This document shows positions 1 to 57,245 of a stretch of DNA of 57,245 nucleotides, one piece after another. A model generated the notes under the pieces. It was not told the origin of the DNA. It was given only the letters and a program-made list of their open reading frames with translations, and made no database searches. Positions within the stretch are counted from its first letter, which is position 1. Each line of letters begins with the position of its first letter. Made by a program: the position numbers and the translations under genes. The stretch spans positions 1 through 57,245 of the forward strand of contig CAMEET010000002.1 in the NCBI GenBank assembly GCA_945915085.1, in the 5' to 3' direction. Origin of the DNA: an uncultured Treponema sp. (GTDB lineage Bacteria; Spirochaetota; Spirochaetia; Treponematales; Treponemataceae).

Positions 1-85
1 TCCATAAATTTGAATTATATCAAAAAAATGATTATGTTTAAAGTGTGATTTTTTTGCGAAAATTTTTTGAGTATTTTTGATTGAA

Positions 86-190
86 GTGTGCGCTTCCGTG
101 TGCAGCACTTCATAAACTAGGATTCGATGTATCATTGCGATTCACAACTTTGCGATACACATAAATGTATCGCACTGACGCGAAGTATTA
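86..190 (-). repeat. Palindromic 5' leader element, copy 1 (upstream of 203 gene)
   Basis: cgtgtgcagcacttcataaactaggatt ... tcgcactgacgcgaagta then RBS. Confidence 0.65.
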
Positions 191-202
191 TCAGGAGGAA
201 AA

Positions 203-1057
203 ATGAATCTATTAGCTATTTATGAATTGCCATTTTGGTCGGCCTTTTTGATTTTTATTTTGTTTTCTTTTATCGGCTGGATTTCTGAAGTAATTTATGT
301 GGGCGTAACTTCTGCGCATAAATTTGTGAACAGGGGATTTTTGTACGGTCCTTTGTGTCCTGTTTACGGCTTTGGCGGAGTGATGATTTTGATGCTGCCT
401 CCTTCGCTCTACAAAACATGGATTCCTCTGTTTTTTGCTTCGATGATTTTGTGTACAATCGTGGAATATTTTGTAAGCTGGCTCATGGAAAAACTTTTTC
501 ACACGAGGTGGTGGGATTATTCGCATTACAAAATTCAGTTAAACGGAAGAATCTGCCTTTTGAATTCGATACTTTTTGGATTTTTGGGAGTTGCCGTCAT
601 TCATTTTGTTTATCCTTTGATGATTGATTTACTAAATTCTCTTGGGCAGACTTTGATTAATATCAGCGGAATGATAATACTTGCTGTTTTGTCTGTGGAC
701 ATATTTTTTACTGTCCGTAAACTTGTAGATTTTGCAAATGTGATGAAAAAGCTCAAGGAATTTGGCGAAACTTTGAATTCTCATTATGGTCAGGAAGAAT
801 GGTTCAAAAAAGGTTCCTTTATGGAGATGATAAATTCTGTAATTGAAAGAGCGGAAAACCGTACAGAAGAATTCAGTCAGAAAATTCTTGAAAAAATTGA
901 CAAAGTGCAGAATCTGCATCTTCCGAGTGTTGAACCATTTCTTAAAAAATTCCCTTCGATTAAAAGTACAAAATATAAAGAAGAATTGAATATGATTAAG
1001 GAAAAAATTCATCAGAAAATTGAGGCTGCAAAAAATGCAAAAACTAGAAAAAAATAA
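203..1057 (+). CDS. Membrane protein of the putative ABC-transporter type IV / CmpB-like family (PF06541-like)
   Basis: ORF with RBS aggagg; conserved pattern FIGWISEVIYVG...NRGFLYGPLCPVYGFGG...EYFVSWLMEKLFHTRWWDYS...NGRICL. Confidence 0.8.
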   Translation: MNLLAIYELPFWSAFLIFILFSFIGWISEVIYVGVTSAHKFVNRGFLYGPLCPVYGFGGVMILMLPPSLYKTWIPLFFASMILCTIVEYFVSWLMEKLFHTRWWDYSHYKIQLNGRICLLNSILFGFLGVAVIHFVYPLMIDLLNSLGQTLINISGMIILAVLSVDIFFTVRKLVDFANVMKKLKEFGETLNSHYGQEEWFKKGSFMEMINSVIERAENRTEEFSQKILEKIDKVQNLHLPSVEPFLKKFPSIKSTKYKEELNMIKEKIHQKIEAAKNAKTRKK

Positions 1058-1086
1058 TTCAGTTCAATTGGAGTGAGATTTTATGA

Positions 1087-1216
1087 GTTTAAACCCGGCA
1101 AGGTGTATGGAGTGCCACCGAAGGTGTTCTGGAGTGAAGCGCAGCGAAACGGAAGAATGGAGCGATAGCGGAAGCACGGAACACACCGGTTTTGCGAAGC
1201 AAAATGCCTGAAAAAA
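1087..1216 (+). repeat. GC-rich hairpin-array repeat, copy A
   Basis: About 130 nt near-identical (4 differences by eye) to 20165-20294. Confidence 0.92.
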
Positions 1217-1305
1217 AAATTAAGAAAATCTCCTATTGTCTTGTAATTTTTGATGTAATATAATGTAACTTGATAGAAGAAAACCGAATATTTTTAGGAG
1301 TTTTT

Positions 1306-2799
1306 ATGGATTTGAGTAAATTACAGAACGGTAGTGATATTCGCGGTGTGGCTGTGGAAGGCGTTGAAGGCGAAAATGTTAATTTAACTGAGCAGATTGC
1401 ACGGCAGATTGGGTGTGCGTATGTGAGTTGGCTTGAAAAAAAGAGTGGAAATTTGGCTTGCAGTTTAAAGATTGGTGTGGGACGTGATTCCAGAGTATCC
1501 GGACCTGCTCTGGCTGATGCTTTGATTGAAGGTATGGTTAGTGCCGGTGCTACTGTTATTGATTGCGGTATGGCGACTACTCCTGCGATGTTTATGTCGA
1601 TTGTGTTTGAGGAAACTTATTATGATGGCGCTGCGATGATTACAGCCAGTCATTTGCCTTTTAATCGTAATGGAATCAAGTTTTTTGATCCTGAAGGCGG
1701 TCTTGAACATGATGATATTACTGAAATTTTGAATTTGGCATCGCTTTTGAATCCTGCGAAGGTTCCCGGAAATGTTCAGACTTTTGATTTGCTTTCTGTG
1801 TATGCTGATTATCTGAAAAATAAAATTTCTCAGGCTTTGGGCGGCGGTGATAAACCTTTGGACGGGCTTCATATTGTTGTGGACAGTGGAAATGGTGCGA
1901 GCGGATTTTTTGTGGATAAAATTTTGCAGCCGCTTGGTGCTGATACAAGTGGAAGTCAGTTTTTGGAACCTGATGGTATGTTCCCAAATCATATTCCTAA
2001 TCCTGAAAATAAGCAGGCTATGGAAGCTATCCGTGAAGCTGTTTTGAAAAATAAGGCTGATTTGGGGCTTATTTTTGATACTGATGTGGATCGTATGTCT
2101 GCTGTTTTGTCTGACGGTAGTGAAGTGAATCGTGACAGCATTATTGCGATGATTTCGGCTATTTTGGCTCCTTATTATCCTGGTTCTACGATTATTACTG
2201 ATTCTGTAACTTCTGATCGTTTGACTTACTTTTTGCAGGATGTTTTGGGATTGAAGCATTTGTGCTATATGCGCGGTTACAAAAATGTTATCAACAAGCA
2301 GAAGGAATTAAATGCTAAGGGAATTATTGCGCCGCTTGCTATGGAAACTTCTGGTCATGGAGCTTTGAAAGATAATTATTATTTGGATGATGGTGCTTTC
2401 TTGGCTGTGAAACTTGTGATTGCTTTGGCTCAGGCTGCAAAGGAAGGTAAAAAACTTGACAGTTTGATTGAAAAGTTGCCTCCTCTTGTGGAAGAAGCTG
2501 AATTCCGTTTTAAAATTCAAGGTGATGATTTTAAGGATTATGGAAAATCTGTGCTGGAAGAATTCAAAAAACGTGCGGCTGAATGTGGTTATGATATGCC
2601 TGAATCTTTTGAAGGTGTGCGTCTTTCGTTCAAAGGGGAAGATGTGCAGGGTTGGATTTTACTCCGCTTGAGTCTGCATGATCCTGTAATGCCTATGAAT
2701 ATTGAAGGTGGCCGCAAAGGCGATTTGGATAAATTGAAGGCAATTGCAAAAAAACTAACTGATGGCTTTGACAGGTTGGACAGAAAAGTGCTTGATTAG
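1306..2799 (+). CDS. Phosphohexomutase (phosphomannomutase/phosphoglucomutase family)
   Basis: NGSDIRG N-terminus, ITASHLPFNRNGIKFF phosphoserine loop, DTDVDR metal loop; ATG at 1306 with upstream aggag. Confidence 0.88.
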   Translation: MDLSKLQNGSDIRGVAVEGVEGENVNLTEQIARQIGCAYVSWLEKKSGNLACSLKIGVGRDSRVSGPALADALIEGMVSAGATVIDCGMATTPAMFMSIVFEETYYDGAAMITASHLPFNRNGIKFFDPEGGLEHDDITEILNLASLLNPAKVPGNVQTFDLLSVYADYLKNKISQALGGGDKPLDGLHIVVDSGNGASGFFVDKILQPLGADTSGSQFLEPDGMFPNHIPNPENKQAMEAIREAVLKNKADLGLIFDTDVDRMSAVLSDGSEVNRDSIIAMISAILAPYYPGSTIITDSVTSDRLTYFLQDVLGLKHLCYMRGYKNVINKQKELNAKGIIAPLAMETSGHGALKDNYYLDDGAFLAVKLVIALAQAAKEGKKLDSLIEKLPPLVEEAEFRFKIQGDDFKDYGKSVLEEFKKRAAECGYDMPESFEGVRLSFKGEDVQGWILLRLSLHDPVMPMNIEGGRKGDLDKLKAIAKKLTDGFDRLDRKVLD

Positions 2800-2835
2800 T
2801 TTTTTTTGAATCAATTTGAGTTATAAAAGTGATTG

Positions 2836-3279
2836 TTATTTTTTTAGAGAAACGTGCTTTCTAAACTGCTTTGTGCAGGGTAGGAGGCACGTTTTTTTTG
2901 TGGATTGGTGTGAAAAAAGGGGACAGACCTTGGTTTTTGACCTTGGGAAAACAGGGACAGACCTTGGTTTTTCAATGCAGTGAGTTATAGTATATTTTCC
3001 TTCGCTTCCCCATGCACCCCTATTGTGAGGAACAATCACCACACAACCAATGCGGCAAAGTGCGTGTGAAATATCGTCATTTCTGGCTGTTCCAGGAAAA
3101 CCGTGAAGCATAATCACGCAGGGATGAGGTTTTTCAATATTACTCGACGGCCACATAATTTCACCGTAGATATGAGAACCGTTGCTTACAAAATCAAGAG
3201 TTGTATAATCTGGCAAAGCTGTCGGATCCAGATTTTCATCATCTGCAAATAAATTTTCAAGTTTTAATCTACTCATCAA
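2836..3279 (-). pseudogene. Truncated alpha/beta hydrolase; 3' part replaced by two GGGACAGACC repeats
   Basis: N-terminal about 95 aa look like an alpha/beta hydrolase (PHPCVIMLHGFPGTARNDD...VVIVPHNRGAWGSEGKY); then the reading frame runs into repeat sequence (EKPRSVPVFPRSKTKVCPLFS). Confidence 0.7.
2850..2899 (+). terminator. Rho-independent terminator after phosphohexomutase
   Basis: aaacgtgc ... gcacgttt stem followed by T tract (aaacgtgctttctaaactgctttgtgcagggtaggaggcacgtttttttt). Confidence 0.7.
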
Positions 3280-4432
3280 TCACCTCGCTTATAATTCCGC
3301 CACCAATAATCACATTATCTTTATAAAGTACAACCGATTGTCCCGGAGTAATGGCATTCTGTTTTTCAAAAAAAGAAATCTTCCATTTGGGAGTTTCATT
3401 TGCAGCACCTTTTACTTTTTCAACCTGACACAAAGCACCCTTACTGCGCAATCGAATCTTTCCCCATGCTTCCACCACAGAATCCGGAACCACATTTCCA
3501 ACCCACACAAAATCTTCAGCATACAAAACCGAAGCCAGAATATCAGCCTTTTCTGCCAGAACAATCTCATTTTTTTGCGCATCAATTTTTTTTACATACA
3601 AAGGTCTTGTAGATGAAATTCCCAATCCACGCCGCTGACCAATCGTGTAATATTGCAAACCTTTGTGTTGCCCAAGGACGACACCATCAGAATTAACAAA
3701 ATTTCCGGGAACAGTTTCCTTGTCAGAAAAAAGAGCATCAAAATAACAGTCATCCACAAAATCCTGACTTTCCTTTTTATCAGCTGCATCAAGCCCTGCT
3801 TCCTTCGCAAGCTTAAACACTTCCGATTTTTTCATAAAAGCAAGCGGAAAACGAACCTTCTCCAAAAGATTAGAATCAAGCCGATACAAAAAATAAGTCT
3901 GGTCTTTCAAATCATCCAACGCACAGGCAATCATAGCAGGTCTTTTGTCAGTTCCCCAAATTCCTTCCACAGGACGCACCACCATCGCATAATGCCCCGT
4001 ACAAAAATAATCATAACTAATATCAAGTTTTTTAAGACCTTCAAGCAAAGCACCAAATTTTATAAAACTGTTACACCTGATACAAGGATTCGGTGTTTTA
4101 CCAGAACGATACTCCTTCGTAACATAATCAAGAACCTGCCTGTTGTACTCACCGCTCACATCAATCACATGATACTCAATACCAGTTTCGGCACAAAATT
4201 TTCTGCAAGCATCAATATCTTCTTTTTCGTTAGGACTGTAACACGCATCATGAAAAGGTTTTTCCGCCTGAACAAGAGGAATATGTCCATCCCACAAAGA
4301 CATAGTCACTCCAATCACATTGCAACCTCTTTTTTTCAACAGAAGAGCCGTCAACGTCGAATCTACACCACCAGACAGCCCCACTACAACAGTCGAACCA
4401 GATTCCGGCAAATCCAAAGGCACATATTTCAT
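3269..4432 (-). CDS. mnmA: tRNA-specific 2-thiouridylase MnmA
   Basis: VVVGLSGGVDSTLTALLLKKRG; NPCIRCNSFIKFG; TGHYA; KDQTYFLYRL; IGQRRGLG. Confidence 0.95.
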   Translation of the reverse strand: MKYVPLDLPESGSTVVVGLSGGVDSTLTALLLKKRGCNVIGVTMSLWDGHIPLVQAEKPFHDACYSPNEKEDIDACRKFCAETGIEYHVIDVSGEYNRQVLDYVTKEYRSGKTPNPCIRCNSFIKFGALLEGLKKLDISYDYFCTGHYAMVVRPVEGIWGTDKRPAMIACALDDLKDQTYFLYRLDSNLLEKVRFPLAFMKKSEVFKLAKEAGLDAADKKESQDFVDDCYFDALFSDKETVPGNFVNSDGVVLGQHKGLQYYTIGQRRGLGISSTRPLYVKKIDAQKNEIVLAEKADILASVLYAEDFVWVGNVVPDSVVEAWGKIRLRSKGALCQVEKVKGAANETPKWKISFFEKQNAITPGQSVVLYKDNVIIGGGIISEVIDE

Positions 4433-4483
4433 AAAATTTCCTTAAAAAAAGTAACTCATATAATTATAAACATCAGGGTGTTC

Positions 4484-4580
4484 CCGCCTGCGGCGGTCGC
4501 TACGTTCCAGGTTCCGCTATCGCTCCAGCCGCTTCCCTCGCTTCGCTCAGTCCAGTGGCCGGCTTCGCCGTCTTTCACAT
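4484..4580 (-). repeat. Diverged GC-rich hairpin-array repeat between promoter and mnmA
   Basis: gtgttcccgcctgcggcgg...ttccgctatcgctcca...ggccggcttcgccgtc; shares gtgttcc and ttccgctatcgctcca with reverse complement of copies A/B. Confidence 0.55.
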
Positions 4581-4622
4581 CGCTAACACATTTTTTCCAA
4601 TTGAAAAAGCAAACTACAAATA

Positions 4623-4660
4623 TTTATACACTTTTATTACCAAGTATATCAATAGGTAAT
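4623..4660 (-). promoter_or_regulatory. Predicted mnmA promoter (TTGATA-18-TATAAA) overlapped by dyad operator attaccaagtatatcaataggtaat
   Basis: Minus strand ATTACCTATTGATATACTTGGTAAT...TATAAA; same dyad occurs twice at 6793-6867. Confidence 0.55.
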
Positions 4661-4795
4661 AAAAACATGGACAGACCTCACTGTTTCATTCAATCCCCTA
4701 CTAGTACAACGTTCTGTAATAAAAATTTCACGAGACAGTGAGTATAAACGGCTTGACGCGGACATATCAAAACCTTTCAAAAGTTCAAACTTTCT

Positions 4796-5452
4796 TCAAG
4801 TTTTTGATTTTAGAGAACTTTTTTCTCCAATAAACTGAATCAACTGTACAAATACAATCAGAATAATCACAGTTGAAGTCATGAGCGGAGTGTTAAACCT
4901 CTGATATCCGTAAGTCAGAGCAATGTCACCAACTCCCCCACCACCAACAGCACCTGCCATTGCGGTTGCACCAAGTAATCCTACAGTTCCAGTAGTTATG
5001 CCAAGAACAATTCCACCTTTGGCTTCGGGCAATACAAATTTAAAAACAGTCTGTAAAGTGTTTGCTCCCATTGCCTGAGCTGCTTCGATTATTCCGCCGT
5101 CCACTTCCAGAAGTGCAGTTTCAATCAATCTTGCAAGATATGGTGCAATGTACGCAGTAAGAGGAACAAGAGCCACCGTAGAACCAACTCGGGTTCCTAC
5201 AATAGCTTTCGTCAAAGGCATAATGTACACAATCAAAATTATAAAAGGCACACTTCGAATAATATTTATAATCGTTCCAACAATTTTATTTACAACAAGA
5301 TTTTCATTAATTCCGCCTCTGCGCGTAACAAAAAGCAGAACTGCCAGCGGAAAAGCAATAATCAACCCGAAAATCAGGGACAGACCTAACATATAAACCG
5401 TTTGCCCGATTCCAAGCCAGATTTTTGCCGCACTTATTCCAAAAATTGTCAT
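4796..5452 (-). CDS. metI: Methionine-type ABC transporter permease MetI
   Basis: MetI-like membrane protein (NIIRSVPFIILIVYIMPLTKAIVGT, EAAQAMGANTLQTVFKFVLPEAKGGI, GAVGGGGVGDIA); ATG at 5452 with ggagg. Confidence 0.9.
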   Translation of the reverse strand: MTIFGISAAKIWLGIGQTVYMLGLSLIFGLIIAFPLAVLLFVTRRGGINENLVVNKIVGTIINIIRSVPFIILIVYIMPLTKAIVGTRVGSTVALVPLTAYIAPYLARLIETALLEVDGGIIEAAQAMGANTLQTVFKFVLPEAKGGIVLGITTGTVGLLGATAMAGAVGGGGVGDIALTYGYQRFNTPLMTSTVIILIVFVQLIQFIGEKSSLKSKT

Positions 5453-5505
5453 CTCAAACCTCCACACATTATTTTTGTTGCAATTTACAATTCCTGTTCT
5501 CAAAT

Positions 5506-6528
5506 CTAAAAATTCACCTCGATTTTTGGAACATTATGTTCTTCAAAAAATCTATCAGCAGCTTCTAATTGAGGTCTGTCCCCTGTTATCTGCACAGTTT
5601 GAAAACCGACAACTTTTCCTTCAAGCTCAGTTACCGTTCCAAACAAAATAGAAATATTCACACCAGTTTCTTTGATTGCAAGCGACATAATCGGATCATC
5701 CGCATTTTTTCCATCAAAACGAAGCCGCACAACTTTTTGTGGTTCTTTATATTCCTGAATATATTTTTTAACACTTTCAGGCAGACGATCATTAATAACC
5801 GTTCTTATAAATCCTTTTGTAGTTTCAGTCTGAGGATTTCCAAACACATCAATTACGCTACCAGTTTCTACAAGCTGCCCTTTTTCCAGAACTGCAACTT
5901 TGTTACAAACCTGCTGAATTACATTCATCTGATGAGTAATCATCAAAACAGTAACATTCAGTTCTCGGTTAATTTTTTTGATAAGTTCCAGAATGGAATC
6001 TGTCGTCCTTGGATCGAGTGCCGATGTTGCTTCATCACAAAGAAGAATCTCAGGATTCAAAGCAAGAGCTCTGGCAATTCCAACTCTCTGTTTTTGACCA
6101 CCGCTTAACTGTCTCGGCAAAGCTCCAGACTTATCCTAAAGTTCAACAAATTTTAAAAGTTCATTCACTCTGGCAACAATTTTATCTTTTTTCCAATGAT
6201 TCAGTTCAAGCGGAACAGCAATATTTTGAAAAACAGTTTTGCTTTCCAGAAGATTGAAATGCTGAAAAATCATTCCAATGTTTTTTCGAAATTTACGGAG
6301 GTCTGTCCCCTTTAACTCAGAAACATTTCTGCCGTTTACCGTTACAGTTCCACCAGTTGGAATTTCCAAAGCATTTACCATTCTCACCAAAGTAGATTTA
6401 CCGGCACCAGAAAATCCGATTACACCAAAAATATCTCCTTTTTCAATGGTAAGTGAAACATCCTGTAATGCATGGACATCAGAATGTTTTGTTTTAAATG
6501 TTTTATAAATATTTTTGAATTCTATCAT
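5506..6528 (-). pseudogene. metN: Methionine-type ABC transporter ATPase MetN, interrupted by an in-frame TAG
   Basis: Two ORFs (6136-6528 and 5506-6120) read as one MetN in the same frame: ...[52 protein letters not shown]; Walker A GFSGAGKSTLVRMVN; C-terminal NIL-like domain. Confidence 0.85.
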
Positions 6529-6626
6529 TTTTTCACCTTTATAAATCAAAGTGATAATGGACGAACCTTTCGTATAAAACAAGTGGCATCTTCTGATGCT
6601 TTTTAATGAAGAAAATATCAAGTATT

Positions 6627-6752
6627 TTTTTTGGGGTGGCTTTTTGCTTCGCAAAAAACAGGCTTTTCGCACTTCGCCGACTAACCGCGGCTCATCCCTA
6701 CGCATACGCTTCGGGACTGCCTTCGGCAGGTGCTACAATCCTTGCCACAGTT
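6627..6752 (-). repeat. GC-rich repeat, second subtype
   Basis: ggtggctttttgcttcgcaaaaaacaggctttt ... tacgcttcggNactg ... tacaatccttgccacagttta, shared with 51897-52027. Confidence 0.85.
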
Positions 6753-6792
6753 TACCCCTCGACATTTCTCCTTCCAATTCTACAATCATATT

Positions 6793-6867
6793 CTTACCTA
6801 TTGACTTAATAGGTTTATAATGATATGTTATTTATACAATCTATTACCTACTATGTCAATAGGTAAT
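6793..6867. promoter_or_regulatory. Divergent promoter/operator region between metNI and M20 amidohydrolase
   Basis: Plus: cttacctaTTGACTtaataggttta with extended -10 TGATATGTT; minus: attacctaTTGACAtagtaggtaat with 17 bp spacing to TATAAA. Confidence 0.6.
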
Positions 6868-6919
6868 AGCATTTTTTGAAAATACTTTACTACCCTTTTT
6901 ATGGAGATTTGGAGGAATT

Positions 6920-8110
6920 ATGAGCATTTTAGAAGAAGCTTTTGAACTTAAAAAATATATGGTAAATCAAAGAAATTATTTCCATTCACATCCAGAACTT
7001 GGGTTACAGGAATTCAACACATGCCTTCATATAGAAGAAGAATTAAATAAACTTGGAATCAAAAATTACAGAGTCGCAGGCACAAATGTAATTGCAGAAA
7101 TTGATTCTAATCGGCAGGATTCTAATAATCTAGGTCGAAATCAGCAAGGTCGTACCCTGTTTTTACGAGCAGACATAGACGCGCTTCCAATTCAAGAAAA
7201 AAACGAAGTCCCATATAAAAGTCAAAACGATGGAATCATGCACGCCTGCGGTCACGACGGACATGCAGCATATTTACTTGGAGCTGCCAGATTAATATTA
7301 CAACATAAAGATGATTTTTCTGGAAAAGTAATTTTGGCTTTTCAGGCAGCCGAAGAAATTGGTAAAGGAGCACGTGATATTATAGAAGCTGGAATTCTAG
7401 ACGATGTTGACAGAACTTTTGGAATCCATTTTGCTTCAGGAATGAAAGTTGGAACGTATGGTATCAAAACAGGACCTGATATGGCAAGCTGCGACAGATT
7501 CCACATAGTCATACATGGAAAAGCAGCACACATCACAACTCCCCAAAATGGATCAGACTCACTTTTCATAGGAGCATTAATTACAGCACAATTACAGACA
7601 GTCGTAAGCCGTCTTATTTCACCAGTTGAAGGTGGATTGATAGGTGTTGGAAGATTTTCATCAGGTACAACTTATAATATAATCCCATCCGAAGCCGAGT
7701 TGGAAGGAACAATCAGAGCATTCAGTTCAGAAAGCCGCCAAAAACTTCGTGAAGCAGTCCGCACAATTGCAAATAATGTTGCTTCAGAATATGGAGCTAC
7801 AGTGGATATCAATATAGAAGATATTTGTGATCCTTGCACAAATCCTGCAAAGACAGCTTCCGAAGTATATAATTCAGCAGTCAAACTTGTACCACAAGAA
7901 CAAGTCATCACTAACATGGATAAACGCTTTGGTTCAGATAACTTTGCCGACTACAGCAGAAAGGCACCAGGTACGTATGTACATGTCGGTTCTTCAGACA
8001 GTGCCGACACTAGCGCACCACATCATAACGAATATTTCGATTTGGCAGAAGTCAGCTACTCATACGCAGCCGCCCTTGCTGTCCAATATACATTGGATTA
8101 TTTAAAATAA
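6920..8110 (+). CDS. M20-family amidohydrolase (IAA-amino-acid / N-acyl-amino-acid hydrolase-like)
   Basis: SHPELGLQEFNT; ADIDALPIQEKNEVPYKS; MHACGHDGHAAYLLGAA; AAEEIGKGARD. Confidence 0.9.
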   Translation: MSILEEAFELKKYMVNQRNYFHSHPELGLQEFNTCLHIEEELNKLGIKNYRVAGTNVIAEIDSNRQDSNNLGRNQQGRTLFLRADIDALPIQEKNEVPYKSQNDGIMHACGHDGHAAYLLGAARLILQHKDDFSGKVILAFQAAEEIGKGARDIIEAGILDDVDRTFGIHFASGMKVGTYGIKTGPDMASCDRFHIVIHGKAAHITTPQNGSDSLFIGALITAQLQTVVSRLISPVEGGLIGVGRFSSGTTYNIIPSEAELEGTIRAFSSESRQKLREAVRTIANNVASEYGATVDINIEDICDPCTNPAKTASEVYNSAVKLVPQEQVITNMDKRFGSDNFADYSRKAPGTYVHVGSSDSADTSAPHHNEYFDLAEVSYSYAAALAVQYTLDYLK

Positions 8111-8123
8111 TTTTTTTAATCAA

Positions 8124-8286
8124 GGTCTGTCCCCATTTTTTACAACCTTTCCTCAGTCACAAACTCAAAACTGCCCCCTATACATTGAAAATCAACTTTT
8201 TTTTCAATATAATAAAAATTGTTCTAGTAAAACGAGGTCTGTCCCCATTTAAATTTCCTTTATTCATTTAAATCAAGGTCTGTCCC
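8124..8286 (+). repeat. Three direct copies of AAGGTCTGTCCCCATT-type repeat
   Basis: ggtctgtccc at 8124, 8236 and 8277, all followed by ccatt(t). Confidence 0.9.
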
Positions 8287-8347
8287 CATTTTACGCCTTA
8301 TATACCCTTTTTTAAAATTTTCCTCAAAAATTATTTCAGGAGAAAAT

Positions 8348-9034
8348 ATGGATTACAAAAAACAGTTTATTGATTTTATGGTAGAAGCACAGGTTTTGAA
8401 ATTTGGTTCGTTCACACTCAAAAGCGGACGTCAATCACCTTTTTTTATGAATGCCGGAGCTTATATAACTGGTTCTCAACTCAAAAGGCTTGGTGAATTT
8501 TACGCACACGCAATTCACGACAATTTTGGTGATGATTTTGACGTATTTTTTGGCCCTGCATACAAAGGAATTCCTCTGGCAGTAACAACAGCCATAGCCT
8601 ACAGTGAAATTTACGGAAAAGAAGTAAAATACTGCTGCGACAGAAAAGAAGAAAAAGATCACGGTGCAGATAAAGGTGGACTTTTAGGCTACAAAATAAA
8701 AGATGGAGACCGCGTTATAATAATCGAAGATGTAACAACTTCAGGAAAATCAATCGAAGAAGTTTTTCCAAAAATCAAAGCACAGGAAACACAAAAAGAT
8801 TCAATCAAAATTGTGGGAGAAATTGTAAGTTTAAACCGCATGGAACGCGCTCCAGACACCACAAAGTCCGCATTACAAGTTATATCAGAAACATACGGAT
8901 TTAAAACATGCGCCATAGTTACAATGGGCGATGTAATCGATGCCCTTTTCACAAACGGCGATAAAAAAATCATCACACCAGAAATAAAAGCGCATCTCGA
9001 TGAATATTATTCACAATGGGGATGCGAAAAATAA
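8348..9034 (+). CDS. pyrE: Orotate phosphoribosyltransferase
   Basis: LKSGRQSPFFMNAG; FFGPAYKGIPLAV; PRPP motif VIIIEDVTTSGKSIEE. Confidence 0.93.
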   Translation: MDYKKQFIDFMVEAQVLKFGSFTLKSGRQSPFFMNAGAYITGSQLKRLGEFYAHAIHDNFGDDFDVFFGPAYKGIPLAVTTAIAYSEIYGKEVKYCCDRKEEKDHGADKGGLLGYKIKDGDRVIIIEDVTTSGKSIEEVFPKIKAQETQKDSIKIVGEIVSLNRMERAPDTTKSALQVISETYGFKTCAIVTMGDVIDALFTNGDKKIITPEIKAHLDEYYSQWGCEK

Positions 9035-9984
9035 TGGAAATAAAAAGAATATTAAATAAAAGCATCAATTTTTCAAAGTTTTCTCTTAATCTTCTTCAGT
9101 CTGCGATAGTTTTATTCATCCTGTTGATTATTTGTAGCTGTCAAAAAAAAATAGAAACTCCCAAATCATCAGATTTTATTCCTCAGGCAATCATCTCACT
9201 TTCGCCGACGGCTACAGAAATTCTATTTTCTGTCGGAGCTCAAAATCAAATTGCAGCAGTTAGTGATTTATCAGATTATCCTCCTGAAGCTGTAAAACTT
9301 CCAAAAGTTGGTGGTTTTGACGGAAAAACCATCAGTTTGGAAACAATTCTTTCTTTTAAGCCAGATTTTGTTTATCTCACCGATGGAATGCACAATTTTT
9401 TGATTGAACAGCTCGAACAAAACGGCATAAAATATTACATTTCATCATCATCTTCCATAAATGACATTTTTTCAGAGATGATAGAAATTGGAAAAATCAC
9501 AGGTCATCGGGAACAAGCAGAAAATAAAGTTGATTCTCTTAAAAAACAACTTCAGAAAATCACCAGTTCTGATAAAAAATCTACAGAGATTTTCACCACA
9601 GAAAAAACATCTGCAGATATCACAAATCAAAAAAAAGTTTATTATGAAGTTTGGAATTCACCTTACATGAGCTGCGGTTCAACATCATTTATCAACGACA
9701 TAATTGAAAAAGCCGGCGGTAAAAATATTTTTGCATCTCTTCAAGACGCATATCCAATCGTGAGTGAAGAATCAATAATTGCAGAAAATCCCGACATTAT
9801 TCTGATTCCACAAAGTTCAGGAATTTCAGTTGATTCTATAAAATCGCGAAATGGCTGGAGCAGATTAACGGCGGTTCAGAAAAATCAAATTTTCCAAGTT
9901 GATGATAATCTTCTCAGTCGCCCGAGTCCAAGAGTTATTGATGCGGTGCAAAACATTGCAATACTTTTGGAGCAGCTACAATAG
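9034..9984 (+). CDS. ABC transporter substrate-binding lipoprotein (BtuF/FepB-like)
   Basis: Lipoprotein signal LLIICSCQ; ISLSPTATEILFSVGAQNQIAAVSDLSDYP; overlaps pyrE stop (taATG). Confidence 0.85.
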   Translation: MEIKRILNKSINFSKFSLNLLQSAIVLFILLIICSCQKKIETPKSSDFIPQAIISLSPTATEILFSVGAQNQIAAVSDLSDYPPEAVKLPKVGGFDGKTISLETILSFKPDFVYLTDGMHNFLIEQLEQNGIKYYISSSSSINDIFSEMIEIGKITGHREQAENKVDSLKKQLQKITSSDKKSTEIFTTEKTSADITNQKKVYYEVWNSPYMSCGSTSFINDIIEKAGGKNIFASLQDAYPIVSEESIIAENPDIILIPQSSGISVDSIKSRNGWSRLTAVQKNQIFQVDDNLLSRPSPRVIDAVQNIAILLEQLQ

Positions 9985-9991
9985 ATTCAAA

Positions 9992-11008
9992 ATGAAACTT
10001 AAATCTCGCCCGGCATACATCATTTTTTTTGTGCTTCTCTTCACTGCTTTCATTCTTGAAATCACACAGGGAGCGCAAAAAATTCAACTTTCTTCTATAT
10101 TAATGCATGGTGATTCATTTGCAAAAACAATTATCTGGAATCTTCGGTTACCGAGAGCTCTTCTAGTTCTCCTGACTGGTATTCTTCTTGGTGCAAGCGG
10201 AGCAGTCTTCCAGCTTTTTTTCAGGAATCCACTTGCAGAACCTGGCATTCTTGGAATCACATCGGGCGCAACGCTCGGTGCAGTTTTTGCAGCAGCTTTT
10301 TTTCAGTCATTATCAACTTCTTCTTTGCAAAACAAATTTGTAGCCCAAATCACAAAATATTTTTCACCAGTCAATCTTTTTGCTTTTGTTGGGGCAATTG
10401 TGGCTGGAATTGTTGTCACGGCATTTTCATTCACTCAAAAAAAACAAAACACTTCTATCATCATTTTGCTGTGCGGAACGGCATTGGGGACACTTTATTC
10501 ATCTCTCAGTTCTCTCATTCTATTAACAAAAAGTCAAACTCTACATTCAATTTACAGTTGGATTCTCGGCAGTTTTAACGGACGTGGCTGGAATGAACTT
10601 TTTTTCATTCTGATACCATCATTCATTTCATTGTTACTCATTTTTTTTATCTCAAAACCACTAGATTTACTTGGCGGCGGTGAAACAAACGCACAAAGTC
10701 TCGGAGTTCAGATTTCCACTCTTCGCATTCAAGTCCTCATCATAGGTGCACTTAGTACAAGCTGTGTAGTCTGCGCCGGCGGAACAATAAATTTTCTTGG
10801 ACTCATTGCTCCTCATATCGCGCGCAAAATTGTCGGCCCAAAATCACAAAAACTTATACCTTTCAGCATGATTTTGAGTGCGACTATCTTGTTATTAGCA
10901 GACATATTATGTAGAATAATTGTGAGACCTAGTGAATTGCCCACGGGAATCATCACTTCAATCATAGGAGTTCCATTTTTTATAGCATTATGTTTTGAAG
11001 AAAAATGA
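9992..11008 (+). CDS. FecCD/BtuC-type ABC transporter permease
   Basis: LRLPRALLVLLTGILLGASGAVFQLFFRNPLAEPGILGITSGA; INFLGLIAPHIARKIVGP. Confidence 0.9.
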   Translation: MKLKSRPAYIIFFVLLFTAFILEITQGAQKIQLSSILMHGDSFAKTIIWNLRLPRALLVLLTGILLGASGAVFQLFFRNPLAEPGILGITSGATLGAVFAAAFFQSLSTSSLQNKFVAQITKYFSPVNLFAFVGAIVAGIVVTAFSFTQKKQNTSIIILLCGTALGTLYSSLSSLILLTKSQTLHSIYSWILGSFNGRGWNELFFILIPSFISLLLIFFISKPLDLLGGGETNAQSLGVQISTLRIQVLIIGALSTSCVVCAGGTINFLGLIAPHIARKIVGPKSQKLIPFSMILSATILLLADILCRIIVRPSELPTGIITSIIGVPFFIALCFEEK

Positions 11009-11078
11009 TTTATTTTTTGGAATTTATGCGCACAGTCCACATTCCAAGTCGCGTTCCGCAATTCGCTAACGCTCAGCC

Positions 11079-11185
11079 CCATATTTTGAAAAAAACAATT
11101 ACAAATCGATGCAAAATTATGTTTTACCTTTCGAAAATTTTCTTCAACAAAAGCATTGATTTTCCACGATTTTTTCAAAATATGG
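11079..11185. repeat. Inverted repeat with 16-bp perfect arms between btuC-like gene and ABC exporter
   Basis: ccatattttgaaaaaa (11079-11094) / ttttttcaaaatatgg (11170-11185). Confidence 0.8.
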
Positions 11186-11261
11186 TGGCCGCCTTCGGCG
11201 TTGCTCCATGCTCGGTGCGCCATTATTTCAAACCCCTTAGCTAATTTGGAGAAATAACGAC

Positions 11262-13109
11262 ATGAAACGAGAAGATAATCCTTATCACAAAGAATTCGGT
11301 TTTTTCAGCAACCTCAAGTTTGTTCTCAAAATTATGAAAAAATATTCGCCGATGCTGCTTTTCCTGCTTCCAGTTTCAGCTATTCTTTCCGTTGGAAACA
11401 GGTACACAGTTTCATTCCTTATCAAATATATTATAGATATAGCGACAAAACACGGAACTATGCAGCAACTTTTAATTACACTCGGGATTTTTTCAGTTAT
11501 TTTCATTTTTCTTTGGAATACAAACGCATGGTATAACTCCAAGACCGAAATTAAATGTATTATTGCGCGTATGAAACTTATCTTGGAAAAAAATCTCATC
11601 ACCATGACTATGCCGTTTATTTACACAGAAGACCCAAACATGCTCGATTGTAATCAAAAAGCATCGCAGGCAGTCGGCGGAAATCAGCAGGGTGTCGAAG
11701 GAATGATGCACATTATTTTAAATTTTTCAGCTTCACTTGGTGCTGTCATTGCTGGTCTTACAATCATCAGTACAATAAACTTTAAAATCGTCATTTTGAT
11801 GATTATTATCGCACTTGCAAACTTTTTTATTTCAAACCGTGCAAATAAATGGTGCAAAAAACATGTTTGGGACGAACTTGCTCCATGGTGGCGCAAACGT
11901 TGGTACATGGATATTGCACTCGGAGATTTTAGTTATGCAAAAGATATCCGCATGTTCGGTCTCAAAAATTATCTGACACAGAAATTTCAGGAGATAAACA
12001 AAATCCGTTTTGATTATCAGAAAAAAAACAATCGCGTCTGGCTTTGGGTTTCCATTGCAAGTTCAGCTTTCTGGGTCATTTCTCAAGTTCTCATTTACAT
12101 TTATTTGATTCGCTGCGTTTTTGCAAAAACAATAACAATCGGAAATTTTACGCTTTACCTTTCAGCGACAGCAACTTTTTTTGAATGTGTAATGTCACTT
12201 TTAAACTCAATCACAAGTTTTTTGAACAACAGCCGTTATGTTGACGATTTCCGTTCATTTTACGAAATGCCAGAACTCCGCCAGAATCTTCCTGAGCAGG
12301 AAACAAATCTTCCAAAACTCGAACCTCAGTCACATTATGAATTTGAATTTCAAAACGTCAGCTTTAAATATCCTCGTGCAGAACGCTTTGCGTTACAAAA
12401 TGTCAGCATAAAAATTAAAGCTGGAGAAAGACTTGCCGTTGTCGGTTTAAACGGAGCTGGAAAATCTACATTTATCAAACTTCTTCTCCGCCTTTATCAG
12501 CCGACGGAAGGAAAAATCCTTTTGAACGGAACAGACATTCAAACTTATGATTTGAACAGTTATTTCAATATTTTTGCACCAGTTTTCCAGGAAGTAAATC
12601 TTTTTGCCATGAGTTTTGCAGAAAATATTTCTATGAAATCTCCTGAAAATACAGATAAAGATTTAGCTCATAAAACAGTTGTTCAAAGCGGACTCGAAGA
12701 AAAACTTAATTCTCTCGAAAAAGGTCTTGATACACAGCTTTTAAAAGTCATTTACGATGATGGAATCGACCTTTCTGGTGGACAAAAACAAAAACTTGCA
12801 CTGGCACGCGCACTTTACAAAAATGCACCTGTAGTTGTTCTCGATGAACCAACAGCTGCTCTTGATGCTATTGCAGAAAGCAAACTTTATTCAGATTTTG
12901 ATAAATTGATAGGCGGAAAAACTTCGATTTACATAAGTCACCGCCTTAGTTCAACGCAGTTTTGCAATAACGTTGCCATGTTCAAAGATGGAAAACTCAT
13001 CGAATATGGAACGCACGAATCGCTTTTGAAACAAAACGGTGAATATGCAAATATGTTCCATGTTCAAGCTCAATATTATGTCGAAGCAGGAGAAACAAAT
13101 GAAAACTAA
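11262..13109 (+). CDS. ABC exporter (fused TMD-NBD) subunit 1
   Basis: GLNGAGKSTFIKLLLRLY; LSGGQKQKLALARALYKNAPVVVLDEPTAALD. Confidence 0.88.
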   Translation: MKREDNPYHKEFGFFSNLKFVLKIMKKYSPMLLFLLPVSAILSVGNRYTVSFLIKYIIDIATKHGTMQQLLITLGIFSVIFIFLWNTNAWYNSKTEIKCIIARMKLILEKNLITMTMPFIYTEDPNMLDCNQKASQAVGGNQQGVEGMMHIILNFSASLGAVIAGLTIISTINFKIVILMIIIALANFFISNRANKWCKKHVWDELAPWWRKRWYMDIALGDFSYAKDIRMFGLKNYLTQKFQEINKIRFDYQKKNNRVWLWVSIASSAFWVISQVLIYIYLIRCVFAKTITIGNFTLYLSATATFFECVMSLLNSITSFLNNSRYVDDFRSFYEMPELRQNLPEQETNLPKLEPQSHYEFEFQNVSFKYPRAERFALQNVSIKIKAGERLAVVGLNGAGKSTFIKLLLRLYQPTEGKILLNGTDIQTYDLNSYFNIFAPVFQEVNLFAMSFAENISMKSPENTDKDLAHKTVVQSGLEEKLNSLEKGLDTQLLKVIYDDGIDLSGGQKQKLALARALYKNAPVVVLDEPTAALDAIAESKLYSDFDKLIGGKTSIYISHRLSSTQFCNNVAMFKDGKLIEYGTHESLLKQNGEYANMFHVQAQYYVEAGETNEN

Positions 13110-14937
13110 AGAAAATTCATCATCAAAAAATATAGTTCCTGTGAAAAAAGTTCTCAAAAGTATGTTTCACGAAGCGGCCGTAAATCGCCCGATTATTTTC
13201 CTGGCTTATTTCATTCAGTTTTCAGTCAACCTGATTCGCAAATTCCAGATTATCGTGCTGCCAAAATTTCTTATTGAAGAGTTGCTTGCCGTTTACAATG
13301 GGGACGAACCTTCGGCCCATCTTCAAAAAATCATTTTTTTAGTTGCACTCACACTTGGAATTATGTTTTTTGGAAACATTTTAGATGGCATTGCAAACTG
13401 GATAAAAAATTTGAGTCAAGAATGGTTCAACGAATATTTCCAGGTAAAAATCAATCAGCAGTCTATGTCAGTCGACTTTGAATGTACAGAAGATTCACAG
13501 GTTTTGGACCAGATGAACAAGGCAAAAGAAGGAATGGACTGGTATAGCGGAAATGTTTGCGGGATTCTCGATCAATTTTTTGCGATTATCACAAATATAG
13601 CTGCACTAATCGGTGTGATTACAATCCTTTTGTTCAGTTCACCGCTTGTTATTATTTTACAGATTTTATCAATTTCTGCATTTTCTTTTTTCAATAATAA
13701 AATCAAAAAAATTGAAATCGAAAGTTTTAAAAATCTTGCAAAAAGCAACCGGGTTTTCGGCTATCTTTTCTTTGAACTTTCAGATTTTACTTATGGAAAA
13801 GATATACGCCTTTATGATGCATCAAATCTTTTCACACATCTTTCATCAAAACATCTAGATGATCAGACAAATATCTGGACAGACCGTTCAATTAAAACAA
13901 AAAAGCAGAATTACAAGATGAATTTTGCGAATCTAATCTGTACTTTTCTTGTATTTTGTTACTTGGGTTACAAAGCAGTCAAAAAATTAATCACAATCGG
14001 TGATTTTTCCATGTGCGTAACAGCTTCAAACGATTTTACAAACTGCTGTCAGGCAATTGTGCAAAGTTTTCAGGAGATTTTGAAACGTTCAAATTACGTA
14101 AACGAATATATCAAGTTTATGGAATATCCAGTAGCGTTACCAAAAGGTACAAAATCTGTTGATTTGAACAAACCGCACACAATTGAGTTCAAAAATGTTT
14201 CATTTAAATATCCTCGTTCCGACAAATATGTTCTTCAAAATGTAAACATCAAAATTCCAAATGCTCAGCATCTTGCAATTGTGGGATTAAACGGAGCTGG
14301 AAAAACAACGTTTATCAAACTTTTGTGCAGACTTTACGATGTTACAGAAGGCGAAATCCTTATTGATGACATAAATATAAAAGAATATTCAGATGATGAA
14401 TACCGAAGACTTTTTGCCGTTTTATTTCAAGATTTCAAACTTCTAGCATTCTCGCTCAAAGAAAACATTGCTTTCACTAACGAAGTTTCCGATTCAAAGA
14501 TTGATGATGTTCTCAAACTTGCAGGACTTTATGAAGATGCCCAAAAACTTCCCAAAAAGAACGATACAAGCATTTACAAAAGTTTCGATGAAACAGGTGT
14601 GGAACTTTCAGGTGGACAAAAACAAAAAACTGCAATTGCCAGAGCACTTTACAAAAACTCGCCTATTGTCATTCTCGATGAACCTACAGCCGCTTTGGAT
14701 CCACTGGCTGAAGCCGAAATTTACGAAGATTTCAATAAAATGGTTGGCGGTAAAACTGCAATTTACATTTCGCACAGACTTTCTTCCTGCAAATTCTGCG
14801 ACCAGATTGCAGTTTTTTCAGAAGGAAACATCAAAGAATATGGAACTCATGAACAGCTCATGCAGATTCAAAATGGCATTTACAAAGAAATGTTCACAAC
14901 TCAGGCAAAACCATATTTAGACAAACAGGAAAATTAA
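13099..14937 (+). CDS. ABC exporter (fused TMD-NBD) subunit 2
   Basis: GLNGAGKTTFIKLLCRLY; LSGGQKQKTAIARALYKNSPIVILDEPTAALDP; ATG overlaps the upstream gene end. Confidence 0.88.
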   Translation: MKTKENSSSKNIVPVKKVLKSMFHEAAVNRPIIFLAYFIQFSVNLIRKFQIIVLPKFLIEELLAVYNGDEPSAHLQKIIFLVALTLGIMFFGNILDGIANWIKNLSQEWFNEYFQVKINQQSMSVDFECTEDSQVLDQMNKAKEGMDWYSGNVCGILDQFFAIITNIAALIGVITILLFSSPLVIILQILSISAFSFFNNKIKKIEIESFKNLAKSNRVFGYLFFELSDFTYGKDIRLYDASNLFTHLSSKHLDDQTNIWTDRSIKTKKQNYKMNFANLICTFLVFCYLGYKAVKKLITIGDFSMCVTASNDFTNCCQAIVQSFQEILKRSNYVNEYIKFMEYPVALPKGTKSVDLNKPHTIEFKNVSFKYPRSDKYVLQNVNIKIPNAQHLAIVGLNGAGKTTFIKLLCRLYDVTEGEILIDDINIKEYSDDEYRRLFAVLFQDFKLLAFSLKENIAFTNEVSDSKIDDVLKLAGLYEDAQKLPKKNDTSIYKSFDETGVELSGGQKQKTAIARALYKNSPIVILDEPTAALDPLAEAEIYEDFNKMVGGKTAIYISHRLSSCKFCDQIAVFSEGNIKEYGTHEQLMQIQNGIYKEMFTTQAKPYLDKQEN

Positions 14938-14953
14938 AAGAATTAAAAAACAT

Positions 14954-14997
14954 AAAAAAGAGATGCTAAAACACGAAGTTCAGCATCTCTTTTTTAT
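14954..14997 (+). terminator. Rho-independent terminator
   Basis: aaaaaagagatgct...agcatctctttttt hairpin with T tract. Confidence 0.8.
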
Positions 14998-15083
14998 TTA
15001 AGGCTAGTTCAAACCTCAAAAAAGTCGAAGTCAAGTTTTAAGTTCCATGGTTCTTTTCTTGACTCGACACATTTTAGAATATA

Positions 15084-16292
15084 TTAGAATCCAATAGATA
15101 CAATTGCGTATGCACCAAATCCATTGTTACTAAAACTCTTCATCAGATTAGTTGACTGTAAGGAAACTCCACAATCAATTTCAATTAATCTAATATTTAT
15201 TCCAAAAGCAATTTGATGTTTAAATATTTGATTTGTATATTCAGTAGAAATCGAAGCTTTAATTAAATCAATCAGATTAACTCCAGCACTCAAATAATAT
15301 TCAGGATATACGAAACTTTCATTAAGGAATGGATGGTAAACACCAATTCCAGCGCCGGCACAGAATTGTACAATATTACCCATTGGATAATAGTTTGCAT
15401 ACAAATTAAATTTCATTGGACGGTTTATATAAACTCTTTCATTCAGAACTTCTTTGGATAAGTCTTGAATATTTCCGTCTGAATCTGAAGAATTTGAAGC
15501 TGAATCCAAAAGATTCATAGTCATTGTAGTTTCATAGGAACTTGAGTACACATATTTATAAGAGCCAGGAACAATTGGAAAGCGAGCTGTTCCGGAAAAA
15601 GTAAGCTTACTGCCAAATGGTAAAGAAGCTGCTACTCCCATATCAAAACCTGTACCAGACGAGAATAAATCAGAAACCATTTTTTCATTAAAAGCATCAA
15701 GATTTGAATAAACACTGACATCAGTATCAATAGTAAAGATAATATTTCCTTCTTCATCATTCAAAAAAGTTACCTTCGCAATAGAACCAGAAGAAGAAAA
15801 TACAGGTGCAAAAAGAGAAGGTATTACATGAATTGAGAACTTATCGAAATCAATACCAACATCTGCCTCACAGAATGCAAATAAGTCTGTATAATTATTA
15901 AAATCAAAAGTTAAAGTCTCTCCAACTTCATTTCCTTTTCCTAAAAAGTCAAATAAATCTTTTGAAATTCCCATTTTCTCATAAACATCAACTCCTGCTT
16001 TCATACCTATATGAATACACGCAATGTTTAAATTTATTGCCATATAAGGTTTTGTATTCACAATAATATTTAATCCCTCAGAAGGCATTTCTTCTGCTAT
16101 TTTTGTCAAATCCAAAGTCAATGTTTTTTGGAAAATATCATCTAAATTGATTGCGTTATTAGAAATGTCTACAGGTACACCAATTTGATACTCAAAAAAT
16201 CTTTCAGATAAGAAATTCTTTGAAAACCCAATCGATATAATCACAGATACTACAAGAAATAAACTATATATTTTTTTCATATTCATCTCCAT
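15084..16292 (-). CDS. Predicted secreted/outer-membrane beta-barrel-like hypothetical protein
   Basis: N-terminal signal peptide (MKKIYSLFLVVSVIISIGFSKN), alternating beta-rich C-terminus ending in ...FGAYAIVSIGF. Confidence 0.5.
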   Translation of the reverse strand: MEMNMKKIYSLFLVVSVIISIGFSKNFLSERFFEYQIGVPVDISNNAINLDDIFQKTLTLDLTKIAEEMPSEGLNIIVNTKPYMAINLNIACIHIGMKAGVDVYEKMGISKDLFDFLGKGNEVGETLTFDFNNYTDLFAFCEADVGIDFDKFSIHVIPSLFAPVFSSSGSIAKVTFLNDEEGNIIFTIDTDVSVYSNLDAFNEKMVSDLFSSGTGFDMGVAASLPFGSKLTFSGTARFPIVPGSYKYVYSSSYETTMTMNLLDSASNSSDSDGNIQDLSKEVLNERVYINRPMKFNLYANYYPMGNIVQFCAGAGIGVYHPFLNESFVYPEYYLSAGVNLIDLIKASISTEYTNQIFKHQIAFGINIRLIEIDCGVSLQSTNLMKSFSNNGFGAYAIVSIGF

Positions 16293-16398
16293 TTAGTTAT
16301 CTAAAAGGAAGTCACCTCCCCCAACTTATGCATTTGAATAATCATCTATCATAATCAAAAAGTTGATTCATTTAATGATTATTCAAAATCCATTATAA

Positions 16399-18930
16399 CT
16401 AAAAATTTAAATTAATATCAGTTTCAACTGAAAGATTAAGTTTAATGGCTACATCCATACTTTGTGGAATGTAGAAAACAGTACCATCACTAATTTTGAT
16501 AGAAAAATCTGGGATTGCCGGGTAATTGTTAATCATTGTGGTTACATCATAATTACTTACTTTAAACTCACCGCCATTTAAGTAAGCAACAGATTTTGAC
16601 AGATCAAGTGTTTCATTATTTCCACAATTCATTTTCAAATTCAATTGCATAGATTCATTGTTATCTGTTTTGATTGGTAAATTTATGCTTTCATACTTGA
16701 TTTTTGCAGAATTAATAAAATCAATGTAATTCTGGAAATCTCCTAGATTCGTATTTTCATCAGTTCTTCCAAATATGTCACCACTAAAAGCATCTCCAGC
16801 TATTGCATTTGCATTAAAATTCACTTCCCCCGTAGTTATAAATTCCAAAGGGAGAATAATATATGTAAACACACTGATAGAGCATTTAGTTTCAAGCATA
16901 TCATTTGTAATTTCAAGCACACCAGTATTTGAACTTGAGAAAGTCAAATCATAATCAATGAATACTGAGTTTTCACCATCAGATTGCTGATTCATAAGAT
17001 CTGCAATATCAGATCTTGCAGAAAAAGAAACACCACTCAAATCTGTAAGAAGCGATTTTTTATTCTGTGAAAATTCAAAATTTGGTGAATTTTTAAAGTC
17101 AATTTTTCCATCATCACCAGTAAGATTTGATTTTAATTCATTCCCGTTTTCATCTTTTTTACATTCATTTTCTGTTCCATAATACAAACTTATATTTCCG
17201 CTAAAATTCATATCATTAAATGGATCTGCATTTCCTTCCTTTATTTTTGGTTTGGTACAGAACAGATACACAGGAATTGTTTTAATCTTCAATTTTGATA
17301 TTAAACTGTCGTCCCCAAAAACAGAAGACATATTTCCAAAAATATCACCAATTGAAACTGGAAAAGACATTTTATCTTTTATGGAAAGAGTTTCTGTAAG
17401 TTTATCTGACAAAACAATTCTTTCCCATTTAACTACAGGATTTACATTTACTTTCAGAGTATATTTGTCTCCTAAAGAAACATTTTTAATTGTAATATCA
17501 TTTGGATTTTCTGTTGTTGCACCAGGGAAAAGCAACTCTAAATTAAAATCATAAGAATTGTATTGACCTGGTTCATTTCCAACAATAATTGTTTTTTTAT
17601 TATCAGATACAATTTCTGTATTCTTATCTTCCTGCATACTGGTTAAAACTTTTTCACTCTCAAGTGCAAAAAAATCTGAAAAAGCTTTTAGATTAATGTC
17701 ATTTCCTTGAGGAAGTGTATTTGTATAATTGATTTCAATTCCAGAGCCAATATCTAAATCAATCAATTTGATAGTTTCCATCATTTCAGTTGAAAAAGGC
17801 TCTGTCATTTCAATTTTTGGATTTACAGAATCAAGAGTAATGGTTAACGACTGTAATTGTCGAATATCACTTGTAATATCAAGTTTAAGGCTTTGATTAG
17901 ATGCAAAAGCAATATCTGCTTTATGAATTGACATTTCAATATTAGATTTAGCCTTTGTTTTCTGATTTGTCAATTCTTTTCCATTCAAAGGAATTGTTTT
18001 TTGAGCACCACCTTCTTTTGTAGCACTTACATCCAATGTTCCAGTTGCTGTAAAATCGTAAGAAACATCAATACCTTTCCAGCTTTCTGGAACAGTTAGA
18101 TTTGTGATTAAATCTCCGTCTTCAATCACACAAGATTTAAATGAATCATTATTATTTTTTAATGAAAATGAAATTTCAAAAGGAAACGAAACTGGTACAG
18201 GTAAAGTCAAGTTTTTTATTTCTCTAATATTACTATTTTCATTTACATTAATAATATAAGGAATTTTGTCACCAACTTCTGAGTAAATAGAAATATAGAA
18301 ACTTGAATAATCTAAAGTAAAATTTGAAGTAGAAAGAACTGCTTGATTATCAAAAACTGTTCCAGAAACTCTGTTTCCATTAGAAATAATTTCAATAAAA
18401 GTTCCATCTGGATAAGCACCATTAAAATTGAAAGTTATATTATCATAAAAAATTGTATCAAAAGTTGAAACAAATTTTTTCCCCATCTCATTACTTACAT
18501 AGTAAATAGCAGAATTGATTGCCTTTTTTACTTCTGAAACATCAATTTTTTCATTTATATCAAAAGAAATATTTGGAACTTCTATTTCCTTATCAAATGA
18601 CATTCCTTTCATTGCATCCGCAATTCCTGTGTTTTCAAAATAACTTGAAAAATCTACTGGAACTTCTGCAATAGACATTCGCATTGCATATTGATGAACT
18701 TTTCCTTCTGGTAAATAATTGTAAACTTTAGTCGGAGAATCTGATGTATTAATTGCATCAAACAAAATTTCATCAAAATTCAAAGTTTCAGAAAAATCTG
18801 TCTTTACTGTTCCAGCGCAATAATTGAAAGTTGCCTTTGATTTTACATTCACTTTTTCTGGAATCTGCCAATTACAACCAAAGAAAAGCATAGTTCCAAA
18901 TAAAATTAGAAAAGTATTTTTTATCTTCAT
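16399..18930 (-). CDS. Large hypothetical lipoprotein
   Basis: Start at 18930 (MKIKNTFLILFGTMLFFGCNW, lipobox) with aaggagg; longer ORF extension reads through an intergenic repeat. Confidence 0.75.
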   Translation of the reverse strand: MKIKNTFLILFGTMLFFGCNWQIPEKVNVKSKATFNYCAGTVKTDFSETLNFDEILFDAINTSDSPTKVYNYLPEGKVHQYAMRMSIAEVPVDFSSYFENTGIADAMKGMSFDKEIEVPNISFDINEKIDVSEVKKAINSAIYYVSNEMGKKFVSTFDTIFYDNITFNFNGAYPDGTFIEIISNGNRVSGTVFDNQAVLSTSNFTLDYSSFYISIYSEVGDKIPYIINVNENSNIREIKNLTLPVPVSFPFEISFSLKNNNDSFKSCVIEDGDLITNLTVPESWKGIDVSYDFTATGTLDVSATKEGGAQKTIPLNGKELTNQKTKAKSNIEMSIHKADIAFASNQSLKLDITSDIRQLQSLTITLDSVNPKIEMTEPFSTEMMETIKLIDLDIGSGIEINYTNTLPQGNDINLKAFSDFFALESEKVLTSMQEDKNTEIVSDNKKTIIVGNEPGQYNSYDFNLELLFPGATTENPNDITIKNVSLGDKYTLKVNVNPVVKWERIVLSDKLTETLSIKDKMSFPVSIGDIFGNMSSVFGDDSLISKLKIKTIPVYLFCTKPKIKEGNADPFNDMNFSGNISLYYGTENECKKDENGNELKSNLTGDDGKIDFKNSPNFEFSQNKKSLLTDLSGVSFSARSDIADLMNQQSDGENSVFIDYDLTFSSSNTGVLEITNDMLETKCSISVFTYIILPLEFITTGEVNFNANAIAGDAFSGDIFGRTDENTNLGDFQNYIDFINSAKIKYESINLPIKTDNNESMQLNLKMNCGNNETLDLSKSVAYLNGGEFKVSNYDVTTMINNYPAIPDFSIKISDGTVFYIPQSMDVAIKLNLSVETDINLNF

Positions 18931-18945
18931 TTTTGCCCTCCTTAA

Positions 18946-19018
18946 AAATACCGCATTAGCGGCGACACATGGTGATGCTGAATCTAAATTTATGAAATGC
19001 AACGCACGGAATAAACTT
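18946..19018 (+). repeat. Palindromic 5' leader element, copy 2 (upstream of 18930 gene)
   Basis: ccgcattagcgg ... aaatttatgaaatgcaacgcacggaataaactt. Confidence 0.75.
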
Positions 19019-19146
19019 GGATTTGACATCTCTAATAATAAGATAAAATAAACTCACATTTTCAAACAAAGTTTACGTTAAAAATTAATCAAAATCAAGA
19101 AAAAAACTAATAAAATAAGAAAAATCTGTAAGAAATGAAAAGAAGA

Positions 19147-20028
19147 TTAAATTTCTGGCAGGTCTTCGATTGGATTTTTAGCAGTTAAATCATCAACTTT
19201 TGCATACAACTGATCTAAAAGATTTTTACAGTTAGACGACATGAGTTTGTAGATGTTTGGAACAAAAAGCTGTTTAATTCTTGGATCAAGTCCATTTGCA
19301 CCAGTCGATGAAACAAATGAAAAAACATAAAGTTTATCAAGACCAAGATCACGTTCCATAATTAAAACAGCATCTGAACGGAACAAAAATCCACGAATAT
19401 TAAAGTGAAAATCATTAACTTTTTCATAAAGCTGAATGTTCAGTTTTCCAGCAGGTGAGATGAGTGTAAAATGTGACAAACTGATATCCTGCAAAGTTCC
19501 GCTGATGTCTATTGGTCCTTGATGCCATGAATAAGTGCAGGCAGGTGTACAGATTGCACGAATATTTTTTCGTCGTCCTTGAGCCTGATTTGCAAAAAGA
19601 ATTTTTTCTATGATTTCAAAATTCTGTCGTTTCTGGTATTCCAGCTGGATGCAACCACAACCAAGACCCATTTCATAAAGATACTTCTGTTCAAGTTTTG
19701 CTTTTTCATCCTTTTTTTGGCGACGCGTATATAAAACGCCAATTGAAGTACGGTTATTATATTTTTCAATCAGATTTCTGATATATGTAGACCATTCAAT
19801 ATCTTCAATGCGGAAATCCAGATTAAAAAACAAAATTACATCTTTAAAAAGCGAGAGGATTATGTCTATTTTTTTCTGAAGTTTTACACGTTTGTCGTTT
19901 TCTACAAAATAACATTCATAACCAAGTGCAAAAAAATCTTCAAGATATGTTTCAGGAATTAACGAAGTATCAGGCGTGATAAAAAAAGTTTTTCTTCCTG
20001 TTACGATTTCTTTTACTGATATAGCCAA
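19147..20028 (-). CDS. Hypothetical protein, possible PilZ-like domain
   Basis: RRKNIRAICTPACTYSWHQGPIDISGTLQDISLSHFTL resembles PilZ; start likely TTG about 20028 (aagga SD), because a promoter (TTGATT-16-TATAAT, 20096-20123) lies inside the longer ORF to 20157. Confidence 0.5.
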   Translation of the reverse strand: MAISVKEIVTGRKTFFITPDTSLIPETYLEDFFALGYECYFVENDKRVKLQKKIDIILSLFKDVILFFNLDFRIEDIEWSTYIRNLIEKYNNRTSIGVLYTRRQKKDEKAKLEQKYLYEMGLGCGCIQLEYQKRQNFEIIEKILFANQAQGRRKNIRAICTPACTYSWHQGPIDISGTLQDISLSHFTLISPAGKLNIQLYEKVNDFHFNIRGFLFRSDAVLIMERDLGLDKLYVFSFVSSTGANGLDPRIKQLFVPNIYKLMSSNCKNLLDQLYAKVDDLTAKNPIEDLPEI

Positions 20029-20164
20029 CTCTTTATCCTTATTTATATAGTTCTCAAAATAAACTTTTGAGATAACCCTCTTAGTATTAGGTTTAATTAT
20101 ATCACTTAAACAGTAAAAATCAATAACCTTTTCGGGATATTTTTTTGTGGTAAACAAGTTGTTT

Positions 20165-20294
20165 GTTTAAACCCGGCAAGGTGTATGGAGCGCCACCGAA
20201 GGTGTTCTGGAGTGAAGCGAAGCGAAACGGAAGAATGAAGCGATAGCGGAAGCGCGGAACACACCGGTTTTGCGAAGCAAAATGCCTGAAAAAA
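20165..20294 (+). repeat. GC-rich hairpin-array repeat, copy B
   Basis: gtttaaacccggcaaggtgtatggag...ccggttttgcgaagcaaaatgcctgaaaaaa, same as copy A. Confidence 0.92.
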
Positions 20295-20295
20295 A

Positions 20296-21525
20296 TTAAA
20301 TAAAGTGTGTGATGCTATGATGTTCGATTAATTTTGTTTTTACTGCCACGATATAGCTGCCAAACATTGCTGTTACTGTATCAAAAAGGGAGGCGAATGA
20401 ACAGATTATCAGCGAGGCAGGCTGGAGCAAAAGAAAACTTGTTTCGAAACCTTTTGCATATTTGTTGCACAAAATTGTTAGGAGAATGAAGGCTCCGCCG
20501 CTTGGAAAACCACCCAACAGGAATGAAAGGCCGAACGAAATTCCAAAAATCCACAAAATGTCGGAAACTGGCAGACTTAAACTTGAATATGAACGCCAGA
20601 TGAGGACGAATGAAATTGTTGTGACTAGTGCAGAACCACCGCGGGCAAAAATTGAGAAAAGCGGATATGTAAAACCACGGCAGCGACGGCGAATTCCAAG
20701 ACTTTCTCCTCCGTGTCGCAGATTTAACGGAATGACTAGATTTGAATCTCCGCTGATAAAAGAAAGAATTGCCGGTGCTATGCTCGCAAATAAAACTCTG
20801 TAAGGATGAGGGTCGTGGCACAAAAATCTTAAAATCAACGGATAGATGACACCAGCTACGATTACAAAATCGCATACGAACATGAGAATCATTGGTGTGT
20901 AAATTCCAGGTTCTATGATATTACGGAACTGGACGAACCAGTAAGCCATTATTGCCACGCAAGAAACTGACATAATTTCTGTAAAAAAAACGGCTATATC
21001 GGAAAAAAGTTTGGAACAAGCATCGGCTAAAGCGAAAACCGGTTTAAAAAGGATTTCGTTTGCAGAACTTTCCCAGCCGATTATAAAAGCCATCACAAGG
21101 CAGACGAGGAGAAACGAACCTTCGCTCACTGCCTGAAAACCAGATGACGGGAAAAGGGACAATATCATCTGTTTGATATTGATTTGTGTCACTTCGGACG
21201 GAACATCTACTGTAATTGGTATGCGCGGAAGTTTTACTATTAATATGGAAGCAATTCCGACTATTGTCAAAAGCAAAGTGGACAAAATGATAACGGCGAA
21301 AGTCCATCCCGAGATTTTCAGCAGCATTTTTGATGAACGCAATTTGTTGATTGAACAGATGGCTGTAAAAAAGATTAATGGAACGACTATGTATCGGCCT
21401 ATGCGGATGAACAAATCTGTCAAAAAAATAAATGTTTCTTTAACTTTGATATTGTCAAAAGGCAAAAGAAACGCTGCCACAATTCCCAACGCAATTCCAA
21501 GTAAATATTTAATCCAAACTTTCAT
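20296..21525 (-). CDS. Dicarboxylate/amino acid:cation symporter (SDF family)
   Basis: LTDLFIRIGRYIVVPLIFFTAICSINKL; SSFVLIWRSY / FPSGGAFILLTILC; multiple TM segments. Confidence 0.75.
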   Translation of the reverse strand: MKVWIKYLLGIALGIVAAFLLPFDNIKVKETFIFLTDLFIRIGRYIVVPLIFFTAICSINKLRSSKMLLKISGWTFAVIILSTLLLTIVGIASILIVKLPRIPITVDVPSEVTQINIKQMILSLFPSSGFQAVSEGSFLLVCLVMAFIIGWESSANEILFKPVFALADACSKLFSDIAVFFTEIMSVSCVAIMAYWFVQFRNIIEPGIYTPMILMFVCDFVIVAGVIYPLILRFLCHDPHPYRVLFASIAPAILSFISGDSNLVIPLNLRHGGESLGIRRRCRGFTYPLFSIFARGGSALVTTISFVLIWRSYSSLSLPVSDILWIFGISFGLSFLLGGFPSGGAFILLTILCNKYAKGFETSFLLLQPASLIICSFASLFDTVTAMFGSYIVAVKTKLIEHHSITHFI

Positions 21526-21654
21526 TATGTCCTCTGCAAATAACGTTTTAATTAGAAGTCGAAAATCACAAATCAAAACGTGTAGTTTTCTTCTATATTA
21601 TATTAAGTCAAATGTTGAGTTTCGATTTTATTTTATGTGGCTTGTTGAAAAACA

Positions 21655-21709
21655 GGGACAGACCTTGTTTACAAACCCAAAAAACGTGCAAAAAAAACAG
21701 GGACAGACC
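21655..21709 (-). repeat. Two direct copies of AACAGGGACAGACCTTGTTT
   Basis: gggacagacc at 21655 and 21700, both followed by ttgttt. Confidence 0.95.
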
Positions 21710-21829
21710 TTGTTTTATATACCGCAGTTTTAAATCAAAAACTCATATTTGAACTAATTAAATATGTTTGATTATATCACATTTTCTTAAACTATGGAAT
21801 GTCATTCTATTGTATGTTATAATAAACTT

Positions 21830-22555
21830 ATGGCTAATACTTTATTTATTGGAAAAGATTTACCTGACGGGCTTGAAATTGCTGAATCGTTTTCGAATTC
21901 CGGCAGAAAAGTTTTTGGAGTTTGCAAATCTGAAATGGAAGCCGCAAATTTTGAAGCTGAAAAAATTGTTGCTTCAACATGGAACAGAGCATCTGCAGTT
22001 TCTACTCTTTCTCTGCTGATAAAAGCTGAAACAGAACTTGGTAATATTGATGAAGTAGTTTTTTATTTTGATGCAAATTATTTTGCTTCAAAATTTGAAC
22101 TTGATAAAACAGAAGAAATTGCGAATTCTGTGGATTATATGATAACCGGATATTTTTATGCTGTGGGTGAACTTTTAAAACGCCTTGAACAGAAAAAAGA
22201 AAAAATTACTGTTTCCTTTTTACTTCGTGATTATCCTTCGAAATTTGAAGTTTGTTCTGCAAAATCAGCAGCAATTGTTCCTTCTAGTAATATAGTGAGT
22301 GCTGCAAAACAGGCTTTCATTTCTATGGCGGAAAATTTCAGTACAAATGTTTCTGATAAAGATTATATTTCTGTACTTCTTGCAAAATGTTCTCTAGGAA
22401 ATGACATTTATAAAAATGAAAAACTGATTGGCGACTGGCTTTGCGAAAGTTTGACGACTGTTTCCACTGCAAAAAATCATCAGTCTGTGAAGGCTGCCAG
22501 CACATGGAATAAAGCAGGTTCAAAAGTGTCAGCAGGATTTGCGTTATTTAAATAA
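21830..22555 (+). CDS. Hypothetical protein (short-chain dehydrogenase-like fold possible)
   Basis: Long ORF; MANTLFIGKDLPDGLEIAESFSNSGRKVFGV N-terminus; weak SDR-like character only. Confidence 0.5.
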   Translation: MANTLFIGKDLPDGLEIAESFSNSGRKVFGVCKSEMEAANFEAEKIVASTWNRASAVSTLSLLIKAETELGNIDEVVFYFDANYFASKFELDKTEEIANSVDYMITGYFYAVGELLKRLEQKKEKITVSFLLRDYPSKFEVCSAKSAAIVPSSNIVSAAKQAFISMAENFSTNVSDKDYISVLLAKCSLGNDIYKNEKLIGDWLCESLTTVSTAKNHQSVKAASTWNKAGSKVSAGFALFK

Positions 22556-22642
22556 TGACTTCCCAGCCTCTACAATCATTGCCACAGTTTAAAATCAAAA
22601 ATTTTAATTGCAAATAAATATTAATAATATGGTGGTTTTACT

Positions 22643-23314
22643 TTGGATTTTGAAACAATTTTAGATTATTCTCTTCGTTTTGCTTTAAGCATAATTTGTG
22701 GAATTCTTTTGGGCGTTGAGAGGAAAAGCAGGCAGAATGCAGTTGGAATTAGAACACTTGTTTTAATCAGCATTTCTTGCTGTCTTCTTTCTATATTATC
22801 TGTTCATCTTGCAGAAATGGGGGTGATAAAAGGTGATCCTACGAGAATTGCTTCCACGGCGGTCACTGGAATTGGTTTTATTGGCGGCGGTGCAATTCTA
22901 AAACAGGGATTGAATATTCGTGGACTCACAACTGCAGCAATTATCCTCACTTCGGCTGCAATCGGTTTGAGCTGCGGCGCTGGCCTTTACATGCCTGTTG
23001 TAATCACTATGGTGATTGTTCTTGTTATTCTTTTTACAATGAACCGACTCGAAAAAGTGATTTTTCCTGCAACGAAAACAAAACTTTTGCATTTGACTAT
23101 TAACGGATTGAATTGTCAGGAAGAAAAAATCGTTGAAGTTTTAACTGCTAATGGAATTATTATAAACGATTTGAATGTAAGATTTATTGCTGATGAAAAA
23201 AGAACGGAATTGTTTTTTACTGTCAAAACTCCAGATAAACTTGACTCGTTTAAGTTAGCCTCTCAACTGTCTAAAATTGAAAGGCTTGCGAGTTTTGCAA
23301 TCAATGATAAATAA
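22643..23314 (+). CDS. MgtC/SapB-family membrane protein
   Basis: LRFALSIICGILLGVERKSRQNAVGIRTLVLISISCCLLSILS; TGIGFIGGGAILKQGLNIRGLTTAA. Confidence 0.9.
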   Translation: MDFETILDYSLRFALSIICGILLGVERKSRQNAVGIRTLVLISISCCLLSILSVHLAEMGVIKGDPTRIASTAVTGIGFIGGGAILKQGLNIRGLTTAAIILTSAAIGLSCGAGLYMPVVITMVIVLVILFTMNRLEKVIFPATKTKLLHLTINGLNCQEEKIVEVLTANGIIINDLNVRFIADEKRTELFFTVKTPDKLDSFKLASQLSKIERLASFAINDK

Positions 23315-23330
23315 TAAAGTTTATTGAAAA

Positions 23331-23645
23331 CTATTTGCTTGTAACTACAACTGAATTATCAGCGTTGCTAAAAGGTGCTGGAATATATTTATCTGCTTTC
23401 CAATCATTTTCCCAACGGCAACCGTCTAAAAGATATCTGAACTGGAATTCGTGATCTGCTGGTAATTCTACTGTAACTGAAAAAGAACCATCTTTTGCCT
23501 GTTTTAAAGGAGTATCTGTGCTGCTCCAGCTGTTAAAGTCGCCTGCAAGATTGATTGTTTTTGCACCTTGTGCAGCTTCCTTTGAAACTGAAAATGTAAC
23601 TTTACAAGTTTTCTTGTCTTTTGAAAAAGATTTTTTAAGTGACAT
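23331..23645 (-). CDS. Stand-alone glycogen-binding (CBM48/AMPK-type) domain protein
   Basis: KTINLAGDFNSWSSTDTPLKQAKDGSFSVTVELPADHEFQFRYLLDGCRWENDWKADKYIPAPFSNADNSVV. Confidence 0.85.
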   Translation of the reverse strand: MSLKKSFSKDKKTCKVTFSVSKEAAQGAKTINLAGDFNSWSSTDTPLKQAKDGSFSVTVELPADHEFQFRYLLDGCRWENDWKADKYIPAPFSNADNSVVVTSK

Positions 23646-23851
23646 TTTTTTCTCCCTTGCTCATGGAATACCCTGACAATAGGGGAATTCCATTAAAAAA
23701 AATACAATAATTATTTATATAAAATATTGAATTTTTGTGTTTTATGCAATATATTTTAAATAATAATTTTTCTTATCCGCCGATTTATCCAAATTGCAGA
23801 GCGGAGTTCGTTTCGTATGATTCGAAAAATCTTGCTAAATAGGAGACTGAT

Positions 23852-25066
23852 ATGTCTATCTTATCTAACAATCACTATCTTTTTACTTCTGAATCTGTTG
23901 GTGAAGGTCACCCAGATAAACTTTGCGATCAGGTTTCTGATGCCGTTCTTGATTACTGCATTTCTTTAGACCCAGATGTTCACGTTGCCTGCGAAACTTT
24001 TTCTACTACAAACTTTTTGCTTGTAGGTGGTGAAATCGGTTTTCAGAATATTACTGTTGATGATGCATTTTTACAGCAATTTAATGCTGATATCGAAAAA
24101 ATTGCACGTCAGGTTGCTCTGGACATCGGCTACAATTCGAACGAAGTTGGATTGGACGGTGCAAATTGTATTTTTGAAAACAGACTTCATCCTCAATCAA
24201 AAGACATAAATCAGGGCGTTGTAGGAAAAGGGCTTGATAAATATGAAGGTCAGCAGGGAGCAGGGGATCAGGGAATGATGTTTGGTTTTGCTTGTAACGA
24301 AACTCCAACACTCATGCCGGCTCCAGTTTATTATTCACATTTACTTTTGCACAAAGCTCATCAGCTTCGTCATGATGGAGAAATCAAATGGTTGCGTCCT
24401 GATGCAAAATCTCAAGTAACAGTTGAATATGATGAAAATCACAAACCTGTTCGAATAGCTGCAGTTGTGCTTTCTCATCAGCATGATGATAATATAACTC
24501 ACGAGGAAATCGAAGAAACTATCATAAATCAAGTGATTAAACCGGTTCTTGAACCAACAGGACTTTTGGATGAAAATACAAAATATTATATCAATCCGAC
24601 TGGAAGATTTGTAACTGGCGGTCCGGACGGTGATTCTGGTTTGACTGGACGAAAAATCATTGTTGATACTTACGGCGGAATGGGCCGTCATGGTGGTGGC
24701 GCTTTTTCTGGAAAAGATCCTTCAAAAGTGGATCGCTCAGCAGCTTATATGGCGCGCTACATTGCAAAAAATATTGTTGCGGCAGACTTGGCTGACAGGG
24801 CGGAAGTGGAACTTGCTTATGCAATTGGTGTTCCTTATCCTGTTTCAATTCTTGTGGAAACTTTTGGAACTGAAAAAGTGGAGATAAGCAGAATTGAAGC
24901 TGCTGTGGAGAAAGTATTTGACTGTACTCCAGCTGGCATTGTAAAAACTTTGCAATTAAAACAACCAATTTATAGAAAAACTGCAAGTTACGGTCATTTT
25001 GGACGAGAAGGTTTTCCTTGGGAAAAAACTGATAAAGTGGAAGCATTAAAAGCTGAAATCAAATAA
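23852..25066 (+). CDS. metK: S-adenosylmethionine synthetase
   Basis: [62 protein letters not shown]. Confidence 0.97.
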
Positions 25067-25067
25067 A

Positions 25068-25703
25068 TTGAATCTTCTGTCTGCTGATGAAATGAAAATT
25101 GTTTTTTCTCGATGGAAGGCTCAAAATCCGTCGCCGGCATCTGAATTGGATTATGTAAATCCTTTTACACTGCTTGTGGCGGTTGTGTTAAGCGCTCAGG
25201 CAACTGATAAAAGTGTAAATCTTGCGACAAAAAAATTATTTACAGTAGCCGACACTCCAGAAAAAATGATTGCACTTGGCGAAGAAAAACTTATTTCTTA
25301 CATCAAAACTATCGGACTTTATAAAAACAAAGCTAAACACGTTTTGGGGCTTTCGGAAAAGCTGATTTCTGATTTTGAAGGAAAAGTTCCAGATAATCGT
25401 GAAGATTTGATGAAACTTCCAGGAGTTGGCAGAAAAACAGCAAACGTTGTTTTGAATGTGATTTTTCATCAGCCGACAATGCCGGTGGACACACATCTTC
25501 TGCGAATTTGCCCCAAAATCGGTCTGGCTCAAGGCAAAACTCCCGAACAGATTGAAAACTCACTTTTAGAACGCATTCCAGATGAGTTTTTGCAAAACGC
25601 CCACCACTGGATTTTGCTTCACGGCAGATATGTCTGCACGGCAAGAAATCCGCATTGTCAGGACTGTCTGATTTGCGATATCTGTAAAAAAAATGAAGAT
25701 TGA
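25068..25703 (+). CDS. nth: Endonuclease III
   Basis: VVLSAQATDKSVN; LPGVGRKTANVVLN; VDTHLLRI; C-terminal CX6CX2CX5C (CTARNPHCQDCLICDIC). Confidence 0.95.
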   Translation: MNLLSADEMKIVFSRWKAQNPSPASELDYVNPFTLLVAVVLSAQATDKSVNLATKKLFTVADTPEKMIALGEEKLISYIKTIGLYKNKAKHVLGLSEKLISDFEGKVPDNREDLMKLPGVGRKTANVVLNVIFHQPTMPVDTHLLRICPKIGLAQGKTPEQIENSLLERIPDEFLQNAHHWILLHGRYVCTARNPHCQDCLICDICKKNED

Positions 25704-25897
25704 ACTGTTTTTCAAGTGCAAATAAATTACGCTCTTCGGGTAAAAAACGAGGTCTGTCCCTGTGTCACTGGCTCGTGTAAACACGAAGTTTATTCCATGT
25801 GCGGGGTGCAAACTGGCTCATCAACGTTCGCTTGGTTTGCGTCCCTGGCTCGTATGAGTGTAGTTGATTTATTATAAACTTTTTTGGAGGTTATATT

Positions 25898-26770
25898 ATG
25901 GAAGAAAAAATGGCAGAAATTTCAGATGCTGCTATTTCTGCGGCAGAAGAAACGATAATCACTCAAACTTCAACTTTTATTCACTGGGTACAGAGTCTTT
26001 TGACTTGGGAAAACCTTTTTAAAGTGATTGGAGCAGTCATAATTTTGCTTGCAATGTGGATTGTGTACAGAATTATTTTGCGTGGCATAAAAAAAGTGCC
26101 TCTTGAAAAAACGAATGAACATAAACAGCAGATTGCAGTAAAATTTGTAAAATACATTTTTTATATCAGCGTTGTAGTTTATGTTCTTGGACTTTTTGGT
26201 GTAAAACTTAGTGCAATTTGGGGAGCTGCCGGAATTGCCGGTGTTGCCATTGGTTTTGCGGCGCAGACTTCTGTGAGCAACGTGATAAGCGGACTTTTTG
26301 TTTTGACGGAACGCTCGCTTAAAGTTGGTGACACGATTATTGTTAATGGAGTGACTGGTATTGTTGATTCAATTTCGCTTTTATCTGTCAGAGTGCATAC
26401 TTTTGACAATCAGATGGTGCGCATTCCGAACTCCACAATCATCAATTCAAACCTCACAAATAATTCATATCATGATAAAAGACGAATTACGCTTGGAGTT
26501 TCCATAAGTTATGATGCTGATATGAAAACTGCACTTGAAGCACTAGAAAAGGCTCCTGCACTTTGTCCTACAGTTTTAGCAGAGCCAGCACCAGCAGTTT
26601 GGTTTGATGGTTTTGGAGAAAGTGGAATTGATATGACAGTTGCCGCATGGTTTAAGCCAGAAAATTTTTTGCAGACAAAAAATGATTTATTTATTGCAAT
26701 CAAAAAAGTTTTAGATGAAGCGCAGATTGAAATTCCATATAATCAGCTCGATGTAAAGATGAAGCAATAA
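25898..26770 (+). CDS. MscS-family mechanosensitive channel
   Basis: IWGAAGIAGVAIGFAAQTSVSNVISGLFVLTERSLKVGDTI; RIPNSTIINSNLTN. Confidence 0.92.
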   Translation: MEEKMAEISDAAISAAEETIITQTSTFIHWVQSLLTWENLFKVIGAVIILLAMWIVYRIILRGIKKVPLEKTNEHKQQIAVKFVKYIFYISVVVYVLGLFGVKLSAIWGAAGIAGVAIGFAAQTSVSNVISGLFVLTERSLKVGDTIIVNGVTGIVDSISLLSVRVHTFDNQMVRIPNSTIINSNLTNNSYHDKRRITLGVSISYDADMKTALEALEKAPALCPTVLAEPAPAVWFDGFGESGIDMTVAAWFKPENFLQTKNDLFIAIKKVLDEAQIEIPYNQLDVKMKQ

Positions 26771-26860
26771 TACAACTTGAAAAAAGTGTGTTTGTAATAA
26801 TAATATTAAGGTCTGTCCCCTTTTTTACAAAAACGAGTTCTGTATTTTAAGGAAGGAAAA

Positions 26861-28084
26861 TTGAATTACTTTGCAAACATGAATTGGGAATTTATGAAAT
26901 CCCGATACAGTACAAAAGATAAAAGCCGTCATTTTTCTGTTCGTGATTATCATGATATCTTGTGTCCACCATCTGAAAAACCTGATTTCTTGCAAAAATA
27001 TCTGGAACTGTCTGTTTTGAAACGTCTTGAAGGTATCAGTTTGCTTTGTGGTACCGACTGGACAAAACTTTATAACAATCGCATGCGTTATTCTCGACTG
27101 GATCACAGTATCGGTGTCGCATTAATCGTCTGGCATTTTACGAAAGACAAAGCACAGACAATTGCAGGACTTCTGCATGACATTGCGACTCCTGTTTTTA
27201 GTCATGTCAGTGATTTTCGTCATGGTGATGCTTTGACGCAGGAATCAACAGAAGCACCAACATCACAAATCATCAAAAATGATAAAAAACTTCAAAAACT
27301 TTTACACGCGGATGGACTTTCAACTGAATTTGTTGAAAACTATCACAAATATCCAATTGCAGATAACGAAATTCCTCGTTTGAGTGCGGATCGCCTTGAA
27401 TATATGTTTCCTTCTGGAGCATCCTTGGACGGCTGCTGGACTTTTGAAGAAATCAAAAAATGTTATGAAAATATTCTTGTTTTGCAGAATGAAAACGATT
27501 TTCCAGAATTAGGTTTTGATAATGTGGAAACTGCAGAACTTTATTGTGAAAAATTTTGCAGTATCGGACATATTTTGCAGTTGAACGAAAATAAATTAAC
27601 ACTGCAACTGCTCGGTGAAATCATGAACATGGCTGTAAAACTGAATGTTTTGCAGGAAAAAGATTTCATGACACTTTCAGAAAAGCAGGCGATTGATAGA
27701 ATTGAAAACTGGATTTCAACTGACAGACTTGCATTAAAACCAAAAAGTGAATATTCTGACAAACAACATCCCGAAGATTTAAAAATTCGCTTTACAAAGT
27801 ATTATCTGACTTTTCGAAATATGGAAAAAATCTATCACACAGAACAAAAACTGCCAGAAAATCAATTTTTTTCAGTGAGTTTAAAAGTCAAACAACGATT
27901 TATAAATCCACTTGTAAAGATTTCTGACAGTCCTACTCTAGCACATAAAAATGTAATTTCATCCGCAAAAAGTGTGCAAAAAGCAGCACGTTTGAGTGAC
28001 ATTTCACCAGCATCCTCCAAAATTATCGAAGATTTTAAAAGCTTTTCGGATACAAAATTCGGCTGTGTAAAATTATACTTTTAA
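26861..28084 (+). CDS. HD-domain phosphohydrolase
   Basis: RYSRLDHSIGVALIVWHFTKDKAQTIAGLLHDIATPVFSHVSDF (H...HD...H). Confidence 0.88.
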   Translation: MNYFANMNWEFMKSRYSTKDKSRHFSVRDYHDILCPPSEKPDFLQKYLELSVLKRLEGISLLCGTDWTKLYNNRMRYSRLDHSIGVALIVWHFTKDKAQTIAGLLHDIATPVFSHVSDFRHGDALTQESTEAPTSQIIKNDKKLQKLLHADGLSTEFVENYHKYPIADNEIPRLSADRLEYMFPSGASLDGCWTFEEIKKCYENILVLQNENDFPELGFDNVETAELYCEKFCSIGHILQLNENKLTLQLLGEIMNMAVKLNVLQEKDFMTLSEKQAIDRIENWISTDRLALKPKSEYSDKQHPEDLKIRFTKYYLTFRNMEKIYHTEQKLPENQFFSVSLKVKQRFINPLVKISDSPTLAHKNVISSAKSVQKAARLSDISPASSKIIEDFKSFSDTKFGCVKLYF

Positions 28085-28162
28085 GTAAAACAAAAAACAA
28101 GGGTAAACAGGGGCAGACCTATTATTATTCTATTATTAGTTTCGCGATTTTAAAACAATTCA

Positions 28163-28211
28163 AATAAGGTCTGTCCCTGTTTTTACTGTAAAAACAGGGA
28201 CAGACCTTATT
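28163..28211. repeat. Perfect REP-like hairpin: head-to-head GGTCTGTCCC pair
   Basis: aataaggtctgtccctgttttta-ctg-taaaaacagggacagaccttatt, 23-bp perfect arms, 3-nt loop. Confidence 0.97.
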
Positions 28212-28284
28212 TTTTTTAAACTTTTTTTTCATTTTTACGTATAAAATCGCACAGTTAAGTCTATATTATATATAGGAGTAATTA

Positions 28285-29040
28285 ATGTCCCGAAAATCTA
28301 GAAAAAAGAGTGAATCTCAGATTTATCATGTAATTTTGCGCGGAAATAACAGACAGAACATCTTCTATAATGATGATGACCGTTATTTCATGCTAAACCG
28401 CATTCAAAAATACTCTGAACAGACTAATATTGAAGTATACGCCTACTGCCTTATGGATAATCATATCCATCTTCTCGTCGGAAAAGCAAATCCGAACCTC
28501 AGTAAGTTTGTTCAGAAGCTCGCAACTAGCTATGCCATGTATTTTAACAAAAAATACGACTGCTGCGGCCATCTTTTTCAAGGTAGATTTAAGAGTGAAC
28601 CTGTAGAAACTGAGGAATATTTCAAAACAGTATTCAGATACATTCTTCAGAATCCACAAAAGGCAAATATCTGTAAGTTTTTTAAGTACAAATGGAGCAG
28701 CTGTCAGTTTGCGATAAATGAAACGATGGATTCTACAGATTCTTTTGTCAGCATGGAGTATGTTTTTGAAATTTTTCAGGATAAAACTTCGCTTAAAAAG
28801 TTCCTGCATACAGAAAATTCAGATTTATGCATGGAATATGGAAATGTTCCTGTGATGAGTGATGCCAAATGTTATGAATTAATCAAAAAAAGAGTAAAAA
28901 TTAAAGAGCCATCTCAGATAAAAAAGCAGAGTCAGGAAAAAAAGAAAGAATTACTAATGTATCTGATACAGGAGGGGAGTAACATAACGCAAATTTCCAG
29001 GGTTACAGAGATTCCAAGACATATTTTGGCTAAATTGTAA
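28285..29040 (+). CDS. REP-associated tyrosine transposase (RAYT)-like / IS200 Y1 transposase family protein
   Basis: YHVILRGNNRQNIFYNDDDRYFML; HUH-type motif DNHIHLLVG; candidate catalytic Tyr in LATSYAMYFNKKYDCCGHLFQGRFKSEPV; C-terminal HTH-like tail. Confidence 0.88.
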   Translation: MSRKSRKKSESQIYHVILRGNNRQNIFYNDDDRYFMLNRIQKYSEQTNIEVYAYCLMDNHIHLLVGKANPNLSKFVQKLATSYAMYFNKKYDCCGHLFQGRFKSEPVETEEYFKTVFRYILQNPQKANICKFFKYKWSSCQFAINETMDSTDSFVSMEYVFEIFQDKTSLKKFLHTENSDLCMEYGNVPVMSDAKCYELIKKRVKIKEPSQIKKQSQEKKKELLMYLIQEGSNITQISRVTEIPRHILAKL

Positions 29041-29136
29041 TGGATTTCTCACTTATGTTTTTATCTTTTTAATCAATCCTGTAATAATTTTGTTATGAAA
29101 AACTTGGACAATAGGACTATTTTAAGGGTGAAATGA

Positions 29137-29207
29137 GGTCTGTCCCCTGTTTTACCTGTTTTTAATTGCCACAGTGTTCTTTGAGCTGATTAAACAAGGT
29201 CTGTCCC
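29137..29207 (+). repeat. Two direct GGTCTGTCCC copies downstream of the RAYT-like gene
   Basis: ggtctgtccc at 29137 and 29198. Confidence 0.93.
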
Positions 29208-29310
29208 TATTTTTTCAATATTTATTAAATTATCCCATTTTTACTAATGACAAGAAAAGCGAAACTATAGTATAATAAAAAGTAGTATTTAAAATCATAT
29301 GGAGGATTTT

Positions 29311-32046
29311 ATGAAAAACAAGTTTATTAGATTATTTGCATTCTTATGTTTTGCATTCACTTTTGTTTTTATGTCTTGTAACCAAGTGATTCCAGAAGAT
29401 AATCAAAAGGACATTTCAGGATTACCGAACGCAAATGTTATCATTACATTACAGCCTGAGGCAGCAAGAACAATTTCGCCGGTAAATGGAACAAGTTATA
29501 AAGATGTATCAACCTGGACTGTTACTTTTAAAGAAACTTCGGGTAATGGTTACGATAATATTGTAAAGGAACTTTCAAAAAGTGATTCAACTATCAGTGT
29601 AACTATTCCTGTGGGAAGTTTTGATGTCATTTTGGAAGGAGTAACTGAAAAAAACACAGTAAAATATTATGGAAAAGCTTCATTTACAGTTACTGGAGAT
29701 GAAACAGAATCAATTTCAGTTCCTGTTACCGTTTCGCCAAAGAAAACAGAAGGTGGTACAGGTTCTTTTACATATACATTGACTGTGCAAGATTATCCAA
29801 GTCCAGCAGAACTAACTTCTGTTTTAATTCCTTATGATACATCAAAGGAAAACATAACTTTGACAACAACTGAAACTGATTCAGCCAATCATGTTTTCAC
29901 GATAACAGGTACTAACATTCCTTCTGGTTTCTATAAATTTTCAGTTAATTTAACAGCAGATGAAATTACAAAGGATGTCTTTGAATCATTTGATAATCTT
30001 GTAGAAATTATTGATGATACAGAAACTTCAGATACAAAGACAATCAATTATGTTTATGAAGGTGAAAAAGCATATTATGTTTCTAGTTCCGACAGAGCTA
30101 CTGGAAATGGTGTTTTCGAAAGTATGCCAATAAACATTAATACATTACTTGAACGAAATGATACTGTTGCTACTGTCATAATGAATTTTGTTGATATCTC
30201 AGACACAACATATCCTCAAATTGATGTTTCAAAACTTCAGAATAAAACTTATGTAATACGAAAAATATATAATACAGATCTTTATAAAATTTCTAAAGAT
30301 TTAGAAACAGGTATTAATATTACTTCTGTAGCTGAGGGTGGTTCAATAGATAGTAACTATACAATCAGTTTGATAGATTCAACTAAAACTACAGCAGATT
30401 CAAATACAGTAGTTAATATAACTAATGGAAGATCTATAAAATTATCGTTAGGTGGTGGTGTCACTGTAAAAACTTCAGAAGTTGCAGAAATTGACATTAT
30501 CGAAAATGAATATAATGAAAGTTATTCTATTACAAATCAACCGCTGTTAATTGTTCCTTCAAGTGCAAAAGTCACTCTTAATTCTAATAAACCTACGGAA
30601 GGTTTTGAACTTTTGGGAAAAACAGATACAGATAATGAAGGAAATATGAATTATTACTTTGTAAAAGTGGGTAGCGCTGGTATTTCTATTATAGAGGCTA
30701 CAGTACCAGACTTCTCTATTGTTGATGCCACAGATTCAATTTTGAGTTCGAAAAAGACTTACTATATAGGAGACACAGTAACTTTAAAAGCTAAACCGGA
30801 TGGTGATTTTATTTATGATGAAGGAACTACATTCATGTGGTACGTGAATGGAAAAGAACAAGATAGTTCAACAACAGATACATTTAAACTTACTTTTGGA
30901 AAAGGTGATACAGCTGAAAATAATAAAATAATGTGTATTGCTTGTGCTAGTGGAGAATATAAATCTTTTGTTTCTGAAATTATTCCAATTGATCGAGTTG
31001 CGTTGCTTTATGATACATGTTCTAATGGTAATACTCGTGTAAGTTTTGCTAGAATTTCTGATTTACATACTACTACTACATCAGCAGGAGATATTCAAAA
31101 GGGTGATAATATTATTAATGTAATAGATTGTTTCATAGACTCAGACCAAAAGGTTTATACTCTGTACGAAAAGGGCATTAATTCTTGTTATTCTGAATCA
31201 ATTTTTAATGGAACAGGATATGATTCTCCAGATGAATATTCTTTTGAGCTTACTGATTACACTCCACTTCAAATAAAGAAAGGTCTGGACGGAAATATTT
31301 ATTTGTTGTTTAAAAATACTCTTAATTCTACGTATGAAATTAAGCGAGTAGAAGCTGATTCTTCTAGAAATATTACTTTTAATAAGACTTCTGTAGAAGC
31401 TTTCGAAGGTAGTGGAACAACATTCTTTGTAGATGAAAGTAGTAATGTTTATTACATCAAAGAAACTACTAAAACTGTAACCGAAGGAGAAATTCAGACT
31501 ACTAAAAAATCTGTAAAATTGATGAAAAATAGTTCTGGAACTGAAGAGCAGGTTGGTGCTGAAATTATGTCATTTACTTTAGGACAGCCAGGAGGAAGTA
31601 TCGCAGGAACAAATCCTACTAATCTATTTATACATAAAGATCCTGAATTTACAGATATGAGAATCATCGATGACAAATTATATCTATTAATAAGGCATTT
31701 AAATAGCAAAAATTATTATTCTTATAGTACAGGTTGTGTAGTTATTATTGATATGAATAATAATGAAACTTCAGTTGCTGGTTGGGATGAAAATAAATAT
31801 ATACCAGAAACAGATTCTTATACACATGATAGTAACACTTTCTATGGTCCAGATAAAATTGTTGCTATCAAGCCTAAGAAGATAGTAATCGCAGACGATG
31901 GTGTTGAACATGCCTCACTTTATAACCCAAAACAGAAACAGCGTTTTGTAGTTTTTGATTTGGAAACAAACACTATAACAGATTTAATAGAAACCCCTGA
32001 AGGTATTAACTTCTCAGACAGTACAACTGGTTCATTCTTTTATTAA
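29311..32046 (+). CDS. Large hypothetical surface lipoprotein
   Basis: MKNKFIRLFAFLCFAFTFVFMSCNQ lipobox; beta-rich repetitive extracellular-type sequence. Confidence 0.75.
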   Translation: MKNKFIRLFAFLCFAFTFVFMSCNQVIPEDNQKDISGLPNANVIITLQPEAARTISPVNGTSYKDVSTWTVTFKETSGNGYDNIVKELSKSDSTISVTIPVGSFDVILEGVTEKNTVKYYGKASFTVTGDETESISVPVTVSPKKTEGGTGSFTYTLTVQDYPSPAELTSVLIPYDTSKENITLTTTETDSANHVFTITGTNIPSGFYKFSVNLTADEITKDVFESFDNLVEIIDDTETSDTKTINYVYEGEKAYYVSSSDRATGNGVFESMPININTLLERNDTVATVIMNFVDISDTTYPQIDVSKLQNKTYVIRKIYNTDLYKISKDLETGINITSVAEGGSIDSNYTISLIDSTKTTADSNTVVNITNGRSIKLSLGGGVTVKTSEVAEIDIIENEYNESYSITNQPLLIVPSSAKVTLNSNKPTEGFELLGKTDTDNEGNMNYYFVKVGSAGISIIEATVPDFSIVDATDSILSSKKTYYIGDTVTLKAKPDGDFIYDEGTTFMWYVNGKEQDSSTTDTFKLTFGKGDTAENNKIMCIACASGEYKSFVSEIIPIDRVALLYDTCSNGNTRVSFARISDLHTTTTSAGDIQKGDNIINVIDCFIDSDQKVYTLYEKGINSCYSESIFNGTGYDSPDEYSFELTDYTPLQIKKGLDGNIYLLFKNTLNSTYEIKRVEADSSRNITFNKTSVEAFEGSGTTFFVDESSNVYYIKETTKTVTEGEIQTTKKSVKLMKNSSGTEEQVGAEIMSFTLGQPGGSIAGTNPTNLFIHKDPEFTDMRIIDDKLYLLIRHLNSKNYYSYSTGCVVIIDMNNNETSVAGWDENKYIPETDSYTHDSNTFYGPDKIVAIKPKKIVIADDGVEHASLYNPKQKQRFVVFDLETNTITDLIETPEGINFSDSTTGSFFY

Positions 32047-32072
32047 ATGAAGTTTTAATCTCATTTTAAGTC

Positions 32073-32118
32073 AAAAGACCTTGTGGCAACCATTTTGCTG
32101 CAAGGTCTTTTTTTTATT
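32073..32118 (+). terminator. Rho-independent terminator
   Basis: aaaagaccttg...caaggtctttttttt. Confidence 0.85.
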
Positions 32119-32127
32119 TTACCTTAA

Positions 32128-32178
32128 TAAAAAGAGGGACAGACCTTAATAAAACTGAAAGGTCTGTCCCTCTTTTTA
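32128..32178. repeat. REP-like hairpin: tail-to-tail GGGACAGACC/GGTCTGTCCC pair
   Basis: taaaaagagggacagacctt - 11 nt - aaggtctgtccctcttttta, 20-bp perfect arms. Confidence 0.96.
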
Positions 32179-32227
32179 CACCCTAACCTTTTTATTTATC
32201 CTTAAGTGTGCTATAATCATTTTTATT

Positions 32228-33238
32228 ATGAATGATAACATCAAAAAGATTGTAGAGATATTCACAAATGAAGCTGGAAAAAGGCTAATTGGACAAGAAA
32301 ATCTTGTCACCAACATTTTAATTGCTTTTGTAGCAGGCGGTCACGTTCTTTTAGAAGGAGTCCCAGGTCTTGCTAAAACTCTTACTGTCAAAACCGTGGC
32401 TCAAATGCTTGGTCTTGATTTCAAAAGGATTCAGTTTACTCCAGATTTACTTCCTGCCGATATTACTGGTACATTAATTTATGAACAAAACAAAGGTGCT
32501 TTTTCAGTAAGAAAAGGTCCTGTTTTTTCTAATATTATTCTTGCCGATGAAGTAAACCGCGCTCCTGCAAAAGTACAATCTGCTATGCTTGAAGCCATGG
32601 AAGAACATCATGTAACAATCGGAGAGAAAACCTATGAATTACCTTCTCCATTTTTTCTACTCGCAACTCAAAATCCTATTGAACAAGAAGGAACTTATAA
32701 TCTTCCAGAAGCTGAGTTGGATCGTTTTTTGATGAAACTTATCATTGATTATCCATCTGTTGATGATGAAATAAAAATCGTAAAATCCTGCGGAAATGCA
32801 TCTTCTATTACAGTAAACCAAGTTATTTCAGCTGATGATTTTAATTCAATGGTTTCTGCAAGTGAAAATGTAAATCTAGATGATAAAATCATAAAATACA
32901 TTGTTTCAATATTAAATGTCACCCGTCCAAATTCCGTTATTACTAATCGTGGGGAACATTTTGCCAACTCAAATACCAGTATGTTTGGTTCAAAATCCAG
33001 TGACATCACAAGAGCCATTCAATTTGGAGCATCTCCGCGAGCTGGTATTGCTATGGCAAAATGTGCAAAAGTAAAAGCTCTTTTTGAAGGCCGCGATTTT
33101 GTATTACCTGAAGATATAAAAGCTGTGGCTTGCAATGTTTTACGTCATCGAATAGTTTTGTCCTATGAAGCTGCTGCAGATAATGTTCTGCCAGATGATA
33201 TTATTAAGCGAATCTTAGATTTTGTTCCAATTCCTTGA
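32228..33238 (+). CDS. MoxR-family AAA+ ATPase
   Basis: GHVLLEGVPGLAKTLTVKTVAQMLGLDFKRIQFTPDLLPADITG; LADEVNRAPAKVQSAMLEAMEE; TQNPIEQEGTYNLPEAELDRFL. Confidence 0.95.
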   Translation: MNDNIKKIVEIFTNEAGKRLIGQENLVTNILIAFVAGGHVLLEGVPGLAKTLTVKTVAQMLGLDFKRIQFTPDLLPADITGTLIYEQNKGAFSVRKGPVFSNIILADEVNRAPAKVQSAMLEAMEEHHVTIGEKTYELPSPFFLLATQNPIEQEGTYNLPEAELDRFLMKLIIDYPSVDDEIKIVKSCGNASSITVNQVISADDFNSMVSASENVNLDDKIIKYIVSILNVTRPNSVITNRGEHFANSNTSMFGSKSSDITRAIQFGASPRAGIAMAKCAKVKALFEGRDFVLPEDIKAVACNVLRHRIVLSYEAAADNVLPDDIIKRILDFVPIP

Positions 33239-33244
33239 TTTTCT

Positions 33245-34129
33245 ATGTCTGAATTTTTTATTGATGATACAAGTTTAATAAAAAAAGCCTCATATCTAAA
33301 AATTAGGGCACGTGAATTAGCCGAAAGTTTTAAGTCTGGAAATTTCCGATCTCTTTTTCGAGGACAAGGAATTGAATTTGAAGGAGTACGTGATTATATT
33401 CGTGGTGATGATGTCCGTACAATAGATTGGAATGTCACAGCTAGAATGGGACATGCTTTTGTAAAGGTTTTTGAAGAAGAACGTGAGCTTCAAGTTTTAT
33501 TGATAATGGACAATTCTGAATCCATGATGATAAAACATGATAAAAAGTCTAAATTTGAAATTGCTCAGGATGCTTCTGCGTTAATTACTATTGCATGTGA
33601 ATTAAATTCTTGTTCGCTTGGAGCAATTTTTTTTGATGGACAGATAAATTTTTGTACAAAACCCTTGCTTAATAAAAGTCAGACAATGCTTATTCTAAAT
33701 AAAATATCCCAAAAAAATGAAACTCCTGTGAAAGGTTCTGTTTTAGACTCTGCATTGATTAGTGCTTCTAGAATTCTCAAAAAACGTTCTTTAGTTTTTA
33801 TCTTTTCTGATTTTAGATCAGAAGGATGGCAAAAAGCTCTGGTTGCACTTGCAAAAAAAAATGATGTACTTGCATTCAATATTTTTGATTCTTTTGATTA
33901 TCAATTCCCTGAACTTGGTAGTGTTGTTTTTAAAGATGCAGAAACAGGTTCAAAAATGATTTTACCGACTACATCAAAAAAATTCCAAAAAAGCTGGCAG
34001 AATTTTAATCATCAGAAATTGCAAAACTGGAAAGAATTTTGTTTAAAACATGGCGTTATTCCTGTGATAATGAATACTAAAGATGAACCTCTGGAAATTC
34101 TAAACAATGTTTTGAAAAAGGGAAAATGA
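33245..34129 (+). CDS. DUF58-domain protein
   Basis: FRSLFRGQGIEFEGVRDYIRGDDVRTIDWNVTARMGHAFVKVFEEERE. Confidence 0.93.
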   Translation: MSEFFIDDTSLIKKASYLKIRARELAESFKSGNFRSLFRGQGIEFEGVRDYIRGDDVRTIDWNVTARMGHAFVKVFEEERELQVLLIMDNSESMMIKHDKKSKFEIAQDASALITIACELNSCSLGAIFFDGQINFCTKPLLNKSQTMLILNKISQKNETPVKGSVLDSALISASRILKKRSLVFIFSDFRSEGWQKALVALAKKNDVLAFNIFDSFDYQFPELGSVVFKDAETGSKMILPTTSKKFQKSWQNFNHQKLQNWKEFCLKHGVIPVIMNTKDEPLEILNNVLKKGK

Positions 34130-35010
34130 TGGCAAATATAAAAGCACAGCAGATTTTAGTTCCAATGCAGGTTTATATTGGCGATGAAGCAGAACTAAGA
34201 TGTACATTTAATTCAAATAATTCTAAAATCAAAAAACTTCTGGAAAATAGCACAGATGGTTCTGTTTACTTGAATTCATCAAATTTTGTAGAACCAGTTA
34301 ATTTATCAGAATATGATATTTCTCAAATGAAACTGGAATTATCAGGTGTCGATTTTTTTCAATTAAAAATCAATTTTACACCTTGGAAAATCGGAACAAT
34401 TCAGTTTCCGTCTATCAATATTGAAGGAGAACTTATTGATTTTTCCCCTGTGCATATCATGTCGATTGTGGAACAAACAAATACTACATCTTTAAAAGAA
34501 GGACTGTCCCCTTTGCTATTACCCAATACAACATATAAAATATTTGCTTTTATCATTTTAATAACGATTTTTATTATCATAATAATCAGACTTTTCATAA
34601 AACGTGGAAAAATTCTTTTTTTTATAAAAAATCAAATTATTAAATACAAAAATCTAAAGAATAAAAAAAAGACGATTAAAAATCTGGAAAACCTTAATTC
34701 AAAAAAAGAAATGAATGACCAAGAATTTGCACAAAATTTTCAGCAGATTATGCGAAAATATTTGCAGATTCATTATAACTACCCTTTCATGAATTGTGTA
34801 ACTTCGAAACTGGAAAACGCTTTTTCTATTATCTCTAAAGATCTTTTTTCTGAAGAAAAAAAAGAGAATTTCAGTTCGCTTGTGGGATTCTTTGTGCGTA
34901 CAGATTTTATTAGATTCAGTGCTAAAGGCAAATTTCTCCCGGAAGAAAGACAAAAAATCATTGATTCAACTAAACAAATAATTCAATTTTTGGAGCAGCC
35001 TGATGATTGA
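34126..35010 (+). CDS. Hypothetical Bat-operon membrane protein
   Basis: Translationally coupled between DUF58 and VWA genes; single central TM segment. Confidence 0.6.
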   Translation: MMANIKAQQILVPMQVYIGDEAELRCTFNSNNSKIKKLLENSTDGSVYLNSSNFVEPVNLSEYDISQMKLELSGVDFFQLKINFTPWKIGTIQFPSINIEGELIDFSPVHIMSIVEQTNTTSLKEGLSPLLLPNTTYKIFAFIILITIFIIIIIRLFIKRGKILFFIKNQIIKYKNLKNKKKTIKNLENLNSKKEMNDQEFAQNFQQIMRKYLQIHYNYPFMNCVTSKLENAFSIISKDLFSEEKKENFSSLVGFFVRTDFIRFSAKGKFLPEERQKIIDSTKQIIQFLEQPDD

Positions 35011-37534
35011 TTTTCAAAATCCCTACGGATTAATTTTGCTTTTTTGCATTCCGCTTTTTTTTCTGCTCCGCAAACTTGGAATTTTAAAACAAATCACATT
35101 TACTGCAGTTTTAGCAGATTGGAATGGTAAATTTTTCGAATGGCATGGAAAAATATACAGAATATTTACAGCTCTTTCTAAAATTCTTACTGTCTTAGGA
35201 TTTGTTTTATGCGTTTTTGCTTTTGCTGATCCTGTTATTTCAGAACAAGAAAAAATATATACTTCACTTGGTACGGATATTATTTTTGTTATTGATTGTA
35301 GTCCTTCCATGGCTGCAAAGGATATGAATAATGAATCCAGACTCGAAGCTTCCAAAAAATCAATCTTTTACCTTTTGCAAGAAAGTAAAGGGAGCAGATT
35401 TGGTCTTGTGGCGTTGGGAACTAATGCTTCTGTTGAAGTTCCAGTAACTTCTGATTTAGATTTTTTCATTCAGCAAGTAGAAAACATTTCTGTAGGTCAA
35501 TTGGGTGATGGTTCAGCAATTGGTGATGGTGTCAGTACTGCAGTATGCCATTTGCTTTCTTCAAAAGCTCCAGGGAAATGCATAGTTTTACTGACAGACG
35601 GCGAAAACAATGCGGGTGAAATCCATCCTGAAACTGCTGCAAAACTTGCTGTGGATAACAACATTTCTATTTACGTTGTGGGAATTGGTTCCAAAGGCAA
35701 TGTTCCTATAGAATATATTAATCCAATAACTGGAAAAAAATATTCAGGATATTTAGATTCGGATTTTAATCCTGCCTCGCTTAAAAAAATAGCAGAGATT
35801 GGCGGAGGACATTACTACGAAACAAAAACTATCAATGAACTTAATGATGTTTTACACAGTGTAATTTTGATAGAAAACTCGGTTCAGAGTTATGTTTATG
35901 AGATTAAAACAATAAGACTCTACAAAAAAATTATCTTTCTGGCAATCATACTTTTTCTGGTAGTTCTTTTTATTCGTTATTTTATATTAAACCAGACAAA
36001 ATTAATTAAATATAAAAAAGACCTTTTATTACGCGAATTTTTATTAATATTTTCACTTTTATTTGTATTTTTTGCACACATGGGAATCAGCTGGGGAACT
36101 TATGTTGCGCCAATCCAAAAAAGTGGAAACAGTGTTGCAATGGTTTTTGATATTTCATACAGTATGATGGCAAAAGATGGACCTGAAAATTCATCAAGAC
36201 TTCAAGCGGCTTCTGTTTATGCTAAAAAAATGTTAACCAAAATGCCAGATGTTAATATATCAGTTATAACAGCAAAAGGTGATGGTGTGATTTCAATTCC
36301 ATTAACACAAGATTTTTCACTAATTGAATCTTTTTTAGATGTGATTTCACCTGACCTCATGACAGTTCCTGGCACAAGTCTTGGAAAAGGAATATTAAAA
36401 GCAAAAGAAAGTCTAAAAAACGCAAGTAATTCTGTCGGTCAAATATGGGTTTTTACAGATGGAGAAGAAACTGACGGTGAATTACAGAAAAGTCTGGAAA
36501 TTTGTGCAAAAGATGGAATTCCTGTCGTAATTATTGGATTTGGAACTGAAAATCCTGTAAAAACCTTGGCAGGAGATGGAAAAACAATGATAGAAACATC
36601 TTTACATCAAAAAGAACTGGAACTTTTGATTGCTAAAACTGTTGAAAAACAAAAGCTTTATAGAAGAAAATCAGAAATATTTTATATAAATTCACAGGAA
36701 AAAGCGTCAGGATCAAAAATTTTGGCTAATCTAAAAAAATCTGACAAAGATAATATTATTACAATATATGAATCAAAACCAGTTGAGCGGTTTAAGTTTT
36801 TTCTGCTTATATCATTCTGTTTATTCTGCTTGAGCTTTATTTTAACAGAAGGTAATTTTCAAAAAAAACAAATAAAAAATTCAAAAAGAAGGAAATCTAT
36901 CAATCTACTGAATTCAAACTTCTTTTCTTCTATTAATTTTTTCATTTGCATTTCTTTTATTTTTCAGTTTTTTACCGGATGTTCTTCAGAAACAATTAAT
37001 ATTTTACAGGGAACACAATATTTTAAACAAAAAAAATATCAGGATTCATCTATATGTTTTATGGAAGCAGCAGAAAATTCTGCACAAAAACAAAATCAAA
37101 AAGTATTACCATATGCTTTGTACAATTTAGGAACTGCATATTCAATGCTTGCTGAACAAGATGCTGCACTAGAAAAATACAATCAGGTTCTTTCAATGCA
37201 AGATGTCTCACAAGAATTAATATATTCAGTCTATTTTAATCTTGGAATTATGTATTATAAAATTGGTGATTTTAATGCAGCGTCAGAAAATTTTAAGCAA
37301 GCCATCAAAATTGATAATACAAAAACCGATGCTAAAATCAATATGGAAATGTCAATGCAGATGATTGAAGCTCAGACTCGACAAAATGAAAGCAAAGTAA
37401 ATCCCGCAAGTCAAAATCAAAATACAAAAAATGATACAGAAGAAAAAATATTTAAACATATTAAGGAGAATGATAAAAAACAATGGAAAAATGCGGAAAT
37501 AAATCAAAACCAAAATCTTGCAGACGACTATTAG
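35003..37534 (+). CDS. Fused Bat protein: two VWA domains plus TPR C-terminus (BatA-BatB-BatC-like)
   Basis: VWA 1: DIIFVIDCSPSMAAKDMNNESRLEASK; VWA 2: VAMVFDISYSMMAKDGPENSSRLQAA; C-terminal TPR (ALYNLGTAYSMLAEQDAALEKYNQVLS...VYFNLGIMYYKIGDFNAASENFKQAI). Confidence 0.85.
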   Translation: MIDFQNPYGLILLFCIPLFFLLRKLGILKQITFTAVLADWNGKFFEWHGKIYRIFTALSKILTVLGFVLCVFAFADPVISEQEKIYTSLGTDIIFVIDCSPSMAAKDMNNESRLEASKKSIFYLLQESKGSRFGLVALGTNASVEVPVTSDLDFFIQQVENISVGQLGDGSAIGDGVSTAVCHLLSSKAPGKCIVLLTDGENNAGEIHPETAAKLAVDNNISIYVVGIGSKGNVPIEYINPITGKKYSGYLDSDFNPASLKKIAEIGGGHYYETKTINELNDVLHSVILIENSVQSYVYEIKTIRLYKKIIFLAIILFLVVLFIRYFILNQTKLIKYKKDLLLREFLLIFSLLFVFFAHMGISWGTYVAPIQKSGNSVAMVFDISYSMMAKDGPENSSRLQAASVYAKKMLTKMPDVNISVITAKGDGVISIPLTQDFSLIESFLDVISPDLMTVPGTSLGKGILKAKESLKNASNSVGQIWVFTDGEETDGELQKSLEICAKDGIPVVIIGFGTENPVKTLAGDGKTMIETSLHQKELELLIAKTVEKQKLYRRKSEIFYINSQEKASGSKILANLKKSDKDNIITIYESKPVERFKFFLLISFCLFCLSFILTEGNFQKKQIKNSKRRKSINLLNSNFFSSINFFICISFIFQFFTGCSSETINILQGTQYFKQKKYQDSSICFMEAAENSAQKQNQKVLPYALYNLGTAYSMLAEQDAALEKYNQVLSMQDVSQELIYSVYFNLGIMYYKIGDFNAASENFKQAIKIDNTKTDAKINMEMSMQMIEAQTRQNESKVNPASQNQNTKNDTEEKIFKHIKENDKKQWKNAEINQNQNLADDY

Positions 37535-38883
37535 TTTTTATATTATTGATTTTCATAATAATGTCAAAAACTCATTCCCAATCTCAGAATAATGAAATAG
37601 AAAATTTTGATTTTTTTTTCGTTCCCACACCGAATCAGAATTTTTATGAAAATGAAGATATAAGTTTCGAATTATACCTCGAAAACATAAATTCTAATGA
37701 AATTGAGCTTGTATCTTATAATTTGCCAGATAATGTAAAATTACGTTTGTTTAAAAAAATGGAAAAAAATGGAACTGTGATTAATGTCTGGTTGAATTTT
37801 ACGCAATCAGGTGAATTTGAACTTGAAGATTTTATTTTTTCTTTTTCCTCAAATGAAGATGAACCCTCTAATTCACAAAATTTTCATGTAAAATTTCCAG
37901 AAATTTTGATTACACCAGACCTTTCCATACAAAAACCAGAAATTTATATCTGTTTTGATGACAAAAATACTATAAAACTTGACAAAGAAACATCAACAGA
38001 AAAAGATAATCCAGTAATAATCTGTCAAAAACAATACGATGACAAGTTTTCGTTTACTATATTTGTTAAATATGCTTTTGACATTTTACATTTTGATTAT
38101 GAAATTCCTAAAAACGCTATTCTTACACAGACAATTTTTTTTGAACACTCAAAAAGCAGTCTTAAAACTGAAAGCGAAGAATATTCAGAACAATTATTTC
38201 CAATTGCCTCATTTGATATGGTTTGTCTTCAAACAGGAAAAACTGAATTTCCAAAAATTTCCATACAATTGGAAAACTTTCAACATCAAAAAGAAAAAAT
38301 AATACTTGAAAATTATGCTGTTGAAATACTAAATTACAAAAAAAATCATAATATAAAAGAATCAAAAATGTTTGACTCTGCTTTTGAAGATTTAGAACCC
38401 CAGAAACAACAATCTCAAAATACTACATTACAAATTCTTTCATCTGAAGAAAAAAATTTAGACGATTGCATAAAACTCGCCAAAGAACTTAAATCAAAAC
38501 ACCAAAAGAAAATATTAAAAATTTTTGGAATAACTTTCATTTTGTTAATCAGCCTACTATTATTATTTTTAAAAAAAATTAAACACAAAAAAAGTTCTTT
38601 AGCTATTTTTTCAATTTTTTTCGTCATTCTTATACTGATTTTTATTATTTTATTTCTGAATGATAAAAATGCAGTTTTTCTGGGAGGGACAGTTCATTCA
38701 ATTCCAGATGAAAAATCAGCAGAAAAAACGTACATAAATGCAGGAACTCCTATAAAAATAATTAAAAACTCTGGCATATGGTCATTTATTGAGTTTACTG
38801 AAGAAACAGAAGATTCTATAAATCATAAAAAAACAGGTTGGTGTAAAAAAGAATGTATCAGTTCTAATCTGCCGTCACAATAA
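37483..38883 (+). CDS. BatD-like membrane protein with C-terminal SH3-like segment
   Basis: Last gene of the operon; N-terminal signal, TM segments near C-terminus, ...AGTPIKIIKNSGIWSFIEFTEE...TGWCKKECIS. Confidence 0.5.
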   Translation: MEKCGNKSKPKSCRRLLVFILLIFIIMSKTHSQSQNNEIENFDFFFVPTPNQNFYENEDISFELYLENINSNEIELVSYNLPDNVKLRLFKKMEKNGTVINVWLNFTQSGEFELEDFIFSFSSNEDEPSNSQNFHVKFPEILITPDLSIQKPEIYICFDDKNTIKLDKETSTEKDNPVIICQKQYDDKFSFTIFVKYAFDILHFDYEIPKNAILTQTIFFEHSKSSLKTESEEYSEQLFPIASFDMVCLQTGKTEFPKISIQLENFQHQKEKIILENYAVEILNYKKNHNIKESKMFDSAFEDLEPQKQQSQNTTLQILSSEEKNLDDCIKLAKELKSKHQKKILKIFGITFILLISLLLLFLKKIKHKKSSLAIFSIFFVILILIFIILFLNDKNAVFLGGTVHSIPDEKSAEKTYINAGTPIKIIKNSGIWSFIEFTEETEDSINHKKTGWCKKECISSNLPSQ

Positions 38884-38885
38884 TT

Positions 38886-41078
38886 TCATTCCAACAATTG
38901 TGTAACTGTTTGAGAAAAGTTTTGTGGATTTTCCAAAAAATCGTACATCGCGGCTGCAGAAACAAGTTTACGTCCATATTCTCGAGTTTCTGTGTAAGGA
39001 AGTGTTTCTAGAAATAAATCCATTGGAAGTTTGCTTTTAGTTCCAAACTCTGCAAGAGAACTTTTGAGCCAGCGGCGTACTCTTGTTATTCCTGCATTGT
39101 ACGAAAAAAATGCCTGCAAAAGTGAATTATCACAACGATTTAACAGTTCTGCAAGATAATATGTCCCGATTTGAAGATTTGTTTCCACGTCCACCAGCGA
39201 ATAATCTGTGATTTTTAGTTTTCTTGCAACATCATTTGCCGTAAATTCCATAAGTTGGGTAAGTCCCACTGCTCCAACGGCACTTTTTATATTTGGGTCA
39301 AAAAAACTTTCACTTCGTACAAGTGCATACATTACATTTGGTGAAATCATATATTCAGCGGCATATTTTTCAATTTCGTCACTATAGCATGATGGAAAAA
39401 CAAGTTTCATTTCTTTTCTTGTAAGAATCTCTGTTGAATAATTGTAAGTTTTTGCAGCAATGCGTAAACTTTGTGTGTAAAATCGGTTTTTGGTGTCAGT
39501 TTTTCCACAATTATACAGAAATTCAGCAAGGTAAAAATTTGTTTTTTCTGATAAATCTGGAAAATAAGTCTGCCATTCTTCGTAAATCAATTCTGGAAAA
39601 CCAAAAATAACATAGCCTTCCATCAGTAAATCTGCCAACTGTTCATTTTCTTTCGTCATTTCAGACATTTTTTTGTTTCGCTTTTCTTTTGACATAACTG
39701 GACTGAACAAAACTTTGTGCAATTGGTTTTCATCTAAGTTTAAATGACTGGCAGAAATAATTTTATAATAAAGTGAATTTCCAGATTGAATTGCGCGCAA
39801 AAATGCTTCATTGATTTGTTTTTCATCAGCATTTGTTATTTTTTCTTGAGCAAGTCGTGCAAATATATAAGCAAATTTAGCGACCGCTTCATCTGTTGCA
39901 AAACCGTCTATTTTTTTGTAAATAATTTGGAATTCTTTCCATCGGGCAGACGAAAGCAAAGTTACCGAAAGTTTATCAAAAAAATCATCAAAATATTCGG
40001 GATTATGAAATTGTTTTGCGTAGTCTTGAATATTTGCAACTAAAAAATCTAATTGATAATCAATCATTGTATTCAAAAGATACCAAAGAGCATTGTCTTT
40101 TTTACTGTCTGAATCTGCTGCTTCAATGGCATTTTCAAAACACTCTCTTGATTTCGCAAGGTATGTCCCTGTTTTTTCAAATAATCTGCCTGCATAAAAC
40201 CAAAAATAAAAACTTACGGGAGTGTTTTTAAAATAATCAGCCAATTCCATAAAGTTTTGAGCATTTTTCAAATAATCTGAACTTCCATGTAAACAGGCTT
40301 TGCCCAAATCAGAAGCAATCTGTTCACAGGGCTGCAAATCTCCATTTTTCAGAAAATCTATAACTAATGGAACCTGCGAATAAGTATATGTATAATTTCG
40401 CTTATAAAGTTCTATCCTGAAATTCATGATAAAAGGATTAATAAGTTCTTTTTGATTTTCCCAATTCACAGATAAATCTATAAAATCAGTATGATTATAA
40501 ACATCTCTGTAAAACTGATAATGATCTTTTGATAAACTCCGCTTTGTATACCAATCAAAAACTTCACTTTCGTAAGATCCAGCTTCCAGTTTTTTCAAAG
40601 CCGTCAGTCTGATTTTAATCAATTCGTTATCATCATTCTGCAAATCCAAATTATTCGTATATTCATAAATCAAAGAATTTTCATTATATTGACAAAAAAC
40701 TCTGGCAGCTTCAAGCAGACTTTGTTTATCATTTGGAAAAAGTTGTGTCAGTTTGACAGCAGAATATATTCGTTCCTGGACAGTTCCCACCTGGCAGAGT
40801 TTTTGTGCACTTTTTTTTGCAAAAATCTTATCTCCCTTTTTGATACAGCGTTTAAATTTTGCTTGTGCTTCTTTTACTTTATTTTCATTATTCTGATCAA
40901 GCAGTTTCAGAGCCAAAAAATAATCAGTATTTGCCCCGAACTTTTTGACATTTTCATTCTGTGCACTGCACCCAAGATTTTGAATAATGAAACAAAAAAA
41001 TGTTGAAAAAATGAAAATTCTGATTATTTTTGACTTCAATATTAATTCCTTTGTAATTACTTTAAAATCACTTTTCAA
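38886..41078 (-). CDS. Lytic murein transglycosylase (SLT domain) lipoprotein
   Basis: Lipobox LGCS; MYALVRSESFFDPNIKSAVGAVGLTQLMEFTANDVARKL...YYLAELLNRCDNSLLQAFFSYNAG. Confidence 0.9.
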   Translation of the reverse strand: MKSDFKVITKELILKSKIIRIFIFSTFFCFIIQNLGCSAQNENVKKFGANTDYFLALKLLDQNNENKVKEAQAKFKRCIKKGDKIFAKKSAQKLCQVGTVQERIYSAVKLTQLFPNDKQSLLEAARVFCQYNENSLIYEYTNNLDLQNDDNELIKIRLTALKKLEAGSYESEVFDWYTKRSLSKDHYQFYRDVYNHTDFIDLSVNWENQKELINPFIMNFRIELYKRNYTYTYSQVPLVIDFLKNGDLQPCEQIASDLGKACLHGSSDYLKNAQNFMELADYFKNTPVSFYFWFYAGRLFEKTGTYLAKSRECFENAIEAADSDSKKDNALWYLLNTMIDYQLDFLVANIQDYAKQFHNPEYFDDFFDKLSVTLLSSARWKEFQIIYKKIDGFATDEAVAKFAYIFARLAQEKITNADEKQINEAFLRAIQSGNSLYYKIISASHLNLDENQLHKVLFSPVMSKEKRNKKMSEMTKENEQLADLLMEGYVIFGFPELIYEEWQTYFPDLSEKTNFYLAEFLYNCGKTDTKNRFYTQSLRIAAKTYNYSTEILTRKEMKLVFPSCYSDEIEKYAAEYMISPNVMYALVRSESFFDPNIKSAVGAVGLTQLMEFTANDVARKLKITDYSLVDVETNLQIGTYYLAELLNRCDNSLLQAFFSYNAGITRVRRWLKSSLAEFGTKSKLPMDLFLETLPYTETREYGRKLVSAAAMYDFLENPQNFSQTVTQLLE

Positions 41079-41082
41079 AAAA

Positions 41083-42906
41083 TTATTCTGCCGGAATTGT
41101 GATATATGTTCCAGAAATAATGTAGTCTGGATCTTTTATATGATTAAATTTAGCAATATATTTATATCGCCATGGATTTTTATAATAAGTATCAGCAATA
41201 TCCCACAAGGTATCACCCCATTTGATTTTGTAGTTAATATCTTTTGGTTTTTCAGGTGTAACAGGCGGCTGTTCTGGTACAACAATTTCAGCCTGTTCAA
41301 CAACTACAACTTCTTCTTCCAGAGCTGGTGGTGCTACTGGTTCACTTATTTCAGGTTCCGGCTCAATTTCCAGTTGTTTTTCAATTTCTGCAACAGGTTC
41401 TTGAATTTCAGAAGATGCAGATGATGATTCTTCAACTGCTATTTCAGTTGTTTCCTTTTGAGTATTTCCTTTGTGCAAAAGATTATATTTCGAAGGTACG
41501 ATAAAAAGAATCAGTAAAGTTGCAATCACACAGATAATTGCACAAATAATGCAGATAATGACAGGAACTTTTGTCTTCTTTTTGATTTTTTCATCTTCAC
41601 CTGATTGACCAAGCTCAGTTTCCTTGTCATACAATCCAGTAAAACTAAGCGGACCTTTTGCAGAAGATGCAGGTGCGGCAGTCTCATTATTATCCGAAAT
41701 TGTTCCAAAATCACTGATAAAATCATTTTCAAGATTATTGTCATCTAAAGAGATTTCATTGTTATCGAACGCAATTTCATTAAAAGAATTATCGTTTATT
41801 GAATCCAAATCAAAAGGACTGTCCCCATCATTATTTCCATAATTATTTTCATCATTATCACTGTCATTGAAAGAATCATTAAATGTATTATCAAAAGAAT
41901 TTTCATCAAAATCTGTTTCAAATTCTTTGTCAGAATCATTTTTTTCCAGAGGATTGTTAATATCAAAAAAATCTTCTGGCATTTGATTGCCTGTTTGATT
42001 AAAATCTTTCGCTGCATTTTCCAAAGTTTCCTTTGAATCCTCTCCCGGGAAATCAAAATTCAATTCAGGAAGGTCTGAATCATCAGAAATTTCATCTTGA
42101 ATATCTATTTTTTCTTCGGGAGTTTCGTTCAAATCAATTTCCTGCACAACTTCCATATTTTCTGTATCATTCAGATTTTCTTCTGGCGTTTCTTCTTCGA
42201 TAGTTTGAGTTACGTCTGTATCATCTGGCCAGATAATCTTTTCATCAGTTTTATCTGCTGGAATTACTACATCATCAATTGATTCAAGTTTCTTTTGTCT
42301 GTTGATTTCGTCATCGGCAGCTGGTGTAAATGCGATAATTGTGTTATTTTTGTGTTCAACTTGATTTTTATTTTCAACAGGAGTTTCGTTTTCTGCAGAA
42401 TTGTTTCCTTCCGTTTCTTCTGACTCAATCTCCACTTTTTCTGATTCATTTTTTGGGAAATCCATTTCATTTCCACGAATTTTTTCAGCCATTGCTAAAA
42501 ATCCGTGTTTTCTCGCTTTCGGCTTTTCTTTAGAATCAGCAATTTTATATTCATCTGTAGTTAATCTTTCTTCAATAGTTCGTGAAACAAGTGTTATTGT
42601 GGTTTTACTTTGATTACCAGTTTCAGAATCCTTGATTTTTGCAGAAAGTTTATTATTTTCATCAATCGAAACTGTAAATGAAATATCTGGTTCACCATTT
42701 GGATGAGCCACCAGATTTTCTATCTGAAGGGAATCAACATATTCTGCATCTTCCATTGAGCAGATTTTTGAACGATATAAATCAACCATTACTTTTGTTT
42801 GATTATTGTGGGCAGTTGTTAAATCCAACTGTTTTTCAGAATTTGAAAATTCTTCCAGAACTGGATAAAATGAACCGTCAGCAAGTTTAATTCCAATAGT
42901 TCTCAT
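41083..42906 (-). CDS. LysM-domain membrane protein with acidic/Asn-rich linker
   Basis: C-terminal LysM (INYKIKWGDTLWDIADTYYKNPWRYKYIAKFNHIKDPDYIISGTYITIPAE); TM PVIICIICAIICVIATLLILFIV. Confidence 0.88.
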   Translation of the reverse strand: MRTIGIKLADGSFYPVLEEFSNSEKQLDLTTAHNNQTKVMVDLYRSKICSMEDAEYVDSLQIENLVAHPNGEPDISFTVSIDENNKLSAKIKDSETGNQSKTTITLVSRTIEERLTTDEYKIADSKEKPKARKHGFLAMAEKIRGNEMDFPKNESEKVEIESEETEGNNSAENETPVENKNQVEHKNNTIIAFTPAADDEINRQKKLESIDDVVIPADKTDEKIIWPDDTDVTQTIEEETPEENLNDTENMEVVQEIDLNETPEEKIDIQDEISDDSDLPELNFDFPGEDSKETLENAAKDFNQTGNQMPEDFFDINNPLEKNDSDKEFETDFDENSFDNTFNDSFNDSDNDENNYGNNDGDSPFDLDSINDNSFNEIAFDNNEISLDDNNLENDFISDFGTISDNNETAAPASSAKGPLSFTGLYDKETELGQSGEDEKIKKKTKVPVIICIICAIICVIATLLILFIVPSKYNLLHKGNTQKETTEIAVEESSSASSEIQEPVAEIEKQLEIEPEPEISEPVAPPALEEEVVVVEQAEIVVPEQPPVTPEKPKDINYKIKWGDTLWDIADTYYKNPWRYKYIAKFNHIKDPDYIISGTYITIPAE

Positions 42907-42922
42907 GTGATTCTCCCATAAA

Positions 42923-42993
42923 AACTTCGCGTTAGCGATTACACAGGAGGCGCAAAATCCAAGTTTATGAAGTGCAACGCACGAAATAAACTT
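42923..42993 (+). repeat. Palindromic 5' leader element, copy 3 (upstream of 42906 gene)
   Basis: acttcgcgttagcgattacacagg...aagtttatgaagtgcaacgcacgaaataaactt. Confidence 0.78.
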
Positions 42994-43189
42994 GTGTGAT
43001 AAAAATTACACGGATGTAATTTTTATCATACCTCCCATATTTTCTCGACCAAAAAAAACGCCAAAAAAATGATTTCTTCTCTTATTTTTAATATCGGAAA
43101 TATTTTTATTTTCAATATAGGAAAATTTAACATTTTAAACTGGAAAATTCAAAAAATTTTTTTCAAATAATTTTTTCCACTAAGTCCTT

Positions 43190-43558
43190 TTATTTCCACT
43201 GTTCTTCTATACTTTTTATCAGTTGTTCTTTTGAAATTCCGTTTTTTTGAGCTTCCTGACAGACATTTTTTGCTAAAACTACTACTATTTCTTCTTTTTT
43301 TTCCAGGATTTCAGATTTTTGAAGTGTATTTACAAAAGTGCCACTGCCTGCCACAGTTTTGATAAACCCCTGTTTATCAAGTTCCTCCCATGCCATTTTT
43401 ACGGGGATAACACTTATGCGTAGTTGATTTGAAATCTGGCGAATTGCGGGAAGCTTTTCGCCAGGTTTTAAGGTTCCGTTTATAATTTGAGAACTAATTT
43501 GAGTAACAATCTGAGAATAAATCGGTACTTTCGAAGAAGAGTTAATCACAATATCCAT
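43190..43558 (-). CDS. GntR-family (YtrA subfamily) transcriptional regulator
   Basis: VPIYSQIVTQISSQIINGTLKPGEKLPAIRQISNQLRISVIPVKMAWEELDKQGFIKTVAGSGTFV. Confidence 0.92.
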   Translation of the reverse strand: MDIVINSSSKVPIYSQIVTQISSQIINGTLKPGEKLPAIRQISNQLRISVIPVKMAWEELDKQGFIKTVAGSGTFVNTLQKSEILEKKEEIVVVLAKNVCQEAQKNGISKEQLIKSIEEQWK

Positions 43559-43609
43559 TTGTAATCAAAAATAGATAAGAAAAATCATCAAAATCCAATC
43601 TGATAAAGA

Positions 43610-44269
43610 TTACAAATCAACTTTCTCGAACAGAGATGCACTTTTTTTGTATGTCAAAATCCAACCACCAAAGAAAACCAAAATTCCTACACAAAGAATA
43701 GGAAGTTGTTTGATTTGTGACTGAGCGTCAATTCTATCAAGCATCTGGAAAAACTCGATATTAAAACTATTTTTAGTCCAAATCGGAAACTCAATAATCA
43801 AATAACAAACCCAAAATGCAACACTTGCTTTAAAAAATGGGCGACCAGATTTTTCTGCTTTCTTGTAAAAACTTGTAAAGAAAATAAAGTTAAAAATTGT
43901 AAGCAAAATCAACACAAAACCGTAAAATGCCACATTTGAATCAATTCCAGCCTGATTTCCCTGTGGAACAAGTTTTTTTATCAAAATTGCAAAAGGGATT
44001 GTAAACAATGCACCGGCAATTTCATAAACGCAGACAAGAATACATCTTGATTTAACCATATCCTTTTTTGTGATTGGTAAAATCATTGAATACTGAATAT
44101 CCTTGTTCAATTCTGCATTGTTAAAAATAAAGAATATGCTCAAACAAAGATAGAAAAATGGAACATAACAAGGATAATTCGGGATAATAATCATCGCAAC
44201 AAAAGCCAAAAACAAATAATTTACTGATGAAAGACACAGTTTGATTTCTTTTTCCAAAAAGTTTCTCAT
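43610..44269 (-). CDS. ABC-2-type membrane protein
   Basis: Multi-TM protein between ABC ATPase and GntR genes. Confidence 0.65.
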   Translation of the reverse strand: MRNFLEKEIKLCLSSVNYLFLAFVAMIIIPNYPCYVPFFYLCLSIFFIFNNAELNKDIQYSMILPITKKDMVKSRCILVCVYEIAGALFTIPFAILIKKLVPQGNQAGIDSNVAFYGFVLILLTIFNFIFFTSFYKKAEKSGRPFFKASVAFWVCYLIIEFPIWTKNSFNIEFFQMLDRIDAQSQIKQLPILCVGILVFFGGWILTYKKSASLFEKVDL

Positions 44270-44316
44270 TTTTTTTCCTCTAATCTCTAATTTCGGATGT
44301 TTTACATTCTGAATAA

Positions 44317-45156
44317 TCAGCGTTCTGTGTGAACCATAATTTCTTCCATCGAAGGCTGTGTAATTTCACATTTCGTAAATAAATCTTTGTCAGATTTTAA
44401 AATCATACCTTCAAAACCAAAATTATGCTCGTGAACACCAATTACTTTTGATTTTAATTCATCAGTTAAATCTTCTTTCTTGCCGTTTACAAGGAGATAT
44501 TTATCTTTAAAACTTACAACATCACAAGAATCAAGAATTTTTCCTTTTTTGATATAAGTGATATAATCAGCACACTTTTCTAAATCTGAAATAACATGTG
44601 TAGAAAAGAGAATACTGTGTTCACCGTCTGCAACATAATCTTGAAAAAGAATCACAAGTTCATCTCGGCTTACTGGATCAAGTCCACTTGTAGGTTCATC
44701 CAAAATCAAAAGTTTTGCATCATGACTCATTGCAAGTGCCAATTGATATTTAACTTTCATTCCTGCAGAAAGATTTTTGATAAATTTATTTTCATCCAGA
44801 TTAAATTTTTCAAGTAGATTTTTATATGTTTCATCACTCCAGTTTGAAAAAAACTTTTTTGTAATGTCCGTAACCTGTTTAATTTTTTTGGAATTGTAAA
44901 AACCATCAAGCCCCGAAACAAAACCAATACTATTTTTCACAGCAAACTCATCTTTTTCAATGTCAAAACCATTTATTGAAACTTTTCCACAATCTGGATG
45001 TACAAATCTGAGCATAGATTTAAGTGTTGTAGTTTTTCCAGCACCATTTCGACCAATAAACCCCATAATGTAACCTTTCTCCAACGAAAAAGAAACATTG
45101 TCCAATTTAAACGTCGGATAAGTTTTAGAAAGGTTTTCTACTTGCAAAATATTCAT
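44317..45156 (-). CDS. ABC transporter ATPase (YtrB/BcrA-like)
   Basis: FIGRNGAGKTTTLKSMLRFVHPDCGKV; LSAGMKVKYQLALAMSHDAKLLILDEPTSGLDPVSRDEL. Confidence 0.92.
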   Translation of the reverse strand: MNILQVENLSKTYPTFKLDNVSFSLEKGYIMGFIGRNGAGKTTTLKSMLRFVHPDCGKVSINGFDIEKDEFAVKNSIGFVSGLDGFYNSKKIKQVTDITKKFFSNWSDETYKNLLEKFNLDENKFIKNLSAGMKVKYQLALAMSHDAKLLILDEPTSGLDPVSRDELVILFQDYVADGEHSILFSTHVISDLEKCADYITYIKKGKILDSCDVVSFKDKYLLVNGKKEDLTDELKSKVIGVHEHNFGFEGMILKSDKDLFTKCEITQPSMEEIMVHTER

Positions 45157-45180
45157 AACCACCTCTACTGAATAACAAAA

Positions 45181-45233
45181 AAAGTGTGTATATTAGATAT
45201 ACACACTTTAATGCTACGAGAATGATTTGTCAA
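45181..45233 (-). promoter_or_regulatory. Promoter and 29-bp palindromic operator of the GntR/ABC operon
   Basis: Minus strand TTGACA-17-TAAAGT running into aaagtgtgtatat-(n3)-atatacacacttt (13-bp perfect arms); matches YtrA-type operator architecture. Confidence 0.8.
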
Positions 45234-45317
45234 GTTAATTTTTTTAATCTTTAAAACTGAAAAACAATTCAATCTGAAAAAAACTGTCTGTCCATTCAGT
45301 GAGTAAAAAAATTTTTA

Positions 45318-47018
45318 TTATTTTTGTGCAGCTTCCAAAACTCCATAAAATGCTGGTTTACAAGTAAAACTATTTCTAAAAAGCAAAGGATATTGAGTGT
45401 AACCATTGTATTCATCCAAAGCATTTAGCCATGTACCTTCATCATTTAATCCCCAAATAGTCACTCCTTCAATTCCATTCTTATCAGCTGTTTTACGATT
45501 TCTTATAAACATATTAAAATACTGATTGTAAATAGCCTTTAAACGTAAATCACTGTTTGGAGATTTTCCATTTGCAATATCAAGTTCTGTTACTTGAACA
45601 TTAACACCTTTTTCTACAAACATTTGAACAGCTTCTTCAAAACTATCTTTTCCAGTAATAGCAGGATAATCAACTTTTACATGAGACTGCATACCAATCA
45701 CATCAATTCTAGCATCAGGTGTCGCTTTGATTTCATCAATAAGCTTACAAATTGCCTTACGTTTTTGTTTAGCATAACAACCATAATCATTATATGCAAG
45801 TTTTACATCCTTAGGAGCATATCGATTTGCATATCTAAATGCATTAATAATATATGTTTCATCTTTATAAATTTTTGTCCAGCGACTACTGTTTTCCGGT
45901 CTCACCCATGAAGAATCAGTTGCATTATCAGAAATAGCTTCGTTCACCACATCCCATGTTGTAACAATTCTTTCACCATTATTATTTGTATCTTCCCAAT
46001 CCTTAATATGATTTAAAACTGTCTTTATATACCATTCAAGACGTGCATTCATTTCATCAATAGAAACGAGCTCATTTGAACCAGTTGACCCCCAGTCTTT
46101 ATAGAAAAACCACTCTGGCGTCTGATTATGCCATACAAGAACATGACCACGCATTTTAAGACCATTATTCTTACAAATATTCAAACATCTATCTACAGTA
46201 GAAAATTTTGGCGGATTCAGTGGAACTTTATATGATTTTCCATCCTCACCAGTAAAATCAGTAAATTCAGTAGGTCGATTCCATGCAAAAATAAAATCTG
46301 GTTTAAACTCGTTACCCATAGTTATACAATCAGCATGATAAGCAAGTCCCTGTTGTACCTGTTTACGAGCCAACTCTTCATTGTAAGTTACTGCAAGTCC
46401 AAAATAATCAAAATAATCTTTGTACGCTTCTTTCAAACTTGGAGCATCCATCCAATTAAGTGCTTCAAATTTCTGTTCACCAAGTCCATCACCAGAAAGT
46501 TTCAAAGAAAAGTTTTTGATATAGATTTTTGTGTTTTCTTTATCAAGTGTTGAACCAGAAATGTAAAGAGAACGTTTTTCCCCCAGAACAATGAACATAT
46601 TGCTTGAAACTTTTACCCATTCACCAGAAGGCACTTTTTCATTATAAAGTTGAGGTAATCCTGCACTGATTTCGTTAATCATCCATGTGATTTCCGTTGT
46701 TGAAGCATTTGGATTTTCTACAAGCATTTCACAATCGAATTCAAGATAGAGTGCAATGTTTGCATAATCAGCAAGACTTACGCTTACAGGATTATTTTTC
46801 GTTGCAAGTTTTAAATCTGCAATAGTTACATTATCAAAACCCCCATATTTCTTATTGAAAAGAATAGCCTTACCATCTTCATCCACTCTGGTAACAGTAA
46901 GACTGCCATCATCGTTTTTTACAACCTTTGGAGTTTTCTCTGCTTTAGTACATCCAAAAAGACCAAAAAAAATTGCAACTGTAAAAATACAGTAAATTGT
47001 GTTTTTTAAGTTTTTCAT
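45318..47018 (-). CDS. GH10 endo-1,4-beta-xylanase lipoprotein
   Basis: LFGC lipobox; RGHVLVWHNQTPEWFF; TTWDVVNEAISDN; VQVTELDIANG; VTIWGLNDEGTWLN. Confidence 0.93.
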   Translation of the reverse strand: MKNLKNTIYCIFTVAIFFGLFGCTKAEKTPKVVKNDDGSLTVTRVDEDGKAILFNKKYGGFDNVTIADLKLATKNNPVSVSLADYANIALYLEFDCEMLVENPNASTTEITWMINEISAGLPQLYNEKVPSGEWVKVSSNMFIVLGEKRSLYISGSTLDKENTKIYIKNFSLKLSGDGLGEQKFEALNWMDAPSLKEAYKDYFDYFGLAVTYNEELARKQVQQGLAYHADCITMGNEFKPDFIFAWNRPTEFTDFTGEDGKSYKVPLNPPKFSTVDRCLNICKNNGLKMRGHVLVWHNQTPEWFFYKDWGSTGSNELVSIDEMNARLEWYIKTVLNHIKDWEDTNNNGERIVTTWDVVNEAISDNATDSSWVRPENSSRWTKIYKDETYIINAFRYANRYAPKDVKLAYNDYGCYAKQKRKAICKLIDEIKATPDARIDVIGMQSHVKVDYPAITGKDSFEEAVQMFVEKGVNVQVTELDIANGKSPNSDLRLKAIYNQYFNMFIRNRKTADKNGIEGVTIWGLNDEGTWLNALDEYNGYTQYPLLFRNSFTCKPAFYGVLEAAQK

Positions 47019-47098
47019 TTCCTTTTCCTATTTTCTTTTTCTCTAATTATATATCTAATTCCCTAAAAAAATAATAGGGAATATTACTGACAAGATTG

Positions 47099-49483
47099 TT
47101 ATTCTATTGGCGTCCAATTATATTCAAACCTACCCAGACTTTTCACAAATGCTCCAGAAGATGCATCTTTATTTTCCACACTGAATTCCAAATGCGGAAT
47201 AATAATCAACTTATCACTTTGATTTAAAGCTTCTTTAAATTCCTGCGGAGTTTTTCCCAAACTGCTTGAGTCACTCATAAAATCTTTTCCTGTTTGAATA
47301 TAATCATTTACATTTGATTCGGTTACATTAAAATTATAAATCCACTTCATATCAGCATCATAAACATTCAAACACAACAATTTATATGAATATTTTGAAG
47401 AATCGTTGAACATATTAAAAGGATTTGAATTCAGTTTAATAATTCGCTTTGCACCCTCTGCATCATCATTTTCTTCATAAAGAACTTTGAAATCAGAAAC
47501 TGTTTCTGAATCTGAAAGTTGCATTTCCGATGTTTTATCCGCAACAATAGCCACAGTTTCAAAAACTTTTCCATTAGGAGCAACAGTAAATTTATACTTA
47601 GAGCCTGCTTTTGTAAAAGGATAAATAAAAGATAAAGTGCCAGTTTCAGTCTGATTAATCAAATTATTTCCATTATGAATAAATGAGAATGGTATACCAG
47701 TTTCTTTTCCGTCTTCGATTATATCAACTGCAGAAGTCAGCCAAATATCCATTGCTCCAGTCTTTTTGAGTGTAACTTGAATACCATTTTCAACATTTTC
47801 AACACTTATGTGGTCAGAAAACTGAGGATATTTTTTCAACTTAACAGATTTTACTTTCGCCTTTTTTTTGCCTTCATTTGCTGTTATGTGAGTGCGAATT
47901 TGAATATCTGTAATTGGTTTTGAAATATCCCAAGCTGCATTTTCTGGAAGACTAAAGGAATGATTTGTTCCATCAAGATTTATTTCAAAAACATTTGTTT
48001 CAGTTTGATAATCTGATTCATAATGAAATCTGCATCCATCTTGTAAAAGATTTACCGATAAAGAATCATCAGGATATTCTGAATCAAATTCTATACGAAT
48101 AACATCCCATTCAGTCAAATTTAAGTTTTCAACATACCATCCTACAGCTGGATATTCCTCTCCATCCTCAAAACTCCATTCAATAGTTCCATCATAAGAT
48201 ACTGTTGCTCCTCCAAATCCTATTGAAGTTCCGAATTTATGCCCCAAAATTGCAGTGTCTGTTTCTTCATAAATCGAATCATAATCTACAGTTGAACTTA
48301 CGTCTTTTGTAATCCAAATTCTTTGTGTTTCATCATCTACATTTTTATAATAATCAACCACAGAATAAATCTTTCCATCTTGAATAGAATTATATACATG
48401 ATAAAGTTCTCTATTAAAATCCACATCCTTAAATGCATCTGGAGCAGTAAATTTTATCACTCTACTAGATAAATAATTTGATGAACCGTCTTTAGTGATG
48501 CCAGAAATCAAAGATAGTACATAACCATCACAACCTTGAGATTTCAAATATTCCATAAATTTGCTGCCAGGCTGCGTCATTTTTACAACACCATTTTCAA
48601 TTCTAACATCAGAATGATGATATTCATCTTTATCCTGCTGATACAAATAAGATGTACCAGAAGCATCATTTTTTCCATAAGCAAAATATATTTTTACGGT
48701 ATCTTTTGGAGTTTCTAATAACTTCACACTATAATTTATTTCAAATTCTTCATCCGCCTTAATATTCTGTTTTACAGGTGTTAACCTGTCCTCTTCTGAA
48801 ATCAAATCCGTCCAATTTTTATTGGAATAATTATCTATTACAAGGAAATGAAGATTTTGAATATTAGTATCACACTTTCCTTTCCATTTTAGATTCAGAA
48901 CATCATCTTTCTTTGGAAGCCCGTCTTTGAAACAACTTGAAATATCAAATGCCCCACTTTGATAATAGCAATATCTTTCATCCCCATATTCACTATTATC
49001 TGCAATATATCCATCTCCAACAATATCTGAAATATCAATCGTCCATGTATTGAATTCTTCTTTCGAATCCTCTGGTTCATCTTCGGCTATAATTTTTTTC
49101 AATTTAATAAATACATCCGTGGATTTTCCTGCAATAATCTCAGCCTTTTCATATTTTCCTTCATAAATCACATTTTTTGGGGCAGATGACAAATAAGCTG
49201 AAATCACTATATCATATAACCCAGGACTCAATTCATAAGAATAAGTTTTTCCCTTCATTCCAATATCTGTTATCACTTTTTTCGTATCATAATTTGTGAT
49301 AGTGATTGTAAATTCCAGAGAATCAATATCAATAGAAGTATTAGTATTGGCAGAAGTTACAGCTCTAGAAGGAAGCGTAATAGAAATATTTCCCATTTCA
49401 GGTTTTTCAAACAAACTGCTGCAAGAAAAGAATAATGACATTAAAGACACTATTAATATAGTAGAAAAATAATTTTTTTTCAT
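47099..49483 (-). CDS. Large hypothetical lipoprotein, possibly polysaccharide-associated
   Basis: MKKNYFSTILIVSLMSLFFSCSS lipobox; beta-rich; adjacent to GH10 gene in the same orientation. Confidence 0.6.
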   Translation of the reverse strand: MKKNYFSTILIVSLMSLFFSCSSLFEKPEMGNISITLPSRAVTSANTNTSIDIDSLEFTITITNYDTKKVITDIGMKGKTYSYELSPGLYDIVISAYLSSAPKNVIYEGKYEKAEIIAGKSTDVFIKLKKIIAEDEPEDSKEEFNTWTIDISDIVGDGYIADNSEYGDERYCYYQSGAFDISSCFKDGLPKKDDVLNLKWKGKCDTNIQNLHFLVIDNYSNKNWTDLISEEDRLTPVKQNIKADEEFEINYSVKLLETPKDTVKIYFAYGKNDASGTSYLYQQDKDEYHHSDVRIENGVVKMTQPGSKFMEYLKSQGCDGYVLSLISGITKDGSSNYLSSRVIKFTAPDAFKDVDFNRELYHVYNSIQDGKIYSVVDYYKNVDDETQRIWITKDVSSTVDYDSIYEETDTAILGHKFGTSIGFGGATVSYDGTIEWSFEDGEEYPAVGWYVENLNLTEWDVIRIEFDSEYPDDSLSVNLLQDGCRFHYESDYQTETNVFEINLDGTNHSFSLPENAAWDISKPITDIQIRTHITANEGKKKAKVKSVKLKKYPQFSDHISVENVENGIQVTLKKTGAMDIWLTSAVDIIEDGKETGIPFSFIHNGNNLINQTETGTLSFIYPFTKAGSKYKFTVAPNGKVFETVAIVADKTSEMQLSDSETVSDFKVLYEENDDAEGAKRIIKLNSNPFNMFNDSSKYSYKLLCLNVYDADMKWIYNFNVTESNVNDYIQTGKDFMSDSSSLGKTPQEFKEALNQSDKLIIIPHLEFSVENKDASSGAFVKSLGRFEYNWTPIE

Positions 49484-49556
49484 AATCATACTCCCCAAAG
49501 ATAAATACTTTGAAAACAAAAATAAAAAGTCAAGTTTTGAGTTTTGACAAAATCTA

Positions 49557-50471
49557 TTATAAACATTTTTTTTCCAGGCAACAAAGTTCTAGTTTTGCAA
49601 AAAAATCTTCCAAAATATAGCGAGAATCAATCTGAGTGTAAATGCGTATTTTTGGAAGTTCAGAATCAAAAGATGAAGAAGTGTCCCCATTTACAAAAGG
49701 CGCATTGTGCACGATAAATTTTCCACATCCGGGATTTATAGCGATTGCAATTGCTGGGGAATCTCCCAAAGACCAGCTTTCGCCCTGAGTCCACGAAGCA
49801 AACTCAGAATTATTGTAATCAATCATCTGTTCAAAAAGATGCTTTCCTATTTTTCCACAAGGCAGCACTTTTTTCTGCAATTCAGCAAGCCCCACAGTGA
49901 TTGTGCAGTAAACATCAGATGGAACAAGCCAGATGTCAGCTCCGCTTGAAAGTACAAAATTTGCACCTGCAATATCATTTCCAGCATTAAATTCTCTAAA
50001 CGGAGCAGAAGTCTGAAAACCATGAGTTCCAATCCATATAATTGTCATTTTTTTTGTAATCTCAGGAGCTTTCAAAATTGCCGCAGCAACATTTGTAATC
50101 GCACCCTGACATAAAACAAACAGAGGTTTTTCATCATTTTTCAAAGCTTCATTTATGATAAAATCGCTAGCAGCCGAAACACTTTTTACATTCTGACCAA
50201 AAGGTTGTGAATAATCAAGCGGAAATTCTTCCCCCATAAAAACAGGAATTTCCAGATTCATTGCATTCAAAATAGTGATAATTTCATCAAAACTCCGCTG
50301 AACAGTGCCTTTTCCATTAAAATGTTCAGCCAAAATTCCTTTAACAATCAGTTTCGGACTCAAAAGTGCATGAACAATCGCAAAAGGATCATCAGCTTCA
50401 CAAGCCGCATCAGTATCAATAATCACACGCACCTTTTTGTAATCAGGCACATCAAAAGAAAGTCGATTCAT
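49557..50471 (-). CDS. Inosine-uridine nucleoside hydrolase family protein
   Basis: VRVIIDTDAACEADDPFAIVHALLSP; NVAAAILKAPEITKKMTIIWIG; EFNAGNDIAGANFVL. Confidence 0.88.
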   Translation of the reverse strand: MNRLSFDVPDYKKVRVIIDTDAACEADDPFAIVHALLSPKLIVKGILAEHFNGKGTVQRSFDEIITILNAMNLEIPVFMGEEFPLDYSQPFGQNVKSVSAASDFIINEALKNDEKPLFVLCQGAITNVAAAILKAPEITKKMTIIWIGTHGFQTSAPFREFNAGNDIAGANFVLSSGADIWLVPSDVYCTITVGLAELQKKVLPCGKIGKHLFEQMIDYNNSEFASWTQGESWSLGDSPAIAIAINPGCGKFIVHNAPFVNGDTSSSFDSELPKIRIYTQIDSRYILEDFFAKLELCCLEKKCL

Positions 50472-50561
50472 AAAATCCCCCATAAACACAGCATAAACAC
50501 CGCACAAGCTTGTTTTTTATTCAAGATTATCAATTAATGATAAAGATTTCAATAATATTAA

Positions 50562-50796
50562 GGTCTGTCCCTGTTTTAATTAATGTGAGTAAAAAAGGGA
50601 CAGACCTTGTTTCTTGTGTTTTTCCAAGGTCGTACCCCATTTTGATGCCCCACTTTAATGAAAACAAGGGACACACCTTGTTTCTTGTAAAACAGGTTAA
50701 ACCAGGGACACACCTCACGCGCAAATTAAATAAGGTCTGTCCCCTTTTTAACAAAGCAAGCTCTGTTCCCACTCTAATGAAAAACAGGGACACACC
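50562..50796. repeat. Cluster of seven GGTCTGTCCC-family units, including GGGACACACC variants
   Basis: Exact cores at 50562, 50597, 50734; gggacacacc at 50668, 50705, 50787; ggtcgtacccc at 50628. Confidence 0.9.
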
Positions 50797-50940
50797 TTAA
50801 TGCTGGTAATCCTGCACATACACATAAATACATACACGTGTACAAAATCCCTTTTTTCCGTTATAATAAATCACACAAAAAATGCTGAATACTTTAATCA
50901 CATTTAGCATTTCAACAAAAATTATTAAGGATGACTTTTT

Positions 50941-51840
50941 ATGAGTTACACTTTAAAAGAGAAATTTGGTGATTTATTTGCGGAAATGGTTGCACATTCA
51001 AAAGCTGCCGCAAAAATTGATGAAACAAAAGTTTACGAAGAAGCAAACCCTGAAATGCGTAAATATATGTTTAAACTTTTAGATGACACTTTTTCTGCAG
51101 ATTCAGGACTTGGAAATCTAGAAAATTTTAAAGATTTTTATGAAAAAGTTGTAAAACAAGGAAAATCTGGTTTAATTTTGATGGAACATTACACAAATCT
51201 TGATTTACCTGCAATTATTTATCTTCTGCAGAAAGTTGGCGAACCTTGGGCTGATGATTTTGCTTCAAGAATTGTGGCTGTTGCCGGAATGAAACTGAAC
51301 GAAGCAAGTGCAGGAGTGCGTGCATTTACAGAAGGTTTTACACGAGTTGTTATTTATCCTACAAGAAGTTTAAATGCAGTTGAAGCAAAAGGAATTTCTC
51401 AGGAAGATTTAAAAGCCGAAGAACAAAAAGCCAGAAAAATAAATTTCGCAGCAATGCGTGCAATGGATGCCTGCAAAAAACGTGGACAGATGATTCTTGT
51501 TTTTCCAAGTGGAACGCGATATCGACCTGGAAAACCAGAAACAAAACGCGGTCTTCGTGAAATTGACAGCTATCTCCGCCTTTTTGATTACATGCTTCTT
51601 GTTGGAATCAATGGAAACTGTCTGCGCATCAATCCGGAAAATCCAGATGACATGCTTGAAGATATTTTGGAACCTGGAAAAGTAACTTTGACAGCTTATC
51701 CTGTTTTGGATTGCAAAAATTTCCGTGAAGACGTTCTTTCTGCATTACCAGCTGATGAACCTGACCCAAAACAAAAAACTGTAGACAAAGTTATGCAGAT
51801 TTTAGATGAAATTCACAATCAGGTTGAAAGCAAGAATTAA
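50941..51840 (+). CDS. 1-acyl-sn-glycerol-3-phosphate acyltransferase-like (glycerophosphate acyltransferase family)
   Basis: LMEHYTNLDLPAIIYLLQ...MILVFPSGTRYRPGKPETKRGLREIDSYLRLFDYMLLVGING. Confidence 0.75.
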   Translation: MSYTLKEKFGDLFAEMVAHSKAAAKIDETKVYEEANPEMRKYMFKLLDDTFSADSGLGNLENFKDFYEKVVKQGKSGLILMEHYTNLDLPAIIYLLQKVGEPWADDFASRIVAVAGMKLNEASAGVRAFTEGFTRVVIYPTRSLNAVEAKGISQEDLKAEEQKARKINFAAMRAMDACKKRGQMILVFPSGTRYRPGKPETKRGLREIDSYLRLFDYMLLVGINGNCLRINPENPDDMLEDILEPGKVTLTAYPVLDCKNFREDVLSALPADEPDPKQKTVDKVMQILDEIHNQVESKN

Positions 51841-51896
51841 AAATAAGTCCGTGTAACACAACAATTGGGAATAAATTTGTTAAAATATCGAGTTTT

Positions 51897-52027
51897 ATTT
51901 TTTTATCTGGGTGGCTTTTTGCTTCGCAAAAAACAGGCTTTTCAGGGTTCCGGCGTCAAAGCGCCTTCATTCCTTCGCTACGCTTCGGAACTGGCTTCGC
52001 CAGCCCTTACAATCCTTGCCACAGTTT
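51897..52027 (-). repeat. GC-rich repeat, second subtype
   Basis: Same conserved ends as 6627-6752 with a different middle segment. Confidence 0.85.
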
Positions 52028-52083
52028 AAAATTGAAAACTTGATTTTACACTTTATTAAAATTTATACTATTAGGAGAAATAA

Positions 52084-52818
52084 ATGAGTAAAGTATTAGA
52101 CATAAAATCAGAATTAAGCAGAACTAGTTATCCTGGAAGGGGAATTATTGTTGGTAAAAGTGAAGATGGCAGCAAAGCCGTTGCAGCTTATTGGACAATG
52201 GGACGTAGTGCTGGCAGCCGAAATCGCATTTTTGCAACTGATACTGAATCAGAAGATGGAAGTGAAGTAATCCGCACAAAACCTTTTGACCCAAGCCTTA
52301 TTGCAGGTGACCCAAGTTTGATTATCTATGCAGCAGTTCGTGTTTTAGGGAAAAAAACAATTGTCACAAACGGTGACCAGACAGATACAATTTATGATGG
52401 ATTAAAATCTGGACTTACATTTGAACAGTCGCTTAGAAGCCGTAAATATGAACATGATGCTCCAAATTATACCCCGCGCATTTCTTCATTGATTGATTTG
52501 GAAAACGATTTCAACTATTCGCTTTCAATTTTAAAAAGTGATGATGGAAATCCTGACAACACTTTGCGTTTTACTTTTAATTACGATGCACCTGTAGCTG
52601 GAGAAGGTCACTATATTCATACATATATGCAGGACGGAAATCCACTTCCTAGTTTTGAAGGCGAACCAGTAAAAGTAAAAATCAACGGAAATATTGAAGA
52701 ATTTGCAAATGAAATTTGGAATTCTTTAAACGAAGATAACAAAGTTTCACTTTTCGTCAGATTTATTGATATAAAAACTGGCAAATATGAATCAAAAATT
52801 TTCAATAAAAATAAATAA
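52084..52818 (+). CDS. IMP cyclohydrolase-like (PurO / PF07826 type)
   Basis: YPGRGIIVGKSEDGSKAVAAYWTMGRSAGSRNRIF...DPSLIIYAAVRVLGKKTIVTNGDQTDTI. Confidence 0.85.
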   Translation: MSKVLDIKSELSRTSYPGRGIIVGKSEDGSKAVAAYWTMGRSAGSRNRIFATDTESEDGSEVIRTKPFDPSLIAGDPSLIIYAAVRVLGKKTIVTNGDQTDTIYDGLKSGLTFEQSLRSRKYEHDAPNYTPRISSLIDLENDFNYSLSILKSDDGNPDNTLRFTFNYDAPVAGEGHYIHTYMQDGNPLPSFEGEPVKVKINGNIEEFANEIWNSLNEDNKVSLFVRFIDIKTGKYESKIFNKNK

Positions 52819-52838
52819 ATTTTACAGAGGATAACATT

Positions 52839-53954
52839 TTGAAAAACACATTTGCAAAAAAAAGAAAAATATTTTCTCTTTTGACAAACTGTGTTTTTCT
52901 GTGTGCTGTATTTTTTTCATCCTGTTCTTCTGTAAACGAAAAAAAACTGCCCGAGAATTCTATTCAAAATGAAAAATACGAAAAATTCTGCACTCAGGCT
53001 GATGAATATCTTTTGAGTGCAAATTTTTCTGGCTCTATTCTGATTGCAAAAGGTGATGAAATTATTTTTGCAAAAGGATATGGAAATTGTGATAAAAATC
53101 TTGCCGATTCTCAGCCCATCAATTTAAACACAACTTTTGAAATCGGTTCCGTTTCCAAACAGATTACAGCCGCCGCCGTTATGCAGCTTGTTCAGAAAAA
53201 AAAACTTTCCCTCGATGATAAAATTTCAAAATTTTTCCCAGAATATATTCATGGAGATAAAATCACCGTCAGAATGCTTTTAAATATGCGTTCGGGACTC
53301 ACAGATCACATAAACGAAGCTGACGATTTTTTTCCGCAGGAAGTTTTTTCCAAAATTCACAAAAAACAGATTGCAAATGAACCTTTTGAAGAAAATTTTG
53401 TTCTCAAATATTTTTATGATGCACCGCTTTTGGCAAATCCTGACAGCACATATTTTTACTGCAACACAAATTATTATCTTCTGGCAAAAATTGTAGAGCA
53501 GGTTTCCAAACAACCTTATCACGAATATCTGAAAAAACATATTTTTGAAAAATGCGAAATGACCAGCACTAATACTGATTTTCAAAATACCACAGCAAAA
53601 GGTTATGATTTCAGAAACCGTTATTACAGTTTGCCACACGATTTTGCAACAGGCTGCGGCGATGTAAATTCAACAGTTTTGGATTTATACAAATGGAACA
53701 CAAAACTGGCAAAAGGTAAAATCATAAATAAAAAATCGCTCAAACAGATGCTCGATACCGAAGCTTACGGATTTGGAGTTTACGTCAAGGAAGATAAAAT
53801 TTTTCATTCAGGAATCACAAACGTATTCAATTCCTATAATTTATATTCATTTAAAAATCAGCTTTCGATTATAGTTCTTGCAAACAAACCAGTTGCCCAA
53901 TGTAATGCAACTTTTGTAGCAAATAAACTGGAAAAAATGTTTTACGAAAATTAA
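52839..53954 (+). CDS. Serine beta-lactamase-like hydrolase, lipoprotein
   Basis: SSCSS lipobox; FEIGSVSKQITAAAVMQLVQKKKLSLDDKISKFFPEY (SxxK); YCNTNYYLL (YxN). Confidence 0.9.
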   Translation: MKNTFAKKRKIFSLLTNCVFLCAVFFSSCSSVNEKKLPENSIQNEKYEKFCTQADEYLLSANFSGSILIAKGDEIIFAKGYGNCDKNLADSQPINLNTTFEIGSVSKQITAAAVMQLVQKKKLSLDDKISKFFPEYIHGDKITVRMLLNMRSGLTDHINEADDFFPQEVFSKIHKKQIANEPFEENFVLKYFYDAPLLANPDSTYFYCNTNYYLLAKIVEQVSKQPYHEYLKKHIFEKCEMTSTNTDFQNTTAKGYDFRNRYYSLPHDFATGCGDVNSTVLDLYKWNTKLAKGKIINKKSLKQMLDTEAYGFGVYVKEDKIFHSGITNVFNSYNLYSFKNQLSIIVLANKPVAQCNATFVANKLEKMFYEN

Positions 53955-53964
53955 AGAGGAAATT

Positions 53965-54372
53965 ATGAAAAAAGATTATTCTTCATTGGCAAAAGCACTC
54001 GCAGTCGTTGCACTTCTTTCTATCATGATTGGAGGTTTTTTGATTGCCAGACGTAAAAATCAGCTGTCAGAAGCAACAAAACTTCCTTATCACAATGTTT
54101 CTTTGGAACAAGTTCCAGATGGATTTTACAAAGCGCGCACAGAAACTAGTTTTTTACACGTGGAACTTCAGGTCCAAGTTGAAAATCACAAAATCGTAGA
54201 AATAAAAGTAATCGAAGCAGATGGGATAGATGCAGTTCCGGCAAAACCAATTTTGGATAAAATGATTGCCGAAAATAAAATTGCCGTGCAGGCGGTAAAA
54301 GGTGCAGAACTGGGAAGCCTTGTTTATATCAGTTGTGTAGATAAAGCACTTTACAACGGAATAAATGAATAA
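53965..54372 (+). CDS. FMN-binding-domain-like protein
   Basis: Signal anchor; VPDGFYKARTETSFLHVELQVQVENHKIVEIKVIEADGIDAVPAKPILDKMIAENKI... Confidence 0.65.
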   Translation: MKKDYSSLAKALAVVALLSIMIGGFLIARRKNQLSEATKLPYHNVSLEQVPDGFYKARTETSFLHVELQVQVENHKIVEIKVIEADGIDAVPAKPILDKMIAENKIAVQAVKGAELGSLVYISCVDKALYNGINE

Positions 54373-54381
54373 AAAAATTAC

Positions 54382-55200
54382 ATGGAAGACAACAATATTT
54401 CACAAAAATCAGAAAAATTTAAAAAATCAGAAAATGCTCAAAAACGTAATTTCCAGCAGAATTTAGACGAAATTCTTGCAAATTTGGCGAATTTATGCGA
54501 AAAAAACAGTCAAAATCATGAAAATTCACAGATTTTATCGCCTGCTTCTATTTCCCTCTATAAAAAACCGACACTTCTTTTGCACGCCTGCTGCGGTCCC
54601 TGTTCATCTTATGTGTTGGAATATCTGACAAAATATTTTCAAATCACTGTTTTTTATTACAATCCAAACATTTATCCTCAGGAAGAATACACACGCCGAT
54701 TTACAGAATTGCAGGAACTTTACAAAAAATTTCCTCCAGCACTAGAAGGAAATGTCAAAATCATAGAAAAAACTTATAATCCAGATGAATTTTATGATGC
54801 AATTGATATAAAAAATCATCCTGAATTTGCAGATGAGCCAGAAAAGGGTGAGCGTTGTCGCCGATGTTATGCTTTCCGGCTTCATGCTGCTTTCGAGTTT
54901 GCCATGCAAAATAAGTTTGACTATTTTTGCACGACACTTTCCATCAGTCCTTTTAAGAATGCGCAAAAACTCAATGAAATAGGCGAATTTTTACAAAAAA
55001 ACGCTGAAAATTCACAAATTTTTCAAAAAAAATCCCAAAATTCCCATGATTTTGACGAAATTTCAAAAATCACAAAAATTCCAAAATGGCTTCCTTCAGA
55101 TTTCAAAAAGAAAGGCGGATTCAAACGCAGCCTTGAAATCAGTAAAGAATACTCGCTTTATCGACAGGAATACTGCGGCTGTGTTTACTCTAAAAACTAA
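54382..55200 (+). CDS. queH: Epoxyqueuosine reductase QueH
   Basis: LLLHACCGPCSSYVLEYLTKYFQITVFYYNPNIYPQEEYTRR; CRRCYAFRLHAAFEFA; TTLSISPFKNAQKLNEIG; YRQEYCGCVYS. Confidence 0.92.
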   Translation: MEDNNISQKSEKFKKSENAQKRNFQQNLDEILANLANLCEKNSQNHENSQILSPASISLYKKPTLLLHACCGPCSSYVLEYLTKYFQITVFYYNPNIYPQEEYTRRFTELQELYKKFPPALEGNVKIIEKTYNPDEFYDAIDIKNHPEFADEPEKGERCRRCYAFRLHAAFEFAMQNKFDYFCTTLSISPFKNAQKLNEIGEFLQKNAENSQIFQKKSQNSHDFDEISKITKIPKWLPSDFKKKGGFKRSLEISKEYSLYRQEYCGCVYSKN

Positions 55201-55669
55201 CAATAAAATACCACACAAAACAAAGCACGCACACCATTTTAATTCCTGTGCCAGCCAAAAAACCGACAAAAGCTCCTGTTGCTGCCTTTAAAACTCCCTG
55301 TGAATTTCCATTGTTATGAATCAATTCTCCAATCAAAGCTCCCACAAACGGCCCTAAAATCATCCCTAGAGGGCCCACAAAAAATCCAATGATAAGACCA
55401 ATCGTAGAGCCTGTAGTTGCCGCCTTGCTTCCGCCAAATTTCTTCGTCATGAAAACAGGCAGAAAATTGTCCAAAACAGAAACTAAAGCCGCAAATAATC
55501 CCGAAATTATCAAACCTGAAATTGAAATTTTGCAATAATCTGAAAAAAATGCAAGAAGTAATCCAAGCCAAGCCAAAGGTGCTCCTGGCAAAACTGGCAC
55601 AAAAGTTCCGATAAAACCTATAACTAAAAGAATTCCAGCAAAAATCGCAAAAACCAAATCTACGTTCAT
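55190..55669 (-). CDS. DUF456-domain membrane protein
   Basis: GFIGTFVPVLPGAPLAWLGLLLAFFSDY...KKFGGSKAATTGSTIGLIIGFFVGPLGMILGPFVGALIGEL. Confidence 0.88.
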   Translation of the reverse strand: MNVDLVFAIFAGILLVIGFIGTFVPVLPGAPLAWLGLLLAFFSDYCKISISGLIISGLFAALVSVLDNFLPVFMTKKFGGSKAATTGSTIGLIIGFFVGPLGMILGPFVGALIGELIHNNGNSQGVLKAATGAFVGFLAGTGIKMVCVLCFVWYFIVSF

Positions 55670-55809
55670 CTTACACTCCTAATATTTCAGTTTTTCAAAT
55701 TAGAGTTGTAATAAATGTACCAAAAATAAACAACACCGAAAAGAGATTCTTTTTTATCAAAAAAAAATGCATATTCCAAAAAATATTAAAAAATGATAAA
55801 TTATGTTTT

Positions 55810-57129
55810 ATGGAAATCAAAACTGTAAATAAAGCTGAAAATATTCGCGATGTCATAAGATATCTGCAAAAATTCAAAAATGCAGTTGTTGTTATTTATC
55901 TTGATGACAACACAATTCAATCTCCGTTGTATTCGTCGCACATCAGTGATATTGCACTTTTACATCAGGCTGGATTAAAAGTAGTTTTGATTCCAGGTGC
56001 ACGAAACCGCATTGATGAAGTACTTTCTCTTTCCAAAATCGACTGGACTTATCATGATAATACACGTGTCACAGAACCAAATGCCATGCCGCTTATCAAA
56101 ATGGCAGCTTTTGATGTTTCAAACACAATCATGACAAGTCTTGCTGCCAACAATATTACCGCGGTGATTGGAAACTGGGTTCGTTCTCGGGCAAAAGGAA
56201 TTATAAACGGTTTTGATTTTGGTACTGCCGGTGAAATTGAAAAGCTTCAGATTGATTCTATCAAAACTGTTCTAGAACATGGATTTATCCCGATTTTTCC
56301 GTGCATCGGTTGGAATGCAGTTGGTCATCCTTATAATATTTCTTCCATGCTTTTAGCTCAGCAAGTTGCAATCAATCTTCATGCCGATAAACTTTTTTAT
56401 GTCATTCAGGACGGACGCATAAATCAACAGAATTTCGAAATCCCTTCAACTTTTGCACTTTCTCAAAGCGGGGACATACCTGCAATGAACCTCGAAGAAG
56501 TAGATGAATTTCTGCAGAATAATTCAGATGCAAACAATACCATCAAATCTGTTTTGCTTTCTGCAAAAGAAGCCTGCCGACAGGGAGTTACACGAGTTCA
56601 TCTTGTTGATGGAAATATTGATGGTGTTCTCCCTTGCGAAATTTTTAGTGGTCTTGGTCAGGGAACAATGATTTACACAAATAATTATGGTAAAATTCGC
56701 GAAATGCAACAATCAGATATTCCATCGGTCTTGGCAGTTATGCGGCCTTTTATCAAAAGTGGAAAGCTTTTACCACGTTCCGAACAGCAGCTTGAACAAA
56801 ATATAGATGAATTCATAGTTTATGAATTAGACGGTGGAATTCACGCCTGTGCTGCTCTCAAAAAATATAGTGACGGACAAGCAGAAATTCACGCAGTAGC
56901 AGTCGACGAAAGTTTTTCGCATATGGGTGTTGGACCAAAACTGATAAAAAAACTCATTGCAAAAGCAAAATCTCAAAATGCAAAATCTATTTTCATAATG
57001 ACTACACAAGCCGCAGACTGGTTCGAAAAACTTGGATTTAAATATGACCTGATTGATTCCATTCCACTTGAACGAAAACAAATCTGGTCACCAAAAAGAA
57101 ACTCCAAAGTATATCGGCTACAGTCCTAA
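55810..57129 (+). CDS. argA: N-acetylglutamate synthase (amino-acid kinase plus GNAT fusion)
   Basis: IRDVIRYLQKFKNAVVVIYLDD; HQAGLKVVLIPGARNRIDEVL; VHLVDGNIDGVLPCEIFSGLGQGTMIYTNNYGKIREMQQSDI; C-terminal GNAT. Confidence 0.92.
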   Translation: MEIKTVNKAENIRDVIRYLQKFKNAVVVIYLDDNTIQSPLYSSHISDIALLHQAGLKVVLIPGARNRIDEVLSLSKIDWTYHDNTRVTEPNAMPLIKMAAFDVSNTIMTSLAANNITAVIGNWVRSRAKGIINGFDFGTAGEIEKLQIDSIKTVLEHGFIPIFPCIGWNAVGHPYNISSMLLAQQVAINLHADKLFYVIQDGRINQQNFEIPSTFALSQSGDIPAMNLEEVDEFLQNNSDANNTIKSVLLSAKEACRQGVTRVHLVDGNIDGVLPCEIFSGLGQGTMIYTNNYGKIREMQQSDIPSVLAVMRPFIKSGKLLPRSEQQLEQNIDEFIVYELDGGIHACAALKKYSDGQAEIHAVAVDESFSHMGVGPKLIKKLIAKAKSQNAKSIFIMTTQAADWFEKLGFKYDLIDSIPLERKQIWSPKRNSKVYRLQS

Positions 57130-57150
57130 ATACATCCATTTTGTACAAAT

Positions 57151-57191
57151 AAAAAAAAGACTTTTATGAAACTGACTGCTCCATAAAAGTC
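57151..57191 (-). terminator. Terminator of a minus-strand gene beyond the right edge
   Basis: gacttttatg...cataaaagtc hairpin with A8 on the plus strand (T8 on the minus strand). Confidence 0.7.
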
Positions 57192-57245
57192 AATCCTCCT
57201 CGTATATTAATGTTATTGAATTATCTTATTCGATTTGGGATAGTA

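Follow-up and report, generated by a model that had tools for sequence, protein, structure and literature searches.

A RAYT-type Y1 transposase gene from an uncultured Treponema and its high-copy, lineage-specific repeat

The locus and its Y1 protein

The window, meaning the whole stretch of 57,245 nt that was analysed, contains a gene for a 251-residue Y1 transposase-like protein flanked by four exact copies of a dispersed 10-nt word. On the top strand the locus reads GGGACAGACC ... gene ... GGTCTGTCCC. The original prediction, made from the letters alone, had placed a Y1-like gene here with a degenerate upstream copy (ggggcagacc), an upstream hairpin of two copies and two direct copies downstream. 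All of these features were recovered (Table 1): the protein matches Pfam Y1_Tnp at 2.9e-18, and the inverted pair folds at −25.1 kcal/mol (z −10.9). The 21 exact copies counted by eye in the window are also all present, one of them starting at 5377 rather than 5378.

Table 1 Coordinates of the gene, its flanking repeats and the dispersed repeat cores in the window.
Feature	Position	Strand	Basis
RAYT/TnpA-Y1 gene, 251 aa	28285..29040	+	Profile match, invariant columns of relatives, AlphaFold, PDB match
Degenerate repeat copy ggggcagacc	28110..28119	-	Sequence
Inverted repeat pair, one 24-bp hairpin; cores 28168-28177 (+) and 28197-28206 (-)	28161..28214		Sequence, folding
Upstream terminal repeat of RAYT unit	28189..28213	-	Homology with G198 and G152 units starts at 28190
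Downstream repeat core, copy closest to gene 3' end	29137..29146	+	Exact match
Second downstream repeat core	29198..29207	+	Exact match
Dispersed repeat core	2920..2929	-	Exact match
Dispersed repeat core	2954..2963	-	Exact match
Dispersed repeat core	5377..5386	-	Exact match
Dispersed repeat core	5573..5582	+	Exact match
Dispersed repeat core	6300..6309	+	Exact match
Dispersed repeat core; repeat at corresponding place in G152	8124..8133	+	Exact match, G152 comparison
Dispersed repeat core	8236..8245	+	Exact match
Dispersed repeat core	8277..8286	+	Exact match
Dispersed repeat core within ~160-bp stretch missing from G198 and G152	21655..21664	-	Match and comparison
Dispersed repeat core within the same ~160-bp stretch as 21655, missing from G198 and G152	21700..21709	-	Match and comparison
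Dispersed repeat core, missing from corresponding interval in G198 and G152	25751..25760	+	Match and comparison
Dispersed repeat core; matching position and orientation in G198 and G152	26810..26819	+	Match and comparison
Dispersed repeat core, outward-facing pair with 32161	32136..32145	-	Exact match
Dispersed repeat core, outward-facing pair with 32136	32161..32170	+	Exact match
Dispersed repeat core	50562..50571	+	Exact match
Dispersed repeat core	50597..50606	-	Exact match
Dispersed repeat core	50734..50743	+	Exact match

The protein carries an HuH motif (N59-H60-I-H62), a catalytic-type Y119 within YILQNP (which includes N123), an FQ motif and W137-S-S; N59, H60, Y119 and N123 are invariant across 34 relatives in the genus. 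A single HuH motif and a Y1 core with the Y---NP signature are the attributes of class 2 TnpA-Y1 proteins, the class of the RAYTs. The AlphaFold model (pLDDT 91) has as its top structural match in the PDB the E. coli TnpAREP with a REP hairpin (4ER8, E 1.4e-6, TM 0.72 over the PDB chain), followed by the IS608 and ISDra2 transposases, and the predicted fold is that of TnpAREP. A PDB search from the single sequence of the protein returned no match. Approximately 110 residues extend past the core and end in a C-terminal helix-turn-helix (approximately residues 217–250), to which Pfam HTH_7 has a weak match in five of the 34 relatives (best E 0.0019). REP_Tyr_transpos is the best NCBIfam model for the protein, with a score of 59.8 bits that lies below the curated cut-off of 80; each of the 34 relatives also has a match to this model, at E ≤ 0.01. 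The closest named relatives come from gut and faecal Treponema metagenome genomes, and the source is probably a host-associated, Treponema-like spirochete.

The gene is the only Y1_Tnp match in the source genome (2.37 Mb in 162 contigs, 90% complete). The description of the RAYT as single-copy therefore holds for this genome but not for the group, in which RAYT-bearing genomes have 1–5 RAYT-type genes and one recent duplication to a new site was found. RAYT-type proteins of the genus comprise approximately 250 residues and score 40–69 bits on Y1_Tnp, and the IS200 transposases of the genus form a separate class of approximately 150 residues that score up to 145 bits. An IS200/IS605 insertion sequence, with a TnpA of approximately 150 residues, a Y---Q motif and many near-identical copies, was rejected as an assignment for this single-copy gene with its 251 residues and YILQNP motif.

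Elsewhere in the window, positions 20218–20286 (approximately 69 bp) have dozens of matches of approximately 80% identity in G152 and G198, many of them at contig ends, and may represent another dispersed family or a repeated domain.

The dispersed repeat and the movement of the gene unit

The exact cores GGTCTGTCCC/GGGACAGACC in the window lie on both strands and compare with 0.01 copies expected from dinucleotide shuffles, none of 100 of which reached 21; the copy number is far above chance, as had been claimed. The whole genome holds 276 copies, 146 on the forward and 130 on the reverse strand; the reversed control word does not occur in it. A literature search returned no report of RAYTs or of the GGTCTGTCCC word in Treponema.

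Consensus, clustering, folding and position were determined from 1.11 Mb (47%) of the genome, which yielded 113 exact and 63 one-mismatch copies. The consensus, AAANYRAGGTCTGTCCCYKTTTTTA, has a conserved stretch of approximately 24 nt with sharp edges. Ten of the 113 exact copies lie well inside robust open reading frames, compared with 78% of random positions (by crude ORF calls); high copy number and extragenic position are features of classical REPs as well. The repeats are clustered, with 60 neighbours at most 150 bp apart where approximately four are expected, and 79 of the 116 repeat loci are singletons, most loci of this genome being singletons with unique flanks. Every orientation is seen among these neighbours (33 direct, 27 inverted), and inverted doublets, the characteristic unit of REPINs, are not dominant among the 116 loci.

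The repeat unit had been taken for a palindrome, which proved incorrect for the single unit; only pairs of units are palindromic. Folding of the 113 copies is no stronger than that of controls with swapped flanks (z −0.3 and 0.45 for the two strands), and mutual information across them gave no compensatory pairing or covariation between repeat-flanking positions. Fold energies, flank swaps and mutual information thus gave no sign of a palindromic stem-loop formed by a single repeat. The consensus also lacks a GT[AG]G foot (GTAG/GTGG). No enrichment was found in convergent intergenic regions (10 of 106 copies, against 12% of intergenic bases), nor any clear bias in orientation relative to genes or to GC skew (48:58, p 0.38), and roles of the repeat as a terminator, in gene orientation or on the replication strand were dropped for want of such bias.

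The repeats nearest to the gene mostly face outward. Of 34 RAYTs of the genus, 28 have their nearest upstream copy on the minus strand, and 28 of 30 have their nearest downstream copy on the plus strand, with a similar bias in 63 Firmicutes RAYTs. Homology to RAYTs at other loci in G198 and G152 starts at window position 28190, where the upstream repeat has its outer edge, and the DNA further out is unrelated. G161 (Treponema sp. Horse_feces303) has two copies of the RAYT unit with 99.0% identity across 1083 bp, each in the interior of a different contig, and their flanks are unrelated. The units end at the repeat on the gene-upstream side and approximately 85–90 bp past the downstream repeat on the other, and extra repeats occur just outside. 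At one of the two sites, the neighbouring gene and fusA are adjacent, with no unit, in G215 and G009, and the G161 insertion there is therefore derived; at the second, relatives are likewise without the unit, but the neighbouring gene differs too. The RAYT unit has thus itself moved, by a recent duplication to a new site in G161. One RAYT locus is common to G198 and G152 by descent. At the locus of the source genome, the next gene differs in G198 and G152, so that insertion is not distinguishable from rearrangement.

These observations bear on a classical REP/REPIN–RAYT system, in which GTAG hairpins would be moved by a domesticated, single-copy and vertically inherited RAYT. Such a system would fit the one gene and 276 repeats of the source genome, the fold nearest to TnpAREP and the RAYT locus that G198 and G152 retain by descent, but it is unlikely in view of the missing hairpin advantage and compensatory pairs, the consensus without GTAG or GTGG, the preponderance of singletons with pairs in every orientation, the helix-turn-helix on a protein of 250 residues and the recent duplication of the unit in a relative. 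The REP/RAYT system of the original prediction stands as a RAYT-type Y1 protein with a high-copy, mostly extragenic cognate repeat; its REP hairpin, GTAG foot and preferred inverted doublets do not.

For single repeats, the stretch syntenic with G198 and G152 shares the copy at 26810, and those at 21655, 21700 and 25751 are absent there, possibly through loss in these genomes; some repeats are old and inherited by descent. Among the alignable places of the source genome, G198 and G152, presence and absence were seen only for larger stretches, and no place gave a clean empty site of 24 bp for a single repeat, because intergenic DNA turns over too fast; the dispersal of single units is therefore deduced from their numbers.

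Some repeats are held in compound or tandem elements of approximately 117–143 bp (G152 L325:9843-10423, L313 and L322; G198 L288), which carry further palindromes GCACGTGCTG ... GAGTTTTTTAACGCTNCGCTAAAAAACTC and form a BIME-like mosaic family. Many copies in G152 and G198 lie within elements of this size, and repeats can also spread by recombination within larger compound elements. A wholly passive spread, whether by recombination or as part of intergenic elements of mosaic or compound build, with the RAYT a passenger that lands preferentially beside repeats, would account for these copies, for the local clustering and for the extra repeats directly outside the G161 unit. It is very unlikely, however, as the majority of loci in the source genome are solitary copies in unique surroundings, the variant of the word goes with the lineage of the RAYT, and Firmicutes RAYTs with a different word have the same outward-facing layout.

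Repeat abundance and word variants across the genus

The comparison set comprised 200 congeners and the source genome. At least 20 exact copies of GGTCTGTCCC were found in 17 genomes, all 17 of which have a long (approximately 250 residues) RAYT-type gene, cut by a contig end in one of them (G146). None of the 179 RAYT-less genomes reaches 20 copies (Fisher p 1.3e-20, a value of a kind that kinship inflates, with both the threshold and the division into RAYT-type and IS200-type chosen after the lists were seen). RAYT-less congeners mostly have 0–6 copies, the highest counts being 19 in G006 and 16 in G106, and genomes with IS200-type genes only have background numbers. Two outcomes had been named as contrary to a RAYT system, a repeat equally abundant without the gene and a gene falling among multi-copy IS200 elements; instead, RAYT-less congeners are without the repeat in number, and the IS200 class stands apart from the gene and is without the repeat.

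Since the count is inflated by relatedness, independent contrasts were taken from a fusA tree of 27 genomes, on which RAYT presence changes state approximately seven times. In five well-supported contrasts, repeat abundance follows the gene in four to five and runs against it in none (sign test 0.0625, the lowest value reachable with five pairs). Copy numbers in close pairs on this tree are 95 in G030 versus 6 in G001, 38 in G162 versus 5 in G155, 26 in G033 versus 1 in G132, and 115 in G157 versus 3 in G192; in one close group, the source genome has 276 and G152 has 528, versus 0 in G124. In G056, from another family of the same order, there are 28 Y1_Tnp matches in a 2.3-Mb genome and only 22 copies of GGTCTGTCCC; this Y1 expansion is of a different kind.

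Around the RAYT genes of relatives, the flanking words are variants of GGTCTGTCCC. One RAYT clade goes with GGTCTGTCCC itself, and the other, clade B, with ACTCTGTCCC, GCTCTGTCCC, TCCCTGTCCC or AGTCTGTCCC, each RAYT having its own flanking repeat dispersed in the genome, as is characteristic of RAYTs. On this basis, a RAYT-bearing genome with few copies of GGTCTGTCCC should have many of the word in its own flanks, a prediction tested on 55 genomes. RCTCTGTCCC reaches 232 copies in G158, 165 in G159, 78 in G009 and 36 in G160, and 0–13 in RAYT-less congeners. TCCCTGTCCC reaches 42 copies in G079, 44 in G160 and 46 in G145, the three genomes with this word in RAYT flanks, and 0–14 elsewhere in the genus; G160 and G145 are RAYT-bearing genomes with few GGTCTGTCCC. 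The reversed control for TCCCTGTCCC is imperfect, since TCCCTGTCCCT reads the same when reversed. The contrast of RGGCTGTCCC against background was too weak for it to be accepted as a lineage word, and G104 is therefore left unexplained; neither of the RAYT-bearing genomes G104 and G065 has a strongly enriched word among those tested, a set that does not include the flank word of G065. There are two exceptions to the pairing of word and gene, both in incomplete MAGs: G158 (65% complete) has 58 copies of GGTCTGTCCC and only clade-B RAYTs were found, and G157 (80% complete) has 45 copies of RCTCTGTCCC and no clade-B RAYT was found.

On a tree of 57 RAYT proteins, the word changes 13 times, compared with 32.9 times with shuffled labels, and none of 200 shuffles gave a number as low. 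Firmicutes relatives, for which flanks only were compared, have GAACCGTCCC or RACCTGTCCC around the RAYT in the same outward-facing layout. Across the Spirochaetes and Firmicutes flanks, the word keeps a nearly constant outer GTCCC, and its variation lies in the inner half. In two relatives the word is a true palindrome with the centre CTG: the RAYT of L056 (G048:C1:2110639-2113968) is flanked by perfect palindromes GGTGACTGTCACC, and that of L038 goes with GGTGCCTGGCACC. In G043, the copies of GCTCTGTCCC show a strong concentration near the RAYT genes C64:68949 (C64:54662-74048) and C44:5136, as if repeats land near the gene.

A host-serving signal (a DNA-uptake word, a terminator or a chromosome-organisation motif) that the RAYT merely uses or adjoins is strongly disfavoured: hundreds of intergenic 10-mer copies and terminator-capable inverted pairs do recall DUS/USS words, but such a signal predicts neither the rarity of the word in RAYT-less congeners nor its change with RAYT lineage, and the repeat has no convergent-region enrichment and no clear gene-orientation or GC-skew bias.

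Proposed activity and relation to known systems

We favour, with a probability of approximately 0.75, a TIRYT-type RAYT that has the word as its target, uses Tyr119 to nick single-stranded DNA, and spreads repeats and occasionally its own gene. The locus would then be a Y1 HuH transposase-like gene between outward-facing cognate repeats. Its product, with the helix-turn-helix at the C-terminus, would recognise the repeat of approximately 24 nt by sequence, nick it in single-stranded form with Tyr119 at the HuH site, and copy or move repeats, occasionally even the complete gene unit, into new positions between genes. Such dispersal would account for a copy number in the hundreds, for its dependence on the gene and for word variants that are specific to lineages. 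The abundance of the repeat, its co-occurrence with the gene, the co-variation of word and protein, and the relocation of the unit with one edge at the repeat are direct observations. Binding, nicking, a single-stranded intermediate and a role for the helix-turn-helix are suggested by the predicted fold and by analogy with TnpAREP and IS608. We infer that the protein causes the dispersal of single repeats, and likewise which of its parts recognises the 5' half of the word, the variable one.

More tentatively, and with somewhat less than even odds, the helix-turn-helix-bearing Y1 class as a whole (TIRYT/RAYT group 1, in Spirochaetes and Firmicutes) may read a two-part word rather than hairpins, with a near-constant outer GTCCC and a co-evolving inner half, and may scatter hundreds of solitary copies of approximately 24 bp while still moving its own gene.

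The closest described relatives are TIRYTs and TIRtrons (subclass 2.1), not classical REPtrons. TIRYTs are described, in the portion of Di Nocera et al. 2013 (PMC3733652) drawn on here, as RAYT-like genes flanked by inverted repeats with the common motif GGGGWSAS; some of these TIR families are dispersed in the genome and moderately abundant, with no obvious correlation between gene and repeat. The present locus likewise has a Y1 gene within inverted repeats. In many relatives the outward-facing ends are GGGGACAG, which contain GGGGWSAS, and the upstream end in the source genome, AGGGACAG, is one letter off this motif. Compared with that portion, which mentions no spirochete TIRYT, the hosts here are spirochetes, copy numbers reach 528 and the correlation of gene and repeat is near-perfect.

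Most TIRYTs belong to TnpA-Y1 subclass 2.1 (Quentin et al. 2018, PMC6006769), which corresponds, by the citation in that paper, to the RAYT group 1 that Bertels et al. 2017 defined; its members have an HTH-like C-terminus, and automatic and manual searches gave no REP-like sequences for them. The protein resembles this subclass in its length (median 238 residues there), NH-x-H, FQ, SS and Y---NP motifs and C-terminal HTH-like domain. Its Y motif is YILQNP, however, rather than YIELNP or Y[IV]HLNP, and the assignment therefore rests on the other features; by length, HTH, FQ and SS, the protein is most probably a TIRYT.

Subclass 2.1/group 1 is the largest RAYT-like group after IS200, and its role was open because it was described as lacking repeats. 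The present data give a subclass 2.1-like RAYT a cognate, high-copy and lineage-specific repeat, and its gene unit moves. A high-copy, gene-dependent repeat in this subclass will probably be unexpected to the specialist; the frame is already known. The paired variation of protein and word provides a panel for testing directly how a Y1 enzyme recognises sequence, and sister species that differ in having the gene are natural comparisons for rates of repeat gain and loss.

With E. coli TnpAREP (4ER8), the system shares the HuH/Y1 core fold and the presence, next to the gene, of a cognate repeat that is also scattered outside genes. However, TnpAREP has 165 residues, no HTH extension and a hairpin repeat with a GTAG foot, whereas the protein here has 251 residues with an HTH and an unstructured repeat. 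The Y1 catalytic fold and a mobile unit are also features of IS200/IS605 elements (IS608 and ISDra2 TnpA), although the IS200-type proteins of the genus are shorter, score far higher on Y1_Tnp and have no repeat. The locus behaves like a RAYT with its repeat, and the repeat is not a REP.
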